Of a stretch of DNA of 64,000 nt, positions 1 through 64,000 are shown piece by piece (the stretch's first letter is position 1; the number at the start of each line of letters is the position of its first letter). Source of the DNA: a virus. Position numbers and translations under genes: made by a program. Location: positions 25,419 to 89,418 of IMG/VR virus record IMGVR_UViG_3300025759_000072. One strand, given 5' to 3'. A model generated the notes under the pieces. That model worked only from the letters and a program-made list of their open reading frames with translations. It was not told where the DNA came from and ran no database searches.

Positions 1-1058
1 ACAGTAACAGTATCAAAATCAAATGCTGCGCTAAGTGTTGTGTTTATATTTGCTGCAGCAAGATTTGTACCGATAACAGCAGTATTTGCGCCAGCAGAAA
101 CAAATGTTGGGCTTGTATTGAGAACAACATCTTTCATAGGTTCGATTGTATTATTATTCACAGAAATGATTTCTGTTGAACCAATCGAACTTACTACAAA
201 GTCTGCTCCTGTTCCGGAACCACCAGTAACTGTTACGGTTGCTCCGACTGTGTAACCGGAACCACCATCATTGATATTCCACTGAACAGCACTGGTATCT
301 GTTGTACCAGTAACAACACCATTTGCATTTACACCAGAAGTCGATGTGAATGAAACCACATCATCTGCACGATGGAAAGCACCACCATATGTTACTTCTA
401 CATCTTGAAGTGGACCAATCGTGTTGATAATAGTAGCACTAACCGTTGGATCGTTGAGTAACTGAATTGTTTCATTGTCTTGGAATATTCCATTGATATC
501 GAGAAGAACCAGTTCATTAACAACAGTACCGATAGCAAATGTTGTTGTGATTCTTTCTACACGAGCAGTTGCACCACTATCTAAACCTTCAATCGTATTA
601 CCAATCAGTAGATTTAAATCACCTACAATCGGACTACCAACACGAATGATTGTATCTTGAACCCAACGACCATCCGAAGCACGAAGAATATCTTCGCCTG
701 GATAATAAAACTCAATCTCTTCATTAAAAAGAATGCGGAATAAAAGTCGATATGATTGTTCTGAACCACGAGAACGATATAGGTCTTTAATGTGTTTTGC
801 AAGAAGTGGTTTGTTCGCAATCATATCTCGTGGAATCGAGTTCATGATTTCACGATGAAAATATTCAAAATACTTATCAGGTGATGTATCGATATCTTGA
901 TAGGAAAGCAAACTCTTTGTCGTATCAATTACATTATTTGCTTGTTCCGTCCACTCGTAGTATGCTTTTATGAACGCAACAAGATTTGGACCCTCATCTC
1001 TTACGAACTGAGGAAACTGTTGCTCTACGAGATTGGATATCTTTTTATCTGTAGACAT
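1..1058 (-). CDS. Virion structural (baseplate) protein, 3' end beyond window
   Basis: The N-terminal 352 residues are in the window and the gene runs off the left edge. Translation opens at ATG 1058, which overlaps the stop of the gp6 gene (TAATG), so the two are probably translationally coupled. The first ~130 residues look helical with many aromatic residues (a YYEW motif near residue 33). The rest becomes rich in Gly, Thr, Val and Asn, as in beta-structured virion proteins. In marine T4-like phages the gene after gp6 usually encodes a large baseplate-associated structural protein; I infer that role from position and composition. It may correspond functionally to T4 gp7 or gp8, but I see no motif that decides this. 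Confidence 0.75.
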   Translation of the reverse strand, partial: MSTDKKISNLVEQQFPQFVRDEGPNLVAFIKAYYEWTEQANNVIDTTKSLLSYQDIDTSPDKYFEYFHREIMNSIPRDMIANKPLLAKHIKDLYRSRGSEQSYRLLFRILFNEEIEFYYPGEDILRASDGRWVQDTIIRVGSPIVGDLNLLIGNTIEGLDSGATARVERITTTFAIGTVVNELVLLDINGIFQDNETIQLLNDPTVSATIINTIGPLQDVEVTYGGAFHRADDVVSFTSTSGVNANGVVTGTTDTSAVQWNINDGGSGYTVGATVTVTGGSGTGADFVVSSIGSTEIISVNNNTIEPMKDVVLNTSPTFVSAGANTAVIGTNLAAANINTTLSAAFDFDTVT

Positions 1059-2905
1059 TAATAAACGACCGGATATAGACCTGAATCAATTACGTTAGTT
1101 GTCACACCAGAAGTAGTTGCTGTGACTGTTTGTGCTGTCACTACCGTCGTTGCATCATCAACAACAGTAACTCTTGCGTTTGCAATTAAAAGAATCTGAT
1201 TTCGAATTGCTTTAATGTTATTATCTGCTGGATCAGCAAAAATACTTAGATAACTACCAGAATAAGCCGTAGGAGCAAATGAGTTAAGAGTTACAAGACC
1301 AGTTTGATAGTTTACAGTTCCTGCTGTCTCATCTAGATATACTGTTGTATTTGGTAACTGAATATAATAGATTCGAATATTACCATTACCATCATCATCT
1401 AGATAACATGTCTTTCCTTGATATGTAAACGTACTTGAACTAATCGCAAACCGATGCCCTGTGTGTGGATTATTAATTGCGTTATTAAAGGAAATGTTAT
1501 ATGTCGATGCTGCTGTGACAGAAGGATTGAATCTCTTTTCCATAACTATCGTGGTATTGTTACTCTTAATAGAGTTATCAGCATTATCAATCGCTGATGA
1601 AAACTTAGAATATCTAAATGTTGGATTCTCAAACACACCAAGATTATCATCTTCAAACTTTTCGATTGCATTAACAACCTTTGTCTGAACCGCAGTTGCA
1701 GATAGAGTTGTCAGAGAAGAATCCATATTGACTGTGGTTGTTGGTCTGATGTAAAGATAAGTAGCATTAACAAATTCTGGATCGATTGATAAGACGTTAT
1801 ATTTTTTCAGTTGTGTCTTAATAGCATCTTTTCTATCAGAAGAAATAATCGTGCCACCAATCGGTTTAATCGATATAAACACCTTACCATAAATGGCTGG
1901 TGTGTTTTGTTCTCCACCCCATACTGATACAGACTCAATATCACCATTGTTGTTTAGAATGATCTGTTTATAGTCACCAGCAAGAACAGCACGATTCTGT
2001 GTCTCGAAGTTCTTTGGAGCATTGAACTGAATCGATGTAACTGATTCAATACTTGATCCACCAGATGTTGCTGAGTTTACAAGAACAGAGAATGTTGACT
2101 CACCACCAATCGTTGATGGGTTTGTAAATGTAGAAATATCGTTACCATCTTCACCATTACATACACGATAACTAATGATAACAATATTACCGTTTGTTGG
2201 TGTTTTACCTAATACATTATCCCCGAAATAGATTTCAAACTGCGAGTCTTCTGTTTCTTGTAAAAAGTAAACTGGTGATGTTGCAGTAACTTCAGTGATA
2301 TCATTGGCAAGAGTATACGTTGTTGATGAAGTATCAACAGCAGATTCTTGAATAGTAACTGTAATAGATGTTGTATCAACGTTTTCATTGGGAAGAACAT
2401 AACGAACAGGATTACTTGTGTCAACTGTCCAACGATTTGTAAGTGGTCGACCTTCTACGATTGAAATCGTACCAGTGTAGTTAGCAGCAGAGGAAAAAGT
2501 ATACTCTTGTGGTGTTACAAACTTATAGATGATACCATCGACTGTAGCAGACCATTCTGTGTTTTTCGCAATCGTAATAGAGGCTGGTGAACCCACAGGT
2601 GTTACTGAAATATCAAGTGTTGTAGATGCTCCACGAGCAGAACGTGGCGTGTATCCAATCGCCTTTGCTCTTGAAACAACACTGTCCCGTAACTGAGCGG
2701 AGTCAAGAAACATTTCGTTACCGACCATGCTTGTATAGTAAGCATTCTGGTAAGTGTTATACGCTAAGATATCCAATAACAGACTGACGGTTGAACCTTC
2801 AAAGTTATAATCAAGAAACTCTGGCTTTCCGCTGATATAACCTTTCAACGATGTTTTAATATCATCGAAATCTAATTCTGTTACACTGATAGTCGATTCG
2901 GGCAT
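1058..2905 (-). CDS. gp6: Baseplate wedge subunit gp6
   Basis: A 615-residue protein, close to T4 gp6 (about 660). The N-terminus has the gp6/J-like pattern: a TELDFDDI motif, then residues near 30-60 containing FEGSTVSLLLDILAY and YYTSMVGNEMF, then SAQLRDSVVSRAKAIGYTPRS. The rest is beta-rich. gp6 forms the inner ring of the baseplate wedge and clamps gp25 and gp53, driving the change to the contracted state. It lies directly after gp25 with one base between the genes and overlaps the next gene by one base. Expression is probably from the late box at 3324-3331. Confidence 0.92.
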   Translation of the reverse strand: MPESTISVTELDFDDIKTSLKGYISGKPEFLDYNFEGSTVSLLLDILAYNTYQNAYYTSMVGNEMFLDSAQLRDSVVSRAKAIGYTPRSARGASTTLDISVTPVGSPASITIAKNTEWSATVDGIIYKFVTPQEYTFSSAANYTGTISIVEGRPLTNRWTVDTSNPVRYVLPNENVDTTSITVTIQESAVDTSSTTYTLANDITEVTATSPVYFLQETEDSQFEIYFGDNVLGKTPTNGNIVIISYRVCNGEDGNDISTFTNPSTIGGESTFSVLVNSATSGGSSIESVTSIQFNAPKNFETQNRAVLAGDYKQIILNNNGDIESVSVWGGEQNTPAIYGKVFISIKPIGGTIISSDRKDAIKTQLKKYNVLSIDPEFVNATYLYIRPTTTVNMDSSLTTLSATAVQTKVVNAIEKFEDDNLGVFENPTFRYSKFSSAIDNADNSIKSNNTTIVMEKRFNPSVTAASTYNISFNNAINNPHTGHRFAISSSTFTYQGKTCYLDDDGNGNIRIYYIQLPNTTVYLDETAGTVNYQTGLVTLNSFAPTAYSGSYLSIFADPADNNIKAIRNQILLIANARVTVVDDATTVVTAQTVTATTSGVTTNVIDSGLYPVVY

Positions 2906-3301
2906 TTATCGAACCCTTTCTAATAGAACATTGACTACAATTGGTTCTGGATCATTAGCGACTCTAAACCGTATTGTGACGTTTAAGGCATTTGAGTCTT
3001 GATTTGCAGATGTCTTAATATCGTCAATGATTGCTCTTGGTTCATAGTTATCTAATACTTGACGAATGTTCTTTGATATGTTATACTCTGTAAGAGGATC
3101 CATATTTTCAAACAATTGAGAAAGAACATCGCCGCCTAGAATAGGATTGTATGGTCTCTCATAAAAGTTCGTCAGAACTAGATTCTTTACACTCTGTTTT
3201 ACAGACTCACGATTTGTTAATACTTTTACATTACCTGTCACTGGATGAGCAGTAAACTTTAAAGGTATATCTTTAAATACTGGTTCTTTAAGTTCAGGCA
3301 T
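2906..3301 (-). CDS. gp25: Baseplate wedge subunit gp25
   Basis: 131 residues, matching T4 gp25 (132). It has the GPW/gp25 pattern: residues around 30-60 carry NRESVKQSVKNLVLTNFYERPYNPILGG, with the EERP-like ERPYNP core, followed by an amphipathic helix and a C-terminal beta region. gp25 is the sheath-initiator-like part of the wedge core in contractile injection systems. It is the first gene after the minus-strand late box at 3324-3331 and is followed at once by gp6. Confidence 0.94.
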   Translation of the reverse strand: MPELKEPVFKDIPLKFTAHPVTGNVKVLTNRESVKQSVKNLVLTNFYERPYNPILGGDVLSQLFENMDPLTEYNISKNIRQVLDNYEPRAIIDDIKTSANQDSNALNVTIRFRVANDPEPIVVNVLLERVR

Positions 3302-3323
3302 ATTACATCTCTTTTGTTTTTAT

Positions 3324-3331
3324 TATTTATA
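3324..3331 (-). promoter_or_regulatory. T4-type late promoter box for gp25-gp6
   Basis: The minus strand reads TATAAATA, the exact T4 late -10 box, 23 bases upstream of the gp25 start in the gap between gp25 and the 442-residue gene. Late boxes need phage sigma (gp55) and co-activator (gp33, encoded at 15216-15431). Confidence 0.75.
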
Positions 3332-3335
3332 TTGA

Positions 3336-4664
3336 TTATCTACCAAGACCACCTAGAATAAATGAAGTGTGATGACCGGCTGAACCCCAAGCATTATCTG
3401 GTTTTGGTGCTGTTTTTATTTCTTCTAATTTTTTAATATCTTCATTTAATTCTTTCTGACTTTGTTTCATTTGTTCTGATAAATTACCCATAAAACTTGA
3501 AACACCTGAGTTAATGTTTTCTGTAGATACCAATCCACCAAGGTCTTTAAATAAACCATTAAATCCTTGCGAAGCTATCATAGCATCTTTTTGCACATCC
3601 CCTGTAGATTCTGATGGTAAGTTTCTCCAATCAGATCCTGTTGTAACTTCTTCCGTTTTTGGTACAGATTTTATTCTATCATTAATCTCTTGTAGTTGAT
3701 TTCTTTTCACTTGAAGTAGTTTATCCCTTTTTGCAAAGAATGATGCTTCATATTCCTCATTAGTTGTAAATCCTTCAGCTACTAAATCACCAAGACCAGA
3801 TGTTGTTTTTTCTATAACACCAGAATTTAATAATGACTGACCAGCTTCGGATAATCTATCAGTAATTTCCATAAATTTCACTTGCATACCACCCATTACT
3901 TCTGGAACAGGTACTGATTCTGTCTTTAAGTTTTTAGGCATAGTTGACAATTGAGGTGGAGCAAATGAACCAAATATTTTTTTGATTTCACCAGTTTTTG
4001 CAGTAATTGTTGGTTTTGCCTTGTTTACAACATCTTCGGCTTTCAATGCTACTTCTTCAAGACCCTTTTTCAACTTCTCTGTTGGCAACTTAATGGCATC
4101 TGTCGTTGGTACGTCTGGAACATATGCTTTTGTTGTGTACTCATATCCATTAATATTACCATCTTCATCATATGTTGGTGTTGCATCAATATTTGGAACT
4201 GCTTTGCAGATATCAAACGATGATAATGCGTTTTGAATTTCAGCAAACTTCGCTGTCAAATCTCCGGTAAATCCTGCAAGACTTCCCTGCAACTCACTCA
4301 GACCGCCTGTAATTTCTTTTAAGATATCTTCAAGACCACTTGTTGCTTCGCCAAATACTTCGCGAATCTCAGCAAGTTTACTATCAATCTGTGATGCATT
4401 TAATGGATTACCAAGCAGACCAACAAGTTCATTTAATTCTTTCTGAAGGTTTGGAAGTTCTGCTTTAATCTCTGGTATTAGACCATTGAGTTCGCCAAGA
4501 GCATCATCAAGTGCACCACCTAACTCGCTCTGTAGACTAGCAATAGAATCAGCAATACCACCCGCTCCTGATGTTAAATTTGCAAGAGCATCCTCAATCG
4601 CTTTTTGTGCGTCATCTAATGCTTGTAAATCTAAACTTATTCCACATAAACCTAAATCAGCCAT
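3336..4664 (-). CDS. Virion structural protein between gp5 and gp25
   Basis: A 442-residue protein in the baseplate operon, with no catalytic motif. Residues 1-150 are built of Leu/Ala-rich amphipathic heptads (for example LQALDDAQKAIEDAL), suggesting long coiled coils. The C-terminal 150 residues hold further charged helices and end with a GSAGHHTSFILGGLGR tail. Its ATG overlaps the gp5 stop. A gene of this style occupies the gp5-gp25 interval in marine T4-like phages and is usually recorded as a structural protein. That comparison is from memory; the precise role is unknown. Confidence 0.75.
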   Translation of the reverse strand: MADLGLCGISLDLQALDDAQKAIEDALANLTSGAGGIADSIASLQSELGGALDDALGELNGLIPEIKAELPNLQKELNELVGLLGNPLNASQIDSKLAEIREVFGEATSGLEDILKEITGGLSELQGSLAGFTGDLTAKFAEIQNALSSFDICKAVPNIDATPTYDEDGNINGYEYTTKAYVPDVPTTDAIKLPTEKLKKGLEEVALKAEDVVNKAKPTITAKTGEIKKIFGSFAPPQLSTMPKNLKTESVPVPEVMGGMQVKFMEITDRLSEAGQSLLNSGVIEKTTSGLGDLVAEGFTTNEEYEASFFAKRDKLLQVKRNQLQEINDRIKSVPKTEEVTTGSDWRNLPSESTGDVQKDAMIASQGFNGLFKDLGGLVSTENINSGVSSFMGNLSEQMKQSQKELNEDIKKLEEIKTAPKPDNAWGSAGHHTSFILGGLGR

Positions 4665-6193
4665 TATAGATTATCCACTGTTGAGTTGGTAGTATCATTG
4701 ATACCAGTTCTACCAATTGGTCCTGTTGCATTAGTATGATCATCAAAGTTATCTGCAATCCATGTATAAGTATCACCACCAACATGTTTATAGTATGCTT
4801 GGTCATAGCGAATATGAGCGTCACCATTGTAATCAATAGAAGACTTCGCATTGTATTTTCTTGTAGCAGCACCAGTAAATGTCATTGAAGATGTTGACTG
4901 AAACTCTTCGTTAGCAGCGCCAGTTGATGTATGTTTAAATGTACCACCATTTGCAATACTCATGTTACCAGCCGCAGCAAAGTCAATGTTTTTAATTGAA
5001 ACAATTTGTGTATTGCCAGTAACGGTAAGTTTACTGTTAACTTGAACTGTTTTTGCTTCACTATATTTAATCGTTGTTTTCTTATTTTTACCTACTATTT
5101 CAGTATAATTTCCATCAATAGTTGACCTACGATCACCAGTGACTCTTTCTGCTTTATTACCATTGATTTGTGTGGACTCGTTTGTCAATACTTCTTTTAG
5201 ATCATTACCTTGAATCTTTGTAACACGATCACCACGAACTGTGACGTACTGATTGCCATCAACTTCTGTGTAATGATCTCCTTGAATATATAACTTGGCA
5301 TTGCCTTTCACAGTAATGTTCTGTGTACCTTGAATGTATATGTTCTCATCACTAACTACAACTTCATAGTTCTTACCAACGACTTTGGTAACACGAGTAC
5401 CATCTGATTGAATTTCTTCAAATGTGCCAGCATTATGATACTGATGGATTCTACCAATACCTGGAGTATCATCAATTTCAAACACATGACCTGACTCAGA
5501 ACGATATACATGATTATATGGATAACTTGATGCTGAACCCTCTTCTCTTTGTGGACCTTCTCCACCATAACGAGCATTAGGTTCATGCCAATAAGGAGTT
5601 GTATCTTTACCTTCACTGTCTTCAGCATAGTCAGCATCAGCGCCAACTGTAGGACCAACAGCACCTTTTTGATAAGTGTCGCTCGTTCCATATCTTGATC
5701 TAAGAGAAGCAAGATCAGGAGCCGTTGCCGTTGGAACATCTCTTAATCGATTATTTCTTTTTGCGATTAATGAAGCATCTGATTCAGCGACTATTCCGTT
5801 ACGAGCGAGTCTTGGTGTATCTGGTTGAAACAAACTGTCAAGTGTTGGATAGTTACCTTTGGGATCTGAAAATCCATTTGTAGTCATTTCAGTTGGAATA
5901 CCAGCCAACGAACCCATAATGACAGGTCTTTGTGCTTCTTTACCATCAGCAAAGAAACCAACAACCCAAGTTCCTTCTAACAATCCAGTAGCAGACCTAC
6001 CAATACCACTATTAGCAGCTGATGTGATTGGTTGTATTGGTTGTGCCCAAGGTAAATCTTTTGTTGGCAACTCTTTTAGATCATCGGTATGCCAACCATA
6101 ACAACGAACTCGCACACGACCAAGTTCAAGAGGATCAGCACGATCCTCTACAACTCCATACCACCATACAAATTCTTCACCTAAGTTTTTCAT
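4664..6193 (-). CDS. gp5: Baseplate hub/spike protein gp5 without lysozyme domain
   Basis: 509 residues. The N-terminal ~110 residues form the gp5 OB-fold type: WWYGVVEDRADPLELGRVRVRCYGWH, then the W-A-Q-P region and GTWVVGFFADG. Residues ~240-420 are a run of short repeats of the V-x-G-x type (NITVKGNAKLYIQGDHYTEVDGNQ and similar), the signature of the triple-stranded beta-helix needle. T4 gp5 (575 residues) has a lysozyme domain between these parts. Here the middle has no E-x8-D-x5-T pattern and looks like a linker, so the spike seems non-lytic. The 3' end overlaps the next gene and the 5' end overlaps the hub gene by four bases. Confidence 0.9.
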   Translation of the reverse strand: MKNLGEEFVWWYGVVEDRADPLELGRVRVRCYGWHTDDLKELPTKDLPWAQPIQPITSAANSGIGRSATGLLEGTWVVGFFADGKEAQRPVIMGSLAGIPTEMTTNGFSDPKGNYPTLDSLFQPDTPRLARNGIVAESDASLIAKRNNRLRDVPTATAPDLASLRSRYGTSDTYQKGAVGPTVGADADYAEDSEGKDTTPYWHEPNARYGGEGPQREEGSASSYPYNHVYRSESGHVFEIDDTPGIGRIHQYHNAGTFEEIQSDGTRVTKVVGKNYEVVVSDENIYIQGTQNITVKGNAKLYIQGDHYTEVDGNQYVTVRGDRVTKIQGNDLKEVLTNESTQINGNKAERVTGDRRSTIDGNYTEIVGKNKKTTIKYSEAKTVQVNSKLTVTGNTQIVSIKNIDFAAAGNMSIANGGTFKHTSTGAANEEFQSTSSMTFTGAATRKYNAKSSIDYNGDAHIRYDQAYYKHVGGDTYTWIADNFDDHTNATGPIGRTGINDTTNSTVDNL

Positions 6194-7635
6194 TCTTCTG
6201 GTTCCATATTATCTGTAGTCAATTTTACTTCTTCACCAATTATATCTTTTGCGTACACGTCTTTGACACATTCTAATACAGTAAAAAAATTATCGTCTGC
6301 GCTGTTAATATTGTGACGAATTGCTGTTACGAAAAAACGATTTCCAAACAATAGATTTTCTTTATTTAAATATAATTCATTCTCTGTATTTTGGGGTATG
6401 TGTAAGTTGATGATATTTCCAATTTCAATATCAGTGTTGCCAGGAATAGTAACTTCAAGAACAATATTATTTAATTGTAATCTAGATGCATGATTGTATT
6501 TGAACCACTCATGAAGTTTTTTTGGATTTCGAATTTGCGAATCTGTTCCTTTTGCTTTTACAAGAAAATCTTGATTTGAATAATCTTCGCCTATGTTACT
6601 AATCATATACAAAGAAGCTGATGTATCAATGTCTTCCGAATATATTGATTTTTTTGAAAACAAAGATTTATTTTTCTCGGTATGACTAATATATTTTGCA
6701 TCTTTACTATACGTGAATGTATCCGTTTTGAACCTTTTTGTAATAGGATCAATCGATTCAATTTTATGAAAGAACATACCAGTGTTTAATCTTTCAAGAT
6801 TATCAAACTGACGAATCTTTTTAATCTCCATAATGATTTGATGAGATTTAATTTTTGATTTGATTTTATCTTGACCATCTAAAGAAGCATCCATTAGAAA
6901 AAAGTCTTCGACTTTTTCTTTATTTAATAAGTAATCAAGAGTATGTAGATACCATCCATCATAACTCTCATAAAATATGAAATTAGAAGCAAGACTCGTT
7001 TCTTCGAATTCTATTTCTTCTTGTGGTTTTGAATATTTTTCATAAGCGTATTTTTTAATTGTGCCTCGACTTTTTGACTGTGTTTCTATAGAAACTTGAT
7101 TAATAGCTTTTAAAGGAGAAACACCAGGAAAAACAAAAGACTTATTTTCAACCGTTTCTTGTAAATATAGATTTTTCTTTCTTACAATACCAAACTCTTC
7201 TTTTGGTTCTAGATAAGAAGCATATATTGCTTTAATAATATTATCGCCTGTCATATCTATATAAGATTTATTGACCGATTTTCTTCCATTATTAATTAGT
7301 TCTTGTGAACAAGCACACAACACAAACGCTTCAGACCTTCCACTTATTTCTCTTCTATTTTCGATTTTATATACACGAAAAACATATTGAAGAAGTTTTT
7401 CAGTATTCGGTGTTTTAAAACGAACAACAAGCAATTCATCACCGACAATCGGTGCCATCTCAATAATGCCTTTGGAATCTAATATAGCGACTTCACAATA
7501 CACACCCTGTTGGTACATGTCATGAAAAATTACAAACTCTTGCGCGATAAAGCGAAGAGGTATTATTGTTCCATTATATGTAATCAGTTCGATGCTGCGA
7601 ATATCAACAGCATTCGGTGCACCTGGTTTTGCCAT
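6190..7635 (-). CDS. gp27: Baseplate hub protein, gp27-like
   Basis: A 481-residue protein immediately upstream of gp5, the position expected for its gp27-like partner. The N-terminal domain has the tail-hub pattern: IELITYNGTIIPLR, then QQGVYCEVAILDSKGIIEMAPIVGDELLVVRF, a beta-barrel signature of hub proteins. The C-terminal part (NTDIEIGNIINLHIP and later) resembles the second barrel. gp27 trimers join the tail tube to the gp5 spike. It is longer than T4 gp27 (391), with a lysine-rich middle. It shares a base with gp53 upstream and four bases with gp5 downstream. The gp27 identity is inferred from order and fold-type motifs. Confidence 0.75.
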   Translation of the reverse strand: MAKPGAPNAVDIRSIELITYNGTIIPLRFIAQEFVIFHDMYQQGVYCEVAILDSKGIIEMAPIVGDELLVVRFKTPNTEKLLQYVFRVYKIENRREISGRSEAFVLCACSQELINNGRKSVNKSYIDMTGDNIIKAIYASYLEPKEEFGIVRKKNLYLQETVENKSFVFPGVSPLKAINQVSIETQSKSRGTIKKYAYEKYSKPQEEIEFEETSLASNFIFYESYDGWYLHTLDYLLNKEKVEDFFLMDASLDGQDKIKSKIKSHQIIMEIKKIRQFDNLERLNTGMFFHKIESIDPITKRFKTDTFTYSKDAKYISHTEKNKSLFSKKSIYSEDIDTSASLYMISNIGEDYSNQDFLVKAKGTDSQIRNPKKLHEWFKYNHASRLQLNNIVLEVTIPGNTDIEIGNIINLHIPQNTENELYLNKENLLFGNRFFVTAIRHNINSADDNFFTVLECVKDVYAKDIIGEEVKLTTDNMEPEE

Positions 7636-8201
7636 TATTCAAAAATACTTTCAGCTTCAGACAAAAATTGACCAAGATAATTTTTTTGTAAAATCTTTAA
7701 TGTTCTTTTCTTTTCGTTTTCTTCAACTTCATATGTATAACTATCTACTTCACGTTTCTCATCAACTGGCAATCCAGCATATGTGGTTGCATCAACATTC
7801 AATCGTTTTTCTGGTACAATGGTACCATCAAAAAGTTTTTGAAATGGTTGATAGATCCATTCATAATGGTGTGTTTGTTGCTGGGCTGTTTCAATAGAAC
7901 CATACTTTCCTCTAACATAGTTTACAAAATCTTGATAACCAAGAGGTAAGTCATATTGTGGATCGATAATATCATTTGTAATCATTATAACCCAATCAAG
8001 AGAAACATCACCATAATATCTATTAGCAACATATTGCAATGTTTGCCCTTCCTGTAAATCATATGTATAGTATAATGCAGTTCTATTTTTAAGAACATTA
8101 ACAAGTTTAAATCTAACAAGAGGATTTTGAATGACTCTGTTAGTACCATCCTTTAACAAATCATATTGAATTGTTGGATGATTTCGAAAATAAAAAGCCA
8201 T
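7635..8201 (-). CDS. gp53: Baseplate wedge subunit gp53
   Basis: 188 residues, close to T4 gp53 (196). The pattern YYTYDLQEGQTLQYVANRYYGDVSLDWVIM is the LysM-like motif typical of gp53, followed by ITNDIIDPQYDLPLGYQDF. In T4, gp53 ties wedges together around the hub. It sits between the tube-cap gene and the gp27-like gene in a tightly packed late operon, with a two-base gap upstream. Confidence 0.92.
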   Translation of the reverse strand: MAFYFRNHPTIQYDLLKDGTNRVIQNPLVRFKLVNVLKNRTALYYTYDLQEGQTLQYVANRYYGDVSLDWVIMITNDIIDPQYDLPLGYQDFVNYVRGKYGSIETAQQQTHHYEWIYQPFQKLFDGTIVPEKRLNVDATTYAGLPVDEKREVDSYTYEVEENEKKRTLKILQKNYLGQFLSEAESIFE

Positions 8202-8203
8202 TT

Positions 8204-9235
8204 TTACCTCTTATAATTATCGATTGATTCTTTTGTCAATGTCGTGACTTCTTGGAAAGACAAACCAATTTGAATTGATACTGGAACCTTTACAGTTTCT
8301 GAGGCTTGTTGTTCTTCTTCGCCGAGTTCATCTACAACAACTTCCTTTGTAAAGTATAATGGTTGACCTTCTGCATGGTAATTAACCGAAACATTTTTTA
8401 ATACAGATGGGCCAATATTAAACAAAAATTCATGGTGATGGAAATCAATTTCAAATTGTTCTGGATAATCATAGAAAAATTGAAGGAAACTACCAGCTCC
8501 TGCCGCTTGACTTGGAGCAGAATAGTATTTTAATAATTTAATAATATTCAAAATTGCTACAGATTCTTCAAAGTTTTTGGCAACGACTTTCCATGAAAAT
8601 TCGTGAACACGAAATTCTGGTTGAGAATATAATAACGCCATATATGGATTTCTTGCTAATCCAGCGCCGCCTAATGCTCCTTGACCATAAGGAGTTGCAC
8701 CAGCAGCACCAGCTAATGTGTATACTCCATATGCTCCGGCTGTTTTCGCTGCTGAAGCAGGATCAGTTTTATCCCAAACTTCTTTTAATTTTTTACCTAT
8801 AGTAGAAGCAGCGCCACCTGCAGCATCCAAACCTTTTGATAAATCTAAATTAAAAACAGCGTCAACAAGTTTATCAGCGTTATTTCCTAAACTATTTATC
8901 GTACTTCTAAGTTTAGCGCCAGCAAGAGCGTTACCAATAGGACCGATACCCTCAGCGTTATATGTTTGATTATATGCAGTTGCTAAGTTTAATGGTAAAG
9001 GTAAAAATATTCTGGCCAAATCTGCATTTAGTAGATAATCTTGTTCTCGCCGCAAACTGCTTGATGATCTTTTTATGATACGAATAGCCATCCAATGATC
9101 TATTTCTTGTATATTTTCTGGAAAATAAAAACTTTCAGCAGAATTTGTTCCACCAAGAGCGGCAGCAAGTTCATCGTGTGCTGGTTTTTCATACGAAGCA
9201 TTGTCTCCTAAAATTTCAGATGGTTTTTTGGACAT
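8204..9235 (-). CDS. gp48: Baseplate tail-tube junction protein, gp48-like
   Basis: 343 residues from ATG 9235, which has an AAGGA ribosome site 11 bases upstream. A longer reading from 9286 would overlap the divergent gp4 gene and its promoter, so I reject it. The C-terminal half has the gp48/gp54 pattern: RVHEFSWKVVAKN, SFLQFFYDYPEQFEIDF, and VLKNVSVNYHAEGQPLYF. The middle (residues ~95-180) is Ala/Gly-rich with alternating helices. gp48 caps the baseplate centre and starts the tail tube. It is the first gene of the minus-strand baseplate operon. gp54 is the alternative name for such a protein. Confidence 0.8.
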   Translation of the reverse strand: MSKKPSEILGDNASYEKPAHDELAAALGGTNSAESFYFPENIQEIDHWMAIRIIKRSSSSLRREQDYLLNADLARIFLPLPLNLATAYNQTYNAEGIGPIGNALAGAKLRSTINSLGNNADKLVDAVFNLDLSKGLDAAGGAASTIGKKLKEVWDKTDPASAAKTAGAYGVYTLAGAAGATPYGQGALGGAGLARNPYMALLYSQPEFRVHEFSWKVVAKNFEESVAILNIIKLLKYYSAPSQAAGAGSFLQFFYDYPEQFEIDFHHHEFLFNIGPSVLKNVSVNYHAEGQPLYFTKEVVVDELGEEEQQASETVKVPVSIQIGLSFQEVTTLTKESIDNYKR

Positions 9236-9242
9236 ATAAATA
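9235..9242 (+). promoter_or_regulatory. Late promoter box for gp4 and the plus-strand tail genes
   Basis: TATAAATA on the plus strand. Its first base is shared with the start codon of the minus-strand gp48-like gene. It fires towards gp4 (ATG 9273). Confidence 0.7.
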
Positions 9243-9264
9243 ATCCTTGTAAACGGGGTTTGAT

Positions 9265-9272
9265 TATTTATA
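9265..9272 (-). promoter_or_regulatory. Late promoter box for the baseplate hub operon
   Basis: The minus strand reads TATAAATA immediately before the gp4 ATG at 9273. It fires leftward to the gp48-like ATG at 9235. With the plus box at 9235-9242 it forms a face-to-face pair. Confidence 0.7.
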
Positions 9273-9710
9273 ATGACTTCACTCAAAGGCAGATATCGAC
9301 CAACTCATCCACAGAAGTACAAAGGCGATCCGACGAACATTATCTATCGTAGTTCGTGGGAGTTAAAGTATATGAAGTGGTGTGATCATAATCAGGCTGT
9401 GATCCAGTGGCAGTCCGAAGAGTTTTCTATACCGTATCGTCATCCGATAGATGGTAAGGTGCATAGATATTTCCCTGACTTTCTTGTTAAAATAAAAACA
9501 TCACATGATATCGTTGAGACATGGGTGATAGAAATCAAACCTATGTATCAAGTCAAAGAACCAAAGCCACAGAATCGTAAAACAAAGAAGTATCTAACAG
9601 AAGTCAAGACGTATGCAATCAATCGTTACAAATGGGACTATGCTATTGAGTGGTGTAAAGATCGTGGATACAAGTTCATCATACTCACTGAGAAAGAGTT
9701 GAATGTTTAA
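9273..9710 (+). CDS. gp4: Head completion protein gp4 (PD-(D/E)XK-type nuclease fold)
   Basis: 145 residues, close to T4 gp4 (150). Early residues give NIIYRSSWELKYMKWCD, the typical gp4 start. Then YFPDFLVKI...WVIEIKP supplies a PD-x-ExK nuclease core (PD near residue 71, EIK near residue 90). gp4 (gp50) is needed to finish DNA-filled heads before tail joining. It opens the plus-strand late operon behind the box at 9235-9242. Confidence 0.92.
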   Translation: MTSLKGRYRPTHPQKYKGDPTNIIYRSSWELKYMKWCDHNQAVIQWQSEEFSIPYRHPIDGKVHRYFPDFLVKIKTSHDIVETWVIEIKPMYQVKEPKPQNRKTKKYLTEVKTYAINRYKWDYAIEWCKDRGYKFIILTEKELNV

Positions 9711-9718
9711 TATAAATA
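9711..9718 (+). promoter_or_regulatory. Late promoter box
   Basis: TATAAATA right after the gp4 stop codon and 18 bases before the start of the next gene. It gives that gene and the tail genes a second late start. Confidence 0.7.
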
Positions 9719-9736
9719 ATCAAAAGGAGTACTGCT

Positions 9737-10324
9737 TTGGTAGCATACATATTCGATAAGATGTTAGTACAGGGTGTTCGTTCTGGTCAAATCCCCGCTC
9801 GAACACAACAGTCTCGTGATTGGTTTCGTGATAAGGCTAAGAATGCAAGTGTGACTCCAACAAAGTTAATGAAAGAAGACGTTTCTCGGTTTGTGAATCG
9901 AGCAACAGTTGGTAAGATGTATCACTTTTACTATGATCCAAAACATAAGAAGACACTACCTTACTATGATACATTTCCATTGATTTTTAAAGTGAAGAAT
10001 GTTCCTAATGGATTTCTTGGTCTCAATCTTCACTATCTTCCATTAAGACAACGAGCAGTGTTGATGGATGCATTATATGATTTGACAACAAATACAAAGT
10101 ATGATGAAACAACGAAGTTAAGAATCAGTTATGATATTTTGAATGGAGCGGCGAAGTATAAGTGGTTTAAACCAACATTGAAGATGTATCTAAACAAACA
10201 TGTGCGATCAAGGTTTTTAGAGATTAGTTCTGTCGAATGGGATATGGCATTATTCCTTCCAACAGAAAGATTTGAGAAATCAAGTAAACGATCTGTCTGG
10301 AAAGACAGCAGACAAATGGTATAA
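9737..10324 (+). CDS. Conserved T4-like late protein, possible gp2 (DNA end protector)
   Basis: 195 residues. Initiation appears to be at a TTG with a strong AAGGAG site seven bases upstream (9724-9729); the next in-frame ATG would cut off the conserved N-terminus. Visible blocks are QSRDWFRDKAK, GKMYHFYYDPKHKKTLPYYD and GFLGLNLHYLP. I know this pattern from other T4-like phages, where it is often recorded as structural or as the gp2 DNA end protector. T4 gp2 is longer (274). Position next to gp4 fits a head-completion or DNA-terminus role, but the function is not proven by the sequence. Confidence 0.8.
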   Translation: MVAYIFDKMLVQGVRSGQIPARTQQSRDWFRDKAKNASVTPTKLMKEDVSRFVNRATVGKMYHFYYDPKHKKTLPYYDTFPLIFKVKNVPNGFLGLNLHYLPLRQRAVLMDALYDLTTNTKYDETTKLRISYDILNGAAKYKWFKPTLKMYLNKHVRSRFLEISSVEWDMALFLPTERFEKSSKRSVWKDSRQMV

Positions 10325-10327
10325 CAA

Positions 10328-11104
10328 ATGGCATTTAACGTCAATCAATTTCAAGCAGAGATGACAAGAAACGGAATCGCTAAGACAAGTGATTTCGAAG
10401 TTGAGATTACAGGAGCACCAGTATCTGGTAATGTTCTTGAATCAAGTCAGTTATCTCTTGGTTCGATTCTTTCAAATCCAGTTGGTACTGTTACTGATGC
10501 TGTTGGTGATTTTCTTGGTGGTATTTTTGGTACAGGAACTGGTGGTGCAAGATCAATGTCGTTTAGAATTGATTCTGTAACTTTTCCACAACGGTCTCTT
10601 GGACGTATCGATTACAAAGATTATGGCGCACCATATAATATCGGCAGTCTTGCAAACTATGTTAATATCGATTTCTCTGTTATTCTCAGCCCAGATTTAA
10701 GAGAACGTGAGTTCTTCATGCAATGGCAAGATCGTGTTACAGGTAATCATAGAACAGGTGGTTCGAACTTTGATATTGGTTACTATGATCAGTATGTACT
10801 CAAACAAGGATTTACGATTTATCAGTTGAATCCAAACGGGCAAAGAACATATGCTATTCGTCTTGTTGATTGTTATCCAGAACAGATTGCATCATTATCT
10901 GGAAACTGGAGTGCGACCGACGTACAAAAACAAAATGTCACAATGGCATATAGATACTTCACTGAAGAAAGACTTAAAACATCATTCACCTTTGATCTTG
11001 ACAATGTTGCTTCTGCTTTCAATGCTGTGAAGAATCTACCAAACCAAATAAAAGGAAGATCAAAAGACGCTCTGAACAGAGCAGGATTCCCATTGAATTT
11101 ATAA
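10328..11104 (+). CDS. Tail tube-family protein (gp54/gp19-like)
   Basis: 258 residues. The C-terminal two thirds has the contractile-tail tube fold pattern: MSFRIDSVTFPQRSLGRIDY, YVNIDFSVILSPDLREREFFMQWQD and LSGNWSATDVQKQNVTMAYRY, as in gp19-type tube proteins and their baseplate homologue gp54. The N-terminus has a Gly-rich insertion (residues ~45-75). Because it lies among baseplate genes rather than beside a sheath gene, I favour a gp54-like tube initiator. It overlaps nothing and is spaced three bases from the previous gene. Confidence 0.75.
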   Translation: MAFNVNQFQAEMTRNGIAKTSDFEVEITGAPVSGNVLESSQLSLGSILSNPVGTVTDAVGDFLGGIFGTGTGGARSMSFRIDSVTFPQRSLGRIDYKDYGAPYNIGSLANYVNIDFSVILSPDLREREFFMQWQDRVTGNHRTGGSNFDIGYYDQYVLKQGFTIYQLNPNGQRTYAIRLVDCYPEQIASLSGNWSATDVQKQNVTMAYRYFTEERLKTSFTFDLDNVASAFNAVKNLPNQIKGRSKDALNRAGFPLNL

Positions 11105-11123
11105 TATTGACCTGGAGTAAAAT

Positions 11124-11837
11124 ATGGCTTTACCTAAATTAGTAACACCTGAGTTTGAGACTGTTATTCCTTCGACAAAAGAACCGATTAAGTTTCGCCC
11201 GTTCTTAGTGAAAGAAGAAAAAATTTTGTATATGGCTCTTGAGGGCGGCGAAGAAAAAATTATACAAGAAGCAGTTTGTAACATTCTAGATTCTTGTATT
11301 CTAACATCAAATGTTGATGCTAAAAAACTTGCATCGTATGATATTGAATATTTGTTTTTACAATTAAGAAGTAAATCGGTTGGCGAGTCTGTTGAGTTAA
11401 ATCTTCGTCATGGTGCGGATATTGAATGCAAACATATTACGGAAATGACTATACCTTATGGAAATATTGGTGTTACTTTTAATGAAAAACATCAAAACAA
11501 TATTAAGATAGATGACAAATATGGGATTAAATTGAGAGATCCATCTTACTTCGATATTACTAACACTATTAATGAAAATCAAGATGAGTTACAAAACATC
11601 TTTAATATCATTGTAAATTGTGTGGAATGTGTGTACGACGAAGAAAATGTATATGATGAGTTTACAAAAGAAGAGATGAATGATTTTCTTTCAAACCTAA
11701 CACAATCTCAATTTGAAAATATTAAAAATTTTTTTGATACATTACCAAAATTAGAACATGAAATTAGTTGGACATGTGAAGAATGTGGTAAAGAAGAAAA
11801 ATTAAAATTGGAAGGGTTGCAAAGTTTTTTTATGTAG
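11124..11837 (+). CDS. gp26: gp26 baseplate hub / tail assembly chaperone, zero-frame product
   Basis: 237 residues from ATG 11124 (GGAG site upstream), near T4 gp26 (208). It matches the T4 baseplate-protein family: N-terminal LPKLVTPEFETVIPSTKEPIKFRPFLVKEEKIL, a helical middle, and near the end WTCEECGKEEKLKLEGLQ, a small C-x2-C pair. The last codons are AGT TTT TTT ATG then TAG. They contain the perfect slippery heptamer T_TTT_TTT at 11825-11831, so a fraction of ribosomes may enter the -1 frame (see the fusion entry). It lies just before the tape-measure candidate, as tail chaperone genes usually do. Confidence 0.88.
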   Translation: MALPKLVTPEFETVIPSTKEPIKFRPFLVKEEKILYMALEGGEEKIIQEAVCNILDSCILTSNVDAKKLASYDIEYLFLQLRSKSVGESVELNLRHGADIECKHITEMTIPYGNIGVTFNEKHQNNIKIDDKYGIKLRDPSYFDITNTINENQDELQNIFNIIVNCVECVYDEENVYDEFTKEEMNDFLSNLTQSQFENIKNFFDTLPKLEHEISWTCEECGKEEKLKLEGLQSFFM

Positions 11838-12016
11838 GGCTCAGTCATGATTCGTTGATTAATCATTATTATACGAATTTTGCTATGATGCAACATCACA
11901 AATATTCATTGACTGAGTTAGATAACATGATTCCTTTTGAAAGAAAAATATATGTTGATTTATTATTGCAACATCTAAAAGAAGAAAAAGAAAGATTAGA
12001 GAACCAAAATGTCTAG
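11124..12016 (+). CDS. gp26-gp51 fusion by probable -1 programmed frameshift
   Basis: If ribosomes slip back one base at T_TTT_TTT (11825-11831), translation avoids the TAG at 11835 and continues 61 codons to a TAG at 12014-12016, giving about 297 residues. The extension reads YVGLSHDSLINHYYTNFAMM...YSLTELDNMIPFERKIYVDLLLQ...LKEEKERLEN. This is the style of gp51 and of tail-chaperone T domains. The -1 frame has no good start of its own: its first ATG (11885) lacks a ribosome site. A 6-bp stem (11847-11852 with 11861-11866) lies 15 bases downstream. The following gene starts inside the extension, at 12009. Known: G/GT-type chaperones use such shifts. Inferred: that it operates here. Confidence 0.72.
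11825..11831 (+). promoter_or_regulatory. Slippery heptamer T_TTT_TTT
   Basis: Seven consecutive T in the correct phase (AG[T TTT TTT] ATG TAG). A -1 slip re-pairs both tRNAs on TTT TTT. Confidence 0.7.
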
Positions 12017-13562
12017 TTTCGAAGCAGTAATTGATAGGATGAAACAAGAGGGTGATTTGACTCGCAACAGCGGGACAAATTCTCTCAAACAAATTAATAG
12101 AACTCTAGAATCTATCTTAGAGACTCTTAGTAAAAATTTTAAAACTCTTCAAAATATCAAAACCGCTACTCCATCTAGAACAACACCTAGAGATGATACC
12201 CCCATACCAGAAAGAATTAGCCCTGAGTTTAAGACTCAGAGGAGTGGTGGTGTCATTTCAGCAATGAGTTCTGCAATATCTGGGCAAACGATTGGTAGAT
12301 TAGGTATTGGTAGTTCAGGTAAAGCGCAACAAAAAAGAAAAGAGATTGCCGACGCCTCTGGTTTAACAAAACTCAGAGAAATGAGAGAAGGCGCTATTGA
12401 AAAACTATATTCGTTTTCTGATTCAAAAACAAAAAACAAAAAAGAAGATGAATCGTTAAAAGAAGAGAAAGAACAAACTTCTTTATTAAGAGAACTTGTT
12501 GGTACTTTTAAAAAACGATTTTTCAAAGAAAAACAAGAAAACTTAAAAAGAGCAGATGTAGAATCTCAACAAAGAGAATTTGATTTTGGTGGGGAACCTA
12601 CCGCAGAACCAAAAGAAAAAAGTAAAGGTATTTTTGGTACTCTTTTTAGTTTATTAGGTTCTGGTCTAAGTACAATTTTTGGACCTATTATTGCATTATT
12701 AACAAATCCTACCGTGTTGGCTTTACTTGTTGGGATTGGTGCTTTTCTTGTCGCAGTAAAAACTTATGAAAAAGATATACTTGCCGCCAGAGATGCTTTG
12801 GTTGAATGGTCAAAACCGTTTACAGATTGGTTACAAAAGACTGGAGGAAAATTAAGAAATACTTTAGGGATTGCAATTGATACTGTAACAGGATTAACTA
12901 AATCACAAGAAAAAATGATGCAAGAAAGTCCAGGGACTGAATCCGATTTTCAAAGTAACGCTTGGAAGGGTAAAAGTCCCTACATGACAAAAGAAGAAAG
13001 AGAACAATATAACAAACAATTAGAAACTGGTCAAGCAAAAATAACTTCTAAAAGAACAGAAGAAATAAAACAAGGATTATCTAGAAGCGAAGTTGAGTCT
13101 GCTTTAAAAACTGAAGAAGGAAAAAGAAGTGGTTTTTGGAATTCAATTGTTGGTCCCGGTGACAGGATAGTTAGTGGACCTCTTGCTGGATTAACAATGG
13201 ATCAAGCTAGAGCATTACTTGAATCGACAGAATTGAAAGATACTGCTCCTAAAAAACAAATGCGTAACAGCGCCGCTGTCGTTATGCGAGGCCCCCCGCC
13301 GGCAGCATATAAGGAGGGAGCTGCTGATCCTGATGATATTTCGGGGAGAGTTGTTCCACGTGGAATTCCAGAATCTTCGCAACAACTCGGTCAAGGATCT
13401 GGTCAACGACCAATCATCGTTAATAATGTTTCAGCACCTACAACAGTAGATGCATCAACAAACGCTCCAACCACAGTCAATGGTGGTGGTAATGGTTACA
13501 GTGCTCCTGCAGCAAGAAGACAAATGACATTATATCCATCGATGGATGCTACAGGCGCATAA
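12009..13562 (+). CDS. Tape-measure candidate (gp29-like)
   Basis: 517 residues. N-terminal residues 1-60 are a charged amphipathic helix and the middle is Lys/Glu-rich helix. Residues ~210-260 are strongly hydrophobic, with two segments around GTLFSLLGSGLSTIFGPIIALL and TVLALLVGIGAFLVAV. The C-terminus turns to Ala/Thr/Asn-rich beta (VSAPTTVDASTNAPTTVNGGG). Length is near T4 gp29 (590), and the gene follows the frameshifting chaperone pair directly, as tape measures do in long-tailed phages. The start ATG lies inside the gp51-like frame. Identity is inferred from architecture and position. It could also be a hub protein such as gp28. Confidence 0.65.
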   Translation: MSSFEAVIDRMKQEGDLTRNSGTNSLKQINRTLESILETLSKNFKTLQNIKTATPSRTTPRDDTPIPERISPEFKTQRSGGVISAMSSAISGQTIGRLGIGSSGKAQQKRKEIADASGLTKLREMREGAIEKLYSFSDSKTKNKKEDESLKEEKEQTSLLRELVGTFKKRFFKEKQENLKRADVESQQREFDFGGEPTAEPKEKSKGIFGTLFSLLGSGLSTIFGPIIALLTNPTVLALLVGIGAFLVAVKTYEKDILAARDALVEWSKPFTDWLQKTGGKLRNTLGIAIDTVTGLTKSQEKMMQESPGTESDFQSNAWKGKSPYMTKEEREQYNKQLETGQAKITSKRTEEIKQGLSRSEVESALKTEEGKRSGFWNSIVGPGDRIVSGPLAGLTMDQARALLESTELKDTAPKKQMRNSAAVVMRGPPPAAYKEGAADPDDISGRVVPRGIPESSQQLGQGSGQRPIIVNNVSAPTTVDASTNAPTTVNGGGNGYSAPAARRQMTLYPSMDATGA

Positions 13563-13565
13563 AAA

Positions 13566-13590
13566 AGAGGGGACCCAGCGGATCCCCTCT
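13566..13590 (-). terminator. Intrinsic terminator after gp32
   Basis: Stem AGAGGGGA / TCCCCTCT (13566-13573 with 13583-13590). On the minus strand a run of T follows (13565-13561), so it ends gp32 transcription. On the plus strand no T run follows. Confidence 0.75.
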
Positions 13591-13615
13591 CCAAAACGCA
13601 TTGCGCTATTTTGTA

Positions 13616-14515
13616 TTAGTCTTCTTCTGCTAGCTGTTTGAAGAAGTCTAAGCTATCATCAGATGACTCTTCGCTCAAAGGTTGATCCTCTTCTTGAACC
13701 TTCGCGGATTGAACTTGACGAGGCTCCTCAAAAACTTCCTCGTCAACTTCGTCAGCAGTTGAGGATACTGCTGTGGCTCCAAGAACCCGATTTAGTCTTG
13801 CCTGTAGTTCGGCATAGGTCTTGAAGTTTTTACGATCTAGAAACTCTTGTAGGGAGTATTGTGAGTTCCAGACCTTTTCCAGCTCATCATCTTCTTCTGA
13901 TAGAGCTGAAACTTTATCAAACTCTGACTTGTCGTAATTACGATAACCTTCGACATTACGAATCTTCAGTTTGAGATTAGCGCCTTCCCAAAGATCAAAA
14001 GGATTGGTTGGATCTTCATCTTCGAACTCAGGGTTCATTTGGTCGTTGATCTTATCCCAAATCTTCTTACCATACTTGTAAAGGAATACCTTACCCTCGT
14101 TTTCAGGATGAGCAGGATCTTTTACAATATAGATGTTTGAGATATAAGACAGACGACGCTTCTGCTTGCGAGCCTGTTCTTTACCAGCTTCGTCACCACG
14201 ATTCCAAAGAGTGGAGTTATACTCGCCAAGAGGATCTTTCTCATTGAGAGTCGTAAGCGAGTTCTCAATGTACCAGCCACCTGGACCTTGGAAACCATGA
14301 GAGAACAAACGCACCCAAGGAAGGTCTTCGCCTTTTGGTGCAGGAAGGAAACGAATCACAGCATAACCATTACCTGCCTTATCGACTTCTGGTTGCCAGA
14401 AACGAGTATCAGCACCGCCTTGTTGAGAACTACTTTGAAGTTTGTTTGTCTCTGAAATGATCTTGTCGTAAACAGATTTGCGTGAACGCTTGAGGTCTTT
14501 AAAAGATGTAGTCAT
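13616..14515 (-). CDS. gp32: Single-stranded DNA-binding protein gp32
   Basis: 299 residues, as T4 gp32 (301). The N-terminal basic LAST-type stretch (FKDLKRSRKSVYDK) serves cooperative binding. The OB-fold core follows (FWQPEVDKAGNGYAVIRFLP, WVRLFSHGFQGPGGWYIE), and the acidic C-terminal tail is DQPLSEESSDDSLDFFKQLAEED-like. The protein has no cysteine at all: the T4 zinc ligands (three Cys after the conserved His) are replaced in the ENSLTTLNEKDPLGEYN loop. It coats DNA in replication, recombination and repair. Its promoter region carries overlapping sigma70-type and late elements. An intrinsic terminator follows. Confidence 0.95.
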   Translation of the reverse strand: MTTSFKDLKRSRKSVYDKIISETNKLQSSSQQGGADTRFWQPEVDKAGNGYAVIRFLPAPKGEDLPWVRLFSHGFQGPGGWYIENSLTTLNEKDPLGEYNSTLWNRGDEAGKEQARKQKRRLSYISNIYIVKDPAHPENEGKVFLYKYGKKIWDKINDQMNPEFEDEDPTNPFDLWEGANLKLKIRNVEGYRNYDKSEFDKVSALSEEDDELEKVWNSQYSLQEFLDRKNFKTYAELQARLNRVLGATAVSSTADEVDEEVFEEPRQVQSAKVQEEDQPLSEESSDDSLDFFKQLAEED

Positions 14516-14586
14516 ATGTATTTCTCCGTATTTCGATGTATGTTTGTATATTTACTTGTCCACAATATTCATCATATAATATTCTA

Positions 14587-14615
14587 TTTATACTATATTT
14601 TCTCACCATTGTCAA
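14587..14615 (-). promoter_or_regulatory. Compound gp32 promoter (sigma70-type plus late box)
   Basis: On the minus strand TTGACA (14615-14610), 17 bases, TATAAA (14592-14587). The -10 is also part of a perfect TATAAATA late box (14592-14585). Both lie upstream of gp32, so gp32 could be read early and late. Confidence 0.7.
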
Positions 14616-15219
14616 TAACTTTTTTCAAGATTTTTCGATATTCAAATTTATCATAGTGTAAAAACTGTCGGTATTTCTGTATCTGTTTCTTCTTTTCCTC
14701 CCATACTATATCATCAAGTTTCGCATTCCAGTATCGAGTGAAGTGAAGGATATCGTCGAGGATAATCATCGTTTCAATACATATTTTCTTTTGAAGAAAA
14801 AGTTTTAACAATTGTGGATGATTATTGTCCTCGACGATTAATAGATCATTTAATGATTTATCATGAAGACGACTAAAGTCGACCAAACAATCAACATCAC
14901 TCCTAAACATATACGAAAGACTCTCTTGTCTTTTTTTGTAGGATACATAATTGTCCTCGCTTTCTTTTGAAATAAGATTGCCAATCCAATTATCACTCAC
15001 TAAAAAGTTACTTACGAAAAATTCTACAAGTTCATTCTTATCATATTTCTTTTGTAACTTGCGAAAGAAAAACTTATCATTCCTCTTGAGAAAAGATTCG
15101 ACATTCGCACGAATCTTTCCATTATATTTAAAGTAATCATAATCACTGGTAAAATGCTGCTTCAACGCAAGATACGTTTTGTAAGCATCAAAACCTTCAT
15201 TCAAATCATATGCCATCAT
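14593..15219 (-). CDS. gp59: gp59-like helicase loader
   Basis: 208 residues, near T4 gp59 (217). The N-terminus has FDAYKTYLALKQHFTSDYDYFKYNGK, the pattern of gp59 proteins. The rest is basic and helical (SFLKRNDKFFFRKLQKKY, VSNFLVSDNWIGNLI). gp59 loads the gp41 helicase onto gp32-covered forks and coordinates the start of recombination-dependent replication. It lies between gp33 and gp32. The first ATG at 15219 overlaps the gp33 stop (ATGA), and a second ATG is at 15216. Confidence 0.9.
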   Translation of the reverse strand: MMAYDLNEGFDAYKTYLALKQHFTSDYDYFKYNGKIRANVESFLKRNDKFFFRKLQKKYDKNELVEFFVSNFLVSDNWIGNLISKESEDNYVSYKKRQESLSYMFRSDVDCLVDFSRLHDKSLNDLLIVEDNNHPQLLKLFLQKKICIETMIILDDILHFTRYWNAKLDDIVWEEKKKQIQKYRQFLHYDKFEYRKILKKVIDNGEKI

Positions 15220-15431
15220 ACTGGTAACTTATTAATCTTTTCTTTCATTAAATTTAGATCACTTGCTTCTGAAGCAATCGTTTCTTTTATTTTTTGATTT
15301 AAAAGTTTAGCAGCAGTTTCGATTTCCATACCTGTCTTATCACAGTAATGAACGATTGCGTCCATATATGGAATATCCAACTGATAAACCATTTCTTCAA
15401 TTTCCATTGAAAAATTTTGTCTACTTAACAT
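15216..15431 (-). CDS. gp33: Late transcription co-activator gp33
   Basis: 71 residues from ATG 15431. A GGGAG ribosome site sits five bases upstream and the ATG overlaps the stop of the hydrolase gene (TAATG); an ATG at 15443 would give four extra residues without a site. The sequence SRQNFSMEIEEMVYQLDIPYMDAIVHYCDKTG followed by AAKLLNQKIKE is the gp33 pattern of marine T4-like phages, which are shorter than T4 gp33 (112). gp33 bridges the RNA polymerase flap and the sliding clamp and is needed for the TATAAATA promoters seen in this window. Confidence 0.88.
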   Translation of the reverse strand: MLSRQNFSMEIEEMVYQLDIPYMDAIVHYCDKTGMEIETAAKLLNQKIKETIASEASDLNLMKEKINKLPV

Positions 15432-15928
15432 TATTTCTCCCATCTGTAAAATATATGATCTTCAATTTTTGCTGTGCGTGTTTTAGTTTTAGCCCATGCT
15501 GGTGTTACATAGTAAGCATGATAGTGAGTAGCACCATTTGTGATATCAATCGACCACTCCGCAATCAGAACAATAGCAAGTCTGTATATCTCTCTATAGG
15601 TTTCGATATCTCTTATAGTATCTGACTTACCATCACAGTACCAAGAAAACTGACAAAGGTTTCTAACCGGAATCATCTTCGTTTTGTCTTTCCAAGATTT
15701 CTTATGTGGACCCTGCATAACAACTTCACAGATGTTATTTGGAAATCTTGAATCATTAACACGATTCAATGTAACTTGCCCGACAGCGACTTGACCCACC
15801 ACTGGCTGATTTCGAGCCTCATGATAGATATTCAATGCCAGACAAGTTACATTGTCATTATCATCGTATGCTGCAGCGGTTTGAGAAAAACACAAAGCAA
15901 CAAATATAGTTACTATCAACCTTTTCAT
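15431..15928 (-). CDS. Secreted SleB-like cell wall hydrolase
   Basis: 165 residues from ATG 15928. A signal peptide (KRLIVTIFVALCFSQTAAA, cleavage near residue 20) precedes a SleB/Hydrolase_2-type domain: ALNIYHEARNQPVVGQVAVGQVTLNRV with the catalytic-type Glu in YHEAR, then a CQFSWYCDG motif and ATHYHAYYVTPAW. Such enzymes cut peptidoglycan glycan strands. The signal suggests export by Sec without a holin. A one-helix membrane protein gene is directly upstream. This is a second wall hydrolase besides the T4-type lysozyme at 57.5 kb. The sigma70-type promoter at 15935-15963 would start RNA almost at the ATG. Confidence 0.85.
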   Translation of the reverse strand: MKRLIVTIFVALCFSQTAAAYDDNDNVTCLALNIYHEARNQPVVGQVAVGQVTLNRVNDSRFPNNICEVVMQGPHKKSWKDKTKMIPVRNLCQFSWYCDGKSDTIRDIETYREIYRLAIVLIAEWSIDITNGATHYHAYYVTPAWAKTKTRTAKIEDHIFYRWEK

Positions 15929-15934
15929 AAGTTG

Positions 15935-15963
15935 ATTATAAACTGAATAATACAAAATGTCAA
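15935..15963 (-). promoter_or_regulatory. Sigma70-type promoter before the SleB-like gene
   Basis: Minus strand TTGACA (15963-15958), 17 bases, TATAAT (15940-15935): full consensus. The predicted start falls at about 15928, at the ATG itself. Confidence 0.7.
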
Positions 15964-16113
15964 CTATTTTTTATTAACTATTTCGAAAAGGGTTTTCACC
16001 TTTTCTTGAAGCACTTCAATTGATGTATGCATTTTTGCTAAAACAATGACTAATGTTACAAATCCCACGGCAATCGGCCATAACGAAGAGATTACTGTTA
16101 CAATCTCTTCCAT
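15964..16113 (-). CDS. Small membrane protein, holin-like candidate
   Basis: 49 residues from ATG 16113, with a GAGG-type site about 13 bases upstream. One transmembrane segment (residues ~8-27, SSLWPIAVGFVTLVIVLA) is followed by a charged amphipathic helix (TSIEVLQEKVKTLFEIVNKK). It is the first gene behind the minus-strand late box at 16152-16159 and directly precedes the secreted hydrolase. I infer a role in lysis (holin or pinholin-like), but a one-helix protein of this size could do other envelope work. Confidence 0.7.
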   Translation of the reverse strand: MEEIVTVISSLWPIAVGFVTLVIVLAKMHTSIEVLQEKVKTLFEIVNKK

Positions 16114-16151
16114 TGTTTTATTATACCTCTTATTGTGAATAGAAGTCAATA

Positions 16152-16159
16152 TATTTATA
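16152..16159 (-). promoter_or_regulatory. Late promoter box, leftward
   Basis: The minus strand reads TATAAATA, 39 bases before the small membrane protein gene. It is part of a divergent pair with the box at 16159-16166. Confidence 0.7.
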
Positions 16160-16166
16160 ATAAATA
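16159..16166 (+). promoter_or_regulatory. Late promoter box, rightward (FecR-domain gene)
   Basis: The plus strand reads AATAAATA, fitting the NATAAATA form of late boxes, 18 bases before the ATG of the FecR-domain gene. An AAGGA ribosome site follows at 16173-16177. Confidence 0.6.
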
Positions 16167-16183
16167 TACAGAAAGGATAAAAA

Positions 16184-18379
16184 ATGGCTATTGGCACGAT
16201 AACGACTCTTGAAGGATCCGCAAAGGTTGAGAAACCAAATGGCGATATTGTCGAGTTATCCGAAGGCGACACAGTTGATTCGAATGATATAATCATTACA
16301 GATGAAAATTCCGGAACAACAATCGAGTTTGTAGATAAATCTACTCTTGTTGTAACTGAAAATGGTAAAATCACATTAGACGAAATGGTATATGATCCTT
16401 CCACTCAGGAAGGAAATTTTGCCATTGATTTAGTGTCTGGTATTTTTGTATACATCAGTGGCGATATTGCTAAAACTGATCCAAACGCCATGACACTGAA
16501 TACACCTGTTGCGACGATTGGTATTCGTGGAACGCAACTTGGTGTAAAAATCTTCGAAGGTGAAACAACATTTACACTAATGGCAGAAGCAGATGGAACA
16601 GTTGGTGAACTTATCATTACAGATTTGTTTGGTAATGTGATTGTATTGAATCAAGAAGGTCAAACGGTAAAAGCAACTGCTGAGGGCGGTCTTGGAGAAA
16701 TTACAACATTATCTTTTGAAGAGATTGGTGAAATTTTTGATTTACCGTTAGAACATCTTGCAAGATCAGGTTCTTATAATGGTAATCCGTATGACAATTC
16801 ATCAGAAAGTAAACAAGATGATGGTAGCGACTTAGCAGATTTTAACACTGAAGCTGGTGGTGATTCTGTTGAAGGTGGAGATGTTTTCAGTGAAAACTTT
16901 ACACAAATTGGATTAGACTCAAATCCAACCGTTGGGATTATTCCACCAACACCATTTTATCAAAACGAAGTTCCAACTTATGATAGTAGAACACAGACTG
17001 TATCAGTGGATAGAGACAATCGAAGAGATGATCAATCTGTTGTTAATATTGAAACGCCTATTGAGGTTGTAATTCAAACGCCAGTAAAATTTGAGAAAAC
17101 AATTGTCTCAACAACAACAACATTTGAGACAACAACCAATACATCACGTGGTGAAGAAACTCTGTTATCAACAATTTATGAAGATGATGTATCAAGAGAA
17201 AATGATTTAGAGAACAATCGTGAAGTAATTACTACTGACCGTCAATACACAGATACGTATAACACATTAGTAACTACAACGACATCAATCACACCTGTTT
17301 ATCTGATTACATACTCAGATGGCACAACTGAAATTGAAGATGGTGAAACCACAATCAATAAACAAGAAACAACTGAAACAAGAACTGATACAAGAACCGA
17401 GCAGATAGTACAATACGAATCGGTTCAAGTTACAACTAACTATGAAACACAGATAACAACCAGTATCATTTCAACAAATACAAACACGAGTTATATCGAC
17501 GATACACAAAAAGAAAATGATTTAGAGAATAACATTACGAATGTAGAGGTTACTCGAAACTACACAGATACGATGATAGAAACCGTTTCTGAAAAAACTA
17601 TCACAACACCAGTTTACACCATTTCATATTCAGATGGTACAACTGAAATCGAGTATGGCGAACCTACGATTGAAGAAAATATCTACGATAAAGAGCCAGA
17701 AGAAACCACACGTTCAGAGATTATCTATACAGGGACAGAAGAACCTAACATCATTACCACATATAATACAGTCACGGAAACAAATATACTAGACCCTGTG
17801 CTTGTTGATAGCGAAGTTAGTTCAGAATTTGATACGAAAAAAGATGGTAGGAATAAACAAGATATAACAACAGAAACGATTACGACAGTAGAAACATATA
17901 ATACAGAAACAGTAACAACCACTACAGAGACACCAGTCTATACGATTGTATATTTCGATGGTACCACAGAAACAGAATTCGGTGAATCAAATAGTACATC
18001 TTCATCGGAGTTTGAAACGAATACTGAAACAACATATTCTACTGGCAGTGTTACATACGAAGATTGGACCATTGGTACTGGTGCTAATAACGGTTTTGGT
18101 AATGGTGACCAAGATGCTCCTGGAAACAGCGGCGACAATAACAATGCAGAGAACAGTACAATGAGTTTATCTGGATTTGGAATAGAAGAAGATGAAAGTA
18201 TCGATCTTTCAAATATCTTAGGTCCAGAACCAGATCCTGTAATCGAAGAGACAAAATCAAATAAAGGTAAGGGTAAAGGTAAAGTAGAAGAAAATGTAGG
18301 AGAAAGTTTAATTTTCTCCGGAGAAAGTTATACCACAACCATATCCGATGATGTTATAACATCATTAGAATACACATAA
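16184..18379 (+). CDS. FecR-domain protein with three long Thr-rich repeats
   Basis: 731 residues with a good AAGGA site. Residues ~1-150 are a FecR-type domain: GTITTLEGSAKVEKPNGDIVELSEGD, then TLNTPVATIGIRGTQLGV, the family hallmark. Residues ~300-620 hold three imperfect repeats of about 107 residues, each ending in TPVY-x-I-x-Y-x-DGTTE-x-E-x-GE (near residues 369, 476 and 583) and dominated by Thr, Glu and Asn. The tail has a Gly/Asn stretch and a Lys/Gly run (KSNKGKGKGKVEE). There is no signal peptide or membrane segment. FecR domains also head large repetitive surface proteins. A late box implies a virion or late-stage role such as a fibre or decoration; this is inference. Confidence 0.75.
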   Translation: MAIGTITTLEGSAKVEKPNGDIVELSEGDTVDSNDIIITDENSGTTIEFVDKSTLVVTENGKITLDEMVYDPSTQEGNFAIDLVSGIFVYISGDIAKTDPNAMTLNTPVATIGIRGTQLGVKIFEGETTFTLMAEADGTVGELIITDLFGNVIVLNQEGQTVKATAEGGLGEITTLSFEEIGEIFDLPLEHLARSGSYNGNPYDNSSESKQDDGSDLADFNTEAGGDSVEGGDVFSENFTQIGLDSNPTVGIIPPTPFYQNEVPTYDSRTQTVSVDRDNRRDDQSVVNIETPIEVVIQTPVKFEKTIVSTTTTFETTTNTSRGEETLLSTIYEDDVSRENDLENNREVITTDRQYTDTYNTLVTTTTSITPVYLITYSDGTTEIEDGETTINKQETTETRTDTRTEQIVQYESVQVTTNYETQITTSIISTNTNTSYIDDTQKENDLENNITNVEVTRNYTDTMIETVSEKTITTPVYTISYSDGTTEIEYGEPTIEENIYDKEPEETTRSEIIYTGTEEPNIITTYNTVTETNILDPVLVDSEVSSEFDTKKDGRNKQDITTETITTVETYNTETVTTTTETPVYTIVYFDGTTETEFGESNSTSSSEFETNTETTYSTGSVTYEDWTIGTGANNGFGNGDQDAPGNSGDNNNAENSTMSLSGFGIEEDESIDLSNILGPEPDPVIEETKSNKGKGKGKVEENVGESLIFSGESYTTTISDDVITSLEYT

Positions 18380-18384
18380 AAAAT

Positions 18385-18406
18385 GAGGGGCTAACCGTGA
18401 CCCCTC
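18385..18406 (-). terminator. Intrinsic terminator of the 18.4-18.8 kb operon
   Basis: Stem GAGGGG / CCCCTC (18385-18390 with 18401-18406). On the minus strand ATTTTTTATG follows, so it ends the leftward operon. It lies just after the stop of the rightward FecR gene. Confidence 0.65.
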
Positions 18407-18439
18407 GCGCACTTATTAAGTAGTGACCCTTAGTATTTA

Positions 18440-18673
18440 TTAGTCTTTCTTATTAATGAACTTCTGAAGACGTTCAGCCTGATCGATAATCTCTTCAGGT
18501 GAAAACATCTTAGGAACGTACTTGTCAACTTCTTTATAAAGTGACTCGTTCGTTTCCATTGCTTTGGTCATAGTTTCCCATGCCATTGCTGCTGATTGCT
18601 CATATTGACGATCAAGCATATCTTTAGCCATTTTCAATAGGTCAAAACGAATTTCGTATGGGTTCTTAGTCAT
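18440..18673 (-). CDS. Conserved small phage protein
   Basis: 77 residues with a perfect AAGGAG ribosome site. It is wholly helical: NPYEIRFDLLKMAKDMLDRQYEQSAAMAW, then an acidic middle, and SPEEIIDQAERLQKFINKK at the end. The N-terminal block recurs in marine T4-like phages as I remember them, but no function is assigned. It shares a transcript with the 43-residue gene upstream and ends at the terminator at 18385-18406. Confidence 0.8.
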   Translation of the reverse strand: MTKNPYEIRFDLLKMAKDMLDRQYEQSAAMAWETMTKAMETNESLYKEVDKYVPKMFSPEEIIDQAERLQKFINKKD

Positions 18674-18702
18674 AGTCTTTACTCCTTTGTGTGTTGTGTG
18701 TG

Positions 18703-18834
18703 TTAATATTTCAATAAACGTTGACGCATTAGTCTTTGGGCATCAGTATGCATACCCTCACGTGCTAAGGCTTCTGCAGCTTTAGCAGTTCCAATAAGTT
18801 CAAAATATTTGATTAGACTTTCGAAAAAGTGCAT
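18703..18834 (-). CDS. Small helical protein (43 residues)
   Basis: ATG 18834 has an AGGAGA site eight bases upstream and a perfect late box at 18881-18888, so I take it as a real gene. The product is a short amphipathic helical protein: HFFESLIKYFELIGTAKAAE, then ALAREGMHTDAQRLMRQRLL. Function unknown. Confidence 0.7.
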   Translation of the reverse strand: MHFFESLIKYFELIGTAKAAEALAREGMHTDAQRLMRQRLLKY

Positions 18835-18880
18835 GGCGGGTCTCCTGTGTGTTGTGTGTAAAGCAATTATTGCTTCGATT

Positions 18881-18888
18881 TATTTATA
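18881..18888 (-). promoter_or_regulatory. Late promoter box
   Basis: The minus strand reads TATAAATA, 47 bases upstream of the 43-residue gene and next to a 9-bp inverted repeat (18891-18899 with 18912-18920). Confidence 0.7.
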
Positions 18889-18890
18889 AT

Positions 18891-18920
18891 GGCAGTTTTT
18901 CTGTTTCTAGGAAAACTGCC
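18891..18920 (-). terminator. Hairpin at the 3' end of the tmRNA region
   Basis: A perfect 9-bp stem, GGCAGTTTT / AAAACTGCC, with a 12-base loop. It lies just beyond the tmRNA tag reading frame in the direction of transcription. No T run follows, so it may be an RNA 3'-end or processing structure rather than a classical terminator. Confidence 0.5.
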
Positions 18921-19190
18921 AAACCCAAGAAAGATTAAGCCGCTAGGCGGTAATCCTCAATGTAATTATCGTTTGCTGCGACAATTATAGTGTTTGACCT
19001 ATTACGCGGTCAGCCGTGTTACTCCAATTCGCTATACACCATCAGTCGATCCTAGCACACCCCCAAAAGCACACCGAGATTCTTTATACCCAGCCTAGGA
19101 AAGGAACCTTTCGGTGCCCGATGTGCTTTTGGTGGAGGTGCGGGGATTTGCACCCCGGTCCTGTCTAGCTTTCGCTCCTCTTCAACGTAA
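18921..19190 (-). ncRNA. ssrA: Circularly permuted two-piece tmRNA (ssrA)
   Basis: Reading the minus strand, the acceptor piece comes first. It has a T-arm with stem CGGGG/CCCCG (19157-19141), acceptor strand CACCTCC (19140-19134) and encoded ACCA (19133-19130). An intervening hairpin follows (11-bp arms 19129-19119 and 19076-19066). The coding piece then starts with GGGGGTG at 19064, pairing with CACCTCC and giving the G3-U70 wobble that alanyl-tRNA synthetase needs. A P2-like helix joins 19169-19162 and 19038-19031 (7 of 8 pairs). The tag frame at 18976-18935 begins with GCA and encodes ANDNYIEDYRLAA then TAA. The piece order is that of alphaproteobacterial tmRNA. It tags products of stalled ribosomes for proteolysis. 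The outer ends are approximate. Confidence 0.93.
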
Positions 19191-19194
19191 CATA

Positions 19195-19461
19195 TTATTT
19201 ATTATAATTTACTTTTTTATCATTGTCAATAGATTTTTCAGTTTTATCCCATTCAAAGGTATCTCGCATTTCCAACAGACGTTTCTTATCCTTAGACCTA
19301 TCGATAATGATGTAGTTGTCTTCCTTGCACTTAATCTCTTTACAGATTACAGGCGAGAGAACAGCACCAGCAAGAGTAGCAATGATCGATACAGGCTCAA
19401 TCGCTTTTGCTGGTTGACTCAGGAAGACCAGCGGCAGCACGAAGAGAAGTCTTTTCTTCAT
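19195..19461 (-). CDS. Small exported protein
   Basis: 88 residues. Signal peptide KKRLLFVLPLVFLSQPAKA (cleavage near residue 20), then a hydrophobic stretch (VSIIATLAGAVLSPVI) with two Cys in ICKEIKCKE, and a charged tail. It overlaps the lipoprotein gene upstream by 65 bases in another frame, so it is the last gene of the exported-protein operon. Its 3' end contains the tmRNA promoter. Function unknown. Confidence 0.75.
   Translation of the reverse strand: MKKRLLFVLPLVFLSQPAKAIEPVSIIATLAGAVLSPVICKEIKCKEDNYIIIDRSKDKKRLLEMRDTFEWDKTEKSIDNDKKVNYNK
19201..19229 (-). promoter_or_regulatory. Sigma70-type promoter of the tmRNA
   Basis: Minus strand TTGACA (19229-19224), 17 bases, TATAAT (19206-19201): perfect consensus. 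The predicted start is near 19194, about 25 bases before the P2 strand of the acceptor piece. It lies inside the 3' end of the upstream gene. Confidence 0.8.
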
Positions 19462-20044
19462 CCTTAACCTCCTTTGAAACCTTGTCTAGTTCTTTCCATG
19501 CTTTCTCAGACTGAAACTTAGACTGCATAGCACGAACGGTCATTAGACGATTACGAATGATCTTTGCTGCTTCCTTAGAGTCGAATGCAAGAAGAACATA
19601 TGAACTATACTGAATGCCATTAGGAATGACTTCAATCTTACGCTGCTCGTATCCATTGACTTCAGCATCAGAAACAATGTTCTTCGTCGCCTTTTCTACT
19701 TCATTAAGTACAGCAACATCAAAATCATCACCGCCGATCTTAGCAGTGTATGTCTTTGTCTGACTCCGCAATTTAGAATAGATACGATCTGCCAGTTGCT
19801 CCTTTGCATTCAATCGAGCGATATCGATTGATAACTGTAGATCAGGCATCGTTGCCGTACCAACAGAGAATACCACATCCTTATCCTCATGGTTCTCAAG
19901 GAACCAACTTGGAATCGAAGATGTAGTTTCCTTGACTTGCTTCTGCTTATACTCAAACATCTCTTTGTTCGCTACCATCTCAGGTGTGGTAGATGAACAC
20001 GCAGCCAGAGATAACGCTCCAGCAATCACACAAATATTCTTCAT
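19397..20044 (-). CDS. LPP20-type lipoprotein
   Basis: 215 residues from ATG 20044, where the ATG overlaps the stop of the gene before (ATGA); an earlier start at 20059 is less likely. The signal has a lipobox, SLAACSS, so Cys is near residue 16. The mature part resembles LPP20-family lipoproteins: PSWFLENHEDKDVVFSVGTATMPDLQLSIDIARLNAKEQLADRIYSKL, a pattern shared with bacterial outer-membrane lipoproteins that have a beta-alpha domain. It is probably anchored in the inner leaflet of the outer membrane. Phage use of such a protein is unusual; envelope remodelling or a pore partner is speculative. Confidence 0.8.
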   Translation of the reverse strand: MKNICVIAGALSLAACSSTTPEMVANKEMFEYKQKQVKETTSSIPSWFLENHEDKDVVFSVGTATMPDLQLSIDIARLNAKEQLADRIYSKLRSQTKTYTAKIGGDDFDVAVLNEVEKATKNIVSDAEVNGYEQRKIEVIPNGIQYSSYVLLAFDSKEAAKIIRNRLMTVRAMQSKFQSEKAWKELDKVSKEVKDEEKTSLRAAAGLPESTSKSD

Positions 20045-20175
20045 TTTATAATCCTCCATTCTGTATTTTTAACTCCACAAAACTTGTCATATACTTGATC
20101 AGTATATGGCATCCATTCAGGCATAGTATATACTAAACCAACACCAATAACAACACCAACAATAACCTTAATCAT
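20041..20175 (-). CDS. Small membrane protein (44 residues)
   Basis: ATG 20175 lies inside the last codons of the upstream gene, and the TGA stop overlaps the lipoprotein ATG (ATGA), so it is coupled on both sides. A single transmembrane helix (IKVIVGVVIGVGLVY) is followed by an aromatic periplasmic tail (PEWMPYTDQVYDKFCGV). Function unknown. Confidence 0.7.
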   Translation of the reverse strand: MIKVIVGVVIGVGLVYTMPEWMPYTDQVYDKFCGVKNTEWRIIK

Positions 20176-20695
20176 TACAAACTTCCTTGTAACCTTTCAG
20201 TCTATATCCTTCACCATATTGAACTGTTGCTTCTACTAACTTACATTTTTTATTCAAAACAACTTCCTGAACCTCACCATACTTCGGCAATCGATGGGGT
20301 AATGGAATCTTGAGTTGATTATCAGTCTTTCCAATCTTTGTATTACACTTCATAGATGTTGTTGATGAAAACATCTCAGGCGACACTCGGCGATAGATAG
20401 AATCTTTGGCTCTTGTAATAGCCCTATCACACGCCTCGTCTTCAGCCATGGATGTATCAAACACGAACGAAGAAATACCACGATGCCATTCACCATCGAC
20501 CTTGCTGCGAATAATAATAAGGCATTTCTTTGCACCATGAAAGTCAATTACCTTCCGCTTCTCAATATTCGTCTGTTCAATCTTCTTTACATGAACAGAA
20601 GAGACATCGCGGTCATAGTTACATTCACCATACGCTACTGTAGGAATGAGTAACAGAGGCGTAAACTTACTGTATCGAATGAGAGATTTTAACAT
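20168..20695 (-). CDS. Exported protein of the envelope operon
   Basis: 175 residues. An N-terminal signal (residues ~1-22, KFTPLLLIPTVAYG) precedes a mature part with five Cys, probably disulphide-bonded in the periplasm. It overlaps the upstream exported gene by 29 bases and the 44-residue gene by eight. No family recognised. Confidence 0.7.
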   Translation of the reverse strand: MLKSLIRYSKFTPLLLIPTVAYGECNYDRDVSSVHVKKIEQTNIEKRKVIDFHGAKKCLIIIRSKVDGEWHRGISSFVFDTSMAEDEACDRAITRAKDSIYRRVSPEMFSSTTSMKCNTKIGKTDNQLKIPLPHRLPKYGEVQEVVLNKKCKLVEATVQYGEGYRLKGYKEVCND

Positions 20696-21083
20696 CGATC
20701 TTATCGCTTTCCGGTTTCAACTTAGTTCTTGTTTGATACACTTTACCACCAAGTTCATATGTCACAAGGAATCCTTCAAGCACCGTTTGGACTTCTGTGC
20801 GGTGTAGAGTCTTACACTCCTCAACATAGATCGTCGCTGTTGGAGCAGTGACTTTCTTGAACATCCTTTGAAAGATATCATCTGTGTTATAGATTTGGTT
20901 CGCACCCTTTGTGATCGGGATTACCTTTCTTATCATATCACATTTTTCATATGGTATCGATACTGTTGTGTTTCGAGTCAAGGGTTGTGTTTCAATGATC
21001 GTGCCAGATAATGTTTCAGCGTTTGCTTGGTCAATCATTAAGATTGATGTGAAAAACATAATGGATGCTAGTTTATTTTTCAT
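20667..21083 (-). CDS. Exported protein, first gene of the envelope operon
   Basis: 138 residues from ATG 21083. A signal peptide (KLASIMFFTSILMIDQANA) gives a mature protein starting ETLSGTIIETQPL. The mature part is beta-rich with two Cys (YEKCDMIRK, VEECKTLHR). Its ending, YELGGKVYQTRTKLKPESDKIDVKIS, is like small periplasmic or outer-membrane-associated domains. It heads four overlapping exported-protein genes. Function unknown. Confidence 0.72.
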   Translation of the reverse strand: MKNKLASIMFFTSILMIDQANAETLSGTIIETQPLTRNTTVSIPYEKCDMIRKVIPITKGANQIYNTDDIFQRMFKKVTAPTATIYVEECKTLHRTEVQTVLEGFLVTYELGGKVYQTRTKLKPESDKIDVKISHSIQ

Positions 21084-21107
21084 AACAAACTCCGAAATCT
21101 TGTTTAT

Positions 21108-21115
21108 TATAAATA
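21108..21115 (+). promoter_or_regulatory. Late promoter box of the HNH gene
   Basis: TATAAATA on the plus strand, 60 bases before the HNH ATG, inside the otherwise leftward region. Confidence 0.65.
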
Positions 21116-21174
21116 GTGTTAGTCGCGGAGAGGCAACTCCCACTAACTCTAAACCTGTAAAGGAGGTCCAGCAT

Positions 21175-21702
21175 ATGACTATATATCACAATCACCACAT
21201 CATTCCTAAACACATAGGTGGTACTGACGACCCATCAAATCTTGTTCGTTTGACTGTAGAAGAACATGCCGAAGCACATCAAAAACTCTATGAAGAACAC
21301 GGTCGTTGGCAAGATTATTGCGCATGGAAATCACTCAGTGGTCAAATAACTGATTCTGAACGTAATATACTTCGTTCTAAGAACAGAGATACCAGTTACA
21401 TGCAATCCGAAGAGTATAGTAAGAAAGTATCGGAAGCATGTAAGGGAAGGTCTCCAACTAAAGGTTGTTTTCAAAAAGGACACAAACGTTCCAAACAGTC
21501 TATTGAAAAACAGAAATCTAAAATAACTGGCAAAAAACGTGGACCTTACAAATACAATCATGAGAAATGTTCAAAAAAAGTTACTGTTTATGGTAAAGAA
21601 TACCCCAGTGTCGCCGCTGCTAAACGGGACACTGGGCACTCCTATTATACTATCATGCGGCTTCAGCCATCTCAATGGCAGTTTCAAGAGCCTTTGCTTT
21701 GA
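21175..21702 (+). CDS. HNH homing-type endonuclease
   Basis: 175 residues from ATG 21175 with a strong AGGAGG site (21161-21166). The N-terminus is an HNH motif: YHNHHIIPKHIGGTDDPSNLVRLTVEEHAEAHQKLYEEHG. The middle has basic repeats (KGRSPTKGCFQKGHKRSKQS) and the C-terminus a YPSVAAAKRDTGHSYYTI helix typical of NUMOD-like DNA-binding modules of homing enzymes. It is a free-standing gene on the opposite strand to its neighbours, with its own late box, and its 3' end overlaps the convergent DUF932 gene by 50 bases. Probably a selfish mobile gene. Confidence 0.88.
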   Translation: MTIYHNHHIIPKHIGGTDDPSNLVRLTVEEHAEAHQKLYEEHGRWQDYCAWKSLSGQITDSERNILRSKNRDTSYMQSEEYSKKVSEACKGRSPTKGCFQKGHKRSKQSIEKQKSKITGKKRGPYKYNHEKCSKKVTVYGKEYPSVAAAKRDTGHSYYTIMRLQPSQWQFQEPLL

Positions 21703-22597
21703 GTTTGGAGTTATAACCATACCAAGCAGAGGTTAGGCGAGTGTCGTCAGAACGACCCAGAGTGTGGTCGGTCATGTAGGTGACGGTATTGAATGCCGCC
21801 CAAAAAGTACCAGCACCAAACTCTGCACCAGGCTGAGTGTGAAGAACTTCCATTGCCTCTTTAGAGTTACGAGAGACAGCATTTTCCTTGCCCTTCGCAT
21901 TGGAGGTAACAGGGAAGATACGATTGAAGTACTCAACGATGTTATCGTTAGTGAACCGCTTGGAACCAAGGAACTGAGCAGCCTCCTTGTAGGTATCCAA
22001 CTTCTCCTTAGCAACACCGAGTTGTGCTTTCACCTCATCGGCGTCGAAGACACGACGGTGATTGACCTTCACAGCGTAGTTAGTCACACCCTGAAGAGCC
22101 ATCGAAAGCGTATTCCAGCAAACGACACGAGTCGGCGTCATCTTCACGTCAATGGTCTGACCATACTTGTGAGGATTAGAGAACAGAAGGTACTGTTCAA
22201 CAACATCGTTCTTAAACACTTCGAAAGCATCATTGACCTTCGCAAGTGCCCATACACGGGAACCATCAGTCAACGCACCAGCGGTATGCATTTCCATATC
22301 GCCAGCAGCAACGAAGTCATTAAAGAAATCGAATGCTTCGGTATTCTGAAGCGGATTCCAGTCTTCGCCGATAACGTCAAAGAACTTGTCATCGGAAGAA
22401 CGGTAGAGAGCTTTCTTGCCAGGAACGACGATTTGTTCGCCATCAGAACCAGTAACGGTCATGTCACGAACTTCGACTTCCCAGTCAAGACCAGCCTTTT
22501 CGAGCATCTGCTCTGGAGTCAGATCAGAACTGACCGGAACACCAAGACCGTGCCACGGAACTTCACCTGCGTATGCCATTGTTTCAACTGCTGCAAC
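21653..22597 (-). CDS. DUF932 / phage-plasmid-like protein
   Basis: 314 residues from ATG 22597. It has the DUF932 (TIGR03299-type) pattern: YAGEVPWHGLGVPVS at the start, VGEDWNPLQN-like IGEDWNPLQNTEAFDF near residue 80, RVVCWNTLSMAL near 150, and a C-terminal WAAFNTVTYMTDH. Members are common in phages and plasmids and their biochemical role is unsettled. The codons are richer in G and C than those of neighbouring small genes. A sigma70-type promoter (22643-22671) implies early expression. Confidence 0.85.
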   Translation of the reverse strand, partial: VAAVETMAYAGEVPWHGLGVPVSSDLTPEQMLEKAGLDWEVEVRDMTVTGSDGEQIVVPGKKALYRSSDDKFFDVIGEDWNPLQNTEAFDFFNDFVAAGDMEMHTAGALTDGSRVWALAKVNDAFEVFKNDVVEQYLLFSNPHKYGQTIDVKMTPTRVVCWNTLSMALQGVTNYAVKVNHRRVFDADEVKAQLGVAKEKLDTYKEAAQFLGSKRFTNDNIVEYFNRIFPVTSNAKGKENAVSRNSKEAMEVLHTQPGAEFGAGTFWAAFNTVTYMTDHTLGRSDDTRLTSAWYGYNSKLKAKALETAIEMAEAA

Positions 22598-22642
22598 CAT
22601 AATATATCTCCTGTTAGGTTGTTTCACTCAATCAATATAATA

Positions 22643-22671
22643 ACTATAACTTATTTTGATAAAAAAGTCAA
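22643..22671 (-). promoter_or_regulatory. Sigma70-type promoter of the DUF932 gene
   Basis: Minus strand TTGACT (22671-22666), 17 bases, TATAGT (22648-22643). Confidence 0.65.
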
Positions 22672-22690
22672 TAGTTATTTTTAAAAAAGA

Positions 22691-23029
22691 TTAAGCGCCA
22701 GTCCAACTGGCGCTATAAGTTTCGTCAAAGATGTTGCCACGAGCAAAGTTCCGAGCAGGAGTTTTCCAACTTGCGGCTTTCAGAATGTCGCCAAAAGCAA
22801 ACTTTGGGTCATCGTGGGTGTTCACAATGAACGAGTGAACAGAACCTTTCTGAACAACCTTGACATATTTGCTACCCATCTTGAATGACAGACTTTCTGT
22901 AAAGTCGGCAATCATGCGTTCTTTCGTTTCAATCTTGCCAAACTTGCCACGATTCATCCATTCTGTGTAGTCAGTATAAATGTGGTCAAGATAACGACGA
23001 AGTGAGGTTTTGATTTCAGTGTTGCTCAT
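22691..23029 (-). CDS. Small early protein (112 residues)
   Basis: ATG 23029 with a GGAG site; longer readings run through the promoter and are rejected. The product is basic and mixed alpha/beta: TSLRRYLDHIYTDYTEWMNRGKFG at the start, KYVKVVQKGSVHSFIV in the middle. The last five codons (SWTGA) form one arm of a terminator hairpin. Early promoter at 23063-23091. No family recognised. Confidence 0.8.
   Translation of the reverse strand: MSNTEIKTSLRRYLDHIYTDYTEWMNRGKFGKIETKERMIADFTESLSFKMGSKYVKVVQKGSVHSFIVNTHDDPKFAFGDILKAASWKTPARNFARGNIFDETYSASWTGA
22694..22714 (-). terminator. Intrinsic terminator inside the 3' end of a gene
   Basis: A perfect 9-bp stem AGCGCCAGT / ACTGGCGCT with a three-base loop. 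It is followed on the minus strand by TTAATCTTTTTT. It overlaps the final codons of the 112-residue gene. Confidence 0.75.
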
Positions 23030-23062
23030 TTGAGTCTCCGTTTGTTTTCTCATCATATATAC

Positions 23063-23091
23063 ATTATATCTTGTTTTTAAAAATAAGTCAA
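23063..23091 (-). promoter_or_regulatory. Early promoter of the repeated cassette type
   Basis: TTGACT (23091-23086), 17 bases, TATAAT (23068-23063), then the shared leader containing TATATGATGAGAAAACAAA. Confidence 0.8.
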
Positions 23092-23276
23092 CCCCTAAAA
23101 TCACTTTTTTCAATAAAATGTATTTTATATGGAAAGTCTTCGCCGAACCGCCATTTAGCAAGTTCTCGTGCGATTCGTGTATTTGGCGCACGGACCACCA
23201 TCGTCTGATCTTTGCGGTTGGCAAAGTCATATCCAATCGTGTAGAGATCGTAGTCTTCGAACGTGTAGGTGCTCAT
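23088..23276 (-). CDS. Small early protein (62 residues)
   Basis: ATG with a GGAGG site. Mixed alpha/beta: YTFEDYDLYTIGYDFANRKD, then MVVRAPNTRIARELAKWRFG. The stop lies inside the next promoter. No family recognised. Confidence 0.7.
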   Translation of the reverse strand: MSTYTFEDYDLYTIGYDFANRKDQTMVVRAPNTRIARELAKWRFGEDFPYKIHFIEKSDFRG

Positions 23277-23279
23277 TAC

Positions 23280-23492
23280 TCAACCTCCAGAAATCTTAAC
23301 AGAACGTTCGAGAACACCATCAAGAGCATCAAGAGTCTTGACAAACGTCATCAACTGATCGTGTAAATCGTGTGATCCAGTGGTGGTTGTGTCTTGATCA
23401 AGAGCAGTAAGCACGTTCAGTTTCTGGCGAATCTGCTCAGAAAGACCAGACATGTTACCAAGAATTTCGAGTTTCATATGTTCGTTTTTCAT
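23280..23492 (-). CDS. Small helical early protein (70 residues)
   Basis: ATG with an AGGAG site. Helical protein with EQIRQKLNVLTALDQD and DQLMTFVKTLDALDGVLERS. Three bases separate it from the next gene, so they share a transcript. No family recognised. Confidence 0.7.
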   Translation of the reverse strand: MKNEHMKLEILGNMSGLSEQIRQKLNVLTALDQDTTTTGSHDLHDQLMTFVKTLDALDGVLERSVKISGG

Positions 23493-23519
23493 TATATATC
23501 TCCTATCAAAGGTCTAAAA

Positions 23520-23573
23520 AGAGAGATTAGCAGTGGCTCTTAACCCTAACCCGAAGGTGCCAGAAATCTCTCT
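23520..23573 (-). terminator. Structured element between early genes
   Basis: Arms AGAGAGATT (23520-23528) and AATCTCTCT (23565-23573) enclose a further TGGC/GCCA pairing. On the minus strand TTTTTAGACC follows, so it can act as a terminator for the 78-residue gene. The long interior (36 bases) is unusual. Confidence 0.5.
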
Positions 23574-23582
23574 AATCGTTCG

Positions 23583-23819
23583 CTACTTTACAGCGCGAAC
23601 GTAACGTTGGACATCGCTGTCTACAAACTTGCCCGTGGAAGCCCACGAACGGAATGCAGAACACTCTAGGAAACCAGCTTCACACTTCTGAGCGTGTTCA
23701 CAAGTCTCACAGGGCATAGCCATGTCGTCAATCATCGTTTCAGGTTGAAACGATTTCTTAGTGGCTTTCTCGAACTGAAACTCAGAATCGTAGCCGATAG
23801 AAAAGTAATCACGAGACAT
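23583..23819 (-). CDS. Cys-rich small early protein (78 residues)
   Basis: I choose ATG 23819 because AAGGAG is six bases upstream; ATG 23822 is adjacent. The centre holds CETCEHAQKCEAGFLECSAFRSW, a C-x2-C-x5-C-x6-C arrangement that could bind zinc. I have seen this C-x-AFR-x-W form in other phage proteins but know no function. Own promoter at 23853-23881. Confidence 0.75.
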   Translation of the reverse strand: MSRDYFSIGYDSEFQFEKATKKSFQPETMIDDMAMPCETCEHAQKCEAGFLECSAFRSWASTGKFVDSDVQRYVRAVK

Positions 23820-23852
23820 CATATACTCCTTTTTTCATCTCATCATATACAC

Positions 23853-23881
23853 AGTATATCTTATTTTTAAAAATAAGTCAA
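23853..23881 (-). promoter_or_regulatory. Early promoter of the repeated cassette type
   Basis: TTGACT (23881-23876), 17 bases, TATACT (23858-23853), then the shared ATATGATGAGA leader. Confidence 0.75.
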
Positions 23882-23920
23882 CCCCTAAAATGCATTATTT
23901 TTAAAAAAAATTATATCTTT

Positions 23921-23957
23921 GGATACTCGTCGGAAATCAAACGTTCGACGAGTATCC
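23921..23957 (-). terminator. Stem-loop between early cassettes
   Basis: A perfect 12-bp stem GGATACTCGTCG / CGACGAGTATCC (23921-23932 with 23946-23957), just after the stop of the 59-residue gene. On the minus strand a run of eight T follows about ten bases later, then the next promoter. Confidence 0.7.
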
Positions 23958-23967
23958 ATTGATATTT

Positions 23968-24147
23968 TTATGCTCGGCCCGCATAGTAACCCATAGAAGC
24001 AAGGTTTACTTGCTTACGGCCGCGATTGGTAACGCTGGAAGAATTACGGAAAGTCTTCACTTTCTTCTTTGAAGCGGGTAATACAGTAATCTTAATGCCC
24101 GTTTCAAGTTCTTTAGCGATCAGTTTACGGATTTCAGATTTGGTCAT
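23968..24147 (-). CDS. Small basic early protein (59 residues)
   Basis: Start ATG 24147, after the shared leader. N-terminal helix TKSEIRKLIAKELETGI, then a basic part (ASKKKVKTFRNSSSVTNRGRKQVN), suggestive of nucleic-acid binding, ending MGYYAGRA. It is followed by a strong stem-loop. No family recognised. Confidence 0.75.
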   Translation of the reverse strand: MTKSEIRKLIAKELETGIKITVLPASKKKVKTFRNSSSVTNRGRKQVNLASMGYYAGRA

Positions 24148-24195
24148 CTCAATTCTCTCTTTCGTGGTGTGTGTCTGTTTTCTCATCATATACAC

Positions 24196-24224
24196 AGTAT
24201 ATCTTGTTTTTAAAAATAAGTCAA
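24196..24224 (-). promoter_or_regulatory. Early promoter of the repeated cassette type
   Basis: TTGACT (24224-24219), 17 bases, TATACT (24201-24196), same leader as the other cassettes. Confidence 0.75.
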
Positions 24225-24293
24225 CTGTTTTTTTCAATAAAAACAAAAAAAGTTTTGTTTAAAATCAATAGGTTAGAATTTTTTTGTATTTTT

Positions 24294-24575
24294 TCAACCT
24301 ACCATCGAATCAACGAATTTCACCATATCTTCAGCGAAAACGTCTTCTTCACGTTTTAACACTTTGTATTCAAACTTGCGAACCTTACCGAACTCAATAT
24401 CGTATAGATCACGACCGTTCAGTTTGATGGTCACATAACCTTTATTCTTTACCATACCAGTGGTTTTAAACCGCAAACCATCTTCCATGGCAACCATATC
24501 TTTAGCGCCCCAAGCCCAAGTAGCCATCGGGTCAATCATCCTAATCTGTTCAAGGATCGTTTTTGCTATGCTCAT
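24294..24575 (-). CDS. Small conserved early protein (93 residues)
   Basis: ATG 24575. The N-terminus KTILEQIRMIDPMATWAWGAKDMVAMEDGLRFKT is a recurrent pattern in phage and plasmid small proteins, and VTIKLNGRDLYDIEFGKVR follows. The fold is probably alpha/beta. The function is unknown. The start lies seven bases beyond the stop of the 53-residue gene upstream, so they are co-transcribed. Confidence 0.78.
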   Translation of the reverse strand: MSIAKTILEQIRMIDPMATWAWGAKDMVAMEDGLRFKTTGMVKNKGYVTIKLNGRDLYDIEFGKVRKFEYKVLKREEDVFAEDMVKFVDSMVG

Positions 24576-24580
24576 TTGAA

Positions 24581-24742
24581 TCAACCTTTCAATCCGTCAG
24601 TGAGACCCATCATTTCACATTCGCGGGGAAATTCAATCCACATTTGCTTGATTAGGTCTTCACGCTGTTTCTGAATCTCGGGAATTTCACAAATTTCCGA
24701 AAGTTCGAAGACCAGTTCAATCATGCTTTTAAACTTTTCCAT
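24581..24742 (-). CDS. Small helical early protein (53 residues)
   Basis: ATG 24742 with an AGAGAG site; ATG 24748 is possible. Acidic helical protein (MIELVFELSEICEIPEIQKQ). First gene behind the promoter at 24776-24804. No family recognised. Confidence 0.65.
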   Translation of the reverse strand: MEKFKSMIELVFELSEICEIPEIQKQREDLIKQMWIEFPRECEMMGLTDGLKG

Positions 24743-24775
24743 GTTCATCTCTCTCTGTTTTCTCATCATATACAC

Positions 24776-24804
24776 AGTATATCTTGTTTTTAAAAATAAG
24801 TCAA
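24776..24804 (-). promoter_or_regulatory. Early promoter of the repeated cassette type
   Basis: TTGACT (24804-24799), 17 bases, TATACT (24781-24776), shared leader. Confidence 0.75.
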
Positions 24805-24817
24805 CCCTTAAAATGCA

Positions 24818-25114
24818 TTATTTTGTTTTAATAATGTATGCAGGCTTAGACGAATCCATCTTGATATCGTCATTGATTACCTCTACATCTTCTTTAACGA
24901 AGACTCCAATAGGAGAACCGTTGATGGAGGTTTCACCTTCACGCTTGATTTCACCGAAAGGATAAGAGCAGGTGATCGTTTCAGCACCAGAGTACTCGTC
25001 TTCCTCTGCCCATTCTACGGTGTATCCGCTTTCAGTAACAGCGACAACAACACCTTCTGAGATAGGATACATCGCACCCCAGTTTCCGATAACTTCTGTT
25101 CCAACTTCAATCAT
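24818..25114 (-). CDS. Small beta-rich early protein (98 residues)
   Basis: ATG 25114. Sequence GTEVIGNWGAMYPISEGVVVAV and GYTVEWAEEDEYSGAE suggest an SH3-like small barrel; the C-terminus is acidic then ends IIKTK. The stop lies just upstream of the next promoter. No family recognised. Confidence 0.75.
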   Translation of the reverse strand: MIEVGTEVIGNWGAMYPISEGVVVAVTESGYTVEWAEEDEYSGAETITCSYPFGEIKREGETSINGSPIGVFVKEDVEVINDDIKMDSSKPAYIIKTK

Positions 25115-25147
25115 GTTCATCTCTCTCTGTTTTCTCATCATATATAC

Positions 25148-25176
25148 ATTATATCTTGTTTTTAAAAATAAGTCAA
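25148..25176 (-). promoter_or_regulatory. Early promoter of the repeated cassette type
   Basis: TTGACT (25176-25171), 17 bases, TATAAT (25153-25148), shared leader. A stem-loop (25191-25208) lies upstream. Confidence 0.8.
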
Positions 25177-25190
25177 CTGTTTTTTTAATA

Positions 25191-25208
25191 AAAACTAAAA
25201 AAAGTTTT
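25191..25208 (-). terminator. Stem-loop ahead of early promoter
   Basis: AAAACT / AGTTTT arms around six bases, between the stop at 25217 and the -35 at 25176. The same unit recurs at 25799-25816. Confidence 0.5.
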
Positions 25209-25216
25209 GTTTAAAA

Positions 25217-25348
25217 TCAATAGGTTAGAACTTTTTTGTATTTTTCTTTTCGAGTGTACTTCGTCCTATCCCGGACAACACGGGGCTTGAAGGCGCTATC
25301 CTTAGTGAACAGCATCTTGGCGAGGCGAATTTTCTTTTGTTTTCTCAT
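25217..25348 (-). CDS. Small very basic protein (43 residues)
   Basis: ATG 25348 overlaps the stop of the gene before (ATGA), so it is coupled. The product is extremely basic (RKQKKIRLAKMLF, then KPRVVRDRTKYTRKEKYKKVLTY), suggesting nucleic-acid or ribosome binding. Its last nine codons and the following spacer are repeated at 24251-24290 after another gene. No family recognised. Confidence 0.65.
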   Translation of the reverse strand: MRKQKKIRLAKMLFTKDSAFKPRVVRDRTKYTRKEKYKKVLTY

Positions 25349-25725
25349 AATCTCAACGCAATGTCGTCAGCAATCATCTGGTCCATACCAGCGGGAGTCA
25401 TCGGATAACCACGCTGTTTGAGGATCTTAGCGACATGGGGAGATACGTAACCCTTAGTCTGAAGAGCCTGGAGAGGAGCCAAACCACTTTCTAACAGCGC
25501 AAGGTATTCTTCAACCGTGAAGTTTTCACACAAGAACTTTTTGAAAGCAACCATGCCACCACGCTTGAATCGAGCAATGAAGGCTTCTTTCGGCATACCA
25601 ATTCGACTAGGGTGGATCTTGTCTGCACCATAGACCTCATCGTATGTCTTCTGACCAGCAAAGGGTCCGACGTAGTTGAGGTACATACCGTCAAATTGGA
25701 AATTCTTGTTCACAAACTTAGTCAT
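25345..25725 (-). CDS. Early protein (126 residues)
   Basis: ATG 25725 after the promoter leader. Sequence: FDGMYLNYVGPFAGQKTYDEVYGADKIHPSRIGMPKEAFIARFKRGG, then a helical half (ENFTVEEYLALLESGLAPLQALQTKGY). No family recognised. Confidence 0.75.
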   Translation of the reverse strand: MTKFVNKNFQFDGMYLNYVGPFAGQKTYDEVYGADKIHPSRIGMPKEAFIARFKRGGMVAFKKFLCENFTVEEYLALLESGLAPLQALQTKGYVSPHVAKILKQRGYPMTPAGMDQMIADDIALRL

Positions 25726-25755
25726 CTCAATCTCCTTATCAATCATCATAAGTGT

Positions 25756-25784
25756 ATAATAACTTATGCTGAGAAATAAGTCAA
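25756..25784 (-). promoter_or_regulatory. Early promoter, variant cassette
   Basis: TTGACT (25784-25779), 17 bases, TATTAT (25761-25756). The spacer differs from the other cassettes (GAGAAAT/CAGCAT type, also seen at 41891-41919). Confidence 0.7.
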
Positions 25785-25798
25785 CTGTTTTTTTAATA

Positions 25799-25816
25799 AA
25801 AACTAAAAAAAGTTTT
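25799..25816 (-). terminator. Stem-loop ahead of early promoter
   Basis: AAAACT / AGTTTT arms, second copy of the unit at 25191-25208. It lies between the end of the membrane-protein gene and the promoter at 25784. Confidence 0.5.
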
Positions 25817-25828
25817 GTTTAAAATCAA

Positions 25829-26308
25829 CTACTTAGCGTTTTTAGGGAATATTTTTTGAACTGGGAAGTCATAAAAGACGAAAATTTGATCAGACGTTTC
25901 AAGACGCTGATTCTTTTTACCCTCTTTTTTCTTCAATTTACCGACCTGAGGAATACCAGCCGCTGCTCGTTTTTGAGCCTTTTTGAGAGATTTCTGTTTT
26001 TCTTCGGACCACTCGAATCGAATCAGTTTATCGTCGGTATCATCGATGATCCACATAGTGATATATTTCTGCCCGTTAACCTTCGTCACTGAATATGACT
26101 TAAAAATAAACTCATCTTTCGGCATCTCGTATTTGGCTCGACCAATGAACTGCTCGTTAACCTGAAATGATAAAAAGACAGAAAATAGAATGAATGGTAC
26201 GGCAGCATACCTCAACCATGTCTTTTGTACAATAAAAGGAAGAAAGCAGATTGCGCCTGTCACGATCCATAAGATCATCAGGTTTGTGGTTGTGAACATC
26301 ATAATCAT
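25829..26308 (-). CDS. Two-helix membrane protein of the proton-channel operon
   Basis: 159 residues; the ATG overlaps the ExbD-like stop (ATGA). Two transmembrane segments (TTTNLMILWIVTGAICFLPF and LRYAAVPFILFSVFLSF) are followed by a soluble domain with YITMWIIDDTDDKLIRFEWSEEKQKSLKKAQKRAA and a very basic stretch (KLKKKEGKKNQR). Part of the soluble domain (residues ~70-95) echoes phrases of the ExbD-like protein. Coupling suggests it acts with the two channel proteins. Last gene of the operon. Function unknown. Confidence 0.78.
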   Translation of the reverse strand: MIMMFTTTNLMILWIVTGAICFLPFIVQKTWLRYAAVPFILFSVFLSFQVNEQFIGRAKYEMPKDEFIFKSYSVTKVNGQKYITMWIIDDTDDKLIRFEWSEEKQKSLKKAQKRAAAGIPQVGKLKKKEGKKNQRLETSDQIFVFYDFPVQKIFPKNAK

Positions 26309-26943
26309 GGCGCGCCGTACTTCATATACATTTGTTTTGATGTTGCAATTCTTGTCTCATTGTCTGTAAAAATAACGTTACCATTTCGAACATCAAATGA
26401 CGCTACAAACTTCTCGACGCCTTTCTCTTCAAGATCGAACTTTTTGACTTTAAGAATCTTATATGGATTCACTTGAATGATCTCTACAGTCACATCTTTC
26501 TCTATTCCATAACCGTCGTAGTAATGTGTGGTTACCGAAAACGATCTATCTGATTTTGAACGAATGCTAATCACTTCACGATTAACGAAGATTTCTTCTT
26601 TACTCTCTTGTGGTTTATTGTCAACTGAAGTATTAAGTGTATCATTCTTTTGGCCTAAATCATCTCTATCGAGATTCATTAGAGCGATATCTTTACTACG
26701 GAAACTTACGATGTTATCTGCATCATCCTTTATCCACAAATCAATATCGTTACCGCTTTCATCATTCCATTTTAGAACAATCAAATATTCAGCCTTTGGT
26801 TCAAAGGTATCCTTCTTAGCAACTGGATTGATTAGAATGAAAGCAAGCAGAAACAGAAATACGAATCCAATCAGCAGATTGAATAGTAAATCAACGAATC
26901 CAAGTGTGCTTTTATATCTACTCGTTTTGTTCACTGTTTTCAT
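26305..26943 (-). CDS. ExbD/TolR/MotB-like membrane protein
   Basis: 212 residues from ATG 26943, overlapping the channel gene by 26 bases. One N-terminal transmembrane helix is preceded by an Asp, LGFVDLLFNLLIGFVFLFLLAFIL, the arrangement seen in ExbD, TolR and MotB, where that Asp carries protons. A periplasmic domain follows with EYLIVLKWNDESGNDIDLWIKDD and DIALMNLDRDDLG, a beta-sandwich-like motif. It has no OmpA-type peptidoglycan-binding sequence. Paired with the MotA/TolQ/ExbB-like protein it should form an ion-driven membrane complex. Confidence 0.8.
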   Translation of the reverse strand: MKTVNKTSRYKSTLGFVDLLFNLLIGFVFLFLLAFILINPVAKKDTFEPKAEYLIVLKWNDESGNDIDLWIKDDADNIVSFRSKDIALMNLDRDDLGQKNDTLNTSVDNKPQESKEEIFVNREVISIRSKSDRSFSVTTHYYDGYGIEKDVTVEIIQVNPYKILKVKKFDLEEKGVEKFVASFDVRNGNVIFTDNETRIATSKQMYMKYGAP

Positions 26944-27379
26944 ACACCACCAACTGAATCTGTGTGAGAGTTGAGCAAACAAGGCCAACTAACGTAGTTA
27001 CCAGAGCGGTGCTCATACCAACTGCCATTGCCTGAATTGAATCTTGAACATTCTTAACATTTGATACATCAAGCGTCTCAAACGCTGTACCAAGCATAAG
27101 AAGGAATCCAGCAACAGTACCAATCATACCAAGACGTGTCATTGCTTCTGCAGCAAATGAAACATAATCAACGATCTTATCATTTGTCAGTTCCCATGTT
27201 GATCGAGAACTTAACCAACCAACAGAAAGTGTAGATAGAACGAAGATAAAAATAATCAGAAAACTGATCTTTGTAAGATCAGCATCATACATCATCTCCC
27301 ACCAATCATAGTGATACATCAGACCAGTGGCAAATGCGGTCAACGAAAACTGAATCCACCACTTCAACATTGCGTTCAT
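26918..27379 (-). CDS. MotA/TolQ/ExbB-like proton channel protein
   Basis: 153 residues with three or four hydrophobic segments. The C-terminal half has the family signature: AEAMTRLGMIGTVAGFLLMLGTAF and then QAMAVGMSTALVTTLVGLVCSTL. It lacks the large cytoplasmic insert of TolQ and the long tail of ZorA and is shorter than cellular ExbB (about 240). The order is small periplasmic protein, channel, ExbD-like partner, two-helix protein, with overlapping stops and starts. In bacteria such 5:2 complexes use proton motive force to move a periplasmic partner. Confidence 0.85.
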   Translation of the reverse strand: MNAMLKWWIQFSLTAFATGLMYHYDWWEMMYDADLTKISFLIIFIFVLSTLSVGWLSSRSTWELTNDKIVDYVSFAAEAMTRLGMIGTVAGFLLMLGTAFETLDVSNVKNVQDSIQAMAVGMSTALVTTLVGLVCSTLTQIQLVVYENSEQNE

Positions 27380-27705
27380 AATTTTGGTCCTTTATTTTTT
27401 TCAGGTTCACCATGACCCGTTGCTATGATACATGATACTTTTTCAATGTGCGTTTCGACTATCGAAAATGAACCTGTTTTAATATTACGAAAAATACTCA
27501 ACACTATTTTATCGTTTGGTTTATCATTAGGTCCAGAACTAAATCCAAAAAATTCAAAACTACTTTCACCAAACTGATTCAATTTATTCATAACATCATC
27601 ACTTGGACCACATATAATATTTTTCTTTGTTGGACCAATAGGTGGATGAGCATATACATTACAAGAAAACAATACCACAGTGATTATGGTAATTATTGTT
27701 TTCAT
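27376..27705 (-). CDS. Small periplasmic protein of the proton-channel operon
   Basis: 109 residues. A signal peptide (KTIITIITVVLFSCNVYA, cleavage near residue 19) gives a mature protein starting HPPIGPT. The mature part has CGPSDDVMNKLNQFGESSFEFFGFS and IFRNIKTGSFSIVET, resembling small phage and host periplasmic proteins of unknown role. First gene of the operon, behind a possible late box at 27749-27756. Its stop overlaps the channel gene start. Confidence 0.75.
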   Translation of the reverse strand: MKTIITIITVVLFSCNVYAHPPIGPTKKNIICGPSDDVMNKLNQFGESSFEFFGFSSGPNDKPNDKIVLSIFRNIKTGSFSIVETHIEKVSCIIATGHGEPEKNKGPKL

Positions 27706-27708
27706 TTT

Positions 27709-28383
27709 TTATCCAATCAATCTGGATGTGAAAAATTCATGTTCTTTATATTTATATGGGTCCGACATAAAGATTTGTGGTGAATCCCCTTCAACAGCAA
27801 TCAATATGATATTTTGTTCTACTCTCTCGCCATACATCTCTTCTATCATATATGAGTATGTTGCACACTGTAGAAAATAGTCTTCAATCCATTCTCGTTT
27901 TTTTGTTTTACGAGATGTTTTAAAATCAAGCACGGTTAGTTTATTATTGATTTGACAAACCATGTCTACTCTTCCAGCCAATCGATACTCATGGCTGAAT
28001 AGAGCGCACTCCTGCATGAACACTTTTTGTATTGATTGTAAAAGAATTGGTTGAATATTAAAAAACATTTGAACAGCATCTGGCATCTGCCCTTTGATGA
28101 TGTCTTCTAAACTTACATTATCGATAAAGTCTTCGAGCATCTTATGAACAGCAGTACCACGAGATGCTGATTGATGACTGATACGATTGGCTTCTGCTTC
28201 ACCAACCTTTCGGCGCCACTCCATCAATCCTTCTTTCTTTCCAGGAAGGTTGCCGAGCGCAGTCGTTACTGATTCGTATAAGACTTCGGAAGGTCCATTT
28301 GGTACTCGATACCTGCGACCCTCCTCCGTCGTGATTGCTTCTATGTCGTACTTTTCAAATCTATCTTCATGTATAAATTGCAT
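27709..28383 (-). CDS. PD-(D/E)XK exonuclease (RecB/Cas4-like)
   Basis: 224 residues. The nuclease core is visible: SASRGTAVHKMLEDF (His of motif I), EYRLAGRVDMVCQINNKLTVLDFKTSRK (GxxD...DFK) and FLQCATYSYMIEEMYG (QxxxY). Proteins of this kind serve as replication or recombination exonucleases in marine T4-like phages. Its ATG lies inside the end of the PhoH gene, so the two are coupled. Confidence 0.85.
   Translation of the reverse strand: MQFIHEDRFEKYDIEAITTEEGRRYRVPNGPSEVLYESVTTALGNLPGKKEGLMEWRRKVGEAEANRISHQSASRGTAVHKMLEDFIDNVSLEDIIKGQMPDAVQMFFNIQPILLQSIQKVFMQECALFSHEYRLAGRVDMVCQINNKLTVLDFKTSRKTKKREWIEDYFLQCATYSYMIEEMYGERVEQNIILIAVEGDSPQIFMSDPYKYKEHEFFTSRLIG
27749..27756 (-). promoter_or_regulatory. 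Possible late box before the proton-channel operon
   Basis: The minus strand reads TATAAATA inside the last codons of the exonuclease gene, 44 bases upstream of the periplasmic-protein ATG. Being within coding sequence, it may be chance. Confidence 0.45.
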
Positions 28384-29134
28384 GATCGATTTTAGCCATA
28401 ATATAAGATTTCACAAGTTCGCTACGCACGATATCATCCTCATTAAAATAAATTGTTTTAAAGTACGGAATTGATGTTAATACCTTCATGAATGATAATA
28501 ATCCACTACCTTCTCTCATGTTCTGTAAATCACTTTGTCTAAAGTCACCGGAAAAAATAATACGACAGTTATCACCGATGCGAGTTATAATAGAGTCGAG
28601 TTCGTGGAATGTCATGTTCTGACATTCATCGACGATAACAATAGAATCATTAAGAGTAATTCCCCGTATGAAGGATGTAGATATAAACTCAACCATTCCT
28701 CGACTTTTAATCGTTTCATATGCGTCTCCGCGTCCAAATAATTCTGTAAAGATGTTATAGTATGGTTGCTCATACGCTTTCATCTTTTCTTTTTGGTTTC
28801 CTGGTAGAAACCCCATGTCCCTTGTTGGGACTATTGATCGTACAATGACTAACTTTTGTTTAGTAGATGAATGTGTTAGGATTTCTTTTAAAGCAAGATA
28901 TATTGAGATAAACGTTTTACCAGTACCAGCCAATCCTTGAAGTAACAAGTGTTTATCTTTACGGTATTCATCGAACGTTCTTGATTGGTTTTTTGTTTTT
29001 GGTTCGATATTTTTTAAGTTCAATCCTGTGTTAACACCTTTCTTTTTTGCTTTACGTTTTTGTTTTCTTGATAGTTTTTCTTCAAAAAAGTTATAGTTAT
29101 CTTCTACAAAAGCTAAGTTAGAGTGATTGTACAT
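28367..29134 (-). CDS. phoH: PhoH-like ATPase
   Basis: 255 residues. Walker A is LLLQGLAGTGKTF (residues ~63-75) and Walker B is SIVIVDECQN. RIIFSGDFRQSD supplies the sensor region, and the EQPYYN...LF and SFIRGITL blocks are typical of phage PhoH. The N-terminal 45 residues are strongly basic (LSRKQKRKAKKKGVN). PhoH proteins bind RNA and ATP; their role in phages is not settled although they are common in marine phages. Confidence 0.93.
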   Translation of the reverse strand: MYNHSNLAFVEDNYNFFEEKLSRKQKRKAKKKGVNTGLNLKNIEPKTKNQSRTFDEYRKDKHLLLQGLAGTGKTFISIYLALKEILTHSSTKQKLVIVRSIVPTRDMGFLPGNQKEKMKAYEQPYYNIFTELFGRGDAYETIKSRGMVEFISTSFIRGITLNDSIVIVDECQNMTFHELDSIITRIGDNCRIIFSGDFRQSDLQNMREGSGLLSFMKVLTSIPYFKTIYFNEDDIVRSELVKSYIMAKIDHAIYT

Positions 29135-29153
29135 GATACCTCCTAGGTAATCA

Positions 29154-29474
29154 TTACAAAGTATCTGCGGCTCTTTTCTTTCTCCATTTCTCTACTGCAT
29201 CACGGGTCTTAACAGCCTTAACAGATTTTGCACCATATTGCTCGCCGAGTTTGCTATTTGGATTAGCCTCGGCGATTCTTGCAAGTTGTTCCCTCCAACC
29301 ATCATCAGTACGCAGTGATTTATTCACTGATGTACCAGCAACGATATTCATCTGTGTTGAAGGGAGTTGACGGATGTGTGGATTGTCAGAAAGGAATGCC
29401 TCACGTTCAGCCATAGACATGAATTCAGTAAACTCTTCTTTAGTTTTTTCATTAATAAAAGAATATGTAGGCAT
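29154..29474 (-). CDS. FmdB-like small phage protein
   Basis: 106 residues. N-terminus TYSFINEKTKEEFTEFMSMAEREAFLSDNPHI is a degenerate FmdB-like ribbon without the cysteines. The C-terminal block DGWREQLARIAEANPNSKLGEQYGAKSVKAVKTRDAVEKW is the pattern of the regulatory-protein-like genes of T4-type marine phages. DNA or protein binding is presumed only. A late-type box (29491-29498) stands upstream. Confidence 0.75.
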   Translation of the reverse strand: MPTYSFINEKTKEEFTEFMSMAEREAFLSDNPHIRQLPSTQMNIVAGTSVNKSLRTDDGWREQLARIAEANPNSKLGEQYGAKSVKAVKTRDAVEKWRKKRAADTL

Positions 29475-29490
29475 TGCACCTCCTTATTTG

Positions 29491-29498
29491 TATTTATT
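29491..29498 (-). promoter_or_regulatory. Late-type box (AATAAATA)
   Basis: The minus strand reads AATAAATA 17 bases before the FmdB-like ATG, with an AAGGAGG ribosome site between. Confidence 0.5.
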
Positions 29499-29499
29499 A

Positions 29500-30063
29500 T
29501 TATGCTGTTTTACCCAAATACCAGTATGGAACTTGACGATTAGTCCATTTGGCAAACGATGCTTTTGCTACATTGTAGTAGTTACGATACGATTGAATAG
29601 GATCATCTGTTACGATACATTCTGGAAAGTTTTTCATAGCAATCGCAAATGGAGTTCGTGGACCTTCTGGAATATTACGAGGAGGCGCCATTAGATAACA
29701 ACCAATACCTTTATTTGACCAAGCACCATGTGTTTTACCATACCGACGATTGTATTCTACAGCAAGAGCCATATAATGCTGTACGTGCCATTTGTAGTTC
29801 TCTGTTGACTGCATGGTCCATACGGTACAAGGATGACCCATATGGACTGCTTTCATTAGAACGTCTTCTAGTGGACCATCGAGTTTCCAGTATTTGATCA
29901 TTCGCTTACCAGATTTAGATGGTCGCATTTCCATAACACCATCGAGCATACGATGCGCTGTTGATAACATCTGTGCTGATTCGGTAACCATTTTCACTAC
30001 GTGTTTGTCACACAGAGCACGAGCGGACTCTTGTGGGCAATCACTCACTGCAAAGATATTCAT
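29500..30063 (-). CDS. Conserved phage protein (CDKHVVKM family)
   Basis: 187 residues, Met/His/Trp-rich. The N-terminal block LCDKHVVKMVTESAQMLSTAHRMLDG is highly characteristic of a family found in many large phages; later blocks are MGHPCTVWTMQSTENYKW and PFAIAMKNFP, and it ends KWTNRQVPYWYLG. The function is unknown to me. The dense His/Cys/Trp conservation suggests an enzyme. The ATG overlaps the preceding stop (ATGA). Confidence 0.8.
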   Translation of the reverse strand: MNIFAVSDCPQESARALCDKHVVKMVTESAQMLSTAHRMLDGVMEMRPSKSGKRMIKYWKLDGPLEDVLMKAVHMGHPCTVWTMQSTENYKWHVQHYMALAVEYNRRYGKTHGAWSNKGIGCYLMAPPRNIPEGPRTPFAIAMKNFPECIVTDDPIQSYRNYYNVAKASFAKWTNRQVPYWYLGKTA

Positions 30064-30332
30064 CGTTTCGTTTTCCTACTTTTGATATTTTTTTCCCAAG
30101 TATTTTTTCCCCAAGTATTTTTCTTATTATAAACTCCATTATCTTTCGGTTTTTTAGATATATAAGACCCACCGAACATCGAACCGGTTTGTCCTTTATC
30201 AAATACTGGTCTATCCATCGGATAATCTTTATCTAATTGTTCCAGTCGTTCTTTAGTTTTCTTTTCTCGCCACCACTTATCTGCTGCTTTTTTTCCATCT
30301 TTCTTTAGAATTTTTCCGTATATATTATCCAC
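30060..30332 (-). CDS. Small basic protein (90 residues), GTG start
   Basis: No ATG is available at the N-terminus. A GTG at 30332 has GAGGA seven bases upstream; TTG 30338 is an alternative. Very basic and rich in Lys, Asn and Trp (KKDGKKAADKWWREKKTKERLEQL; NTWGKNTWEKNIKSRK). It is coupled to the next gene by ATGA. No family recognised. Confidence 0.65.
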   Translation of the reverse strand: MDNIYGKILKKDGKKAADKWWREKKTKERLEQLDKDYPMDRPVFDKGQTGSMFGGSYISKKPKDNGVYNKKNTWGKNTWEKNIKSRKTKR

Positions 30333-30346
30333 AATCAATCCTCAAA

Positions 30347-30586
30347 CTAATAATTAAAACGAAAAGGAGACAACTTCTTCATCTCATCTTCTGTAGGGCG
30401 CTTAGTACCAGCGTACACTACCAGATCGTCATCTTCGTTTTCATAACATTCAACAATATTATCCTTAGCAAGGATCGAAAGTGATACTTGGATCATATGA
30501 TCGATATCATATGATTTACGACCAAGATAAAATGAAAGACCAACCAAAGATATTAGACCTGCAAGTATTAGAATATCATGATACAT
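30347..30586 (-). CDS. Small membrane-anchored protein (79 residues)
   Basis: N-terminal transmembrane helix (ILILAGLISLVGLSFYLG), then a soluble helix-strand domain with an acidic loop (CYENEDDDLVVYAGTKRPTEDEM). AAGGAG site. Own sigma70-type promoter at 30613-30641, so early expression. No family recognised. Confidence 0.75.
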   Translation of the reverse strand: MYHDILILAGLISLVGLSFYLGRKSYDIDHMIQVSLSILAKDNIVECYENEDDDLVVYAGTKRPTEDEMKKLSPFRFNY

Positions 30587-30612
30587 TTTTTTCTCCTTTA
30601 GAATATATATTC

Positions 30613-30641
30613 ATTATACTTTAAAAACAAAAAAAAGTCAA
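30613..30641 (-). promoter_or_regulatory. Sigma70-type promoter
   Basis: TTGACT (30641-30636), 17 bases, TATAAT (30618-30613), overlapping the end of the upstream gene. Confidence 0.75.
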
Positions 30642-31252
30642 TGATTTTCCAATAATTTTTTTAACTCTTCTAAATTATTTCTGTATGAATTGCGAATCAA
30701 TGGTTGATATGACTTATTTTTTTCTGGATAAACAAACACGAAATCAACATCTTCGTGTTTTTCAATCAACCATCCAATATAATCTAGTCGATTACGAGTA
30801 TCGACCAGCGAGGCTCTTGTATTCTCTTCATACGCATTCGTACCATCAAATAGATTTGATAATGCCACTTTATTATCAACAATCATCGAATCAAATCCCA
30901 ACATGAACAATTGCTTGTATCCCATCTTGATTGCCTCAAGCATCGCATTGACACCAGCATTGGAACGAGAAGTTAAACCAGGTTTACCATTTTTCTTCCA
31001 ATGAATCTCGAAGGGTTCATACTGTTCATCTTTTGGAGGTACAATAAATCTTTTTGATGGAAAATCAGAAGATTCAATCTCCGTTATTATCTTATCATCA
31101 ATCGCCACAAGGTAATCTGGCAAATCATAATTTGGTCTGAACTCTCGATAAAGAGCATTGCAACCAAATACTGTACCTTTGTCTTTTAGATCCATCAAGT
31201 CAAAATCTTTTCTTGATGATCCGTTACCGATTATAAATGCTCTCTTCGCCAT
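30638..31252 (-). CDS. DUF115/MptE-like protein, possible glycan enzyme
   Basis: 204 residues from ATG 31252 (31264 possible; neither has a clear ribosome site). Residues ~5-25 form a Rossmann-like nucleotide motif (AFIIGNGSSRKDFDLMDL) followed by VFGCNALYREFRPNYDLPDYLVAID, the pattern of DUF115/MAF-like and sialyltransferase-like proteins. The middle has the RSNAGVNAMLEAIKMGYKQLFMLGFD block. Such proteins are found with surface glycosylation genes, so a link to the glycan module is plausible but inferred. Confidence 0.75.
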   Translation of the reverse strand: MAKRAFIIGNGSSRKDFDLMDLKDKGTVFGCNALYREFRPNYDLPDYLVAIDDKIITEIESSDFPSKRFIVPPKDEQYEPFEIHWKKNGKPGLTSRSNAGVNAMLEAIKMGYKQLFMLGFDSMIVDNKVALSNLFDGTNAYEENTRASLVDTRNRLDYIGWLIEKHEDVDFVFVYPEKNKSYQPLIRNSYRNNLEELKKLLENH

Positions 31253-31379
31253 AGGCTTCATCATATTTTTTCGCTTTTGGTTTACGATACTTCTTCACAA
31301 TTTGTTTGCGTTTAGTGGGTTTCTTATCAAAAGAATATTCATTGTCCCATGACTTTTCACGCCGAAACGTCTTACCCAT
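31224..31379 (-). CDS. Small basic protein (51 residues)
   Basis: ATG 31379 with an AGAGA site. Lys/Arg-rich: KTFRREKSWDNEYSFDKKPTK, then KQIVKKYRKPKAKKYDEAYG. It overlaps the DUF115-like gene by 29 bases in another frame. No family recognised. Confidence 0.6.
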   Translation of the reverse strand: MGKTFRREKSWDNEYSFDKKPTKRKQIVKKYRKPKAKKYDEAYGEESIYNR

Positions 31380-31385
31380 TTTAGT

Positions 31386-31595
31386 TTATTTCTCTTTCTT
31401 TAACTTCCATAAAATATATGGATCGTTTTTTTCTACTTGTAGAGGAATTTGTTTTGCTTTTGGATCAATTGGTGTTGGACCAACATAATGCCATGTTGCT
31501 CCGTTGTTTACATCTTTTTCAACGGCTTTAATAAATTCTTGGTTATCAACGACAAATAATCCAAAAAATAATGCTAATACTGAAATTACAATCAT
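31386..31595 (-). CDS. Small membrane-anchored protein (69 residues)
   Basis: N-terminal helix IVISVLALFFGLFVV, then a short soluble part rich in Pro and Lys (YVGPTPIDPKAKQIPLQVEKNDPYIL). It adjoins the gene upstream without a gap. No family recognised. Confidence 0.7.
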   Translation of the reverse strand: MIVISVLALFFGLFVVDNQEFIKAVEKDVNNGATWHYVGPTPIDPKAKQIPLQVEKNDPYILWKLKKEK

Positions 31596-32045
31596 TTATT
31601 TATTTTCCTCTGTTTTCCATGTTGATGCTAATGTTGGCCATGCTTCTTCGAATAGTTTTTGTGTGATACCTTTATATGGCATCTTCTTATCTTTAATTGC
31701 TAATACTAATTTTGCATCATCTGGATCCAATGATTCAAGAAACTGAACAAACTGAGATTCTCTTTGGATAGATTTCATATCCGGATATGGTCCATCTTTT
31801 AGAAAGATGCGAAACTTACGTACATTTGCATACAACGATGTTTGTAAATCCGATTCTTTTGGTTGCGCTTTATATGGTGGATCTCCTTCTGGTAAAACAA
31901 ACTGATGCTTTGGATTGAAACAAATGTCAACCACTGCTTCAAGTGTTGTATTATGATCCTTCCTTAACGTTTCAATTTGTTGTTTTCGAGATTTAATATC
32001 TGAAACCCTCTTTAAGATTTCAGCCACACTTTCTTTCATTGCCAT
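31596..32045 (-). CDS. Conserved T4-like phage protein (149 residues)
   Basis: ATG 32045 with AGGAG six bases upstream. Helical and charged; blocks KRVSDIKSRKQQIETLRKDHN, then CFNPKHQFVLPEGDPPYKAQPKESD, then a C-terminal EEAWPTLAS. This pattern recurs beside RNase H in marine T4-like phages as I recall, without known function. It is one base after RNase H, so part of the same transcript. Confidence 0.8.
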   Translation of the reverse strand: MAMKESVAEILKRVSDIKSRKQQIETLRKDHNTTLEAVVDICFNPKHQFVLPEGDPPYKAQPKESDLQTSLYANVRKFRIFLKDGPYPDMKSIQRESQFVQFLESLDPDDAKLVLAIKDKKMPYKGITQKLFEEAWPTLASTWKTEENK

Positions 32046-32912
32046 TTAGAACTCCTGAATCACGTCCATAAGATTTTTCAATCTATTCTGAACAAAATAG
32101 TTAAATAATTTATCTCTACGATTACATTTATAATTTTCAAACTTTTCAAGTACCTGATCTTGAATCTCTTGAGGTACAAAATCAAGATTTACAAGTTGCT
32201 CATTGCGTCGATAGTTGCGAAGCATTCTTTCATTACAAAAGTCTTCCGGTGAATGACCGTTCCAACCATCGATCTTTTTAGCAGACAAAGGTTTCTGTCT
32301 CTTATCAACAACGAACGTATCGTCATCTGACAAAAAGTTAGGAACACCATCACCTCTATCGCCACGAAGAATATGCTCATGCATGTAACGAGCAGGATTG
32401 CTACACGTCACAAACTTCTTTTGCATTGGGCTGTACTGTTCAACGTTAGCATACTTCTGTAACTGAACAAAGTCTTTATCAGATGAAAGAATCAGAATCG
32501 GTTCAGATGATCCATTCGTAACACCAAGATGCCCATACTCATGACAGATGGTAGCAATGATATCATCAGCCTCTGCTCTATCAATCTGTATTACCTTGTA
32601 AGGGAAAACTTCTTTGAGATCATCACGAATACCATTGAGCACTTCAAAGATCGTATGCCAGTCAAGACCTGACTCTTCACGATCCTTCTTACGATGATGC
32701 TTATAGTATGGAAAAATATCTCGACGCCAGTAGTTCTTATCATCACAACAGATAACAAGTTCGCCATACTTCTCGCCAAACTTATTACGATATAGACGAA
32801 GAGAGTTGAGTACCATATGCCGAACCAAGTCAGGTTCGATAGGTACGTTTTTACCTCCAATCTGTTTCATAAGATTGGAAATCATAACTTGATTTAAATC
32901 AACGAGTATCAT
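32046..32912 (-). CDS. rnh: RNase H (T4 rnh-like flap/5' nuclease)
   Basis: 288 residues, near T4 RNase H (305). It has the FEN-type acidic residues: MILVDLNQV at the start, LVICCDDKNYWRRDIFPYYKHHRKKDREE near residue 55, RAEADDIIATICHEYG near 115 and LILSSDKDFVQLQ near 145. A helix-hairpin region follows (RGDRGDGVPNFLSDDD). It removes RNA primers of Okazaki fragments. A consensus sigma70-type promoter lies upstream (32945-32973). Confidence 0.94.
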   Translation of the reverse strand: MILVDLNQVMISNLMKQIGGKNVPIEPDLVRHMVLNSLRLYRNKFGEKYGELVICCDDKNYWRRDIFPYYKHHRKKDREESGLDWHTIFEVLNGIRDDLKEVFPYKVIQIDRAEADDIIATICHEYGHLGVTNGSSEPILILSSDKDFVQLQKYANVEQYSPMQKKFVTCSNPARYMHEHILRGDRGDGVPNFLSDDDTFVVDKRQKPLSAKKIDGWNGHSPEDFCNERMLRNYRRNEQLVNLDFVPQEIQDQVLEKFENYKCNRRDKLFNYFVQNRLKNLMDVIQEF

Positions 32913-32944
32913 TTTTTATCTCAGTTTCAATTCAATATACTATT

Positions 32945-32973
32945 ATTATATATTATTATGATTTAGAAGTCAA
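32945..32973 (-). promoter_or_regulatory. Sigma70-type promoter of RNase H
   Basis: TTGACT (32973-32968), 17 bases, TATAAT (32950-32945), overlapping the end of the gene before. Confidence 0.7.
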
Positions 32974-33328
32974 TATCTTCTTCGTCTGTTTCTGAAACAA
33001 AATTCATCCTATCAATCTCTTCATTCGTTAACACTTCATATACTTTATCGATGTGACTTTGCAATGGATGTGGCATATTTAAAGTACCATAAACCGTTGA
33101 ACGAAGACACTCAATCGTAAACGAATAACGATCAATGAAACTATCTTCAAAGATAGGAAATCCATGTATACCGATTTTATTGATCAACTGTGTAGCATAG
33201 TGATCTACTATCTCATCAATGAATGCTTTCTTATTCTCATCCATAAAATCTCCAAGCTGCTCCTTATCCATAACCTTTGGGTTTGGAGACAGCAAGGGGA
33301 ATTTGATTACATTGTTTGCTTGTGTCAT
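32963..33328 (-). CDS. Conserved T4-like phage protein (121 residues)
   Basis: Helical, with VDHYATQLINKIGIHGFPIFEDSFIDRYSFTIECLRSTVYGTL, a block I recognise from marine T4-like phages, and an acidic end (SETDEEDIDF). Coupled to the 378-residue gene upstream by ATGA. Function unknown. Confidence 0.8.
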   Translation of the reverse strand: MTQANNVIKFPLLSPNPKVMDKEQLGDFMDENKKAFIDEIVDHYATQLINKIGIHGFPIFEDSFIDRYSFTIECLRSTVYGTLNMPHPLQSHIDKVYEVLTNEEIDRMNFVSETDEEDIDF

Positions 33329-34461
33329 TTAATTACTTTGAGCAAGATAGTTTCCTTATTCAACCTTCCGTTCATAGATGCTTCTTTTGTATTTATTTCA
33401 TCCATGACTTTGTTCATAACTCTTTTACCACCAGTCAGAACACGAGGTAGAATTTGGTCAGGTTTACGGAGTTTCTTACGAACAGAGTTCTCTTCATCGT
33501 AACCCTGTAGTGTGGTTCCTTTGATAGAAAATCCTGCAGGACCCAACGCATCATATCGAGTGAGCAATCGGTACTTAGTGTTGAAAGTCCACAACTGATT
33601 CGCTCCGATAATATCAGCAGGATTGATACTGACTAACTTGAACTCAGCAGCATCCTTTTGATACTGCACTTTAGCAATCTGTTTTTGTAAAGACGCAGGT
33701 TTCTTTGCGCGAGTTTTACGAACCGTTTTCTGATTCTGTGATTGCTTACGAGCATCATCTACAATCATACGAACGAAATCGATGAACCGAGTTACCCCAC
33801 GAGGTTTCATATTAGAGTAACCTTCAGTGAGTTGTTCGTCAGATTTTGACTTAACCTCTTCCAGTTCAGACAGCAGAGGTTCATAGTGATCAGCGATAGC
33901 ATTTGCCTGTTGCGATTTAACCTCTTTGCTACGCAACCATGCATACATATCAAACTCAGATTTATATTTGTTTTCAGTAAAAATATCAATCTCGTTTTCT
34001 AATTCTGCAATGTATTCACTGATCTGCTCACGAATACGATCTTGAATGGAAACGACGGGCGCTTTTCGTTTTTCCTGCTTCTTGATTTCAGACACAACTT
34101 TCTTAGCGAGTTTCAGATATCCTTCAATTTTATCATTGAAGAACTCCTGACTCTCGCTCGGCATTTTGCATCCGTTCGCGACCATACGCGCCTGATAACA
34201 GACAGTAGGGCTGATCTTATCGCTTACCTTGCGAAGCTGTGCGACCTCTTTCTTGTTACGAGGATAATTATCGAACAGCAATTTAAGAGCATCCTTCTGG
34301 TTGTAGAAATAGTTGTACCAGTTGTATGCTTTTAACATATCCATAGATGTAACTTCAACATCTGTCCACGTAGGTTCATCACCAAGATACTTGGTGTCAA
34401 AAGATTTCGGTCCAGAACGAACCTTCTTCTTTCGTTTTACAGCAAGAGTACTTTTAGCCAT
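33325..34461 (-). CDS. Conserved phage protein (378 residues), basic
   Basis: ATG 34461 with AAAGGAG five bases upstream. Basic N-terminus (LAVKRKKKVRSGPKSFD), a long helical middle with coiled-coil character (residues ~95-215), and a second basic linker (TVRKTRAKKPASLQKQ). The C-terminal part includes NPADIIGANQLWTFNTKYRLLTRYDA. Similar proteins occur near RNase H in marine T4-like phages; no function is known to me. Early promoter at 34493-34521. Confidence 0.78.
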   Translation of the reverse strand: MAKSTLAVKRKKKVRSGPKSFDTKYLGDEPTWTDVEVTSMDMLKAYNWYNYFYNQKDALKLLFDNYPRNKKEVAQLRKVSDKISPTVCYQARMVANGCKMPSESQEFFNDKIEGYLKLAKKVVSEIKKQEKRKAPVVSIQDRIREQISEYIAELENEIDIFTENKYKSEFDMYAWLRSKEVKSQQANAIADHYEPLLSELEEVKSKSDEQLTEGYSNMKPRGVTRFIDFVRMIVDDARKQSQNQKTVRKTRAKKPASLQKQIAKVQYQKDAAEFKLVSINPADIIGANQLWTFNTKYRLLTRYDALGPAGFSIKGTTLQGYDEENSVRKKLRKPDQILPRVLTGGKRVMNKVMDEINTKEASMNGRLNKETILLKVIK

Positions 34462-34492
34462 TATGACTCCTTTCATCTCTCATCATATATAC

Positions 34493-34521
34493 ATTTTAGA
34501 TGGAAAAGAAAAATAAGTCAA
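34493..34521 (-). promoter_or_regulatory. Early promoter of the repeated cassette type
   Basis: TTGACT (34521-34516), 17 bases, TAAAAT (34498-34493), then the shared TATATGATGAGA leader. Confidence 0.7.
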
Positions 34522-34551
34522 TAGTTTTTTTAAAAAAAAATTTGTTTGAAA

Positions 34552-35514
34552 TCAAAGGGTTGCAAGAAAGTTTGACCATTCCCTTGCTCGGTTATCCCAG
34601 TTGAAGAAGTTATTCGCATAAATCTTTTGGAACTGGAGTTTCTGTGTATGCTGATCATGCCAATATTCATTCAACACAGCATCAAACAATTGAGCGAACC
34701 GATTTGCATGGGTATTAGTATCTTCGTGCCACTGATATGTATTTGCGAAACCAGCAGTCGTTTCAGGAAGAGCAGCATAGTTTGGGCAAATAATACACAC
34801 ACCAGCACTCATCGCTTCCATAGCAGCAATACAAGATGTCTCTTGCCAGATGTTTGGATAAGCAAAGATATGTGCTTTCTTCAATGCTTCACGAACCTCA
34901 TCGTTTGATACAGTACCATGATATGAGATACCAGGATGTTCTTTACATTTAGTAAACAACTCACGATACTGTTCATCTCGTTGTGGCCAGCCATAGATAT
35001 TGAATGATGAATAAACGTCAAGATGAATCTTATCTTTCCATCCATTATCCCACAGATACTCATATACAGGAACAAGAAGTTCTAAACCACGATGTGGTGT
35101 TGTATGATAGATTAGATTGATTACACCATCGTTTGGTTTCTCGTGTTCTTCAATTGGCACGATTGCATTCTTGAGAACAACAGATTTAGAATATGGAATC
35201 TGATGGGCAAGATGATATGTCTGCCATTGATAATCAGAAACGAAAACAAGTTTCTCAAATCGATCTAAAGATGATTGGTCGCGAATATGTTGTACTTCAG
35301 GATCAGACCAAGTATCGTGCAACCACAACACATTCTTCTTATCTTTTGGAACTTCACGAACACGAGATGAGATGATATTGATATTATCTGGAATGTTGAC
35401 ACGAGAGAATAGACCCTCTCGCATCATTTCAGTACCGCCTTTAGCACCAACCACATTGCCATTTGAATCAATAGAACCAGATTCTTCGTCCAGCCCTGTA
35501 ATTGTAAATTTCAT
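34552..35514 (-). CDS. Glycosyltransferase, family 1 / GT4-like
   Basis: 320 residues. N-terminal half: GAKGGTEMMREGL and KNVLWLHDTWSDPEVQHI with LVFVSDYQWQTY. The C-terminal GT-B domain has the sugar-nucleotide binding run AHIFAYPNIWQETSCIAAMEAMSAGVCIICPNYAALPET, with the E-x7-E type pair. It transfers sugars from nucleotide donors, probably to phage or host surface glycans. It stands apart from the main glycan module (42-49.5 kb). Confidence 0.88.
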   Translation of the reverse strand: MKFTITGLDEESGSIDSNGNVVGAKGGTEMMREGLFSRVNIPDNINIISSRVREVPKDKKNVLWLHDTWSDPEVQHIRDQSSLDRFEKLVFVSDYQWQTYHLAHQIPYSKSVVLKNAIVPIEEHEKPNDGVINLIYHTTPHRGLELLVPVYEYLWDNGWKDKIHLDVYSSFNIYGWPQRDEQYRELFTKCKEHPGISYHGTVSNDEVREALKKAHIFAYPNIWQETSCIAAMEAMSAGVCIICPNYAALPETTAGFANTYQWHEDTNTHANRFAQLFDAVLNEYWHDQHTQKLQFQKIYANNFFNWDNRAREWSNFLATL

Positions 35515-35523
35515 TTTTTTTCC

Positions 35524-35772
35524 TTATACCATAACTGTCTGTACCGATGATACAGAATCAACACGGAAAGAACGCCATGCATTCTTATCAATATCCCACA
35601 CTGGAAGAACCGACTCATTCACTGTTCTATTTCTTTCAGGTTTGTCAACAGGTGCTGGAACAAGATCAGATTTCAGAGTACAACGCATTACTCGTTCACT
35701 ACCATCGACTTTTGTGAAAGCAACATCAGCAACATGTTTTTGAAGAATTTCATAAATTTCATTTCGTGTCAT
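35524..35772 (-). CDS. Small conserved protein (DUF2693-like)
   Basis: 82 residues. The sequence VAFTKVDGSERVMRCTLKSDLVP and LPVWDIDKNAWRSFRVDSV fits the small SH3-like DUF2693 family seen in phages. Possibly DNA or RNA binding. Nine bases upstream of the glycosyltransferase gene. The 108 bases before it hold no gene I can see. Confidence 0.8.
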   Translation of the reverse strand: MTRNEIYEILQKHVADVAFTKVDGSERVMRCTLKSDLVPAPVDKPERNRTVNESVLPVWDIDKNAWRSFRVDSVSSVQTVMV

Positions 35773-35880
35773 AATATTTGTCCTATATCTATAATAACTT
35801 CAACTATGTGAATAACGATTTCAATAATCAATAACACAATTATAATGTTATATGGTGTAAATGTAAATAAATTTTTAAAT

Positions 35881-36168
35881 CTATTCACCAGAACTTATTT
35901 TCATCCTATAAGAAGAATTCTTTGGATCACCCCATACTTCAGTAGCAGGAACACGAATGAACGGCATCTTCTTAGCATCACCGCCAGTATTTGGCACAGT
36001 AAGCATTACACGCTTACCTTTCCGCCATGCTTTCTGTTGATTGATGATACGAAGCAAAGAATTTGCCATATACTCCCGACGCATCGCTTTTGTTAATGAT
36101 TTACTAACATTAGGGCGTTCGCCTTTAGAAATATATCCATTTGACTTACCGCCTTTTTTCTTACCCAT
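35881..36168 (-). CDS. Conserved basic phage protein (95 residues)
   Basis: Basic N-terminus (KKKGGKSNGYISKGERPNVSK), then TKAMRREYMANSLLRIINQQKAWRKGKRVMLTVPN and the ending FIRVPATEVWG. Similar small proteins occur in other T4-like marine phages. Function unknown. Confidence 0.75.
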   Translation of the reverse strand: MGKKKGGKSNGYISKGERPNVSKSLTKAMRREYMANSLLRIINQQKAWRKGKRVMLTVPNTGGDAKKMPFIRVPATEVWGDPKNSSYRMKISSGE

Positions 36169-36169
36169 T

Positions 36170-36442
36170 TTAGTATTCCTCTTCTAATGTTTGAATGTAT
36201 TCGTTGAGTTTATGTTGTAGAGATTTTTCACAATACTGATTGCCGTCTAAAAACCTGTGAGTTCTACAATCTTCCTGCTTTATTTCACTGATCACGTGGT
36301 CTGTGGTTGTTTTTTCATCATTTATAATTGCTCCAATATCCCAGGTAGTTTTTGCGGTGCTTACTACGTTAAGTAATGGCGGCATTACACACCCTGATAT
36401 TATTATACAAGCAATTAGAAAAATCATCAACCTTTTTGCCAA
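36170..36442 (-). CDS. Small lipoprotein
   Basis: 90 residues. Signal with lipobox LMIFLIACIIISGCVMPP (Cys near residue 18). The mature part has a DIGAIINDEKTTTDHVISEIKQEDCRTHRFLDGNQYCEKSL block with two Cys. Such lipoproteins (toxic-protein-like, seen in marine phages and bacteria) probably sit in the outer membrane. Function unknown. Confidence 0.78.
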   Translation of the reverse strand: MAKRLMIFLIACIIISGCVMPPLLNVVSTAKTTWDIGAIINDEKTTTDHVISEIKQEDCRTHRFLDGNQYCEKSLQHKLNEYIQTLEEEY

Positions 36443-36475
36443 AACTCCACTCCAAATAATGCGCCTGCAACCACA

Positions 36476-36733
36476 CTATACTTCATCCGTGCCATTTTTT
36501 AATTTTTCAAATTTTTCTTTTTCCATATTATAACTTAGTACTTTTTCATATCCTTTTAGATGTTCTTCGATCTCAGCAATATCTTCTTCTTTGTCTGATG
36601 AAAAAATACCATAAATTTCTGTATCATCAGTTCTATTTTGTAAATCTTTTCGCAAACTCTTATACTGATCTTTTAATAACTCTAGTACGATTTTATCTGC
36701 TGTTTCATAATCTATTTCAATATTAAACCCCAT
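36476..36733 (-). CDS. Small helical protein (85 residues)
   Basis: ATG 36733 with an AAAGGA site. GFNIEIDYETADKIVLELLKDQYKSLRKDLQ, then an acidic stretch and EEHLKGYEKVLSYNMEKEKFE: two helices likely to form a coiled coil. Known as a pattern in other large phages. Function unknown. Confidence 0.78.
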   Translation of the reverse strand: MGFNIEIDYETADKIVLELLKDQYKSLRKDLQNRTDDTEIYGIFSSDKEEDIAEIEEHLKGYEKVLSYNMEKEKFEKLKNGTDEV

Positions 36734-36737
36734 TATA

Positions 36738-37055
36738 TCATACATCCTTTCCTGTATCAAGTTGTTTTCTAACCCATTCAATCTTTTTGTCTTTAGTCCA
36801 GTCTTTAAGATAATCATTATCTTTGTCGAACAATTCCAACATCTCTTCTTCAGAGATAAGATTGTTATCTACAATATACTCGCCCATCCATTCCTGTGAG
36901 AACTCATCACACTCTTCCATATTTACTGTGTTATTTGCCCACTCAACCATATCTACTTCAGCATCAGGATTCATCTTCTGCAAATCATCCTTATGCATTA
37001 CGTAACGCATACGATATGATGAAATACAGGTTACAACAACATAATCTTTACTCAT
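36738..37055 (-). CDS. Small acidic protein (105 residues)
   Basis: Strand then acidic helical protein: DYVVVTCISSYRMRYVMHKDDLQKMNPDAEVDMVEWANNTV. The start overlaps the stop of the Cys-rich gene before it (ATGAGTAA). Its first ten codons are duplicated upstream at 37242-37271. Function unknown. Confidence 0.78.
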   Translation of the reverse strand: MSKDYVVVTCISSYRMRYVMHKDDLQKMNPDAEVDMVEWANNTVNMEECDEFSQEWMGEYIVDNNLISEEEMLELFDKDNDYLKDWTKDKKIEWVRKQLDTGKDV

Positions 37056-37076
37056 CTTTCTTTTCCATCATTTCAC
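37022..37076. repeat. 55-base direct repeat, copy 1
   Basis: Nearly identical (two mismatches near its end) to 37238-37292, offset 216 bases. It covers the end of one gene (M-EKKDE stop) and the first codons of the next (SKDYVVVTC). Confidence 0.85.
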
Positions 37077-37218
37077 GATTTTTACAGTCTATTATTTCAG
37101 AAATTATTGGCGGCAAATTGTCTAAATTTTCCTCACGACCATGGTTACATCTGGGTCCCAAGCCCAGTGCTATAAGATTTGCCAAATACTTACAATCCTT
37201 ACAGTACTCAAGTTTCAC
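37048..37218 (-). CDS. Small Cys-rich protein, GTG start (56 residues)
   Basis: GTG 37218 with a GAGA site. EYCKDCKYLANLIALGLGPRCNHG has C-x2-C and a later C/H pair, likely zinc-binding, then a helix and the tail EMMEKKDE. That tail matches the end of the neighbouring 140-residue protein because both lie in the duplicated segment. Inserted between the two repeats. Confidence 0.6.
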   Translation of the reverse strand: MKLEYCKDCKYLANLIALGLGPRCNHGREENLDNLPPIISEIIDCKNREMMEKKDE

Positions 37219-37271
37219 TACATATCTCTTTTCTGTAAAATACAGGTTACAACAACATAATCTTTACTCAT
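37218..37271 (-). pseudogene. Truncated duplicate of the 105-residue gene start
   Basis: The minus strand reads M-SKDYVVVTC and then diverges to a stop after 17 residues, just where the GTG of the Cys-rich gene begins (TAGTG). It is the left-over 5' end of a duplication. Confidence 0.6.
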
Positions 37272-37292
37272 CTTTCTTCTCCACCATTTCAC
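37238..37292. repeat. 55-base direct repeat, copy 2
   Basis: Second copy of 37022-37076. Together they bracket a 160-base insert carrying the Cys-rich gene. Confidence 0.85.
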
Positions 37293-37686
37293 CATCACGA
37301 ACAACGTAGTGTTTAACTTCACACATACTTGACTTAATATAAGCACGACCTCCGTCAATCATATTGCCGTTCTCAAACCGTTTATAATCATGGCGATGTG
37401 CGCTGTACTGTAGATTGCCATCATCATCTTCTATTAGACCAAACTCTGCTTGTTCAATCTTGTCAGCATTGGTAATCATAAGATTATCATTAAATGCGTC
37501 ACGAAAAAGACCAAAGTACCGATTACCAAACTCAGGGTGTGGAGTTTCTCTGTAAAAGATATCCATTGCTCGTGCTTCGCCTCTTAACGCACTGGTACAC
37601 ACATAGGTAACAGGAACACCATCTTTCTTAGAATAGAGTTCGCAAACCTTGTCAGTATCAAAAAGTGGTTCGTGTTGGATGTTCAT
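37264..37686 (-). CDS. Small protein (140 residues)
   Basis: ATG 37686 with AAGGA. PLFDTDKVCELYSKKDGVPVTYVCTSALRGEARAMDIFYRETPHPEFGNRYFGLF: the last part is a recurrent pattern in large-phage small genes. The C-terminus YIKSSMCEVKHYVVRDGEMVEKKDE lies in the direct repeat. Function unknown. Confidence 0.78.
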   Translation of the reverse strand: MNIQHEPLFDTDKVCELYSKKDGVPVTYVCTSALRGEARAMDIFYRETPHPEFGNRYFGLFRDAFNDNLMITNADKIEQAEFGLIEDDDGNLQYSAHRHDYKRFENGNMIDGGRAYIKSSMCEVKHYVVRDGEMVEKKDE

Positions 37687-37921
37687 TGGGGTTCCTTTTG
37701 CTTGTTTTATCGTTTTTACGAGAAAGACAACTGTCGCATACAAAAATATTTAAAGTGCTTCCATCTAATGGATCAAAAAATGTAGAGCCATAATGGCCAT
37801 ACGTTAAGAAATGTAAACCTCCCACCGGTTGTAGGTCATCAATTTTTTCTAAAGGTATATCACAAACAATACAATTATAAGTCAATTGTTCAATCCCATA
37901 GTGATTCGTAGTATTTGCCAA
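37658..37921 (-). CDS. Two-Cys-pair (zinc-ribbon-like) small protein
   Basis: 87 residues if TTG 37921 is used; no ATG is in frame, and TTG 37885 is also possible. YNCIVCDIPLEKIDD and FVCDSCLSRKND give two C-x2-C pairs 40 residues apart, a zinc-ribbon arrangement. HFLTYGHYGSTFFDPLDG lies between. It overlaps neighbours at both ends. Function unknown. Confidence 0.65.
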   Translation of the reverse strand: MANTTNHYGIEQLTYNCIVCDIPLEKIDDLQPVGGLHFLTYGHYGSTFFDPLDGSTLNIFVCDSCLSRKNDKTSKRNPNEHPTRTTF

Positions 37922-38513
37922 ACAGTCTAAAACCGTTGCTCATACGTTCTTGGTGTTTCTTTCTACCTTCGTCGTCTGTCCATTCAAAATGTCCGCCTAA
38001 GATTCCGTCACCTTCACCTTCAATATATGGACCGTAATAATCTTCTTCCCAGTCCTCACGGCACTTTTGTTCAAAAGCCCAAATCATTTCGTTCAAGACC
38101 CAATCCCAGCGTTCGAAATGTTTGTCATCTACCTCGCCCTGTTCTTTCTGCTTCTTGGTAAGTTTCTTACCGTGTAGTTCCTTGGGTACATCTTCCAAAT
38201 CAACATGTGGAGCACCGTGCTTGGTTTCCTTTAATTGTACTAGCATAGGCAAAATAATAGGAGCAAGAGTATGATCCATACTCCATGTGTCCCATGGATC
38301 AATACGCACTTTTACTTTTTGTGTTCGTCGATCAAACCAAATCCAGTTAAACACATTATAAACATCTTGCATACGATCTTCCACCCAGTCAAGTGTGTTT
38401 TCAAATCGTGAATGCTCATTGGGCCAACTCACATAACCATACTTCTTGCTCATATAGTTCTCATAAACACGAGATCGGAGTCTGTTTGGATAAGAGCTTA
38501 TTTTAACTTTCAT
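37890..38513 (-). CDS. Conserved large-phage protein (207 residues)
   Basis: Acidic and Trp-rich. DPWDTWSMDHTLAPIILPMLVQLKETKHGAPHVDLEDVP, then DDKHFERWDWVLNEMIWAFEQKCREDWEEDYY and the ending RMSNGFRLFGKYYESLWD. These blocks are familiar from T4-like and other large phages, with no assigned function. Conserved Trp, Asp and His suggest a catalytic or metal site. Confidence 0.82.
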   Translation of the reverse strand: MKVKISSYPNRLRSRVYENYMSKKYGYVSWPNEHSRFENTLDWVEDRMQDVYNVFNWIWFDRRTQKVKVRIDPWDTWSMDHTLAPIILPMLVQLKETKHGAPHVDLEDVPKELHGKKLTKKQKEQGEVDDKHFERWDWVLNEMIWAFEQKCREDWEEDYYGPYIEGEGDGILGGHFEWTDDEGRKKHQERMSNGFRLFGKYYESLWD

Positions 38514-38520
38514 AATCGCC

Positions 38521-38844
38521 TCAAATAATCCAATCTATGGCTAGCCAGTCTGTTTCTTCTGGCATCATTTCAACTTTGTCACCGTGTAGTTCTTGCAACT
38601 GTGTCCAAATGTGAGCATTGTTCATGCGTAGAGTATAACTCTCCTTACCGCAACTATAGCAACTACCAGTTGATCCATAGAAGTTAAATCTATCACCAGC
38701 ATCCTCTACACGAGTAATGCCACTGTTCATACGCCAACTGCTGCCATAAAGGTAACTACCGCTCCAACCAGCGAGCACACGATAATGAGGATCATCGCCT
38801 TTGATCTTGATAACGACCCAATTGTCAGGATTATAATCAGTCAT
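38521..38844 (-). CDS. Conserved phage protein (107 residues)
   Basis: ATG 38844 with GAGG. PDNWVVIKIKGDDPHYRVLAGWSGSYLYGSSWRMNSGI, then GSTGSCYSCGKESYTLRMNN with a C-x2-C. A known uncharacterised large-phage family. It overlaps neither neighbour after start correction. Confidence 0.78.
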   Translation of the reverse strand: MTDYNPDNWVVIKIKGDDPHYRVLAGWSGSYLYGSSWRMNSGITRVEDAGDRFNFYGSTGSCYSCGKESYTLRMNNAHIWTQLQELHGDKVEMMPEETDWLAIDWII

Positions 38845-38851
38845 TTTTGCC

Positions 38852-39190
38852 TCACTCATCCCAAGTAATTGTTGGATTACCATCATTGTAATAGGATTCT
38901 AGAATTTTGTCAAGTGTTTCTACTGTCTCTGTCTTGTATGAGTCTAACCAATTTGAGAAACGATTCCAATCTTCTCCCAGCATAACAGGCAGGCTCATCT
39001 CTTCTGGAAATACGCTTTCGGTTCCATAAATGTCAATACGACCACCCGACCATTGCTGAGTGATTTCTTCAGGTTCAATAGTCTGTTGTAATACCTCACT
39101 CCAACGTGGTTCGCTCTTTTGAGTCAACCCACGTTCACGAAACCATTGCATGGAGATTGGTCCCATCCAGTTTGTAGAGTATGATATCAT
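38852..39190 (-). CDS. Small protein (112 residues)
   Basis: WMGPISMQWFRERGLTQ, then YGGRIDIYG-like GGRIDIYGTESVFPEEMSLPVM and EDWNRFSNWLDSYKTETV. This form is seen beside the two preceding families in other phages. Function unknown. Confidence 0.78.
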   Translation of the reverse strand: MISYSTNWMGPISMQWFRERGLTQKSEPRWSEVLQQTIEPEEITQQWSGGRIDIYGTESVFPEEMSLPVMLGEDWNRFSNWLDSYKTETVETLDKILESYYNDGNPTITWDE

Positions 39191-39192
39191 CT

Positions 39193-39336
39193 TTACCTAC
39201 CTGTACCATCTATGTTATAATGTTTACTGTTTGACCAAGCATCTAACCACAACCAATGCGTAGGATACCAAGGTTTAAAGTAAAAGTCAACGGTAAGTTT
39301 ACACTTCCATTCAAAAAATCTACGAATACGATTCAT
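39193..39336 (-). CDS. Small aromatic protein (47 residues)
   Basis: ATG 39336, seven bases after the stop of the gene before. NRIRRFFEWKCKLTVDFYF, then KPWYPTHWLWLDAWSNSKHY: an unusually Trp/Phe-rich peptide. Weak ribosome site. Function unknown. Confidence 0.55.
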   Translation of the reverse strand: MNRIRRFFEWKCKLTVDFYFKPWYPTHWLWLDAWSNSKHYNIDGTGR

Positions 39337-39343
39337 CCTCGAC

Positions 39344-39577
39344 TCACCAGCCAGGAGCAGAATAGTCTTTGTGTTTCTTGTACATTGCCATACCATCTGC
39401 ACCATATGCAGGACATACTGAAATGTACTCAGGCAACCCCATGCTATCCTTCTCACCTGCTTCACCACAGATAAAGAACACACCAGTCTTTTCAGACATT
39501 GCATGCTTTAAGATAGTCTCGTACTTCTCAACTTTCTTGCGAAGGAGCAATACTTCTTCATAATAATCTTCAGTCAT
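39344..39577 (-). CDS. Small protein with coiled-coil start (77 residues)
   Basis: ATG 39577 overlaps the stop of the preceding gene (ATGA). YYEEVLLLRKKVEKYETIL forms a heptad helix; then VFFICGEAGEKDSMGLPEYISVCPAYGAD. The FFICGEAGEKD block is seen in other phages. Function unknown. Confidence 0.7.
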   Translation of the reverse strand: MTEDYYEEVLLLRKKVEKYETILKHAMSEKTGVFFICGEAGEKDSMGLPEYISVCPAYGADGMAMYKKHKDYSAPGW

Positions 39578-39831
39578 TATTCCATCACCGGATCTAATTG
39601 CTCTCCAACTGTCACTTGGCTGAACGGTATGTAAAACGTCCACCCCTTCTCCTTGTCTTGTACTTCATATATTTCTTGTTTACTATCTTGTGAAAGAATG
39701 ACACCTTCACGATCAAGTTCTTTATGTCCTTGAATAGGCAAATCTGCCATACTATACATGCCTCCTGGACGATTGTATCTGTCTACAGGAAACTTCTTGG
39801 TGTAAGTGCAACTGTATGTATAGTTTGTCAT
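39577..39831 (-). CDS. Small protein (84 residues)
   Basis: Beta-rich: YTYSCTYTKKFPVDRYNRPGG, then an ending KGWTFYIPFSQVTVGEQLDPVME. ATG overlaps the stop of the 54-residue gene (ATGA). Function unknown. Confidence 0.68.
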   Translation of the reverse strand: MTNYTYSCTYTKKFPVDRYNRPGGMYSMADLPIQGHKELDREGVILSQDSKQEIYEVQDKEKGWTFYIPFSQVTVGEQLDPVME

Positions 39832-39992
39832 TTTTTACTCACTTCTTCTATATCTGAATGAGACCAAGGGTGTGCTTCTACTTGAGCATCGGTCCAATCG
39901 TCGAACACTTTTGGTTCAAGTGTCTTTTCGTCTACCAAATAAAGCCAGTCCTCTTTATCTTTCGATAGATAAACTTTAACTTTCCAATTCAT
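39828..39992 (-). CDS. Small acidic protein (54 residues)
   Basis: ATG 39992. [29 protein letters not shown], then WTDAQVEAHPWSHSDIEEV. It starts inside the last codon of the reading frame before and its stop overlaps the next ATG. Function unknown. Confidence 0.65.
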   Translation of the reverse strand: MNWKVKVYLSKDKEDWLYLVDEKTLEPKVFDDWTDAQVEAHPWSHSDIEEVSKK

Positions 39993-40432
39993 CCTCGCCT
40001 CATCTTCGCAATATCTTTGGCGCTCTCTTTGTCAAACACTGGCACGAGATTTGACTTATGCATCGTTGCAATCCCGAGAAGTTTACGTTCACCATTATAT
40101 ACCTTTGCTTCTTTCTTAGCCATACTTGGATGATAGAACGATTGGTCGGGGATGGAAGATTCGAACTTCCGACCCTCTGCTCCCAAAGCAGATGCGCTAC
40201 CAGGCTGCGCTAATCCCCGTGAATTGGCGATCCCGACTGGACTCGAACCAGTGACCGTCGGTTTAGAAGACCGATGCTCTAATCCAACTGAGCTACGGGA
40301 CCCAACACCCATGCGCTGAAGAAACTTGGCGTGTTCTTTCTCAGCAGCAATAAGTGACTTAGACTTATTCTTCTTCTTGCGTTTGCTGGTATTAGTGGTC
40401 GTGTAATATACAGGAAGCATATGCATAGTCAT
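39989..40432 (-). CDS. Conserved phage gene with two tRNAs embedded in frame
   Basis: From ATG 40432 (ATGA overlap with the gene before) the frame is open for 147 codons. Residues ~1-43 read [22 protein letters not shown]...[10 protein letters not shown], and the last 44 read [42 protein letters not shown]. Both halves look like parts of one conserved T4-like phage protein. The middle ~55 residues are translated tRNA sequence (tRNA-Arg and tRNA-Pro, same strand). Either the tRNAs are an in-frame insertion that is tolerated, or the halves are now separate, the second starting at ATG 40123. The full-length product is unproven. Confidence 0.55.
40143..40219 (-). tRNA. tRNA-Pro (TGG)
   Basis: Minus strand: acceptor CGGGGAT/ATCCCCG, D-arm AGCGCAGCCTGGTAGCGC, anticodon loop TTTGGGA (anticodon TGG), T-loop GTTCGAATC, discriminator A and encoded CCA (40145-40143). 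All arms pair. Confidence 0.96.
40225..40302 (-). tRNA. tRNA-Arg (TCT)
   Basis: Minus strand: acceptor GGTCCCG/CGGGATC with one G-U pair, D-arm TAGCTCAGTTGGATTAGAGC, anticodon loop CTTCTAA (anticodon TCT), T-loop GTTCGAGTC, discriminator G and encoded CCA (40227-40225). Five bases separate it from tRNA-Pro. It reads AGA codons, which are frequent in AT-rich phage genes. Confidence 0.96.
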
Positions 40433-40545
40433 AACGATTTCCACCATTTCATAATCTGAAGATAAAACAAAGCAGACTGAGGATAATTAATCGGATTCGG
40501 GCAGTTTGGATATTTCTCCAACAACTCCTTTACCCAATCGTTCAT
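40429..40545 (-). CDS. Small overlapping gene (38 residues)
   Basis: ATG 40545 lies inside the 57-residue gene in another frame, with AAGGAG-like purines weakly placed. NDWVKELLEKYPNCPNPINYPQSALFYLQIM resembles a short conserved peptide before the tRNA-split gene in other phages. The TGA overlaps ATG 40432. Confidence 0.5.
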   Translation of the reverse strand: MNDWVKELLEKYPNCPNPINYPQSALFYLQIMKWWKSL

Positions 40546-40660
40546 TTTCTAGATACTCCCACATCCACTCATATAATGTACTTAACTCACAGTTGTCAAC
40601 AGCCTCAGATATACGAGGATCTCTTAACCATCTTTCATATTCTAAACTATAAATTATCAT
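40487..40660 (-). CDS. Small acidic protein (57 residues)
   Basis: ATG 40660 overlaps the stop of the preceding gene (ATGA). IIYSLEYERWLRDPRISEAVDNCELSTLYEWMWEYLENE: acidic helical protein. Function unknown. Confidence 0.65.
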   Translation of the reverse strand: MIIYSLEYERWLRDPRISEAVDNCELSTLYEWMWEYLENERLGKGVVGEISKLPESD

Positions 40661-40667
40661 TTGTCAA
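40639..40667 (-). promoter_or_regulatory. Possible sigma70-type promoter for the tRNA region
   Basis: TTGACA (40667-40662), 17 bases, TAGAAT (40644-40639). Its start would lie inside the 57-residue gene, so it would serve the tRNAs and the gene around them. Confidence 0.45.
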
Positions 40668-40899
40668 GTAGTTTTAAAACTTCATTCCAAATTTTTTCAG
40701 GACCGTCATCGGTAGAAAATCCAATAGATTTCCCTTTCGTCATATAAACACCTCTGACAAATTCGGCAAGACCACCATCTTTCTTTACCATTTCAGCAAG
40801 TTCTTCTGGATTTTTACTCCAACCAATTCGACCATCATAATCAGCATTGTCGCTGTGTAATCTTATACCACCATTTCTAGCATGAATCAGTGTAATCAT
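40657..40899 (-). CDS. Small protein (80 residues)
   Basis: ATG 40899 overlaps the stop of the 41-residue gene (TAATG), with AGGAGA upstream. ITLIHARNGGIRLHSDNADYDGRIGWSKNPEELAEMVKKDGG, and a C-terminal helix. Function unknown. Confidence 0.7.
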   Translation of the reverse strand: MITLIHARNGGIRLHSDNADYDGRIGWSKNPEELAEMVKKDGGLAEFVRGVYMTKGKSIGFSTDDGPEKIWNEVLKLLDK

Positions 40900-41024
40900 T
40901 ATCGTCTCCTCTTCAATCTTTCGATAATTGTTTTCCAAAAATTTCTAGACCATTCTGTAGACGAATTGTTGTAAGCTACGATAGCATTACAAATTCTCGT
41001 TTCCAACAGGTAGATATTATTCAT
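40899..41024 (-). CDS. Small basic protein (41 residues)
   Basis: ATG 41024 is inside the last codons of the nucleotidase gene and the stop overlaps the next ATG. NNIYLLETRICNAIVAYNNSS, ending with a basic helix (KTIIERLKRRR). Function unknown. Confidence 0.55.
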   Translation of the reverse strand: MNNIYLLETRICNAIVAYNNSSTEWSRNFWKTIIERLKRRR

Positions 41025-41508
41025 CAATAACACCTTTCACTTTTTCAATCAAGTCTTCCAACGAATCTTCATCTGCTTGATAACGAATACCGATACCACC
41101 AGATTCAATCCAACGGTCAATGTTTTCTGGACGATCATCGATCAGAATGTTTGGACGACCTTCAGAATCAAGAGCAAACTTCTCTTTCAACTTAGTGAAG
41201 ATTGCTTCTTTCGGATTATATCCATTTTTCTCAAGCCACTGACGTTTCCAGAACGTGCAGTTGTCATAATCGTTACGCAATGGAGCAGACAGAATGCACC
41301 ACTTACCGTTTGTTTCTTTATCGACAAAAGCAATCAGATCATCAGAGGTCTTGAACTTAGGCAACCGAGCAAAGAAATCGGTACCACGCAACTCATCAAT
41401 CGTTGCTTCTTTATCTGGTATTTCTTTCCAGTGTTTCGTTGCAGCATAGTTTGCTAACTCACTAAAGAAGTCAGCGATCACTCCATCCATATCAACATAA
41501 ATTGTCAT
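41017..41508 (-). CDS. 5'(3')-deoxyribonucleotidase-like HAD hydrolase
   Basis: 163 residues. HAD motif I is YVDMDGVIADFFSEL (catalytic Asp pair); WCILSAPLRNDYDNC covers motif II, the TKLKEKFA lysine is motif III and NILIDDRPENIDRW is motif IV. The N-terminal FFSEL fits the NT5C type, which removes phosphate from deoxynucleoside monophosphates and tunes dNTP pools. It sits with a YodL-like gene behind an early promoter. Confidence 0.88.
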   Translation of the reverse strand: MTIYVDMDGVIADFFSELANYAATKHWKEIPDKEATIDELRGTDFFARLPKFKTSDDLIAFVDKETNGKWCILSAPLRNDYDNCTFWKRQWLEKNGYNPKEAIFTKLKEKFALDSEGRPNILIDDRPENIDRWIESGGIGIRYQADEDSLEDLIEKVKGVIDE

Positions 41509-41864
41509 TACACAACCTCTTCAAAACCAAAACTAGCAACCATATGGCGGGCACCGTCAGCATCCTCAACCACGTCACCAACGCTCAGGCTGTGCATGGG
41601 AAGGAACCGTTCAATGCTCTCTTCTGGACCCATATTACCAACGTGAAACACACCTTCAAGACTATCAGCGGTGATGTTGCTGACATGCTCGTAGTAGCCT
41701 TTCTCAAAGGCTTCCTTAACCAGATGACCAACTGGCTTACCAAACGACATTTCAATATCGAGACGCAGTTTGTTTTTGGGAACGGCGCCGTGATCGCCAG
41801 CGGCGTTGATCGTGTCAATCTCGTCGTCGGTGAGGTTGATCTGGTAAATCTTGTAAGCAGTCAT
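41508..41864 (-). CDS. YodL-like domain protein
   Basis: 118 residues. YKIYQINLTDDEIDTINAAG at the start, YYEHVSNITADSLEGVFHVGN in the middle and LPMHSLSVGDVVEDADGARHMV at the end match the YodL-like pattern found in mobile elements and phages, where it often accompanies anti-restriction or LPD-type domains. Function unknown. Stop overlaps the nucleotidase ATG. Early promoter 41891-41919. Confidence 0.72.
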   Translation of the reverse strand: MTAYKIYQINLTDDEIDTINAAGDHGAVPKNKLRLDIEMSFGKPVGHLVKEAFEKGYYEHVSNITADSLEGVFHVGNMGPEESIERFLPMHSLSVGDVVEDADGARHMVASFGFEEVV

Positions 41865-41890
41865 TTCATTTCCTTTCTCATCATATATAG

Positions 41891-41919
41891 ATTATAATCT
41901 ATGCTGAGAAATAAGTCAA
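41891..41919 (-). promoter_or_regulatory. Early promoter, variant cassette
   Basis: TTGACT (41919-41914), 17 bases, TATAAT (41896-41891), then CTATATATGATGAGAAAGGAAATGAA-like leader with an AAGGA ribosome site. Confidence 0.75.
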
Positions 41920-41968
41920 CCAAAAAACGACATTTTTTTCAAAAAAAGTTTTGTTTGATATCAATGAG

Positions 41969-42640
41969 TTACAAATTAATTTGCGTTGTCTCATGATAAT
42001 ATTCTCTCCAGAGGTCAGAATAGGGAGAATTTGAGTATGTTTCAAACCAGGGTCCACCAAGGGTAAAATGAACGTTGTAGACGTTATCTATCGTGAGGTA
42101 CTCATCAACCAGCCAATTCCACTCTAATGGAAGTCCACCTATTTCGTCATCCGATTCCAACCATTTAAACTGATGAAGTTCAAGACCGCTCGCCTCATGG
42201 ACGTAATCGCGTGTGAGAGCAGTGCATTTCTCACAGTTCATAATCATCAGCGACGACCAGTTCTTCTTCTCATATTTGGTTTGAGTTTGGTTTAGAAATT
42301 TAGTTTCTGATCTCGGCACGTAGTCATGTTTACATACTTGAACGGCATAACGATTATCTCTTAGAGACCAAAGACGGCTGATGTCTTCAGTTATAAGCAT
42401 GTCACAATCCATGAAGATTGCCCAACCAGAATATCCCATTAAATATGGAACGATAAATCGACTAAATGAAAATTCGGTTGATGATAGATTATTTTTTGGT
42501 CGATCAAAATATTTTTTAACGTTTTGAAGATTGACTGGTGTGATTGCGACAGGCTCACTACTGTTCTTCAATATGCTGTATGAAAGAACATCATACGCAA
42601 CCTTTTCTTTGTTATCGTAACCAATGAATATGTTAATCAT
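41969..42640 (-). CDS. Glycosyltransferase, GT8-like (DxD)
   Basis: 223 residues. INIFIGYDNKEKVAYDVLSYSILKNS at the start and GYSGWAIFMDCDMLITEDISRLW with the metal-binding DxD are GT8-type. EWNWLVDEYL and VHFTLGGPWFE are also conserved in that group. Last gene of the glycan operon. It probably adds a hexose or galactose-type sugar; the acceptor is unknown. Confidence 0.85.
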   Translation of the reverse strand: MINIFIGYDNKEKVAYDVLSYSILKNSSEPVAITPVNLQNVKKYFDRPKNNLSSTEFSFSRFIVPYLMGYSGWAIFMDCDMLITEDISRLWSLRDNRYAVQVCKHDYVPRSETKFLNQTQTKYEKKNWSSLMIMNCEKCTALTRDYVHEASGLELHQFKWLESDDEIGGLPLEWNWLVDEYLTIDNVYNVHFTLGGPWFETYSNSPYSDLWREYYHETTQINL

Positions 42641-43191
42641 TATTTTCTTTTAAAAATCCATAATGGACCAACTGAAGTTTGGTCGTTATTAAATCCTTGT
42701 TTATGAACAACAACATCAAACTCATTTGTTATTGCATTTGGTATTTTTAACTCTATAGATGTTTTTTCTGGTATACGTAAAACTAAATATTCATCAGCTA
42801 TTGATGTAATCATTTTTAAAAATCGAGTTTGATGCTTCAATTTTTGTATAATAGCTAATGCAATCACAACATCATATTTTTTATATTTTAAATTATCTTC
42901 GGTTAAATAGTCAATATTTTTTGATTCGAAATAATATTTTTCTTCATCAAAATTGGAAAATAATTTTTTAGCATAGTTTACTCTAAACCTAGAAACTTCA
43001 TAACCATGAACTAATTTTGCATTGCCTTCTGTTAATAACCAATGAGATATTAAACCTTCGGCGCAACCAAGATCAATGATAGTTTTGTTTTCCACTTTGT
43101 CTATTAGATAATCTAGACCAAATTTACTATCCTCTATATTTCTATCACCATTAGGATTTTCTTCTGTTTTAAACCATGCAACAGATCCCAT
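42640..43191 (-). CDS. SAM-dependent methyltransferase
   Basis: 183 residues. The SAM-binding motif I is TIIDLGCAEGLISHWLL (residues ~36-52), the acidic strand end is HGYE, and VVIALAIIQKLKH lies at motif IV. Strongly AT-rich, like its two upstream neighbours. It overlaps the next gene by one base on each side. Probably methylates a sugar or an amino sugar in the glycan. Confidence 0.82.
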   Translation of the reverse strand: MGSVAWFKTEENPNGDRNIEDSKFGLDYLIDKVENKTIIDLGCAEGLISHWLLTEGNAKLVHGYEVSRFRVNYAKKLFSNFDEEKYYFESKNIDYLTEDNLKYKKYDVVIALAIIQKLKHQTRFLKMITSIADEYLVLRIPEKTSIELKIPNAITNEFDVVVHKQGFNNDQTSVGPLWIFKRK

Positions 43192-43991
43192 TAAAAATGT
43201 TCCTTTAACAACTTATTTGTATAATACATAACATTAACCTTTTCAATAGTTTCTAGTTTTAATTCTTCTTCATAAGATCCAATTTTTGCTTTTCTTGTTT
43301 TTAATGCGTTTTCATCACCATTCCAATTAGCTTTCTTACCAAGAATACCTCCAAAATTTGATAGTTCTTTATTCCTCATTTGTTTGAAATCAGATTTTTC
43401 AATAGAATGAATAAATGCTTGTTCATCAACCTCATTAAAAATTAATTCAATGAGAGGTTTAAACTCATTATTATCTCTCAATACATCTTCATATTTTAAC
43501 ATTATTTTTGGTTGCTTGTGGTTATTAAAAAAATCTATTGCTTGCAAAACAAATTCACTCTGTCTTTCTATTCCATATATATTGTCTAATACAAAATTAT
43601 CGATATCAGAAAATTCAGCAGTATGATCTCTGTTCGTATGTTGATGGAAATAAGAAACCCCAACATCTCTTGGGTCTCGAATCATTAATATAAGTTTTTT
43701 GTCTAGATAGTCATTTTGATCAATGATAGAAACTGGGTAATCTATTCCTTGAAACCAATCAAAAAAATTATGAGTAAAATGTATTTTTGGATCATTTGAT
43801 CTAAAATAGATATCGTGTGGTTGTTTTTTAGCAATCTCAAAATAATTAGCTAAAAAATATCTTGTCCAAGTTCTTCCACTTTTAGGATAAGACAAAAATA
43901 CAACATCAGAATTCAAAAGATCCTTTCTTTTTCCTTCGTATTTTTTTATCCTAGGATTTATTTTTAACATATCATCAGTAAATTCAATCAT
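43191..43991 (-). CDS. PAPS-dependent sulfotransferase
   Basis: 266 residues. The 5'-phosphosulfate loop is VVFLSYPKSGRTWTRYFLANYF (near residue 30) and the 3'-phosphate motif is LILMIRDPRDVGVSYFHQHTN (near residue 105). ILKYEDVLRDN and the C-terminal GxxGxW-like FGGILGKKANWNGDE complete the family pattern. It would move sulfate from PAPS to a hydroxyl of a glycan. Within a glycosyltransferase operon, a sulfated surface sugar is the likely product. Confidence 0.9.
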   Translation of the reverse strand: MIEFTDDMLKINPRIKKYEGKRKDLLNSDVVFLSYPKSGRTWTRYFLANYFEIAKKQPHDIYFRSNDPKIHFTHNFFDWFQGIDYPVSIIDQNDYLDKKLILMIRDPRDVGVSYFHQHTNRDHTAEFSDIDNFVLDNIYGIERQSEFVLQAIDFFNNHKQPKIMLKYEDVLRDNNEFKPLIELIFNEVDEQAFIHSIEKSDFKQMRNKELSNFGGILGKKANWNGDENALKTRKAKIGSYEEELKLETIEKVNVMYYTNKLLKEHF

Positions 43992-44781
43992 TTTTTAACC
44001 TTTCCCACGCATAACCATTTTTTATTTCTTCGCTATTAAAACTATAATTGTCCATCGTACATAACCATTTATATATTAAATCTTGATCAGGATAATATGG
44101 ATTCTCTACTGTTGAAATATCTGTTGAACAAACTTCAACTCCTGGTCCATATGAACTTTGAATACAAGGTATACCATTTACCAATGCGTCAATCATCACA
44201 GTCGATTGAGTTGTTATCATACAGTGTGTGTCTTTTAATTGTTCTTCTAATGATTCGCTTGATCCTTTTTGACGAACAACAATATCTCGATCAGTATATT
44301 CCTGTAACGTTTCAATAAGAGTTTTTAACCATCCATCAAAATGAGACATGTAAAATGAACTCGTTTCTGCAACAGAAGGGCATATCAAAATTTTACTACC
44401 ATCTTTATATTTAGGTTTGATTGCAGGAATAGAATGCCTTGGTTGGCAATCTTCTATCTTACGAATATGTCTACCGTTTTTAATACAACGATATCTCCCT
44501 TTCGTACTATTTGGCTCTGCTCCAAAATATCCATGATCCCAAAAATAATAATCGATATCATTTGCTTCAGCTGCTTTAATTAAGTGCCCTGTTCCTCTCA
44601 ATATACCAAATACACTGATATCTTCTCTTCGAATTAACCATTGTTCATAATTAAAAAACCAGTTAGTCATTTCATGTGAAGCAACTGATTTTTCATAATT
44701 GACATAACGAGCATTCGCTGCATATGCAAAATTTTTTAACAGAGGATCATAAACTCCTCTTCCTGTTCCAAACACTAACAT
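43984..44781 (-). CDS. Capsule/polysaccharide glycosyltransferase-like protein
   Basis: 265 residues. GTGHLIKAAEANDIDYYFWDHGYFG in the N-terminal half. KILICPSVAETSSFYMSHFDGW and THCMITTQSTVMIDALVNGIPCIQSSYGPGVE in the C-terminal half form the donor-binding face of GT-B enzymes of the capsule (Kdo/CDP-glycerol) kind. It overlaps neighbours by seven to eight bases. Acceptor unknown. Confidence 0.72.
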   Translation of the reverse strand: MLVFGTGRGVYDPLLKNFAYAANARYVNYEKSVASHEMTNWFFNYEQWLIRREDISVFGILRGTGHLIKAAEANDIDYYFWDHGYFGAEPNSTKGRYRCIKNGRHIRKIEDCQPRHSIPAIKPKYKDGSKILICPSVAETSSFYMSHFDGWLKTLIETLQEYTDRDIVVRQKGSSESLEEQLKDTHCMITTQSTVMIDALVNGIPCIQSSYGPGVEVCSTDISTVENPYYPDQDLIYKWLCTMDNYSFNSEEIKNGYAWERLKND

Positions 44782-45605
44782 ATTTTCATTAACCTATCAT
44801 ATATTTCTTGAGCAGATATTGACTCCATCACTTCACGGCAATGAGGACAAGAACGATGCATCGTGCCACAAGGCGAAAGTGGATGATCCGGATAAACTGC
44901 ATCATGAATAGGATAATTTGTCACATTTGGTGGAACGAACCCACCAAAAATTACAACACCAGGAATTCCCAATGCACCCGCAGCATGACTAGCTCCGCCT
45001 TCGGTTGTCACAATTACTTTAGCTAAAGATAAAACAGCAAACGCTATTCTTGGATTTTCGGTCACTACATGTTGAGTATATGGAAGCAATCTTCTCTCAA
45101 ACTTCACATTCCCAGAAACATCGTTGTAATCAGATGCGGGAATTGATTGAACTAATTTATATTTCGTGTCTTTTAAAAGTTCAGTTAATTCAACCCACTT
45201 ATGCCATCCCCAATCTTTATTGTCAGCAGATGTCGTATTCTTAATAGATGGGTTTATAAAAATAAATTCTTTTTCATCAACAAGAAGTTGTTTTGCTTCA
45301 TCTATTTCTTCATCTGTGAATATAAGTTCAGAAGGCATTACATGGAAATCATAATTGAACTCCATTTTACCAGCCATACTTTTAAGATACCATCTCAATC
45401 CTCTCATTCCATTTCCAGGAGCAGGATGTGTGTCAACAACTATAACATCATTGGGATCTTTTACGTCTTCATGTTTAACAATATATGGAATATTATTCCA
45501 CATTGGAGACCAAGAGTTATCTGGTGTTGTTACTAGTTTGCCTGTTTCTTCGTGAACCTTTTTTGCAAAACTGGTATACATGATGTCATCGCCTAACCCC
45601 ATTGC
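44775..45605 (-). CDS. Glycosyltransferase family 9 (heptosyltransferase-like)
   Basis: 276 residues from ATG 45605 (45614 also possible), overlapping the FkbM gene. MGLGDDIMYTSFAKKVHEETG is the GT9 start, IFINPSIKNTTSADNKDWGWHKWVELTELL matches the nucleotide region, and AKVIVTTEGGASHAAGALGIPGVVIFGG the sugar region. The C-terminus has CPHC and CGTMHRSCPHCREVME, a Cys/His cluster. It probably transfers heptose or a related sugar to an LPS-type glycan. Confidence 0.87.
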   Translation of the reverse strand, partial: AMGLGDDIMYTSFAKKVHEETGKLVTTPDNSWSPMWNNIPYIVKHEDVKDPNDVIVVDTHPAPGNGMRGLRWYLKSMAGKMEFNYDFHVMPSELIFTDEEIDEAKQLLVDEKEFIFINPSIKNTTSADNKDWGWHKWVELTELLKDTKYKLVQSIPASDYNDVSGNVKFERRLLPYTQHVVTENPRIAFAVLSLAKVIVTTEGGASHAAGALGIPGVVIFGGFVPPNVTNYPIHDAVYPDHPLSPCGTMHRSCPHCREVMESISAQEIYDRLMKIC

Positions 45606-46255
45606 TTGCGCCAATATGTTTCCTTGCCAACTCGATTGCCATTACTATAACCAAGACCGTTTAATAGCTCTTCGATTTCATTGAAGTTTGCGATCTCAGC
45701 TTCATCGCGAACTGGCGTTTCAAGACATAAAACTGGAGAGTTTTCTTTCAAGGTATTTGTTGCACCTCTAAGTATTTCAATTTCGTATCCCTGACAATCC
45801 ACTTTGATTAAATCCACATCGGTGAATGAGAATGAATCCATCGGGACAATCGTAATGTTCTCTTCACGAAGAATTACGTCGCCTTCGCCTGTAATTGTGG
45901 CATGCCCTGAACTACCTTCAAGAATCTTAATCGTTACCTCTTCGTTTTTATTTCCAAGACCAACTCCATGGATAGTTTTGTTATTACATCCCTCAAGATT
46001 TTTCTTAAGTACCTCACGTGTAGAGGTTACAGGTTCAAAACAAATAACATGACTAAAGTAATTACAGAAATCTTTTGCCCATAATCCAATATTTGCTCCA
46101 ACATCAATTGCAGTACGTCTCGGATTTGAATGATTAATTGCAGCGATTCGCTGGTTTGGCTGGTAAATGCCACCGTTTTGCATCATGTATTCGATCTGAT
46201 GAGTCTCTTCATCAGTGAACCACCAATCGCCTAACTCTTTTACTTGTTTCATCAA
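45593..46255 (-). CDS. FkbM-family methyltransferase
   Basis: 220 residues. RRTAIDVGANIGLWAKDFC is motif I, HVICFEPVTSTREVLKKNL motif II, and DVDLIKVDCQGYEIEILRGA the FkbM hallmark. These enzymes O-methylate sugars and natural products. Part of the glycan operon. Confidence 0.9.
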   Translation of the reverse strand: MMKQVKELGDWWFTDEETHQIEYMMQNGGIYQPNQRIAAINHSNPRRTAIDVGANIGLWAKDFCNYFSHVICFEPVTSTREVLKKNLEGCNNKTIHGVGLGNKNEEVTIKILEGSSGHATITGEGDVILREENITIVPMDSFSFTDVDLIKVDCQGYEIEILRGATNTLKENSPVLCLETPVRDEAEIANFNEIEELLNGLGYSNGNRVGKETYWRKQWG

Positions 46256-46978
46256 TTATTTTCCAATTATGTTATATTCGATTGGAGGATACTCACCAAC
46301 CAATCCATTATAACCCGCATCATTCGCTTCAATCAATAGATTTTCAAACAGTTTAACAAGATCGGATCTTGGATGTTCTTCTGGTGTTCCAGTAAACCAA
46401 CCAGGTCTCCAAGGTTGTGTTGCCATATTTGTCCAGTGAAGTTGCCAGATATCTTCGATTGCTAAATCTTCTCCATCAAGACAGTTCCATCTTGGATCAA
46501 GTTCATGTACAAGATTGTCATTGCCACTAAACTGACGAATACTTCTTTGATGAAAGGTATCCATATTTTTTTGTCTACTTGATGGAACAGCATATCTTTC
46601 AAATCGAGCACAATCAATCAGTGTAACACAAAATTCATGACCGCCGAATCTATTGCCTTTTCGAGCAGCGAGTGGTTTACCTTCCATATCGGTATTCCAA
46701 AGTTCAGCAATATCACGAAAGTTAATCATATCACAATCGGTGTATAATGCTCGACCTTTAAAGTTACAATACTCTGCGATAGCCCAACGATATCCACTGA
46801 ATGGCGTTGGCCAATTTACTGTGTTCCAACCATGCCAATATGAGTTGGGATCATTTGTTTGACGCATCCAAACAATATCAAGTTCTTCACTACAGTTTTT
46901 TCGTAATGTGTATTCGTAGATTGCTTCAGTAGGGCAGTCTTCACCATTTGATGAAGAACCAATAAACATTTTAATCAT
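46256..46978 (-). CDS. Glycosyltransferase-like protein with DxD
   Basis: 240 residues. IKMFIGSSSNGEDCPTEAIYEYTLRKNCSEEL, then FKGRALYTDCDMINFRDIAELW with the DxD motif, and LHWTNMATQPWRPGWFTGTPEEHPRSDLV. Similar in plan to the GT8-like gene at 41969 but distinct in sequence. Donor and acceptor unknown. Confidence 0.8.
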   Translation of the reverse strand: MIKMFIGSSSNGEDCPTEAIYEYTLRKNCSEELDIVWMRQTNDPNSYWHGWNTVNWPTPFSGYRWAIAEYCNFKGRALYTDCDMINFRDIAELWNTDMEGKPLAARKGNRFGGHEFCVTLIDCARFERYAVPSSRQKNMDTFHQRSIRQFSGNDNLVHELDPRWNCLDGEDLAIEDIWQLHWTNMATQPWRPGWFTGTPEEHPRSDLVKLFENLLIEANDAGYNGLVGEYPPIEYNIIGK

Positions 46979-47678
46979 GTTCTTTAACTCTCACATAAGA
47001 TACTTTTGAACCACACTTTTCAATCATTTCAAAACCCTGTTCTAGAATTGTTGGTTCATATTCATCATGATTATACTTCTTCTTATACTTATCTATATCA
47101 TCATAAATGACTACACCACCAACTGGAATTCGAGGTAAGAAGAATTCAGATTCGTCAATCACGTCTTGCATACGATGAGGACCATCAATATGAACTAATG
47201 CATATTTGTTTACAATGTCTTTCCACTCATAATCTTCAGGTGTGTATTGATTCGTTTCCCAAATTTTTCTTTCATAAATTGGAATACCATCAGCAAATCG
47301 ATTAAAGAACTCAAAGTCTTCCATCTCTAACAATGTGAAGTCTTGTTCATTCATTGCCGCAAATGCCATTAAATTATACTTAGCGTGAATTTTTAATTTG
47401 TTTGAATACTGTTTACGAATATCACCATAACAATCGACACCAAAATAACGACGATGTTTATCATCGTTAGCAAGACAAGAGTTCATAATAGTGAAAGTGC
47501 CCATACCAAGTCGAACACCAATTTCTAGAATCAGACCATCAACGCCTTTAATCTTCTGGGCAGCATTCCATAAAACATGATAATCAGAACTATCACCTTG
47601 AATGTTTAGTTTGTTGATCTGTACTGGGATTTCAATATTGGGATACTGTTTAGTTGCCCACTCAGGAACTGGTTTCAT
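46971..47678 (-). CDS. Class I SAM methyltransferase (Methyltransf_24 type)
   Basis: 235 residues from ATG 47678. GLILEIGVRLGMGTFTIMNSCL is motif I, YFGVDCYGD the acidic strand, and YALVHIDGPHRMQDVIDESEFFLPRIPVGGVVIYDDID the metal-dependent class pattern (HIDG...YDD). Such enzymes modify sugars in O-antigen loci. It overlaps the GT25-like gene by 17 bases. Confidence 0.85.
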   Translation of the reverse strand: MKPVPEWATKQYPNIEIPVQINKLNIQGDSSDYHVLWNAAQKIKGVDGLILEIGVRLGMGTFTIMNSCLANDDKHRRYFGVDCYGDIRKQYSNKLKIHAKYNLMAFAAMNEQDFTLLEMEDFEFFNRFADGIPIYERKIWETNQYTPEDYEWKDIVNKYALVHIDGPHRMQDVIDESEFFLPRIPVGGVVIYDDIDKYKKKYNHDEYEPTILEQGFEMIEKCGSKVSYVRVKEHD

Positions 47679-48384
47679 TATTTTTTCCTTCAATAAATCC
47701 TGGCGTTTCATAAAAATTATATGTTGGTTGATATTTGTCTTTTGATGATCTAGTAGTCTCCATAACACCACCATCAACATCACCATACACACAAACACAG
47801 GGTGGAGGATCAACCGCAAGCAAATCGATATCTAGATATTTACCGATATGATTTGATTTTTGTCTCATAAAAAACCACTGATCAATACTATCCATCACAC
47901 CTTCTTTTTCAACATGATTAACAATTTTTTCAGCAGTTTTCGCAGTCATCGCATAACCATGACCACCAGCATTGTTTAATATTTTATAATACTTATCAGC
48001 TGGTTTTGGAGGTGTATAGAAATCTAATGATGGAACTCTTGGACCTAAACAAACAATGTGATCATTAGGTAATTCCATGTGCGTAAAATCAATTAATGGA
48101 AAACAATCGTGTTCAAAAAATGCAGTAGTTAAACCAGAACCTGCAGCTAGTTTCCACATATGTAGATGACTTGCATAATTTGATGCTGTGCCTGGACCTT
48201 TTGGACCGCCGTTATGATATGTACCAAGATCACGATACAACTGCATTGTATCTTCTACATGATCAAAATTTGCGTGAAGTGTATATTCTAATCCAAGTTT
48301 ATCACATTGGTTTACAAAAGTTTCTTTTAATTTTGCAGACAAAGGGTTGTTTGGCATATACCCATAAAATATTTGTTCAATCAA
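47662..48384 (-). CDS. Glycosyltransferase family 25-like protein
   Basis: 240 residues. The HANFDHVEDTMQLYRDLG region, SNYASHLHMWKLAAGSGLTTAFFEHDCFPLIDF (acceptor-side helix and ExD type) and NNAGGHGYAMTAKTAEKIVNHVEKEG are the GT25 pattern of LPS sugar transferases. The tail is Ser/Thr/Asn-rich. Overlaps neighbours by four and 17 bases. Confidence 0.82.
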   Translation of the reverse strand: MIEQIFYGYMPNNPLSAKLKETFVNQCDKLGLEYTLHANFDHVEDTMQLYRDLGTYHNGGPKGPGTASNYASHLHMWKLAAGSGLTTAFFEHDCFPLIDFTHMELPNDHIVCLGPRVPSLDFYTPPKPADKYYKILNNAGGHGYAMTAKTAEKIVNHVEKEGVMDSIDQWFFMRQKSNHIGKYLDIDLLAVDPPPCVCVYGDVDGGVMETTRSSKDKYQPTYNFYETPGFIEGKNNETSS

Positions 48385-48767
48385 AAAGCAATGTCCTTTT
48401 TCTCAACATGTAATGTATTGCTATCTTTTACTGAACCACCAACAGTTTTACGCACGATATCTGCGCTGATTGGTTCTACATAATAAATTTCTAACACCTT
48501 TGCATCATTTAAATTAGTTTCAAACCAATGATACTCATTTGGTTTTACTGTTGTGAAATCACCTGAACGCAATCTAGTAACATCCACTAAATCATAATCA
48601 TTCTTACGAACATGAATTTCAATCACACCATCAACACAATAAAACGCATTCCACTTAAACTCATGTTTGTGTTCTGAGCATTTCATTTTTGGTTTCACAT
48701 CAATTCTATGAACTTCAATCATTGGAGTAACAATAAGTGATTCTGTAGTTCCCCATACTTTACCCAT
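48381..48767 (-). CDS. Cupin-fold protein
   Basis: 128 residues from ATG 48767 (48773 is two codons earlier). SEHKHEFKWNAFYCVDGVIEIHVRK gives the H-x-H-x3-4-E metal motif, and RLRSGDFTTVKPNEYHWFETN the second cupin motif. Likely a sugar isomerase/epimerase-like or binding protein for an activated sugar. It overlaps kdsA. Confidence 0.82.
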   Translation of the reverse strand: MGKVWGTTESLIVTPMIEVHRIDVKPKMKCSEHKHEFKWNAFYCVDGVIEIHVRKNDYDLVDVTRLRSGDFTTVKPNEYHWFETNLNDAKVLEIYYVEPISADIVRKTVGGSVKDSNTLHVEKKDIAF

Positions 48768-49521
48768 TAACATGATATTTAATTTCCTTTACAACATTTT
48801 CAAAATCTTTTAAGTGTAACATATTTGGTCCATCGCTTGGCGCATTATCTGGATCTTCGTGAACTTCCATAAAGAAATTCTTTACACCGACGGCGGCGGC
48901 AGCGCGAGCCAGACCAGGAACATATACGCGATTACCACCAGAACTAGCCCCAAGACCACCTGGTTTTTGGACTGAGTGGGTAGCATCAAAAACAATAGGT
49001 ACATCAAAGGTATCAAGCATATACTGTATACCAGTATAATCGACAACGAGATTATTATATCCAAAACTCGTTCCCCTTTCTGTTATCATCACATTATCAG
49101 TACCAGTCTTTGAAAGAATACCTGTTACATCCCAAGGCGCAAGAAACTGCCCCTTTTTGATATTTACTGTATGACCTGTTTCTACTGCTGCTTTCAATAA
49201 ATCTGTTTGACGACAAAGGAATGCAGGTATCTGAATAATGTCTGGTAAATTTTTTGCTCTCCATGCTTTTTCAATTTGTTGTGGTTCATGAAAATCTACA
49301 CAAGTCTTTATACCTGTATCTAATCTAATTGAGTGAATCCACCATAGACCATCATTACCCGGACCACGAATACCCGATTCACTACTGCGATTTGCTTTAT
49401 CAAACGATGCTTTAAAATAATAATCAAATCCATACTTGTCACAGATTTCAGCGCAGTGATTGGCAATTCTTAATCCCTGCTCTTTACTCTCTATCTGGCA
49501 TGGTCCAGCAATAATAATCAT
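48760..49521 (-). CDS. kdsA: 3-deoxy-D-manno-octulosonate 8-phosphate synthase
   Basis: 253 residues, near cellular KdsA (about 280). AGPCQIESKEQGL at the start, FKASFDKANRSS, GIRGPG, TCVDFHEPQQI, DIIQIPAFLCRQTDLL, VNIKKGQFLAPWD, TERGTSFGYNNLVVD and VFDATHSVQKPGGLGASSGG are all KdsA landmarks. It condenses phosphoenolpyruvate and arabinose-5-phosphate to Kdo-8-phosphate, the Kdo of LPS core. The other Kdo enzymes are not in the window, so it must rely on host KdsC and KdsB or feed a related acid sugar. Confidence 0.93.
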   Translation of the reverse strand: MIIIAGPCQIESKEQGLRIANHCAEICDKYGFDYYFKASFDKANRSSESGIRGPGNDGLWWIHSIRLDTGIKTCVDFHEPQQIEKAWRAKNLPDIIQIPAFLCRQTDLLKAAVETGHTVNIKKGQFLAPWDVTGILSKTGTDNVMITERGTSFGYNNLVVDYTGIQYMLDTFDVPIVFDATHSVQKPGGLGASSGGNRVYVPGLARAAAAVGVKNFFMEVHEDPDNAPSDGPNMLHLKDFENVVKEIKYHVNG

Positions 49522-49817
49522 TTTGTTAATTCAGAAATACGTTGGTATGCTTCTTGTAATTGCTCTTGCAACTCTCTTACATTTTTTTTTAAAATATCGA
49601 TTTCTGAAACAGGAATGGGTGCACCCCACAATTCAACAGGAACATCTTCTCGACAAGGATAAACGTCATCACGTTTACCAATCAACGAATCATAAGCAGC
49701 CTGTGATTTTTCTTCATGATCATTCATTTTACGTTTCTCTACCATTTTACGAACTATAAACTGATCCCAACTTTCATTAGGATTTTCTTCACGGTAATCA
49801 AATTCATTATAAGTCAT
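49518..49817 (-). CDS. Small protein with coiled-coil end (99 residues)
   Basis: Acidic N-terminus with a Trp-containing stretch (ENPNESWDQFIVRKMVEKRKMNDHEEK). C-terminal heptads ILKKNVRELQEQLQEAYQRISEL. Coupled to kdsA and to the GIY-YIG-like gene by ATGA. Function unknown. Confidence 0.7.
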   Translation of the reverse strand: MTYNEFDYREENPNESWDQFIVRKMVEKRKMNDHEEKSQAAYDSLIGKRDDVYPCREDVPVELWGAPIPVSEIDILKKNVRELQEQLQEAYQRISELTK

Positions 49818-50236
49818 TTTTTATTCTTTGTCAATAGATGATTTCGATTAATTTTACAGCCAATAAACTCGTTGTAATATTCATCTGGTCGTAATAAACA
49901 TTCAGTCTCAAATTGTCTTTGCGCTTCATAATAACTCATTTCGCTTTTAGATTTACAGAGCCTAACTATTTCTCTCTTGAATGTATTCTTTCCTTCTTCT
50001 TCTACCAACTGCTTTACAGTTTCACTTGAACCGAAATAATCTTGCCAATCAGTTTCGACTATCTTAGTTCTCTTTCGAGTCTTCCCTTTCAATGGTGGAA
50101 GTCTTCTTTTTGACATCAAACCTTTCTTACCGATATATATCTTTCCATTACGAGTGTCGGTTATCTCATAAACAAAACCAACATTATCTTCAATCATCTC
50201 ACTGGTAAACGGTTTTCCATTATAATACCATGTCAT
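49814..50236 (-). CDS. GIY-YIG-like endonuclease-type phage protein
   Basis: 140 residues from ATG 50236. TWYYNGKPF and VGFVYEITDTRNGKIYIGKKGLMSKRR form a GIY-YIG-like core (GFVY...YIG), followed by TDWQDYFGSSETVKQLVEEEGKNTFKREIVRLC. The C-terminus YYEAQRQFETECLLRPDEYYNEFIGCKI fits phage small-nuclease families. It may be a repair or homing-type nuclease. Confidence 0.82.
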   Translation of the reverse strand: MTWYYNGKPFTSEMIEDNVGFVYEITDTRNGKIYIGKKGLMSKRRLPPLKGKTRKRTKIVETDWQDYFGSSETVKQLVEEEGKNTFKREIVRLCKSKSEMSYYEAQRQFETECLLRPDEYYNEFIGCKINRNHLLTKNKK

Positions 50237-50663
50237 TAACAAATTCTTTTACTTGTTGTTCTGTTAAATATTCCGTAAAAACATAATCTGCGTTTTCTGG
50301 TTTCTCAAACATATTATCTGTTTGTTCATATGAAGAACCTTCAGCAGCAGGACCATTAACACTTTGTGATTTTTGAACAGTATCTAACCAAATAATAATA
50401 TCAGCACCAAATTGTTCTCGACTTTTTTCTGTAGGTGCTACAAAATCACAAACAACACGTCTACCATTTGAGGTTTCAAAATCACTAAATGTTTTCATTC
50501 TATTTGCTTGTCTTAACCTACCGCTTTCTGTAAAATCCCAATCATTTGCGGCTTTACGAATAACATCCGCATTAAACCAAGCACAATTATCAATATACTT
50601 TACCAGTCTTTCTGCTAACCATGTTTTACCAGCACCAGGTAATCCCATTACTAATATTTTCAT
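50220..50663 (-). CDS. APS-kinase-like (CysC) small kinase
   Basis: 147 residues. Walker A is ILVMGLPGAGKTWLAERLV. CAWFNADVIRKAANDWDFTESGRLRQANRM matches the APS-kinase acceptor region, and RRVVCDFVAPTEKSREQF matches its core strand. Real APS kinases are about 200 residues, so this is short. It would make PAPS, the donor needed by the sulfotransferase at 43191. It could instead be another small nucleotide kinase. Confidence 0.8.
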   Translation of the reverse strand: MKILVMGLPGAGKTWLAERLVKYIDNCAWFNADVIRKAANDWDFTESGRLRQANRMKTFSDFETSNGRRVVCDFVAPTEKSREQFGADIIIWLDTVQKSQSVNGPAAEGSSYEQTDNMFEKPENADYVFTEYLTEQQVKEFVNDMVL

Positions 50664-50821
50664 TCGTACTCATCTCCATCTGGATCTTCCCATTCATCGA
50701 TATCTGATTCATAGGCTTCTGCTCCACAAAAAGGACAGTATTCGATATTTTCTTCTTCACTTATAATGATATAATCTGTTCCACAACTATAACATGATAC
50801 TTGTTGTTTTTGTTTTTCCAT
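50660..50821 (-). CDS. Zinc-ribbon small protein (53 residues)
   Basis: ATG 50821; TGA overlaps the kinase ATG. VSCYSCGTDYIII and EYCPFCGAEAY give two C-x2-C pairs 19 residues apart, a classic zinc ribbon, then a very acidic tail (YESDIDEWEDPDGDEYE). Possibly binds RNA polymerase or ribonucleotide reductase; unknown. Confidence 0.75.
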   Translation of the reverse strand: MEKQKQQVSCYSCGTDYIIISEEENIEYCPFCGAEAYESDIDEWEDPDGDEYE

Positions 50822-50830
50822 GTTTGCTCC

Positions 50831-51823
50831 TTATGCCCACACTTCATCCCAGGAACCTGTTAGTGCACCTTTCGCATAATCTGTGGCTCTATTCTCAAAA
50901 AAGTTTGTATGTGTTGGGGCGTTAATCATTGCCTCTACCCAAGGTAAAGGATTGTTTTTGATTTTAAAGATACCCTTCATACCCATCGAGATTAATCGAC
51001 GGTCGGCAATGTAACGGATATATTCTTTGACTTCTGTATCACGTAGACCTTCAACTTTTCCCATTTGAAATGCTAGGTCTACAAACTTATCTTCTAACTC
51101 TACCATCTTCGTTGCAATAGAATAGATTTGACTCTTTGTTTCATCTGTCCAAATTTCTCTGTTCTCTTCAACATATGTTCGAAACAGTTTAATGATACCT
51201 TCAGCATGCATCGTTTCATCAACGATTGACCAAGTGACAATCTGACCCATACCTTTCATCTTACCGTGCCGAGGAAAGTTTAGTAACATGATAAAGGAAC
51301 TAAACAAAGCAAGACCTTCAGTGAATGCTGAGATAGCAGCCATCTTTACAGGAAGAATAGCACCATTATCTACTTTAGAAACAAAGTACTCGTGCTTTTC
51401 TCTCATCGCATCATATTCTAGAAACTCGTTATATGTAGTATCTGGCATACCTAAAGATTCGATTAGATGTGAGTATGCTGCGATATGCAATGCTTCACGA
51501 GCAGCAAATCCAGTTAACATCATACGAACTTCTGGTTGTGGAAACGCTGGTAAATAATTCTTTACATAACCACCAGCAACATCAATATCTGATTGTGTAA
51601 AGAATCGAAAGATGTTTGTAAGAAAATATTTCTCTTCTGTTGATAGTCTATTCTTCCAGTCTTTTACATCTTCAATCATCGGAACTTCTGAATGAAGCCA
51701 GTGACTCTGTTCATGCTTTAACCAAAGGTCGTAGCAAAAAGGATATTTGAATGGCTTGAAGTAATCTCTTTCATCTTGTAGTTTGAGACTATCGTGTTTT
51801 TTTTGATTAAATTTACCTGACAT
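50831..51823 (-). CDS. nrdB: Ribonucleotide reductase class Ia, small subunit
   Basis: 330 residues, close to T4 NrdB (388) without its extra N-terminus. The iron-ligand helices appear as GFAAREALHIAAYSHLIESLG, FTEGLALFSSFIMLLNFPRHG and WSIVDETMHAEGIIKLF (E-x2-H). It supplies the tyrosyl/metal radical to NrdA. It precedes the zinc ribbon and follows nrdA by ten bases, forming a nucleotide operon with thyX. Confidence 0.94.
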   Translation of the reverse strand: MSGKFNQKKHDSLKLQDERDYFKPFKYPFCYDLWLKHEQSHWLHSEVPMIEDVKDWKNRLSTEEKYFLTNIFRFFTQSDIDVAGGYVKNYLPAFPQPEVRMMLTGFAAREALHIAAYSHLIESLGMPDTTYNEFLEYDAMREKHEYFVSKVDNGAILPVKMAAISAFTEGLALFSSFIMLLNFPRHGKMKGMGQIVTWSIVDETMHAEGIIKLFRTYVEENREIWTDETKSQIYSIATKMVELEDKFVDLAFQMGKVEGLRDTEVKEYIRYIADRRLISMGMKGIFKIKNNPLPWVEAMINAPTHTNFFENRATDYAKGALTGSWDEVWA

Positions 51824-51833
51824 TTATTTTACT

Positions 51834-53624
51834 TTACCCTTCACAAGCAATACATTCTTCACCAGCAGCAATCGCTGACATGTCTAGTTCTTTGATGATA
51901 TCTCTTTCAATGCGTTTTGATACACGATCTGCTTTACCAATCTTTTCAGAACGACAGTAGTACATTGTCTTCAAACCTTTTTTCCAAGCAAGAAAATGTA
52001 CGGCATGAATATAAGAAATATTAGCATTTGGTCTAAAGAAAACATTGAGTGATTGTGCTTGATCGATAAACTCTTGTCGATCAGCAGCATGTTCAATCAC
52101 CCAACGTTGATCAATTTCCATCGACGTTTTATATATGTCTTTCTCATAACCATCAAGACATTTTAAATGTTGAACTGAACCATCGTTGGCGATAATCGAT
52201 GACCAGATTTTATCGTAATCTAATGATGAATCTTCTTGACATTTCTTGTGAATTAATTTATCAAGATATTTATTTTTATTTAAAAAGGCGCCACTAAGAG
52301 TATCTTGACGGTACGCATTGGCTCGCCAAGGTTCAATAGATGGTGATGTATTTCCCATGATGATAGAACTCGAAGCGTTAGGGGCGACTGCCATAACATG
52401 AGAGCATCTAAATCCGGTCCCAGTAGCGTCAGGTGCTTCGCCTCTTTCTTTCCCAAGTTCTCGATTTGCCTCGTCCAATCCCTTCCGAATATGTCGAAAG
52501 ATTCGCATGTTGGCAGACTTAGCAAGAGCGGATTCCCAAGGCACTCCTCTTCGCTGAAGGTAAGCGTGGAATCCCAATGCACCGACTCCGACAGAACGTT
52601 CACGTTCTGCGCTGAACTTGGCACGGGCAATAGTGTCAGGAGCATTATCAATAAAAGTTTGTAGTACATTATCTAGCATCTCCAATACGTCTTTGAGGAA
52701 TTGTTTATTTTTTGACCATTCATCAAAGTACTCTAAGTTAAGGGAAGATAAGCAGCACACCGCTGTCCTATCCTTATTTGTCGGAAGAATAATTTCCGAA
52801 CAAAGATTTGACTGGTTGACTTTTAAACCTTTTTCTTTTAACCATTCTGGTAGTTTATCGTTTGATGTATCAACAAAGTGAAGATAAGGTTCACCAGTCT
52901 GCATACGCATCTCAAGAATACGCTGCCATAAATCACGAGCAGAAACTCTCTCACGAATCTCATTTGAATGTGGATCAATAAGATCCCAGGAGTCATCTGC
53001 TTCCGAATCTATCATACACTTTTCAATAAGTTCCATAAAGTCATTTGTAATATTAATACCGTGATGAAGATTCAAACACCGCTGATTTTGATCTCCAGTT
53101 GGTTTACGCATCTCTAAAAATAATAAAATATCAGGGTGAGAAATATTAAGATAAGCAGCATAAGAGCCACGACGAGTCCGACCTTGACGGTATGCCAAAG
53201 AAGAGGCGTCGTACATTTTGAGATGTGGCATAACACCGGTAGATTTGTCATCCGCTGATCGGATACCGAAACCGATTCCAACTCCTCCACCAAGCATTGA
53301 AAGCCAATTAGTCTCAGAAAGATTTTCGACCAATCCTTCGGCAGTATCATTGATATAGTTAAGATAACAAGAAATAGGAAGACCGCGCCGAGACCGCCCA
53401 AAAGAAAGGATTGGAGTAGAAAAAGAAAGCCAGTGGCGAGAAGCATAATCATATAATCTTTGTGCATGTTCAGGATTCGAAGAGAAAGTTTTCGAAACAT
53501 ATGCAAATCGTTCTTGTGGTGAAATCTCTCCATCCATCATATATGATTCTTTAAGACGTATTGCTCCAAGTTCATCAAACAAAGTATCACGATTTGGATC
53601 GATGGTAATTCCCATATGCTCCAT
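51834..53624 (-). CDS. nrdA: Ribonucleotide reductase class Ia, large subunit (no ATP cone)
   Basis: 596 residues from ATG 53624 (AGGAG site). Active-site blocks: STPILSFGRSRRGLPISCYLNY (first redox Cys), NLCSEIILPTNKDRTAVCCLSSLNLEYF (NxCxE core), VAPNASSSIIMGNTSPSIEP, and the C-terminal EECIACEG redox pair. The ~90-residue N-terminal ATP cone present in T4 and E. coli NrdA is missing. The enzyme should therefore escape dATP feedback at that site, as expected for a phage that needs high dNTP levels. Confidence 0.94.
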   Translation of the reverse strand: MEHMGITIDPNRDTLFDELGAIRLKESYMMDGEISPQERFAYVSKTFSSNPEHAQRLYDYASRHWLSFSTPILSFGRSRRGLPISCYLNYINDTAEGLVENLSETNWLSMLGGGVGIGFGIRSADDKSTGVMPHLKMYDASSLAYRQGRTRRGSYAAYLNISHPDILLFLEMRKPTGDQNQRCLNLHHGINITNDFMELIEKCMIDSEADDSWDLIDPHSNEIRERVSARDLWQRILEMRMQTGEPYLHFVDTSNDKLPEWLKEKGLKVNQSNLCSEIILPTNKDRTAVCCLSSLNLEYFDEWSKNKQFLKDVLEMLDNVLQTFIDNAPDTIARAKFSAERERSVGVGALGFHAYLQRRGVPWESALAKSANMRIFRHIRKGLDEANRELGKERGEAPDATGTGFRCSHVMAVAPNASSSIIMGNTSPSIEPWRANAYRQDTLSGAFLNKNKYLDKLIHKKCQEDSSLDYDKIWSSIIANDGSVQHLKCLDGYEKDIYKTSMEIDQRWVIEHAADRQEFIDQAQSLNVFFRPNANISYIHAVHFLAWKKGLKTMYYCRSEKIGKADRVSKRIERDIIKELDMSAIAAGEECIACEG

Positions 53625-53625
53625 A

Positions 53626-54297
53626 TTATTCTCCTAGATTATTAATTAATGGAAATACCTTAGCAACTTCCACCGCACATTGTTTTGCGATATCCATATG
53701 CTCTCGTTGTGTTCCGTTTGCCGACCGTAATTCTATATAGTGTACCCAGGATCTTAGTGTTCCGTTCATGTACATACGAGACATTGTTAATCCTTCTGGC
53801 AGTACTGAACGTGCTTGTTCTTTTGCGATGCCTTTATCGATAGCCCATTGATAAACTTCTTTGCAAAGTTTGATTACTTCTTGCTGTTTCATATCCCAAT
53901 GATCTTGAACATCAATCGGCGCTGCTTCAATACTATTCTGTCTATTTTTTGGATCTTGAAGACGAGCACCTCTTCGAATAAACTGTAACTCTTTGACAGG
54001 ATCAGCATACCGTTGACTGAACTCTTGAAAAGAAAACGAACGATGACGAAGAATCTGCCGAGCAATATCACGTGTTGTTTCAATCTCAAGACAAACAGAA
54101 ACCATCTCAAGCGGCGACCAATGCTTGTGTTTAATAAGATATTGTATTAGTTTTTCAGACGTATCTTTATTATTTTGATTAGATGGATTTGATACACGAG
54201 CACAGTATGCAACCAAATCTTTCATATCAGCGATATCACTATAATCAACTGTTTCAGAAACTCTACTATAACTAATCAATTTCACAGACACTAACAT
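53626..54297 (-). CDS. thyX: Flavin-dependent thymidylate synthase
   Basis: 223 residues. The ThyX motif R-H-R-x7-S-x-R-Y is present as ILRHRSFSFQEFSQRYADP. Other family blocks are YCARVSNPSNQN and the C-terminal ELRSANGTQREHMDIAKQCAVEV. It makes dTMP from dUMP with folate and FAD. It is one base upstream of nrdA, in the same operon. Confidence 0.95.
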   Translation of the reverse strand: MLVSVKLISYSRVSETVDYSDIADMKDLVAYCARVSNPSNQNNKDTSEKLIQYLIKHKHWSPLEMVSVCLEIETTRDIARQILRHRSFSFQEFSQRYADPVKELQFIRRGARLQDPKNRQNSIEAAPIDVQDHWDMKQQEVIKLCKEVYQWAIDKGIAKEQARSVLPEGLTMSRMYMNGTLRSWVHYIELRSANGTQREHMDIAKQCAVEVAKVFPLINNLGE

Positions 54298-55301
54298 TTA
54301 CTCCATTTATTAAGTTCTAGACGAAGACGCATTCCTGAATAGGTATGCTTATATATAATATCTTTTACTTCAACACCATTGATTATCATCTCATTGATAT
54401 CTTTTTCTTTTACTGTATTTGGCCAGACAACACACTTCCAACCATCAAACATTGCATTTCGAATAATCTTAACAAGAGTAGGATTCCGTGGTTGATTATC
54501 AAAGACTAATGTTGTATTTGATTTTGATACTAACTTTTCAACCTTCTTTAAATCTGCAGAATTTACTGCGATACTATTATCTAAAAACATTGAATCAAAA
54601 GGACCTTCAGTCACAAAGATTTCTTTTGACCTGTCAACATTATTGATATTATATATTAATGGTTGCTCTTTGTCAATCTTTATTGTAACATATCTTAACT
54701 TATTCTTACCATATACATCACGAGCTGTAACACCTACAAGATTATTCTTTTTATCAAAGAAAGGAATAAGTATACGAGGAGTATCACCATCTACAGTTTC
54801 TTCATACTCAGGAAATACTTCACCGAGTTTCGAAGTCTCAAATGTGAAATAAAGGTTGTTCCACTTATCGCGAGGAATCATTCTATGTTTTAAATATCGA
54901 ACACCTGGATTAGTATCTGGTAATTCTGAAATCTTATCAAATGCTCGATCAAGTACATTCTTCTCTTCAAACATAGGAGTGAAGTTACTAAATTCTAATT
55001 TTTTCTTTGGTTCAATATCACCATTCTCTTTGAATCGTTCAAGTGTATATTGCTTAAACAGAGATGGATTGATTTGTTTTAATAGATTACCAAAACTCAT
55101 ACCAGAACCACATTTATGGCACTTATAGAACAATGAGTTCAGTTTCTGGTATATATAACCACGAGCTTTTCGTTTGTTTTTCTGTGAGTCACCACAAATA
55201 GGACAACGAAAGTTACTAAGAAATGGATTATTACCTTTTACCTGAAACCGTTCTAACTGAACAGATAACAGATTAGTATACTTGATATCGATATATAACA
55301 T
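54291..55301 (-). CDS. gp61: DNA primase gp61
   Basis: 336 residues, close to T4 gp61 (342). The N-terminal zinc ribbon is FRCPICGDSQKNK and LFYKCHKCGSGMSF (C-x2-C pairs). The Toprim-like part has IFVTEGPFDSMFLDNSIAV and TLVFDNQPRNP. It makes RNA primers with helicase gp41. Its own sigma70-type promoter precedes it, and it overlaps thyX by seven bases. Confidence 0.93.
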   Translation of the reverse strand: MLYIDIKYTNLLSVQLERFQVKGNNPFLSNFRCPICGDSQKNKRKARGYIYQKLNSLFYKCHKCGSGMSFGNLLKQINPSLFKQYTLERFKENGDIEPKKKLEFSNFTPMFEEKNVLDRAFDKISELPDTNPGVRYLKHRMIPRDKWNNLYFTFETSKLGEVFPEYEETVDGDTPRILIPFFDKKNNLVGVTARDVYGKNKLRYVTIKIDKEQPLIYNINNVDRSKEIFVTEGPFDSMFLDNSIAVNSADLKKVEKLVSKSNTTLVFDNQPRNPTLVKIIRNAMFDGWKCVVWPNTVKEKDINEMIINGVEVKDIIYKHTYSGMRLRLELNKWSKC

Positions 55302-55335
55302 AACTAAACCTATTCATAAAAGCGCTACAAGCACT

Positions 55336-55363
55336 ATTATAACGTAGTTTTCATAAATGTCAA
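55336..55363 (-). promoter_or_regulatory. Sigma70-type promoter of the primase-thyX-nrd operon
   Basis: TTGACA (55363-55358), 16 bases, TATAAT (55341-55336), 35 bases before the primase ATG. Confidence 0.75.
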
Positions 55364-55368
55364 TAGAT

Positions 55369-55749
55369 TTAGTGAAATAACTTTGAAACGATTGAAGATT
55401 GTGCGGCAAGAAATCCTAATGCCATAGCAGCACCAACAACGAACCAACGCCATTTCTCTAACTTGTCAAGACGTTCACCGACTGCTTTATGTTGTTCTGA
55501 ATTTTCTCTGCGAAGTGCACGGAATTCTTCTAACATCTCTCTTTTAAAATCATTAATGCGAGAGTGAATAATCTCAGCCTGTTGTTCTTGATATGATAGT
55601 CTCTTTTCATGAAGAACAAGCATCTTATCAACTGAATGACTTACATCAGTTAATCTATCAATAGCGGTATCGAACTTCTCAGCAAGCCCAGCAAGGAGTT
55701 CCATATCTCTTTTGAGTAGTTCTACATCTGTTTTAACTTGTTCAGTCAT
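55369..55749 (-). CDS. Coiled-coil protein with C-terminal membrane helix
   Basis: 126 residues. Residues 1-95 are heptads (EQVKTDVELLKRDMELLAGL; EMLEEFRALRRENSEQHKAVGERLDKLEKW). Residues ~100-122 are one transmembrane helix (WFVVGAAMALGFLAAQSSI). Last gene of the lysis-type cluster. The form resembles phage lysis-accessory or holin-like proteins; the precise role is unproven. Confidence 0.75.
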   Translation of the reverse strand: MTEQVKTDVELLKRDMELLAGLAEKFDTAIDRLTDVSHSVDKMLVLHEKRLSYQEQQAEIIHSRINDFKREMLEEFRALRRENSEQHKAVGERLDKLEKWRWFVVGAAMALGFLAAQSSIVSKLFH

Positions 55750-55900
55750 TTGTTTTTTCTTCTTTTATACAGTTACATTTTTCACATCCACATTTTGTAT
55801 ACTTATCAGTCATACCAATACCCATTAATTTTTGGCAAGAACTACCATAACAGTGACAACGATGGTAACAATCTTGGCAATATCTTTCTTCACCAATCAT
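55742..55900 (-). CDS. Cys-rich small protein (52 residues, nine Cys)
   Basis: ATG 55900; it overlaps the stop of the gene before and the ATG of the gene after. ERYCQDCYHRCHCYGSSC and KCGCEKCNCIKEE form dense Cys clusters with one His, likely a multi-zinc or metallothionein-like knot. A related mini-protein is at 63697. Function unknown. Confidence 0.65.
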   Translation of the reverse strand: MIGEERYCQDCYHRCHCYGSSCQKLMGIGMTDKYTKCGCEKCNCIKEEKTND

Positions 55901-56349
55901 CAATCATCATCCCTTGGAATAATAGACCAACGACCAAATAACCGTACAGCCCAGTATGCAGAATAAATTTTCCACTTAGATACTTTTGGATCAGCATCTT
56001 TCATACCCATTAAAAATACATCATCAGCAGCCTTCTTCGCTTTCTTAATAATTTTTTTATCATTATTATTTTTGCGATACAGACGAATTCTCCAGTATAG
56101 AAGATCATGAACGATTGCAGCACGAGCAATATCCCATGGAGCAAGTAACCACCAACATGCACGAGGAACAGAAGCTAAATCTGTTTTAAATCCTTGATGT
56201 ACCGGAATACTATCTTTTACTACATCGACACCAACTTGCTTCAATGATTCTACATCAATGTCTCTATTTGAGTATACAAGTTGTTTCAAAAGTTTCCATT
56301 GTTTAGGTGGATTAAATTCGGCTGACACGTTACTGTTGAATTGCCCCAT
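55900..56349 (-). CDS. DUF1353 protein
   Basis: 149 residues from ATG 56349. VHQGFKTDLASVPRACWWLLAPWDIARAAIVHDLLYWRIRL is the DUF1353 core with its conserved Asp, His and Trp. It is a common phage protein of unknown biochemical function in lysis or late clusters. It overlaps neither neighbour after start choice. Confidence 0.85.
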   Translation of the reverse strand: MGQFNSNVSAEFNPPKQWKLLKQLVYSNRDIDVESLKQVGVDVVKDSIPVHQGFKTDLASVPRACWWLLAPWDIARAAIVHDLLYWRIRLYRKNNNDKKIIKKAKKAADDVFLMGMKDADPKVSKWKIYSAYWAVRLFGRWSIIPRDDD

Positions 56350-56354
56350 TTTTT

Positions 56355-56696
56355 TTATTTCCTTGACATCCATGCTGACATGCCCATATATGCACCAACA
56401 ACACCAGCCATAGAAATATAAAACAATCCAGAAATATCACCGAGTAGTTTTAGTCTCGTTTCTGGAATCAAACCTGGTATCATAACCATCACTGTAAATA
56501 AAAACATTGCAATAAGAGCAGCTGTCGCCATTCTTCTTTGCGCTGCTTGTTTTCTTACATCAGCTTTTGCTTCGGCATCGAGACGTTGAATCTCGTGAAT
56601 TTTTTCTGCATGTTCTAATTCTTCATCACTCACAATACCATCACCATCCAAGTCAAATTCATTATACTGACTATCGTCTTGTAGTTTCTTTTGCAC
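56355..56696 (-). CDS. EF-hand membrane protein, holin candidate
   Basis: 113 residues. A complete EF-hand calcium loop, EFDLDGDGIVSDEELEHAE (residues ~13-30), leads into a charged helix. Two transmembrane segments follow (MATAALIAMFLFTVMVMIPGL and GLFYISMAGVVGAYMGMSAW). It lies within the lysozyme-spanin cluster, so a holin or holin regulator is plausible. The calcium loop in such a protein is unusual. Confidence 0.78.
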   Translation of the reverse strand: MQKKLQDDSQYNEFDLDGDGIVSDEELEHAEKIHEIQRLDAEAKADVRKQAAQRRMATAALIAMFLFTVMVMIPGLIPETRLKLLGDISGLFYISMAGVVGAYMGMSAWMSRK

Positions 56697-57072
56697 TGTC
56701 TTTTCCCTCGTAGTATTCCTTGTATCGCATTAATACATCTCGATTCAAGATAATATACTTTCGGACCTGTGCAAAATTCACTGCTAATTGTTCATAACCA
56801 TCATCAGTTAGTCCAAACAACACAATGTCTTTATTATTCTTTTTGAGTTGTTCAAATACTTCTTTATAATTTTTTTCAGTAATAACTAACCATTCTACCT
56901 TTTCCATTTTCATGGACTTGGGTGGATCAAGATTTAAAGGTGTTCTTTCAACCTTCTTTGTAAATATCTCCAGTTCTTTTATGCTACTACAACCACTAAT
57001 CAGCGTAAGGCTGATAAGAAGGATTGGCAATATTAAAACATTCTGGATTAATTTCAGATTTCTTAGTAGCAT
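56671..57072 (-). CDS. Outer-membrane lipoprotein spanin (Rz1-like)
   Basis: 133 residues. Signal with lipobox LILPILLISLTLISGCSSI (Cys near residue 28), then NLDPPKSMKMEKVEWLVITEKNYKEVFEQLKKNNKDIVLFGL. It overlaps the inner-membrane spanin gene by 77 bases in another frame, the layout typical of Rz/Rz1 pairs. It would join the Rz-like protein to fuse the two membranes at lysis. Confidence 0.82.
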   Translation of the reverse strand: MLLRNLKLIQNVLILPILLISLTLISGCSSIKELEIFTKKVERTPLNLDPPKSMKMEKVEWLVITEKNYKEVFEQLKKNNKDIVLFGLTDDGYEQLAVNFAQVRKYIILNRDVLMRYKEYYEGKDSAKETTRR

Positions 57073-57484
57073 TTTTTTCTTTCTCAGTCAACTCAGCCCC
57101 CATTGCAATCTCCATACAACGAAGTGTGTTCTTAGTACCCTTATTTATTACTCTTGACATTATCTCTGGTTTGTCTTCGGCAATCTTTCCAATGTCTCTT
57201 TTCTTACCACTTGCGTTTATTTTTGAAAACTTATCCTTTAGATCCTCGATTGACTTATTTAATCTATCATTTAGTTCTTGTTGTTCTTTCATAACAATAC
57301 GAATATCTTCAGCATCCTTTATCTGTTGTTCAATTACTGCTTTCTGTTCAGCAACAGATTGTTCGAGTTTAGCATTGTTTGCTTCACTCGTTGCAAGGTC
57401 TGCTTGTAATCCTTTCACGTATGCGTATGCGCCTGCAGCACCTGCTAAGAAAATAGCAACAACTGCAATCTTTAGATACATCAT
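56996..57484 (-). CDS. Inner-membrane spanin (Rz-like)
   Basis: 162 residues. One N-terminal transmembrane helix (LKIAVVAIFLAGAAGAYAYV) and then a long periplasmic coiled coil (residues ~25-95, LEQSVAEQKAVIEQQIKDAEDI; NDRLNKSIEDLKDKFSKI). The C-terminal part holds two Cys (TLRCMEIAMGAEL; INPECFNIANP). It overlaps the lysozyme stop by four bases and the Rz1-like gene by 77. Confidence 0.85.
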   Translation of the reverse strand: MMYLKIAVVAIFLAGAAGAYAYVKGLQADLATSEANNAKLEQSVAEQKAVIEQQIKDAEDIRIVMKEQQELNDRLNKSIEDLKDKFSKINASGKKRDIGKIAEDKPEIMSRVINKGTKNTLRCMEIAMGAELTEKEKNATKKSEINPECFNIANPSYQPYAD

Positions 57485-57924
57485 GCGAGTGCTCTCATTC
57501 TCTCCACCAATCTTTCTGCTCTTGCTCCAACCTGACGATACCAGCGACTGTCAATCATCTCATCTGCAGCACGATTCCAATCTTCGGCATCAACACCAGA
57601 CTTCATTCCTTTGAACTGAGACAATCGTGGACGACCAAGATTGAACATCATGTTAGCAATTATTTGTTGAGCTTCTCCTGGCAGACTGGCAAATTGCGGA
57701 TAAACCGCTTCGCAGTCTCGCAGTACTCCTTGGATATCTTCTGCGAATGCTTCTTCCACACGAGCTTCGGAGACTGGAGTTCCAACGTCACAACCGTGCT
57801 CTGGGTCGGTCTCGCGAATGAGATGACCAATACCAAAAGTAGGATACCCAAGATGATCCAAATAAATTTCATAGACCACTCCTTCATCTATTTCTAGTTG
57901 TTCTCGTAGTTTACTAATATCCAT
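57481..57924 (-). CDS. T4-type lysozyme (GH24 endolysin)
   Basis: 147 residues, near T4 lysozyme (164). The catalytic pattern E-x8-D-x5-T is exact: IDEGVVYEIYLDHLGYPTFGIGHLI. The Q-QIIANMMFNLGRPRLSQFKGM and SRWYRQVGARAERLVERM blocks follow the family. It has no signal peptide, so release needs a holin. With the two spanin genes it forms the lysis cassette. This free enzyme replaces the lysozyme domain missing from gp5. Confidence 0.94.
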   Translation of the reverse strand: MDISKLREQLEIDEGVVYEIYLDHLGYPTFGIGHLIRETDPEHGCDVGTPVSEARVEEAFAEDIQGVLRDCEAVYPQFASLPGEAQQIIANMMFNLGRPRLSQFKGMKSGVDAEDWNRAADEMIDSRWYRQVGARAERLVERMRALA

Positions 57925-57926
57925 GT

Positions 57927-59555
57927 TTAATCCTCGATAAATGAAATTGCTACACCAACTCGACTAAGCGTATCTGTTGATCTTATCGCAAGTGTAATAT
58001 CGTTATTTGGTGGAATTGCAATTCTTAGACCACTAGCAGCAGCATCTAAATCAATTGTTTCTGCTTGTTGACCAGCGGTAAAGAATGCATAGATTGGAAT
58101 ATTTGTTCCTTGTGTCATTGAACCAACAGTATCGTTGTAAAATGCAGCCGATTCTATTAAATTAAGAACTTTATATACGCTTGGAGATGGAAGCCCATCA
58201 AAGTTATAAAACAATAAAACTTCAACAGGGTTGCCGTTTGTATTTGTATCAACAGAAACGGAAACAGCTTTAATTAGTAGTTCTCTTGAATTAATTTTAT
58301 CATTAAAGATTAAACGATTATGAACAGTCACACCATGGTGTAATAAATTAGCACCTAAGTTAGGATTGTGTTCTGTAGAACGTAATGCAGCAGTTGGAAG
58401 ACTATTTGATTGAATTAGACCCTCAATACCACCCATTATACTTCCACCAGTAACAGTAACATTTGTTCCTGTTCCACCAAGACTGGCAGCAACATAACCA
58501 ACTTTTAGAGATGGGTTGTCAATATGAACGTCAGTATTTCGATTTGAGTAATGTATATGATGAAAGAAAATCATGTCTCCATTAGTGGGATTTTCAATCG
58601 CAAATCTAATTTCACCAGCACCCAACCAACGGAAATTAATTTGATAGATATTCAGTTTTGTTGTATCAATAGTTACTTTACTTGGACCGGTACCATCGAG
58701 TTTATCAATATTGAAATCATCTTGATATGTCCAATTATTAGTATCAAAAACACCAGACTGTAATGTTGTAAGACTCGCAACAGTCCCTGTGGTGCCTGTA
58801 TCTACAAAACTATATGTTCCATTTTTTGGTCCAACACTTGTACTAAGAAAAGTTACAATACCATCACAATGTTCAACTACCCATGCCGCAGAAGCATTTG
58901 CTTGGAACCATTCGGAAATTTCTGCGGCTGTAATCCCTACATTTGATGTTGTATTTGCCAGAGGAACAACATAAGGAGTACCGTTTAACGTAACTGTTAC
59001 ATTACCAGAACTATTAGCGCCAGTCGTAATTGTTATTTTTTCAATGTGCGCCTTACCACCATTTTGTCTGAGAACACCAAAATTTTCTCCATCAAATCCA
59101 ACTTGTATCGCTTGTTCTTGAGTAAAGAAACCTGCTCTTTGAGTATAACCAGCAACACCAACACCAGGAGCACTTTCAGTAAATGCAGCGGTAAATCTAC
59201 AAATAGCACCTTGACCTGGACGATATCTAACCGCACGGCGAGAACGGATAACACCATATCCATATTGACTCGTACCGGTTTGAGTACGCATAAGAGTATT
59301 CGTAGTATCTGCTGATCCACCAAATGCATCGAATGTTTCAAAGTTTCTTGCTTGTAAACCGTACAACCCATCAAGTTGAATTACTGGTGTGATAGGAATT
59401 GCAATTTGTTCACCAAAAGCAGAACGATGAGTAGCACCTTCGTTTAGAATATTCCCATACTGATCGGCTCGCATAAAAACTTCATGCAATGTAGTATCGT
59501 GAGACTGACCTCCGATAGACCGATAATTTTGAGTATTCTTATTCCACTGCGCCAT
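57927..59555 (-). CDS. Virion structural protein (fibre or baseplate-associated)
   Basis: 542 residues. Beta-rich, Gly/Thr/Asn-rich with almost no charged helices. The N-terminal part has QLDGLYGLQARNFETFDAFGG and GVIRSRRAVRYRPGQGAICRFTAAFT, a plan found in large virion proteins of marine myoviruses. The C-terminus AIPPNNDITLAIRSTDTLSRVGVAISFIE looks like a self-assembling head of a fibre-type protein. Probably a fibre, receptor-binding or baseplate-exterior protein. Confidence 0.75.
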   Translation of the reverse strand: MAQWNKNTQNYRSIGGQSHDTTLHEVFMRADQYGNILNEGATHRSAFGEQIAIPITPVIQLDGLYGLQARNFETFDAFGGSADTTNTLMRTQTGTSQYGYGVIRSRRAVRYRPGQGAICRFTAAFTESAPGVGVAGYTQRAGFFTQEQAIQVGFDGENFGVLRQNGGKAHIEKITITTGANSSGNVTVTLNGTPYVVPLANTTSNVGITAAEISEWFQANASAAWVVEHCDGIVTFLSTSVGPKNGTYSFVDTGTTGTVASLTTLQSGVFDTNNWTYQDDFNIDKLDGTGPSKVTIDTTKLNIYQINFRWLGAGEIRFAIENPTNGDMIFFHHIHYSNRNTDVHIDNPSLKVGYVAASLGGTGTNVTVTGGSIMGGIEGLIQSNSLPTAALRSTEHNPNLGANLLHHGVTVHNRLIFNDKINSRELLIKAVSVSVDTNTNGNPVEVLLFYNFDGLPSPSVYKVLNLIESAAFYNDTVGSMTQGTNIPIYAFFTAGQQAETIDLDAAASGLRIAIPPNNDITLAIRSTDTLSRVGVAISFIED

Positions 59556-60157
59556 TATGTTTCTTTCTTCTTAGCAGCCTCTCTTGCCATTTTCTTCAAG
59601 TAAGCAGCACCGTTAATATAACGACCTTTCTTTTTACGATCACCTTTCTCGCCTACACGATATGGTTGTTTTGCCCAGTGAACAGTATCATCACCTGTTC
59701 CTACAACAGCAGTTCCAGTAGCATTAGCGATTTCTTCTTGTAGGTTTTTATAATTCTTTTGTGAGTTTTCTTCTAAGTATTTCATGTTACGTACAATCTC
59801 TTCTAATACAGCATTTTCATCTTCAAAAGAATCGCCTTGAATAAGTTGTCTCTGTTCTACGTGCTCTTTTAATAAAAACAAAGCAGCGGCGAACGTAGCA
59901 ACCTTAGAACCTAATCCAACCTTGGACATAAGTTTCTTAATATTTCGAATGAAACGATGATAGTAACTATCAGCCGCTTTTTCTTTTTTAGTTTTTGCTT
60001 TGATAGTAACGCCTTTATCGTCACGAAGACGTTTACCATTCTTATCGATCAATCCAAACTTAAACGCATCGGTTTCTTCAATCGGTGTCGATAAGTCTTT
60101 AATGATTCGATAGAGAACGTAGATATCTACTACTTTTGAACCTGAACCAACTGTCAT
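59555..60157 (-). CDS. Conserved virion-region protein (200 residues)
   Basis: VVDIYVLYRIIKDLSTPIEETDAFKFGLIDKNGKRL is a block I know from T4-like marine phages. A helical middle and a basic C-terminus (EKGDRKKKGRYINGAAYLKKMAREAAKKK) follow. Coupled by single-base overlaps to both neighbours. Role unknown; probably virion assembly or internal. Confidence 0.78.
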   Translation of the reverse strand: MTVGSGSKVVDIYVLYRIIKDLSTPIEETDAFKFGLIDKNGKRLRDDKGVTIKAKTKKEKAADSYYHRFIRNIKKLMSKVGLGSKVATFAAALFLLKEHVEQRQLIQGDSFEDENAVLEEIVRNMKYLEENSQKNYKNLQEEIANATGTAVVGTGDDTVHWAKQPYRVGEKGDRKKKGRYINGAAYLKKMAREAAKKKET

Positions 60158-60546
60158 TAAATTTTCCTTAACTCTGAAATAATATTCATATCCATTTGTA
60201 TATCACTACCATATATTACTTCTTGATTAACTCCTATTGGTTCAATTCTTTCTGGCCAATAATTTAGATATAACAAGAACGGTTTTAAACAGTCCATATA
60301 TTCATAAAGACGGAAAGCAAGTATTCGAGTACAGGCTTTTGGTTCAAATACATTATACATTATTATAATGTGATTGAGTATTAACCTCGCTCTCAACTCC
60401 CTTCCGTCTTTATATTTACTTATCAACCTTTTTATATATTTGATTCTGTCAAGGTCTTCTTGAAACTCCAGTAAATCAGCGCCTGGATTATCATAGAACT
60501 TTGCAGCGAATAATAAAAAGTTAGAATCATCAAGTGTGTCAAACAT
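60157..60546 (-). CDS. Conserved virion-region protein (129 residues)
   Basis: Helical: FLLFAAKFYDNPGADLLEFQEDLDRIKYIKRLISKY and RARLILNHIIIMYNVFEP, a recurrent pattern next to the 200-residue gene in marine T4-like phages. Function unknown. Confidence 0.78.
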   Translation of the reverse strand: MFDTLDDSNFLLFAAKFYDNPGADLLEFQEDLDRIKYIKRLISKYKDGRELRARLILNHIIIMYNVFEPKACTRILAFRLYEYMDCLKPFLLYLNYWPERIEPIGVNQEVIYGSDIQMDMNIISELRKI

Positions 60547-60549
60547 ATA

Positions 60550-60903
60550 TTACCAAGTGCTAATTGCAACCCTTTTCCATGTATTTGTTGCTGTACAAAT
60601 ATATATGTAATCAGCATCCCATGCAATTTGACCAGCACTACCTGTGTCACTAGCAGTCGCTGGTGTCTTAGTTGTAGAGATACGAACATTATCTCCTGTA
60701 ACTGTAAGAACACCATTGACCGTTGTATTTGCAGCAGAGAGCAATCCTGTAATCGCAGTGTTGCCTGGAATATTTTCCATCAACGTTTGAATCGTAATGC
60801 TCTTGCTTGTAGGAGTACCAGTTGGGTTATCAACAACAAGCAGTAAGTCCTCACCAGCAGGTGTGGTAAGGCTTGTAAGTTGTGTTACCTTTTTATCAGC
60901 CAT
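60550..60903 (-). CDS. Short beta-rich virion protein (117 residues)
   Basis: KVTQLTSLTTPAGEDLLLVVDNPTGTPTSKSITIQTLMEN is the start found in many marine phage fibre or structural proteins. It ends with IAWDADYIYICTATNTWKRVAIST, a tail-fibre-type repeat end. Good AGGAGG site. Likely a short fibre or tip subunit. Confidence 0.78.
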   Translation of the reverse strand: MADKKVTQLTSLTTPAGEDLLLVVDNPTGTPTSKSITIQTLMENIPGNTAITGLLSAANTTVNGVLTVTGDNVRISTTKTPATASDTGSAGQIAWDADYIYICTATNTWKRVAISTW

Positions 60904-60930
60904 CTAGTTACCCTCCTAGGTTATTAGTTA

Positions 60931-61575
60931 TTAAGCAACAACTGTAAACGCAGGAAGTGTATTAGATGCAGCCGCTGAAATGACTAGGTTAGCAGATTCG
61001 CCGTCAGCATTCAATGAAATAACATCGCCTGATGTTAGTGTCATTGTTTGGAATCCAACGGTTCGTGAACCTGTACCACTTGGTTTACCAACAAAAACAA
61101 GAGTGTTGTTAGCATTGATAACTGTTGAAGTGTTTGTATTGTTTGCTTCATAAACATCAGAATTGCTATCAACTAGACGGATGCGTGAAGATGTTGGAGA
61201 TAGAACGATTGGTTCGTTGAACACAACGTTGATTTCCATATCAACACCGGCTTTATAATTGCCACTAAGTGCTGTATTGGCGCCAAGATAAACTTGACCA
61301 ACATCAGGAAATGCTAGGAAAGCAGAGTTGGCGTAACCACCATTTGTGCTACCACCTGGATGAGCAGCAACTAGTACTTCATCAATCTGACGACCGGCGC
61401 GATTGCCTGTACCGTTTGTGCGACGAACCCAACCTTTATCGGTTGCGATTACGTTACGTTTTGAAGCAAGATTGTCTGCTTCTGGAAATGGTTGAAAACC
61501 AACTTTTAAACTATTGGCTGGATTTGTGCCGCTAGTTGGACCATTTTTTTCGTGTTTAAAATCCCAAGATGACAT
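60931..61575 (-). CDS. Beta-rich virion protein (214 residues)
   Basis: Residues 1-120 have KVGFQPFPEADNLASKRNVIATDKGWVRR and EVLVAAHPGGSTNGGYANSAFLAFPD; the C-terminal half is Ser/Thr/Asn-rich beta (VVFNEPIVLSPTSSRIRLVD). No signal or membrane segment. Probably a decoration or exterior virion protein; position and composition are the only evidence. Confidence 0.72.
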   Translation of the reverse strand: MSSWDFKHEKNGPTSGTNPANSLKVGFQPFPEADNLASKRNVIATDKGWVRRTNGTGNRAGRQIDEVLVAAHPGGSTNGGYANSAFLAFPDVGQVYLGANTALSGNYKAGVDMEINVVFNEPIVLSPTSSRIRLVDSNSDVYEANNTNTSTVINANNTLVFVGKPSGTGSRTVGFQTMTLTSGDVISLNADGESANLVISAAASNTLPAFTVVA

Positions 61576-61631
61576 TGTTTGTTTCCTTTCTCTTTTCGGA
61601 TTTTCCTACTCGGCATAATATAAACTTCGAA

Positions 61632-61982
61632 TTACTTAATCGATTTTAACTTCAATGCGTTCTGTCTTCTAGTTTCTTTGTCTGTATAATCACCCTTGTG
61701 GAAATCCATCATATGTTTGTGTGACTTAGAAACATGCTGAACTGCATTATGTTTTTGTGTAGTGTCTTTAATCTTATCTATTTTTGAAAGAACACCTTGT
61801 GCTACGTTAGCAGGAACTTTGACTTTCTTACCATCATCAAACTCTACGTCTTTCAGACCACGAAGTGATACTGACTTGCGTAGTTGCATTTGAATATGTT
61901 CTCTATCATCAGAATTAGATTTCGTACCGTCTTTTCTTGGACGACCACGACCCTCATCAAGATATTCTTTAAATGATTTCAT
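61632..61982 (-). CDS. Small basic virion-type protein with LDE site (116 residues)
   Basis: The start SFKEYLDEGRGRPRKDGTK is the kind of N-terminus seen on prohead-targeted proteins of T4-like phages. LDE followed by Gly fits the gp21 protease consensus (L/I-x-E). The remainder is basic (LRKSVSLRGLKDVEFDDGKKVKVP; HKHMMDFHKG). I infer an internal or core protein. Confidence 0.7.
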   Translation of the reverse strand: MKSFKEYLDEGRGRPRKDGTKSNSDDREHIQMQLRKSVSLRGLKDVEFDDGKKVKVPANVAQGVLSKIDKIKDTTQKHNAVQHVSKSHKHMMDFHKGDYTDKETRRQNALKLKSIK

Positions 61983-61985
61983 TGG

Positions 61986-63653
61986 TTAATCCTTACCATC
62001 AAGTTCAACTTCTTCTTTTGGACCATATCCTTTTGGCGTAACATCTTTGATTGTAGTTTTTGTTTTTACACCACCAGTTGGAATCCATTTTTTATTTTTG
62101 CCTGTTCCAACCCATTTACCTTTTAATGCGTTACCATCTTTATCGAAATGTTTTTGTAGATGTGGTGGAAGTGCTTCATCAAGTTCAACTTCTTCTTGCA
62201 TTTTTCTAATCTCTGCACCTTTCATACCATGCTTTGTGATAAGTCTGGTAACAGCTAATTGACTAACAAACGGAATATCAGCTTTGACGAGTTGACTTAA
62301 TGCTTCTTTATCATCATCAACTTTATCCATGATTGAACTTAATTTTTGACCACTTGCCATGCTAATCTTTTTACCACGCATTGGCTCATATGCTTTTTTC
62401 AGTTTAGCAATCTGTGCTGCACTCATCTTACCTTCATCAAGTTCAACTTCTTCCTTTGTCACGGAAGCCATTGCTTTCTTAGCAAGATGTTTCGCAACAT
62501 TCTTTGGTTTGATTACATTACCAAATTTATCCTTACGAGGCTCGCCTACTTTTCTATATGGTCCATCGAAAGGAGGTTTTGTCATTTCTTCAAGTTCTTC
62601 TTCAGTAAACTCGAACCCCTCTTTCGTTGCCATCTTAGTAGCAGTGGCATACATTACGTCTTTAGCACGATCACCATATCTTTTCTTAAAGTCACCTGAT
62701 TTCTTTTTCATTGACTTGACGATCTCTTCACGCTTCTTCATTTGCTTATCAGACATTTCAGCAGTCATTGTCTGATCGTCCATTGATGGTTCGGTATCAA
62801 CTTCGTCTTTCTTACCCTTCTTGCCTACTTTCTTTTTCTTATCATCCTCATCATCTTCCATATCATCATCGTCTTCATCATCAGACTCTTTAATTTTCTT
62901 TTTATAAGAAGAATGTATGTGAGACTCAGCCTTAGTGACTTTGAGTTCTTCAATAGAAACTTGCTCTTCAATACCATGGTCAAACATAACATCATACCAT
63001 TCGATGTTACCATCTTCATCTGGGTCGGCGTGCATTGTAGGAATACATACACCTTCACCCCAGTTTTCGTGAACCACGTTCTTGGCACAGAGGTGTTGAG
63101 TGTTGGCTGGATTGTCTTCAACACCTTCTTTGATACTATGTTCACCTTTCTTTAGACGACCTACAATACGTTTTCCTCCATCATACACTACGAAGTCGCC
63201 GTTACTTACCACGGCTGATGTGTATTGATGCTCTTTAGGAAGTTTTGATTTTCCGAGTGCTTTTAACATTTCTTTATGATAAGCATCCGTCTTTGCCTCA
63301 CCAAGTACAACACCTTCTTTCATTGCCTTTGAAACTGCTTTACGGCGCTTGTGAAGATATTCATCAGAGGAATCAACATCACCATCGTTGTCAATGTCTT
63401 TGTCTTTGCGGTCAGAATGCTTGCCTTTGAGAGCCTTCTGATCTACAGGATCGAGTGACTCATTCTTACCTTTACCAATCTCAATCTTTGGTCTTTCTCT
63501 ACGCATCACTATATGACCATCAGGTAACTTTACCTTAACCATTTTAACGTCTGATTTGCGCTCAATGTCTTCTTGAGTTTCTGTTGGTTGTCCGGACAGA
63601 ATACTACGAACAGCATCTACAAGTGCATCTGGTTTGCGGAAATAGTTTGTCAT
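61986..63653 (-). CDS. Highly charged internal head-type protein (555 residues)
   Basis: A mosaic of very acidic and very basic blocks. KDKDIDNDGDVDSSDEYLHKRRKAVSKAM (EF-hand-like DxDxD plus a basic helix) lies near residue 85, an Asp-rich stretch near 260, and EEVELDE repeats at three places (DNA at 62435-62453, 62177-62195 and 61998-62016). LDE and LGE followed by Gly or Ala fit the gp21 prohead protease consensus. The composition resembles cleaved internal or scaffold proteins of marine T4-like phages. A late box (63685-63692) precedes it. Confidence 0.75.
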   Translation of the reverse strand: MTNYFRKPDALVDAVRSILSGQPTETQEDIERKSDVKMVKVKLPDGHIVMRRERPKIEIGKGKNESLDPVDQKALKGKHSDRKDKDIDNDGDVDSSDEYLHKRRKAVSKAMKEGVVLGEAKTDAYHKEMLKALGKSKLPKEHQYTSAVVSNGDFVVYDGGKRIVGRLKKGEHSIKEGVEDNPANTQHLCAKNVVHENWGEGVCIPTMHADPDEDGNIEWYDVMFDHGIEEQVSIEELKVTKAESHIHSSYKKKIKESDDEDDDDMEDDEDDKKKKVGKKGKKDEVDTEPSMDDQTMTAEMSDKQMKKREEIVKSMKKKSGDFKKRYGDRAKDVMYATATKMATKEGFEFTEEELEEMTKPPFDGPYRKVGEPRKDKFGNVIKPKNVAKHLAKKAMASVTKEEVELDEGKMSAAQIAKLKKAYEPMRGKKISMASGQKLSSIMDKVDDDKEALSQLVKADIPFVSQLAVTRLITKHGMKGAEIRKMQEEVELDEALPPHLQKHFDKDGNALKGKWVGTGKNKKWIPTGGVKTKTTIKDVTPKGYGPKEEVELDGKD

Positions 63654-63684
63654 TTATCTATCCTCTGATAAGTTTTATTTTTAT

Positions 63685-63692
63685 TATTTATA
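63685..63692 (-). promoter_or_regulatory. Late promoter box
   Basis: The minus strand reads TATAAATA, 32 bases before the ATG of the 555-residue protein and just after the stop of the Cys-rich gene. Confidence 0.7.
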
Positions 63693-63696
63693 ATAT

Positions 63697-63837
63697 CTAT
63701 TTGCTACATTTGTCGCAACGGCATTGCTTACAGACTTCAATCTTTCCTTCAATGCCGTGATTATACGGTTCTCTACGGTAATCTTTCCAAAGAGATTTAC
63801 CACAATGCGACTCATGTCCACAGTTCTTACAACTCAT
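63697..63837 (-). CDS. Cys-rich small protein (46 residues)
   Basis: ATG 63837. SCKNCGHESHCG and EVCKQCRCDKC give C-x2-C, H and a terminal C-x2-C-x-C-x2-C cluster, probably binding two zinc ions. It is similar in style to the 52-residue protein at 55742. Function unknown. Confidence 0.7.
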   Translation of the reverse strand: MSCKNCGHESHCGKSLWKDYRREPYNHGIEGKIEVCKQCRCDKCSK

Positions 63838-63851
63838 TTCACAACTCCGCT

Positions 63852-64000
63852 TTAGTTATCAACCTTTGCGCTACCACGCCATTGATAACAAGACCAATAA
63901 CGAGCTTTCCATTTTGGACCTGGATCACTACAGTTATGACGAGCACGGAAAGATTTACGACGAGCAGGATCATCACGTTTGATTTCCATATTTGGATCAC
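63852..64000 (-). CDS. C-terminal end of a marine-phage structural-type protein
   Basis: The last 48 codons before a TAA at 63852-63854; the rest lies beyond the right edge. DDPARRKSFRARHNCSDPGPKWKARYWSCYQWRG is a recurrent C-terminal module of internal or head proteins of marine T4-like phages, with the RARH-x-C and WSC signature. The function is not established. Confidence 0.75.
   Translation of the reverse strand, partial: DPNMEIKRDDPARRKSFRARHNCSDPGPKWKARYWSCYQWRGSAKVDN

Follow-up and report, generated by a model that had tools for sequence, protein, structure and literature searches.

The stretch of viral DNA analyzed here (the window, 64,000 nucleotides) comprises positions 25419–89418 of an 89,418-base virus record that may itself be a genome fragment. 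Its minus strand contains, at approximately 19192–18888, a complete circularly permuted (two-piece) tmRNA gene. The gene had been proposed from sequence in an initial annotation, which also named the Rfam alpha-tmRNA covariance model as a check. A cmscan search confirmed the proposal. The family tmRNA_permuted (RF04321) matches 19192–18935 (−) with 89.8 bits (E = 6e-16, curated cut-off 47), and alpha_tmRNA (RF01849) matches 19233–18888 (−) with 63.5 bits (curated cut-off 50). The order of the parts is that of both families: acceptor 3′ strand with CCA, intervening segment, acceptor 5′ strand, and tag. The score of 89.8 bits is lower than that of most cellular alphaproteobacterial copies (mostly 115–165) and of many phage copies under the Rfam model, and four outer pairs of the model are mismatched in the window tmRNA. 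ARAGORN reported only two tRNAs in the window and made no tmRNA call. A tRNA-Pro(tgg) and tRNA-Arg(tct) pair is located at 40143–40302 (−).

The acceptor piece (19130..19192, −; ∼63 nt) is delimited by the RF04321 match, by co-folding, and by covariation in 61 phage sequences. From its 5′ end, it consists of the distal P2 strand UGUUAC (19192–19187), the proximal P2 strand CUA..CAG (19168–19161) followed by GGAC, the T-arm CGGGG-UGCAAAU-CCCCG (19157–19141, stem strands 19157–19153 and 19145–19141), and, by sequence reading, the acceptor 3′ strand CACCUCC (19140–19134) and A73 with the encoded CCA (19133–19130). The piece was originally drawn from 19157 to 19130. Its 3′ end with CCA was placed correctly, but the 5′ end has to be moved to approximately 19192 because the P2 strand must be included. 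The intervening segment, which links CCA to the 5′ acceptor strand (19065..19129, −; 65 nt) folds into a long hairpin (−20.6 kcal/mol), as had been recognized; only its end needed correction, from 19066 to 19065. The coding piece (18888..19064, −; ∼177 nt) does start with GGGGGTG at 19064. The end previously given for it, 18921, omits the 3′ hairpin GGCAGUUUUCCUAGAAACAGAAAAACUGCC (18891..18920, −), which is identified by the RF01849 alignment, and the RF01849 match runs to 18888. The conserved AACAGAA loop of this hairpin recurs in 51 of the 56 phage tmRNAs with a tag.

The coding piece further contains the acceptor 5′ strand GGGGGUG (19064–19058), a D-loop with GGAUCGAC, two P2 strands (19045–19039 and 19022–19017), and a pseudoknot-like region. 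By sequence reading, GGGGGUG pairs with CACCUCC at 7/7 positions, G3-U70 included, in agreement with the 7-bp acceptor stem described at the outset. Co-folding with the tag region included favors other pairings for the window tmRNA. The tag frame (18935..18976, −) reads GCA AAC GAT AAT TAC ATT GAG GAT TAC CGC CTA GCG GCT TAA (18976–18935). As stated before, it encodes ANDNYIEDYRLAA followed by TAA; the peptide starts with Ala and has a degron-like xAA end.

The acceptor piece is preceded by a sigma70-type promoter, TTGACA-17-TATAAT (19201..19229, −), with the −10 box just upstream of the piece. This site scores 12/12 and was rightly called perfect in the initial annotation. Transcription would begin at, or close to, the acceptor-piece 5′ end. 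Within 110 bases around the acceptor-piece start, 13 of 60 phage loci have a promoter-like site of at least 10/12, compared to 1 of 54 in a control window 600 bases upstream. The −10 box lies no more than 28 bases from the acceptor-piece start in 12 of these 13 loci, and no more than 12 bases in 10 of them. Such sites in relatives make it likely that a transcript from the acceptor piece onward is made early by host polymerase. Directly past the 3′ hairpin and upstream of an ORF at 18834–18703, we noticed TATAAATA (18881–18888, −), which corresponds to the late promoter consensus of T4. This sequence follows the tmRNA in only 2 of 56 loci, and a conserved late promoter of T4 type was rejected as a family trait.

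T4-type core genes surround the tmRNA (gp33, gp59, gp32, tail tube, baseplate, and primase families), and by these genes, the virus is a T4-like phage. The same strand carries a gp33-type late promoter transcriptional regulator (15216..15443, −; phrog_254, E = 7e-20), a gp59-type helicase loader (14593..15219, −; PF08993/PF08994, phrog_269), and a gp32-type single-strand DNA-binding protein (13616..14515, −; phrog_224, E = 9e-117). The position of the tmRNA relative to these genes is conserved. We sampled 131 phage tmRNA loci, and a gp33-like gene is visible in 65. In each of these 65 loci, the tmRNA and the gp33-like gene share a strand and the tmRNA comes first, at a median distance of 760 bases. 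The gp59 gene is on the tmRNA strand in 54/54 loci and gp32 in 36/36. Moreover, tmRNA distances correlate with gp33, gp59, and gp32 distances (Mantel rho 0.26–0.39, p = 0.001).

Several other neighbors deserve mention. An ORF on the opposite strand (16184–18379, +) encodes a 731-residue FecR-domain protein with a threonine-rich repetitive middle (PF04773, phrog_37870), and separates the tmRNA block from the endolysin-gp33-gp59-gp32 genes. Immediately upstream of the tmRNA are four small ORFs (19195–21143, −) whose starts resemble those of secreted proteins or lipoproteins and which match no Pfam or PHROG family; relatives of one of them, 19397–20059, occur near tmRNA genes in three other phage loci (L018, L021, and L044). 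No glutamine riboswitch reached the Rfam gathering score anywhere in the window, and around the tmRNA none appeared even when E values up to 1 were admitted. Elsewhere, the segment 41969–49521 (−) contains glycosyltransferase-, methyltransferase-, and sulfotransferase-like ORFs and a KdsA-like protein (48760–49521), all assigned by reading only; this block looks like a phage surface-sugar gene cluster. Two neighboring membrane ORFs at 26305–27379 (−) are candidates, again by reading, for TolQ/MotA-type and TolR/ExbD-type proteins.

Is the structure of this RNA maintained by selection? We compared 61 dereplicated phage tmRNAs, most of which were gathered with a search pattern in which parts of the acceptor stem and D-loop are fixed. 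G3-U70 occurs in 61/61, although for most rows the pattern itself required it. Because of this mode of collection, independent evidence comes only from P2 and the T-arm. The interpiece P2 pairs are standard in 54–61 of the 61 sequences and are formed by many pair types; one of them is AU in 28, UA in 26, CG in 5, and GC in 2. The T-arm pairs covary as well. The nearest relative of the window tmRNA, L058, is 90% identical over the tmRNA body. Between the two, the distal P2 changes from UGUUAC/GUAACA to CGUAAC/GUUACG, which corresponds to two compensatory changes with pairing kept. The P2-like helix, which had been postulated to join the pieces, is therefore well founded. The covariation is evidence of selection on the structure of phage tmRNAs, and the conserved position described above is evidence that they travel together with core genes of the phage.

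Permuted tmRNAs in phages are not new. PMC9004378 describes them for Melnitz and dozens of marine phages and reports 53 unique two-piece tmRNAs from 18,146 phage genomes, 50 of them from marine or aquatic samples. The position of the Melnitz gene upstream of the late-transcription coactivator is also given there, and the merged Rfam permuted model (RF04321) is described in PMC11915505. The window tmRNA belongs to this published class of marine-phage two-piece tmRNAs. In our own pattern scan of IMG/VR, the permuted pattern was widespread, occurring in at least 120 contigs. Another set comprised 50 contigs, mostly fragments, that were anchored on window gp32 relatives; 19 of them hold a tmRNA over the Rfam cut-off. 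A regex scan of gp32-anchored loci gave no matches; the regex was probably too strict, and the scan may have omitted loci with an exact pattern match that had been fetched already. The initial annotation was correct about the alphaproteobacterial type and the T4-like carrier, but the combination is not remarkable as such in view of PMC9004378, the annotation of phage Mosig, and the IMG/VR spread.

Several phage records lack a tmRNA annotation, namely those of HTVC008M, Mesorhizobium Cp1R7A-A1, Ruegeria RpAliso, and Caulobacter CcrBL9. Unannotated permuted tmRNAs over the Rfam cut-off are found in NC_020484 (HTVC008M; L241:5980-6189), MT188704 (L239:5776-6062), OR257569 (L242:2895-3116), and NC_048047 (L243:2979-3284). 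Together with the ARAGORN miss, these records indicate that the trait is undercounted in phages. Compared with PMC9004378 and PMC11915505, three results appear to be additions: the covariation among phage copies, the synteny with gp33 in 65/65 loci, and the separate phage lineage described below.

We then come to the question of origin. A FastTree phylogeny of 170 rows, in which the cellular rows are 90 alphaproteobacterial and 19 further copies, places 57 of the 61 phage tmRNAs in one clade (support 0.94), separate from these cellular copies. Most of the further copies are probably from SAR11, as judged from 1.0–1.5 Mb low-GC genomes with 9-aa tags. The phage/cell label changes twice on this tree, compared to approximately 50 times in shuffles. 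IQ-TREE with 117 rows (55 cellular) again gives two changes (bootstrap range 2–2) and places the window tmRNA in a starred set of 49 rows, all of them from phages (99/97); these trees rest on 159 columns, an unsettled bootstrap, several long branches, and pattern-collected rows. The sequences closest to the window tmRNA are from phages (90%, L058/L076), whereas the best sampled cell reaches 76%. The lineage looks old and phage-kept rather than recently stolen from a host. The D-arm signature GGGGGTGTGCTAGGATCGAC, searched as a pointer to the host, had no cellular match among the genome contigs. In PMC9004378, the Melnitz gene is read as acquired from Alphaproteobacteria. A separate phage lineage differs from this view; an ancient alphaproteobacterial acquisition would fit both. 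The permuted tmRNA may be an old, vertically inherited part of a late-transcription and replication block (tmRNA-gp33-gp59-gp32) in aquatic T4-like phages, acquired about twice and phage-specific since, a scenario we find as easy to doubt as to accept. If true, these phages would have a standing rescue RNA during host shutdown without repeated capture from current hosts.

As to function, the gene probably encodes a working two-piece tmRNA that serves the phage as an early rescue RNA and uses SmpB, EF-Tu, AlaRS, and proteases of the host. From the features described, we infer its expression, processing, charging, role in rescue, and benefit as follows. A short precursor would be transcribed early in infection by host RNA polymerase with sigma70. 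Host tRNA-processing enzymes would remove the intervening hairpin to leave the ∼63-nt acceptor piece and the ∼177-nt coding piece, which the acceptor stem and P2 would join. The RNA would be charged with alanine by host AlaRS via G3-U70, and host SmpB and EF-Tu would bring it to ribosomes that have stalled on broken mRNA. The tag added there would be (A)ANDNYIEDYRLAA, where A is the charged alanine, and its LAA end would lead to ClpXP-type host proteases. The benefit may be extra rescue capacity during degradation of host and early mRNAs. That the phage supplements or takes over ribosome rescue, the latter suggested at first reading, is a plausible hypothesis. Provided that phages retain a tmRNA of their own, rescue of ribosomes is probably a limiting factor in infection.

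The dependence on host SmpB would follow from its absence in the searched phage records. No SmpB (PF01668) was found in 50 phage records, namely the whole 89-kb contig and 49 others; as the contig may be incomplete, an smpB might lie elsewhere in the phage genome. A control search detects SmpB in 10 of 14 bacteria. With tblastn, SmpB gave 67 matches in phage records, and the best 20 of these 67 include no marine T4-like relatives. This absence would also suit a tmRNA mimic that damps trans-translation by titrating host SmpB or by competing with host tmRNA. A tRNA-like-only form is reported from phage DS6A, together with strong inhibition of tmRNA by a similar molecule, perhaps through titration of SmpB (PMC4131195). 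Yet tag and charging are unnecessary for a titrating decoy, and the window and most relatives keep a tag frame with stop, the A-A end, G3-U70, and the encoded CCA; we consider a mimic improbable. That the gene was captured from a host only recently, or is a decaying remnant that does nothing for the phage, is disfavored even more clearly and seems very improbable to us. Compensatory pairing, a conserved tag, closest relatives in phages, the starred phage-only clade, and conserved synteny all speak against it, despite a covariance-model score below that of most cellular copies.

Selective tagging would mean that the phage tag is recognized differently by the host, more strongly or not at all, so that degradation is redirected, for example, to recycle amino acids. 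Selective degradation of host proteins is proposed in PMC9004378. Phage tags do tend to be longer: 47 of 57 distinct tags have 13 or more residues, compared to ∼15 of 58 sampled cellular tags, and the type ANDNxxxx[DEG][FY]ALAA occurs in many phages and in 1 of 385 alphaproteobacterial genomes. In neither comparison are the hosts matched, and the 9-aa tags of some phage groups resemble those of the probable SAR11 order. For these two reasons, we make no claim of a phage-specific tag motif. At equal body divergence, tag identity is 0.69–0.82 in phages versus 0.52–0.74 in cells. Phage tags are thus no more variable than host tags, and a fast-evolving tag, as expected from an arms race, was discarded. 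The LAA end is kept (48/57 phage tags; cellular tags end in LAA in 32/58 and VAA in 14/58). With this end preserved and a turnover no faster than in hosts, the earlier idea of a takeover of the tag finds no support. Since a tmRNA has no known means of choosing host proteins either, we regard selective tagging as unlikely. In L004 and L011, the ANDN start appears to be duplicated within the tag ANDNIANDNYSEYRLAA.

The window tmRNA extends the phage-encoded ribosome rescue RNA, a trait known but little studied, to another T4-like lineage. Bacillus phage G and the mycobacteriophages Bxz1 and Wildcat also carry tmRNAs, but belong to other phage groups, and their genes are not called permuted (PMC4131195). 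The Pelagibacter phages Mosig (SsrA annotated) and HTVC008M (unannotated) also encode a permuted tmRNA, which precedes the late promoter factor and shares its strand; unlike the window, they show short tags and divergent bodies (Mosig ∼76%). Melnitz, a marine Methylophilales phage (SsrA, MZ577095–MZ577098), likewise combines a permuted alpha-type tmRNA with a T4-like genome. Its tmRNA lies directly upstream of the late-transcription coactivator, followed by gp59 and gp32, and the same gene series is found in the window, where, however, the FecR-domain ORF, the endolysin, and two small ORFs intervene between tmRNA and gp33. Melnitz has a glutamine riboswitch (RF01739) just after the tmRNA, in contrast to the window, and its tag ANDNYVPVDYALAA differs from ANDNYIEDYRLAA. 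Finally, the alphaproteobacterial two-piece tmRNA (RF01849) shares with the window copy its gene order, acceptor stem, T-arm, P2, tag, and 3′ hairpin with AACAGAA loop, whereas the phage copies form a separate lineage in our trees.
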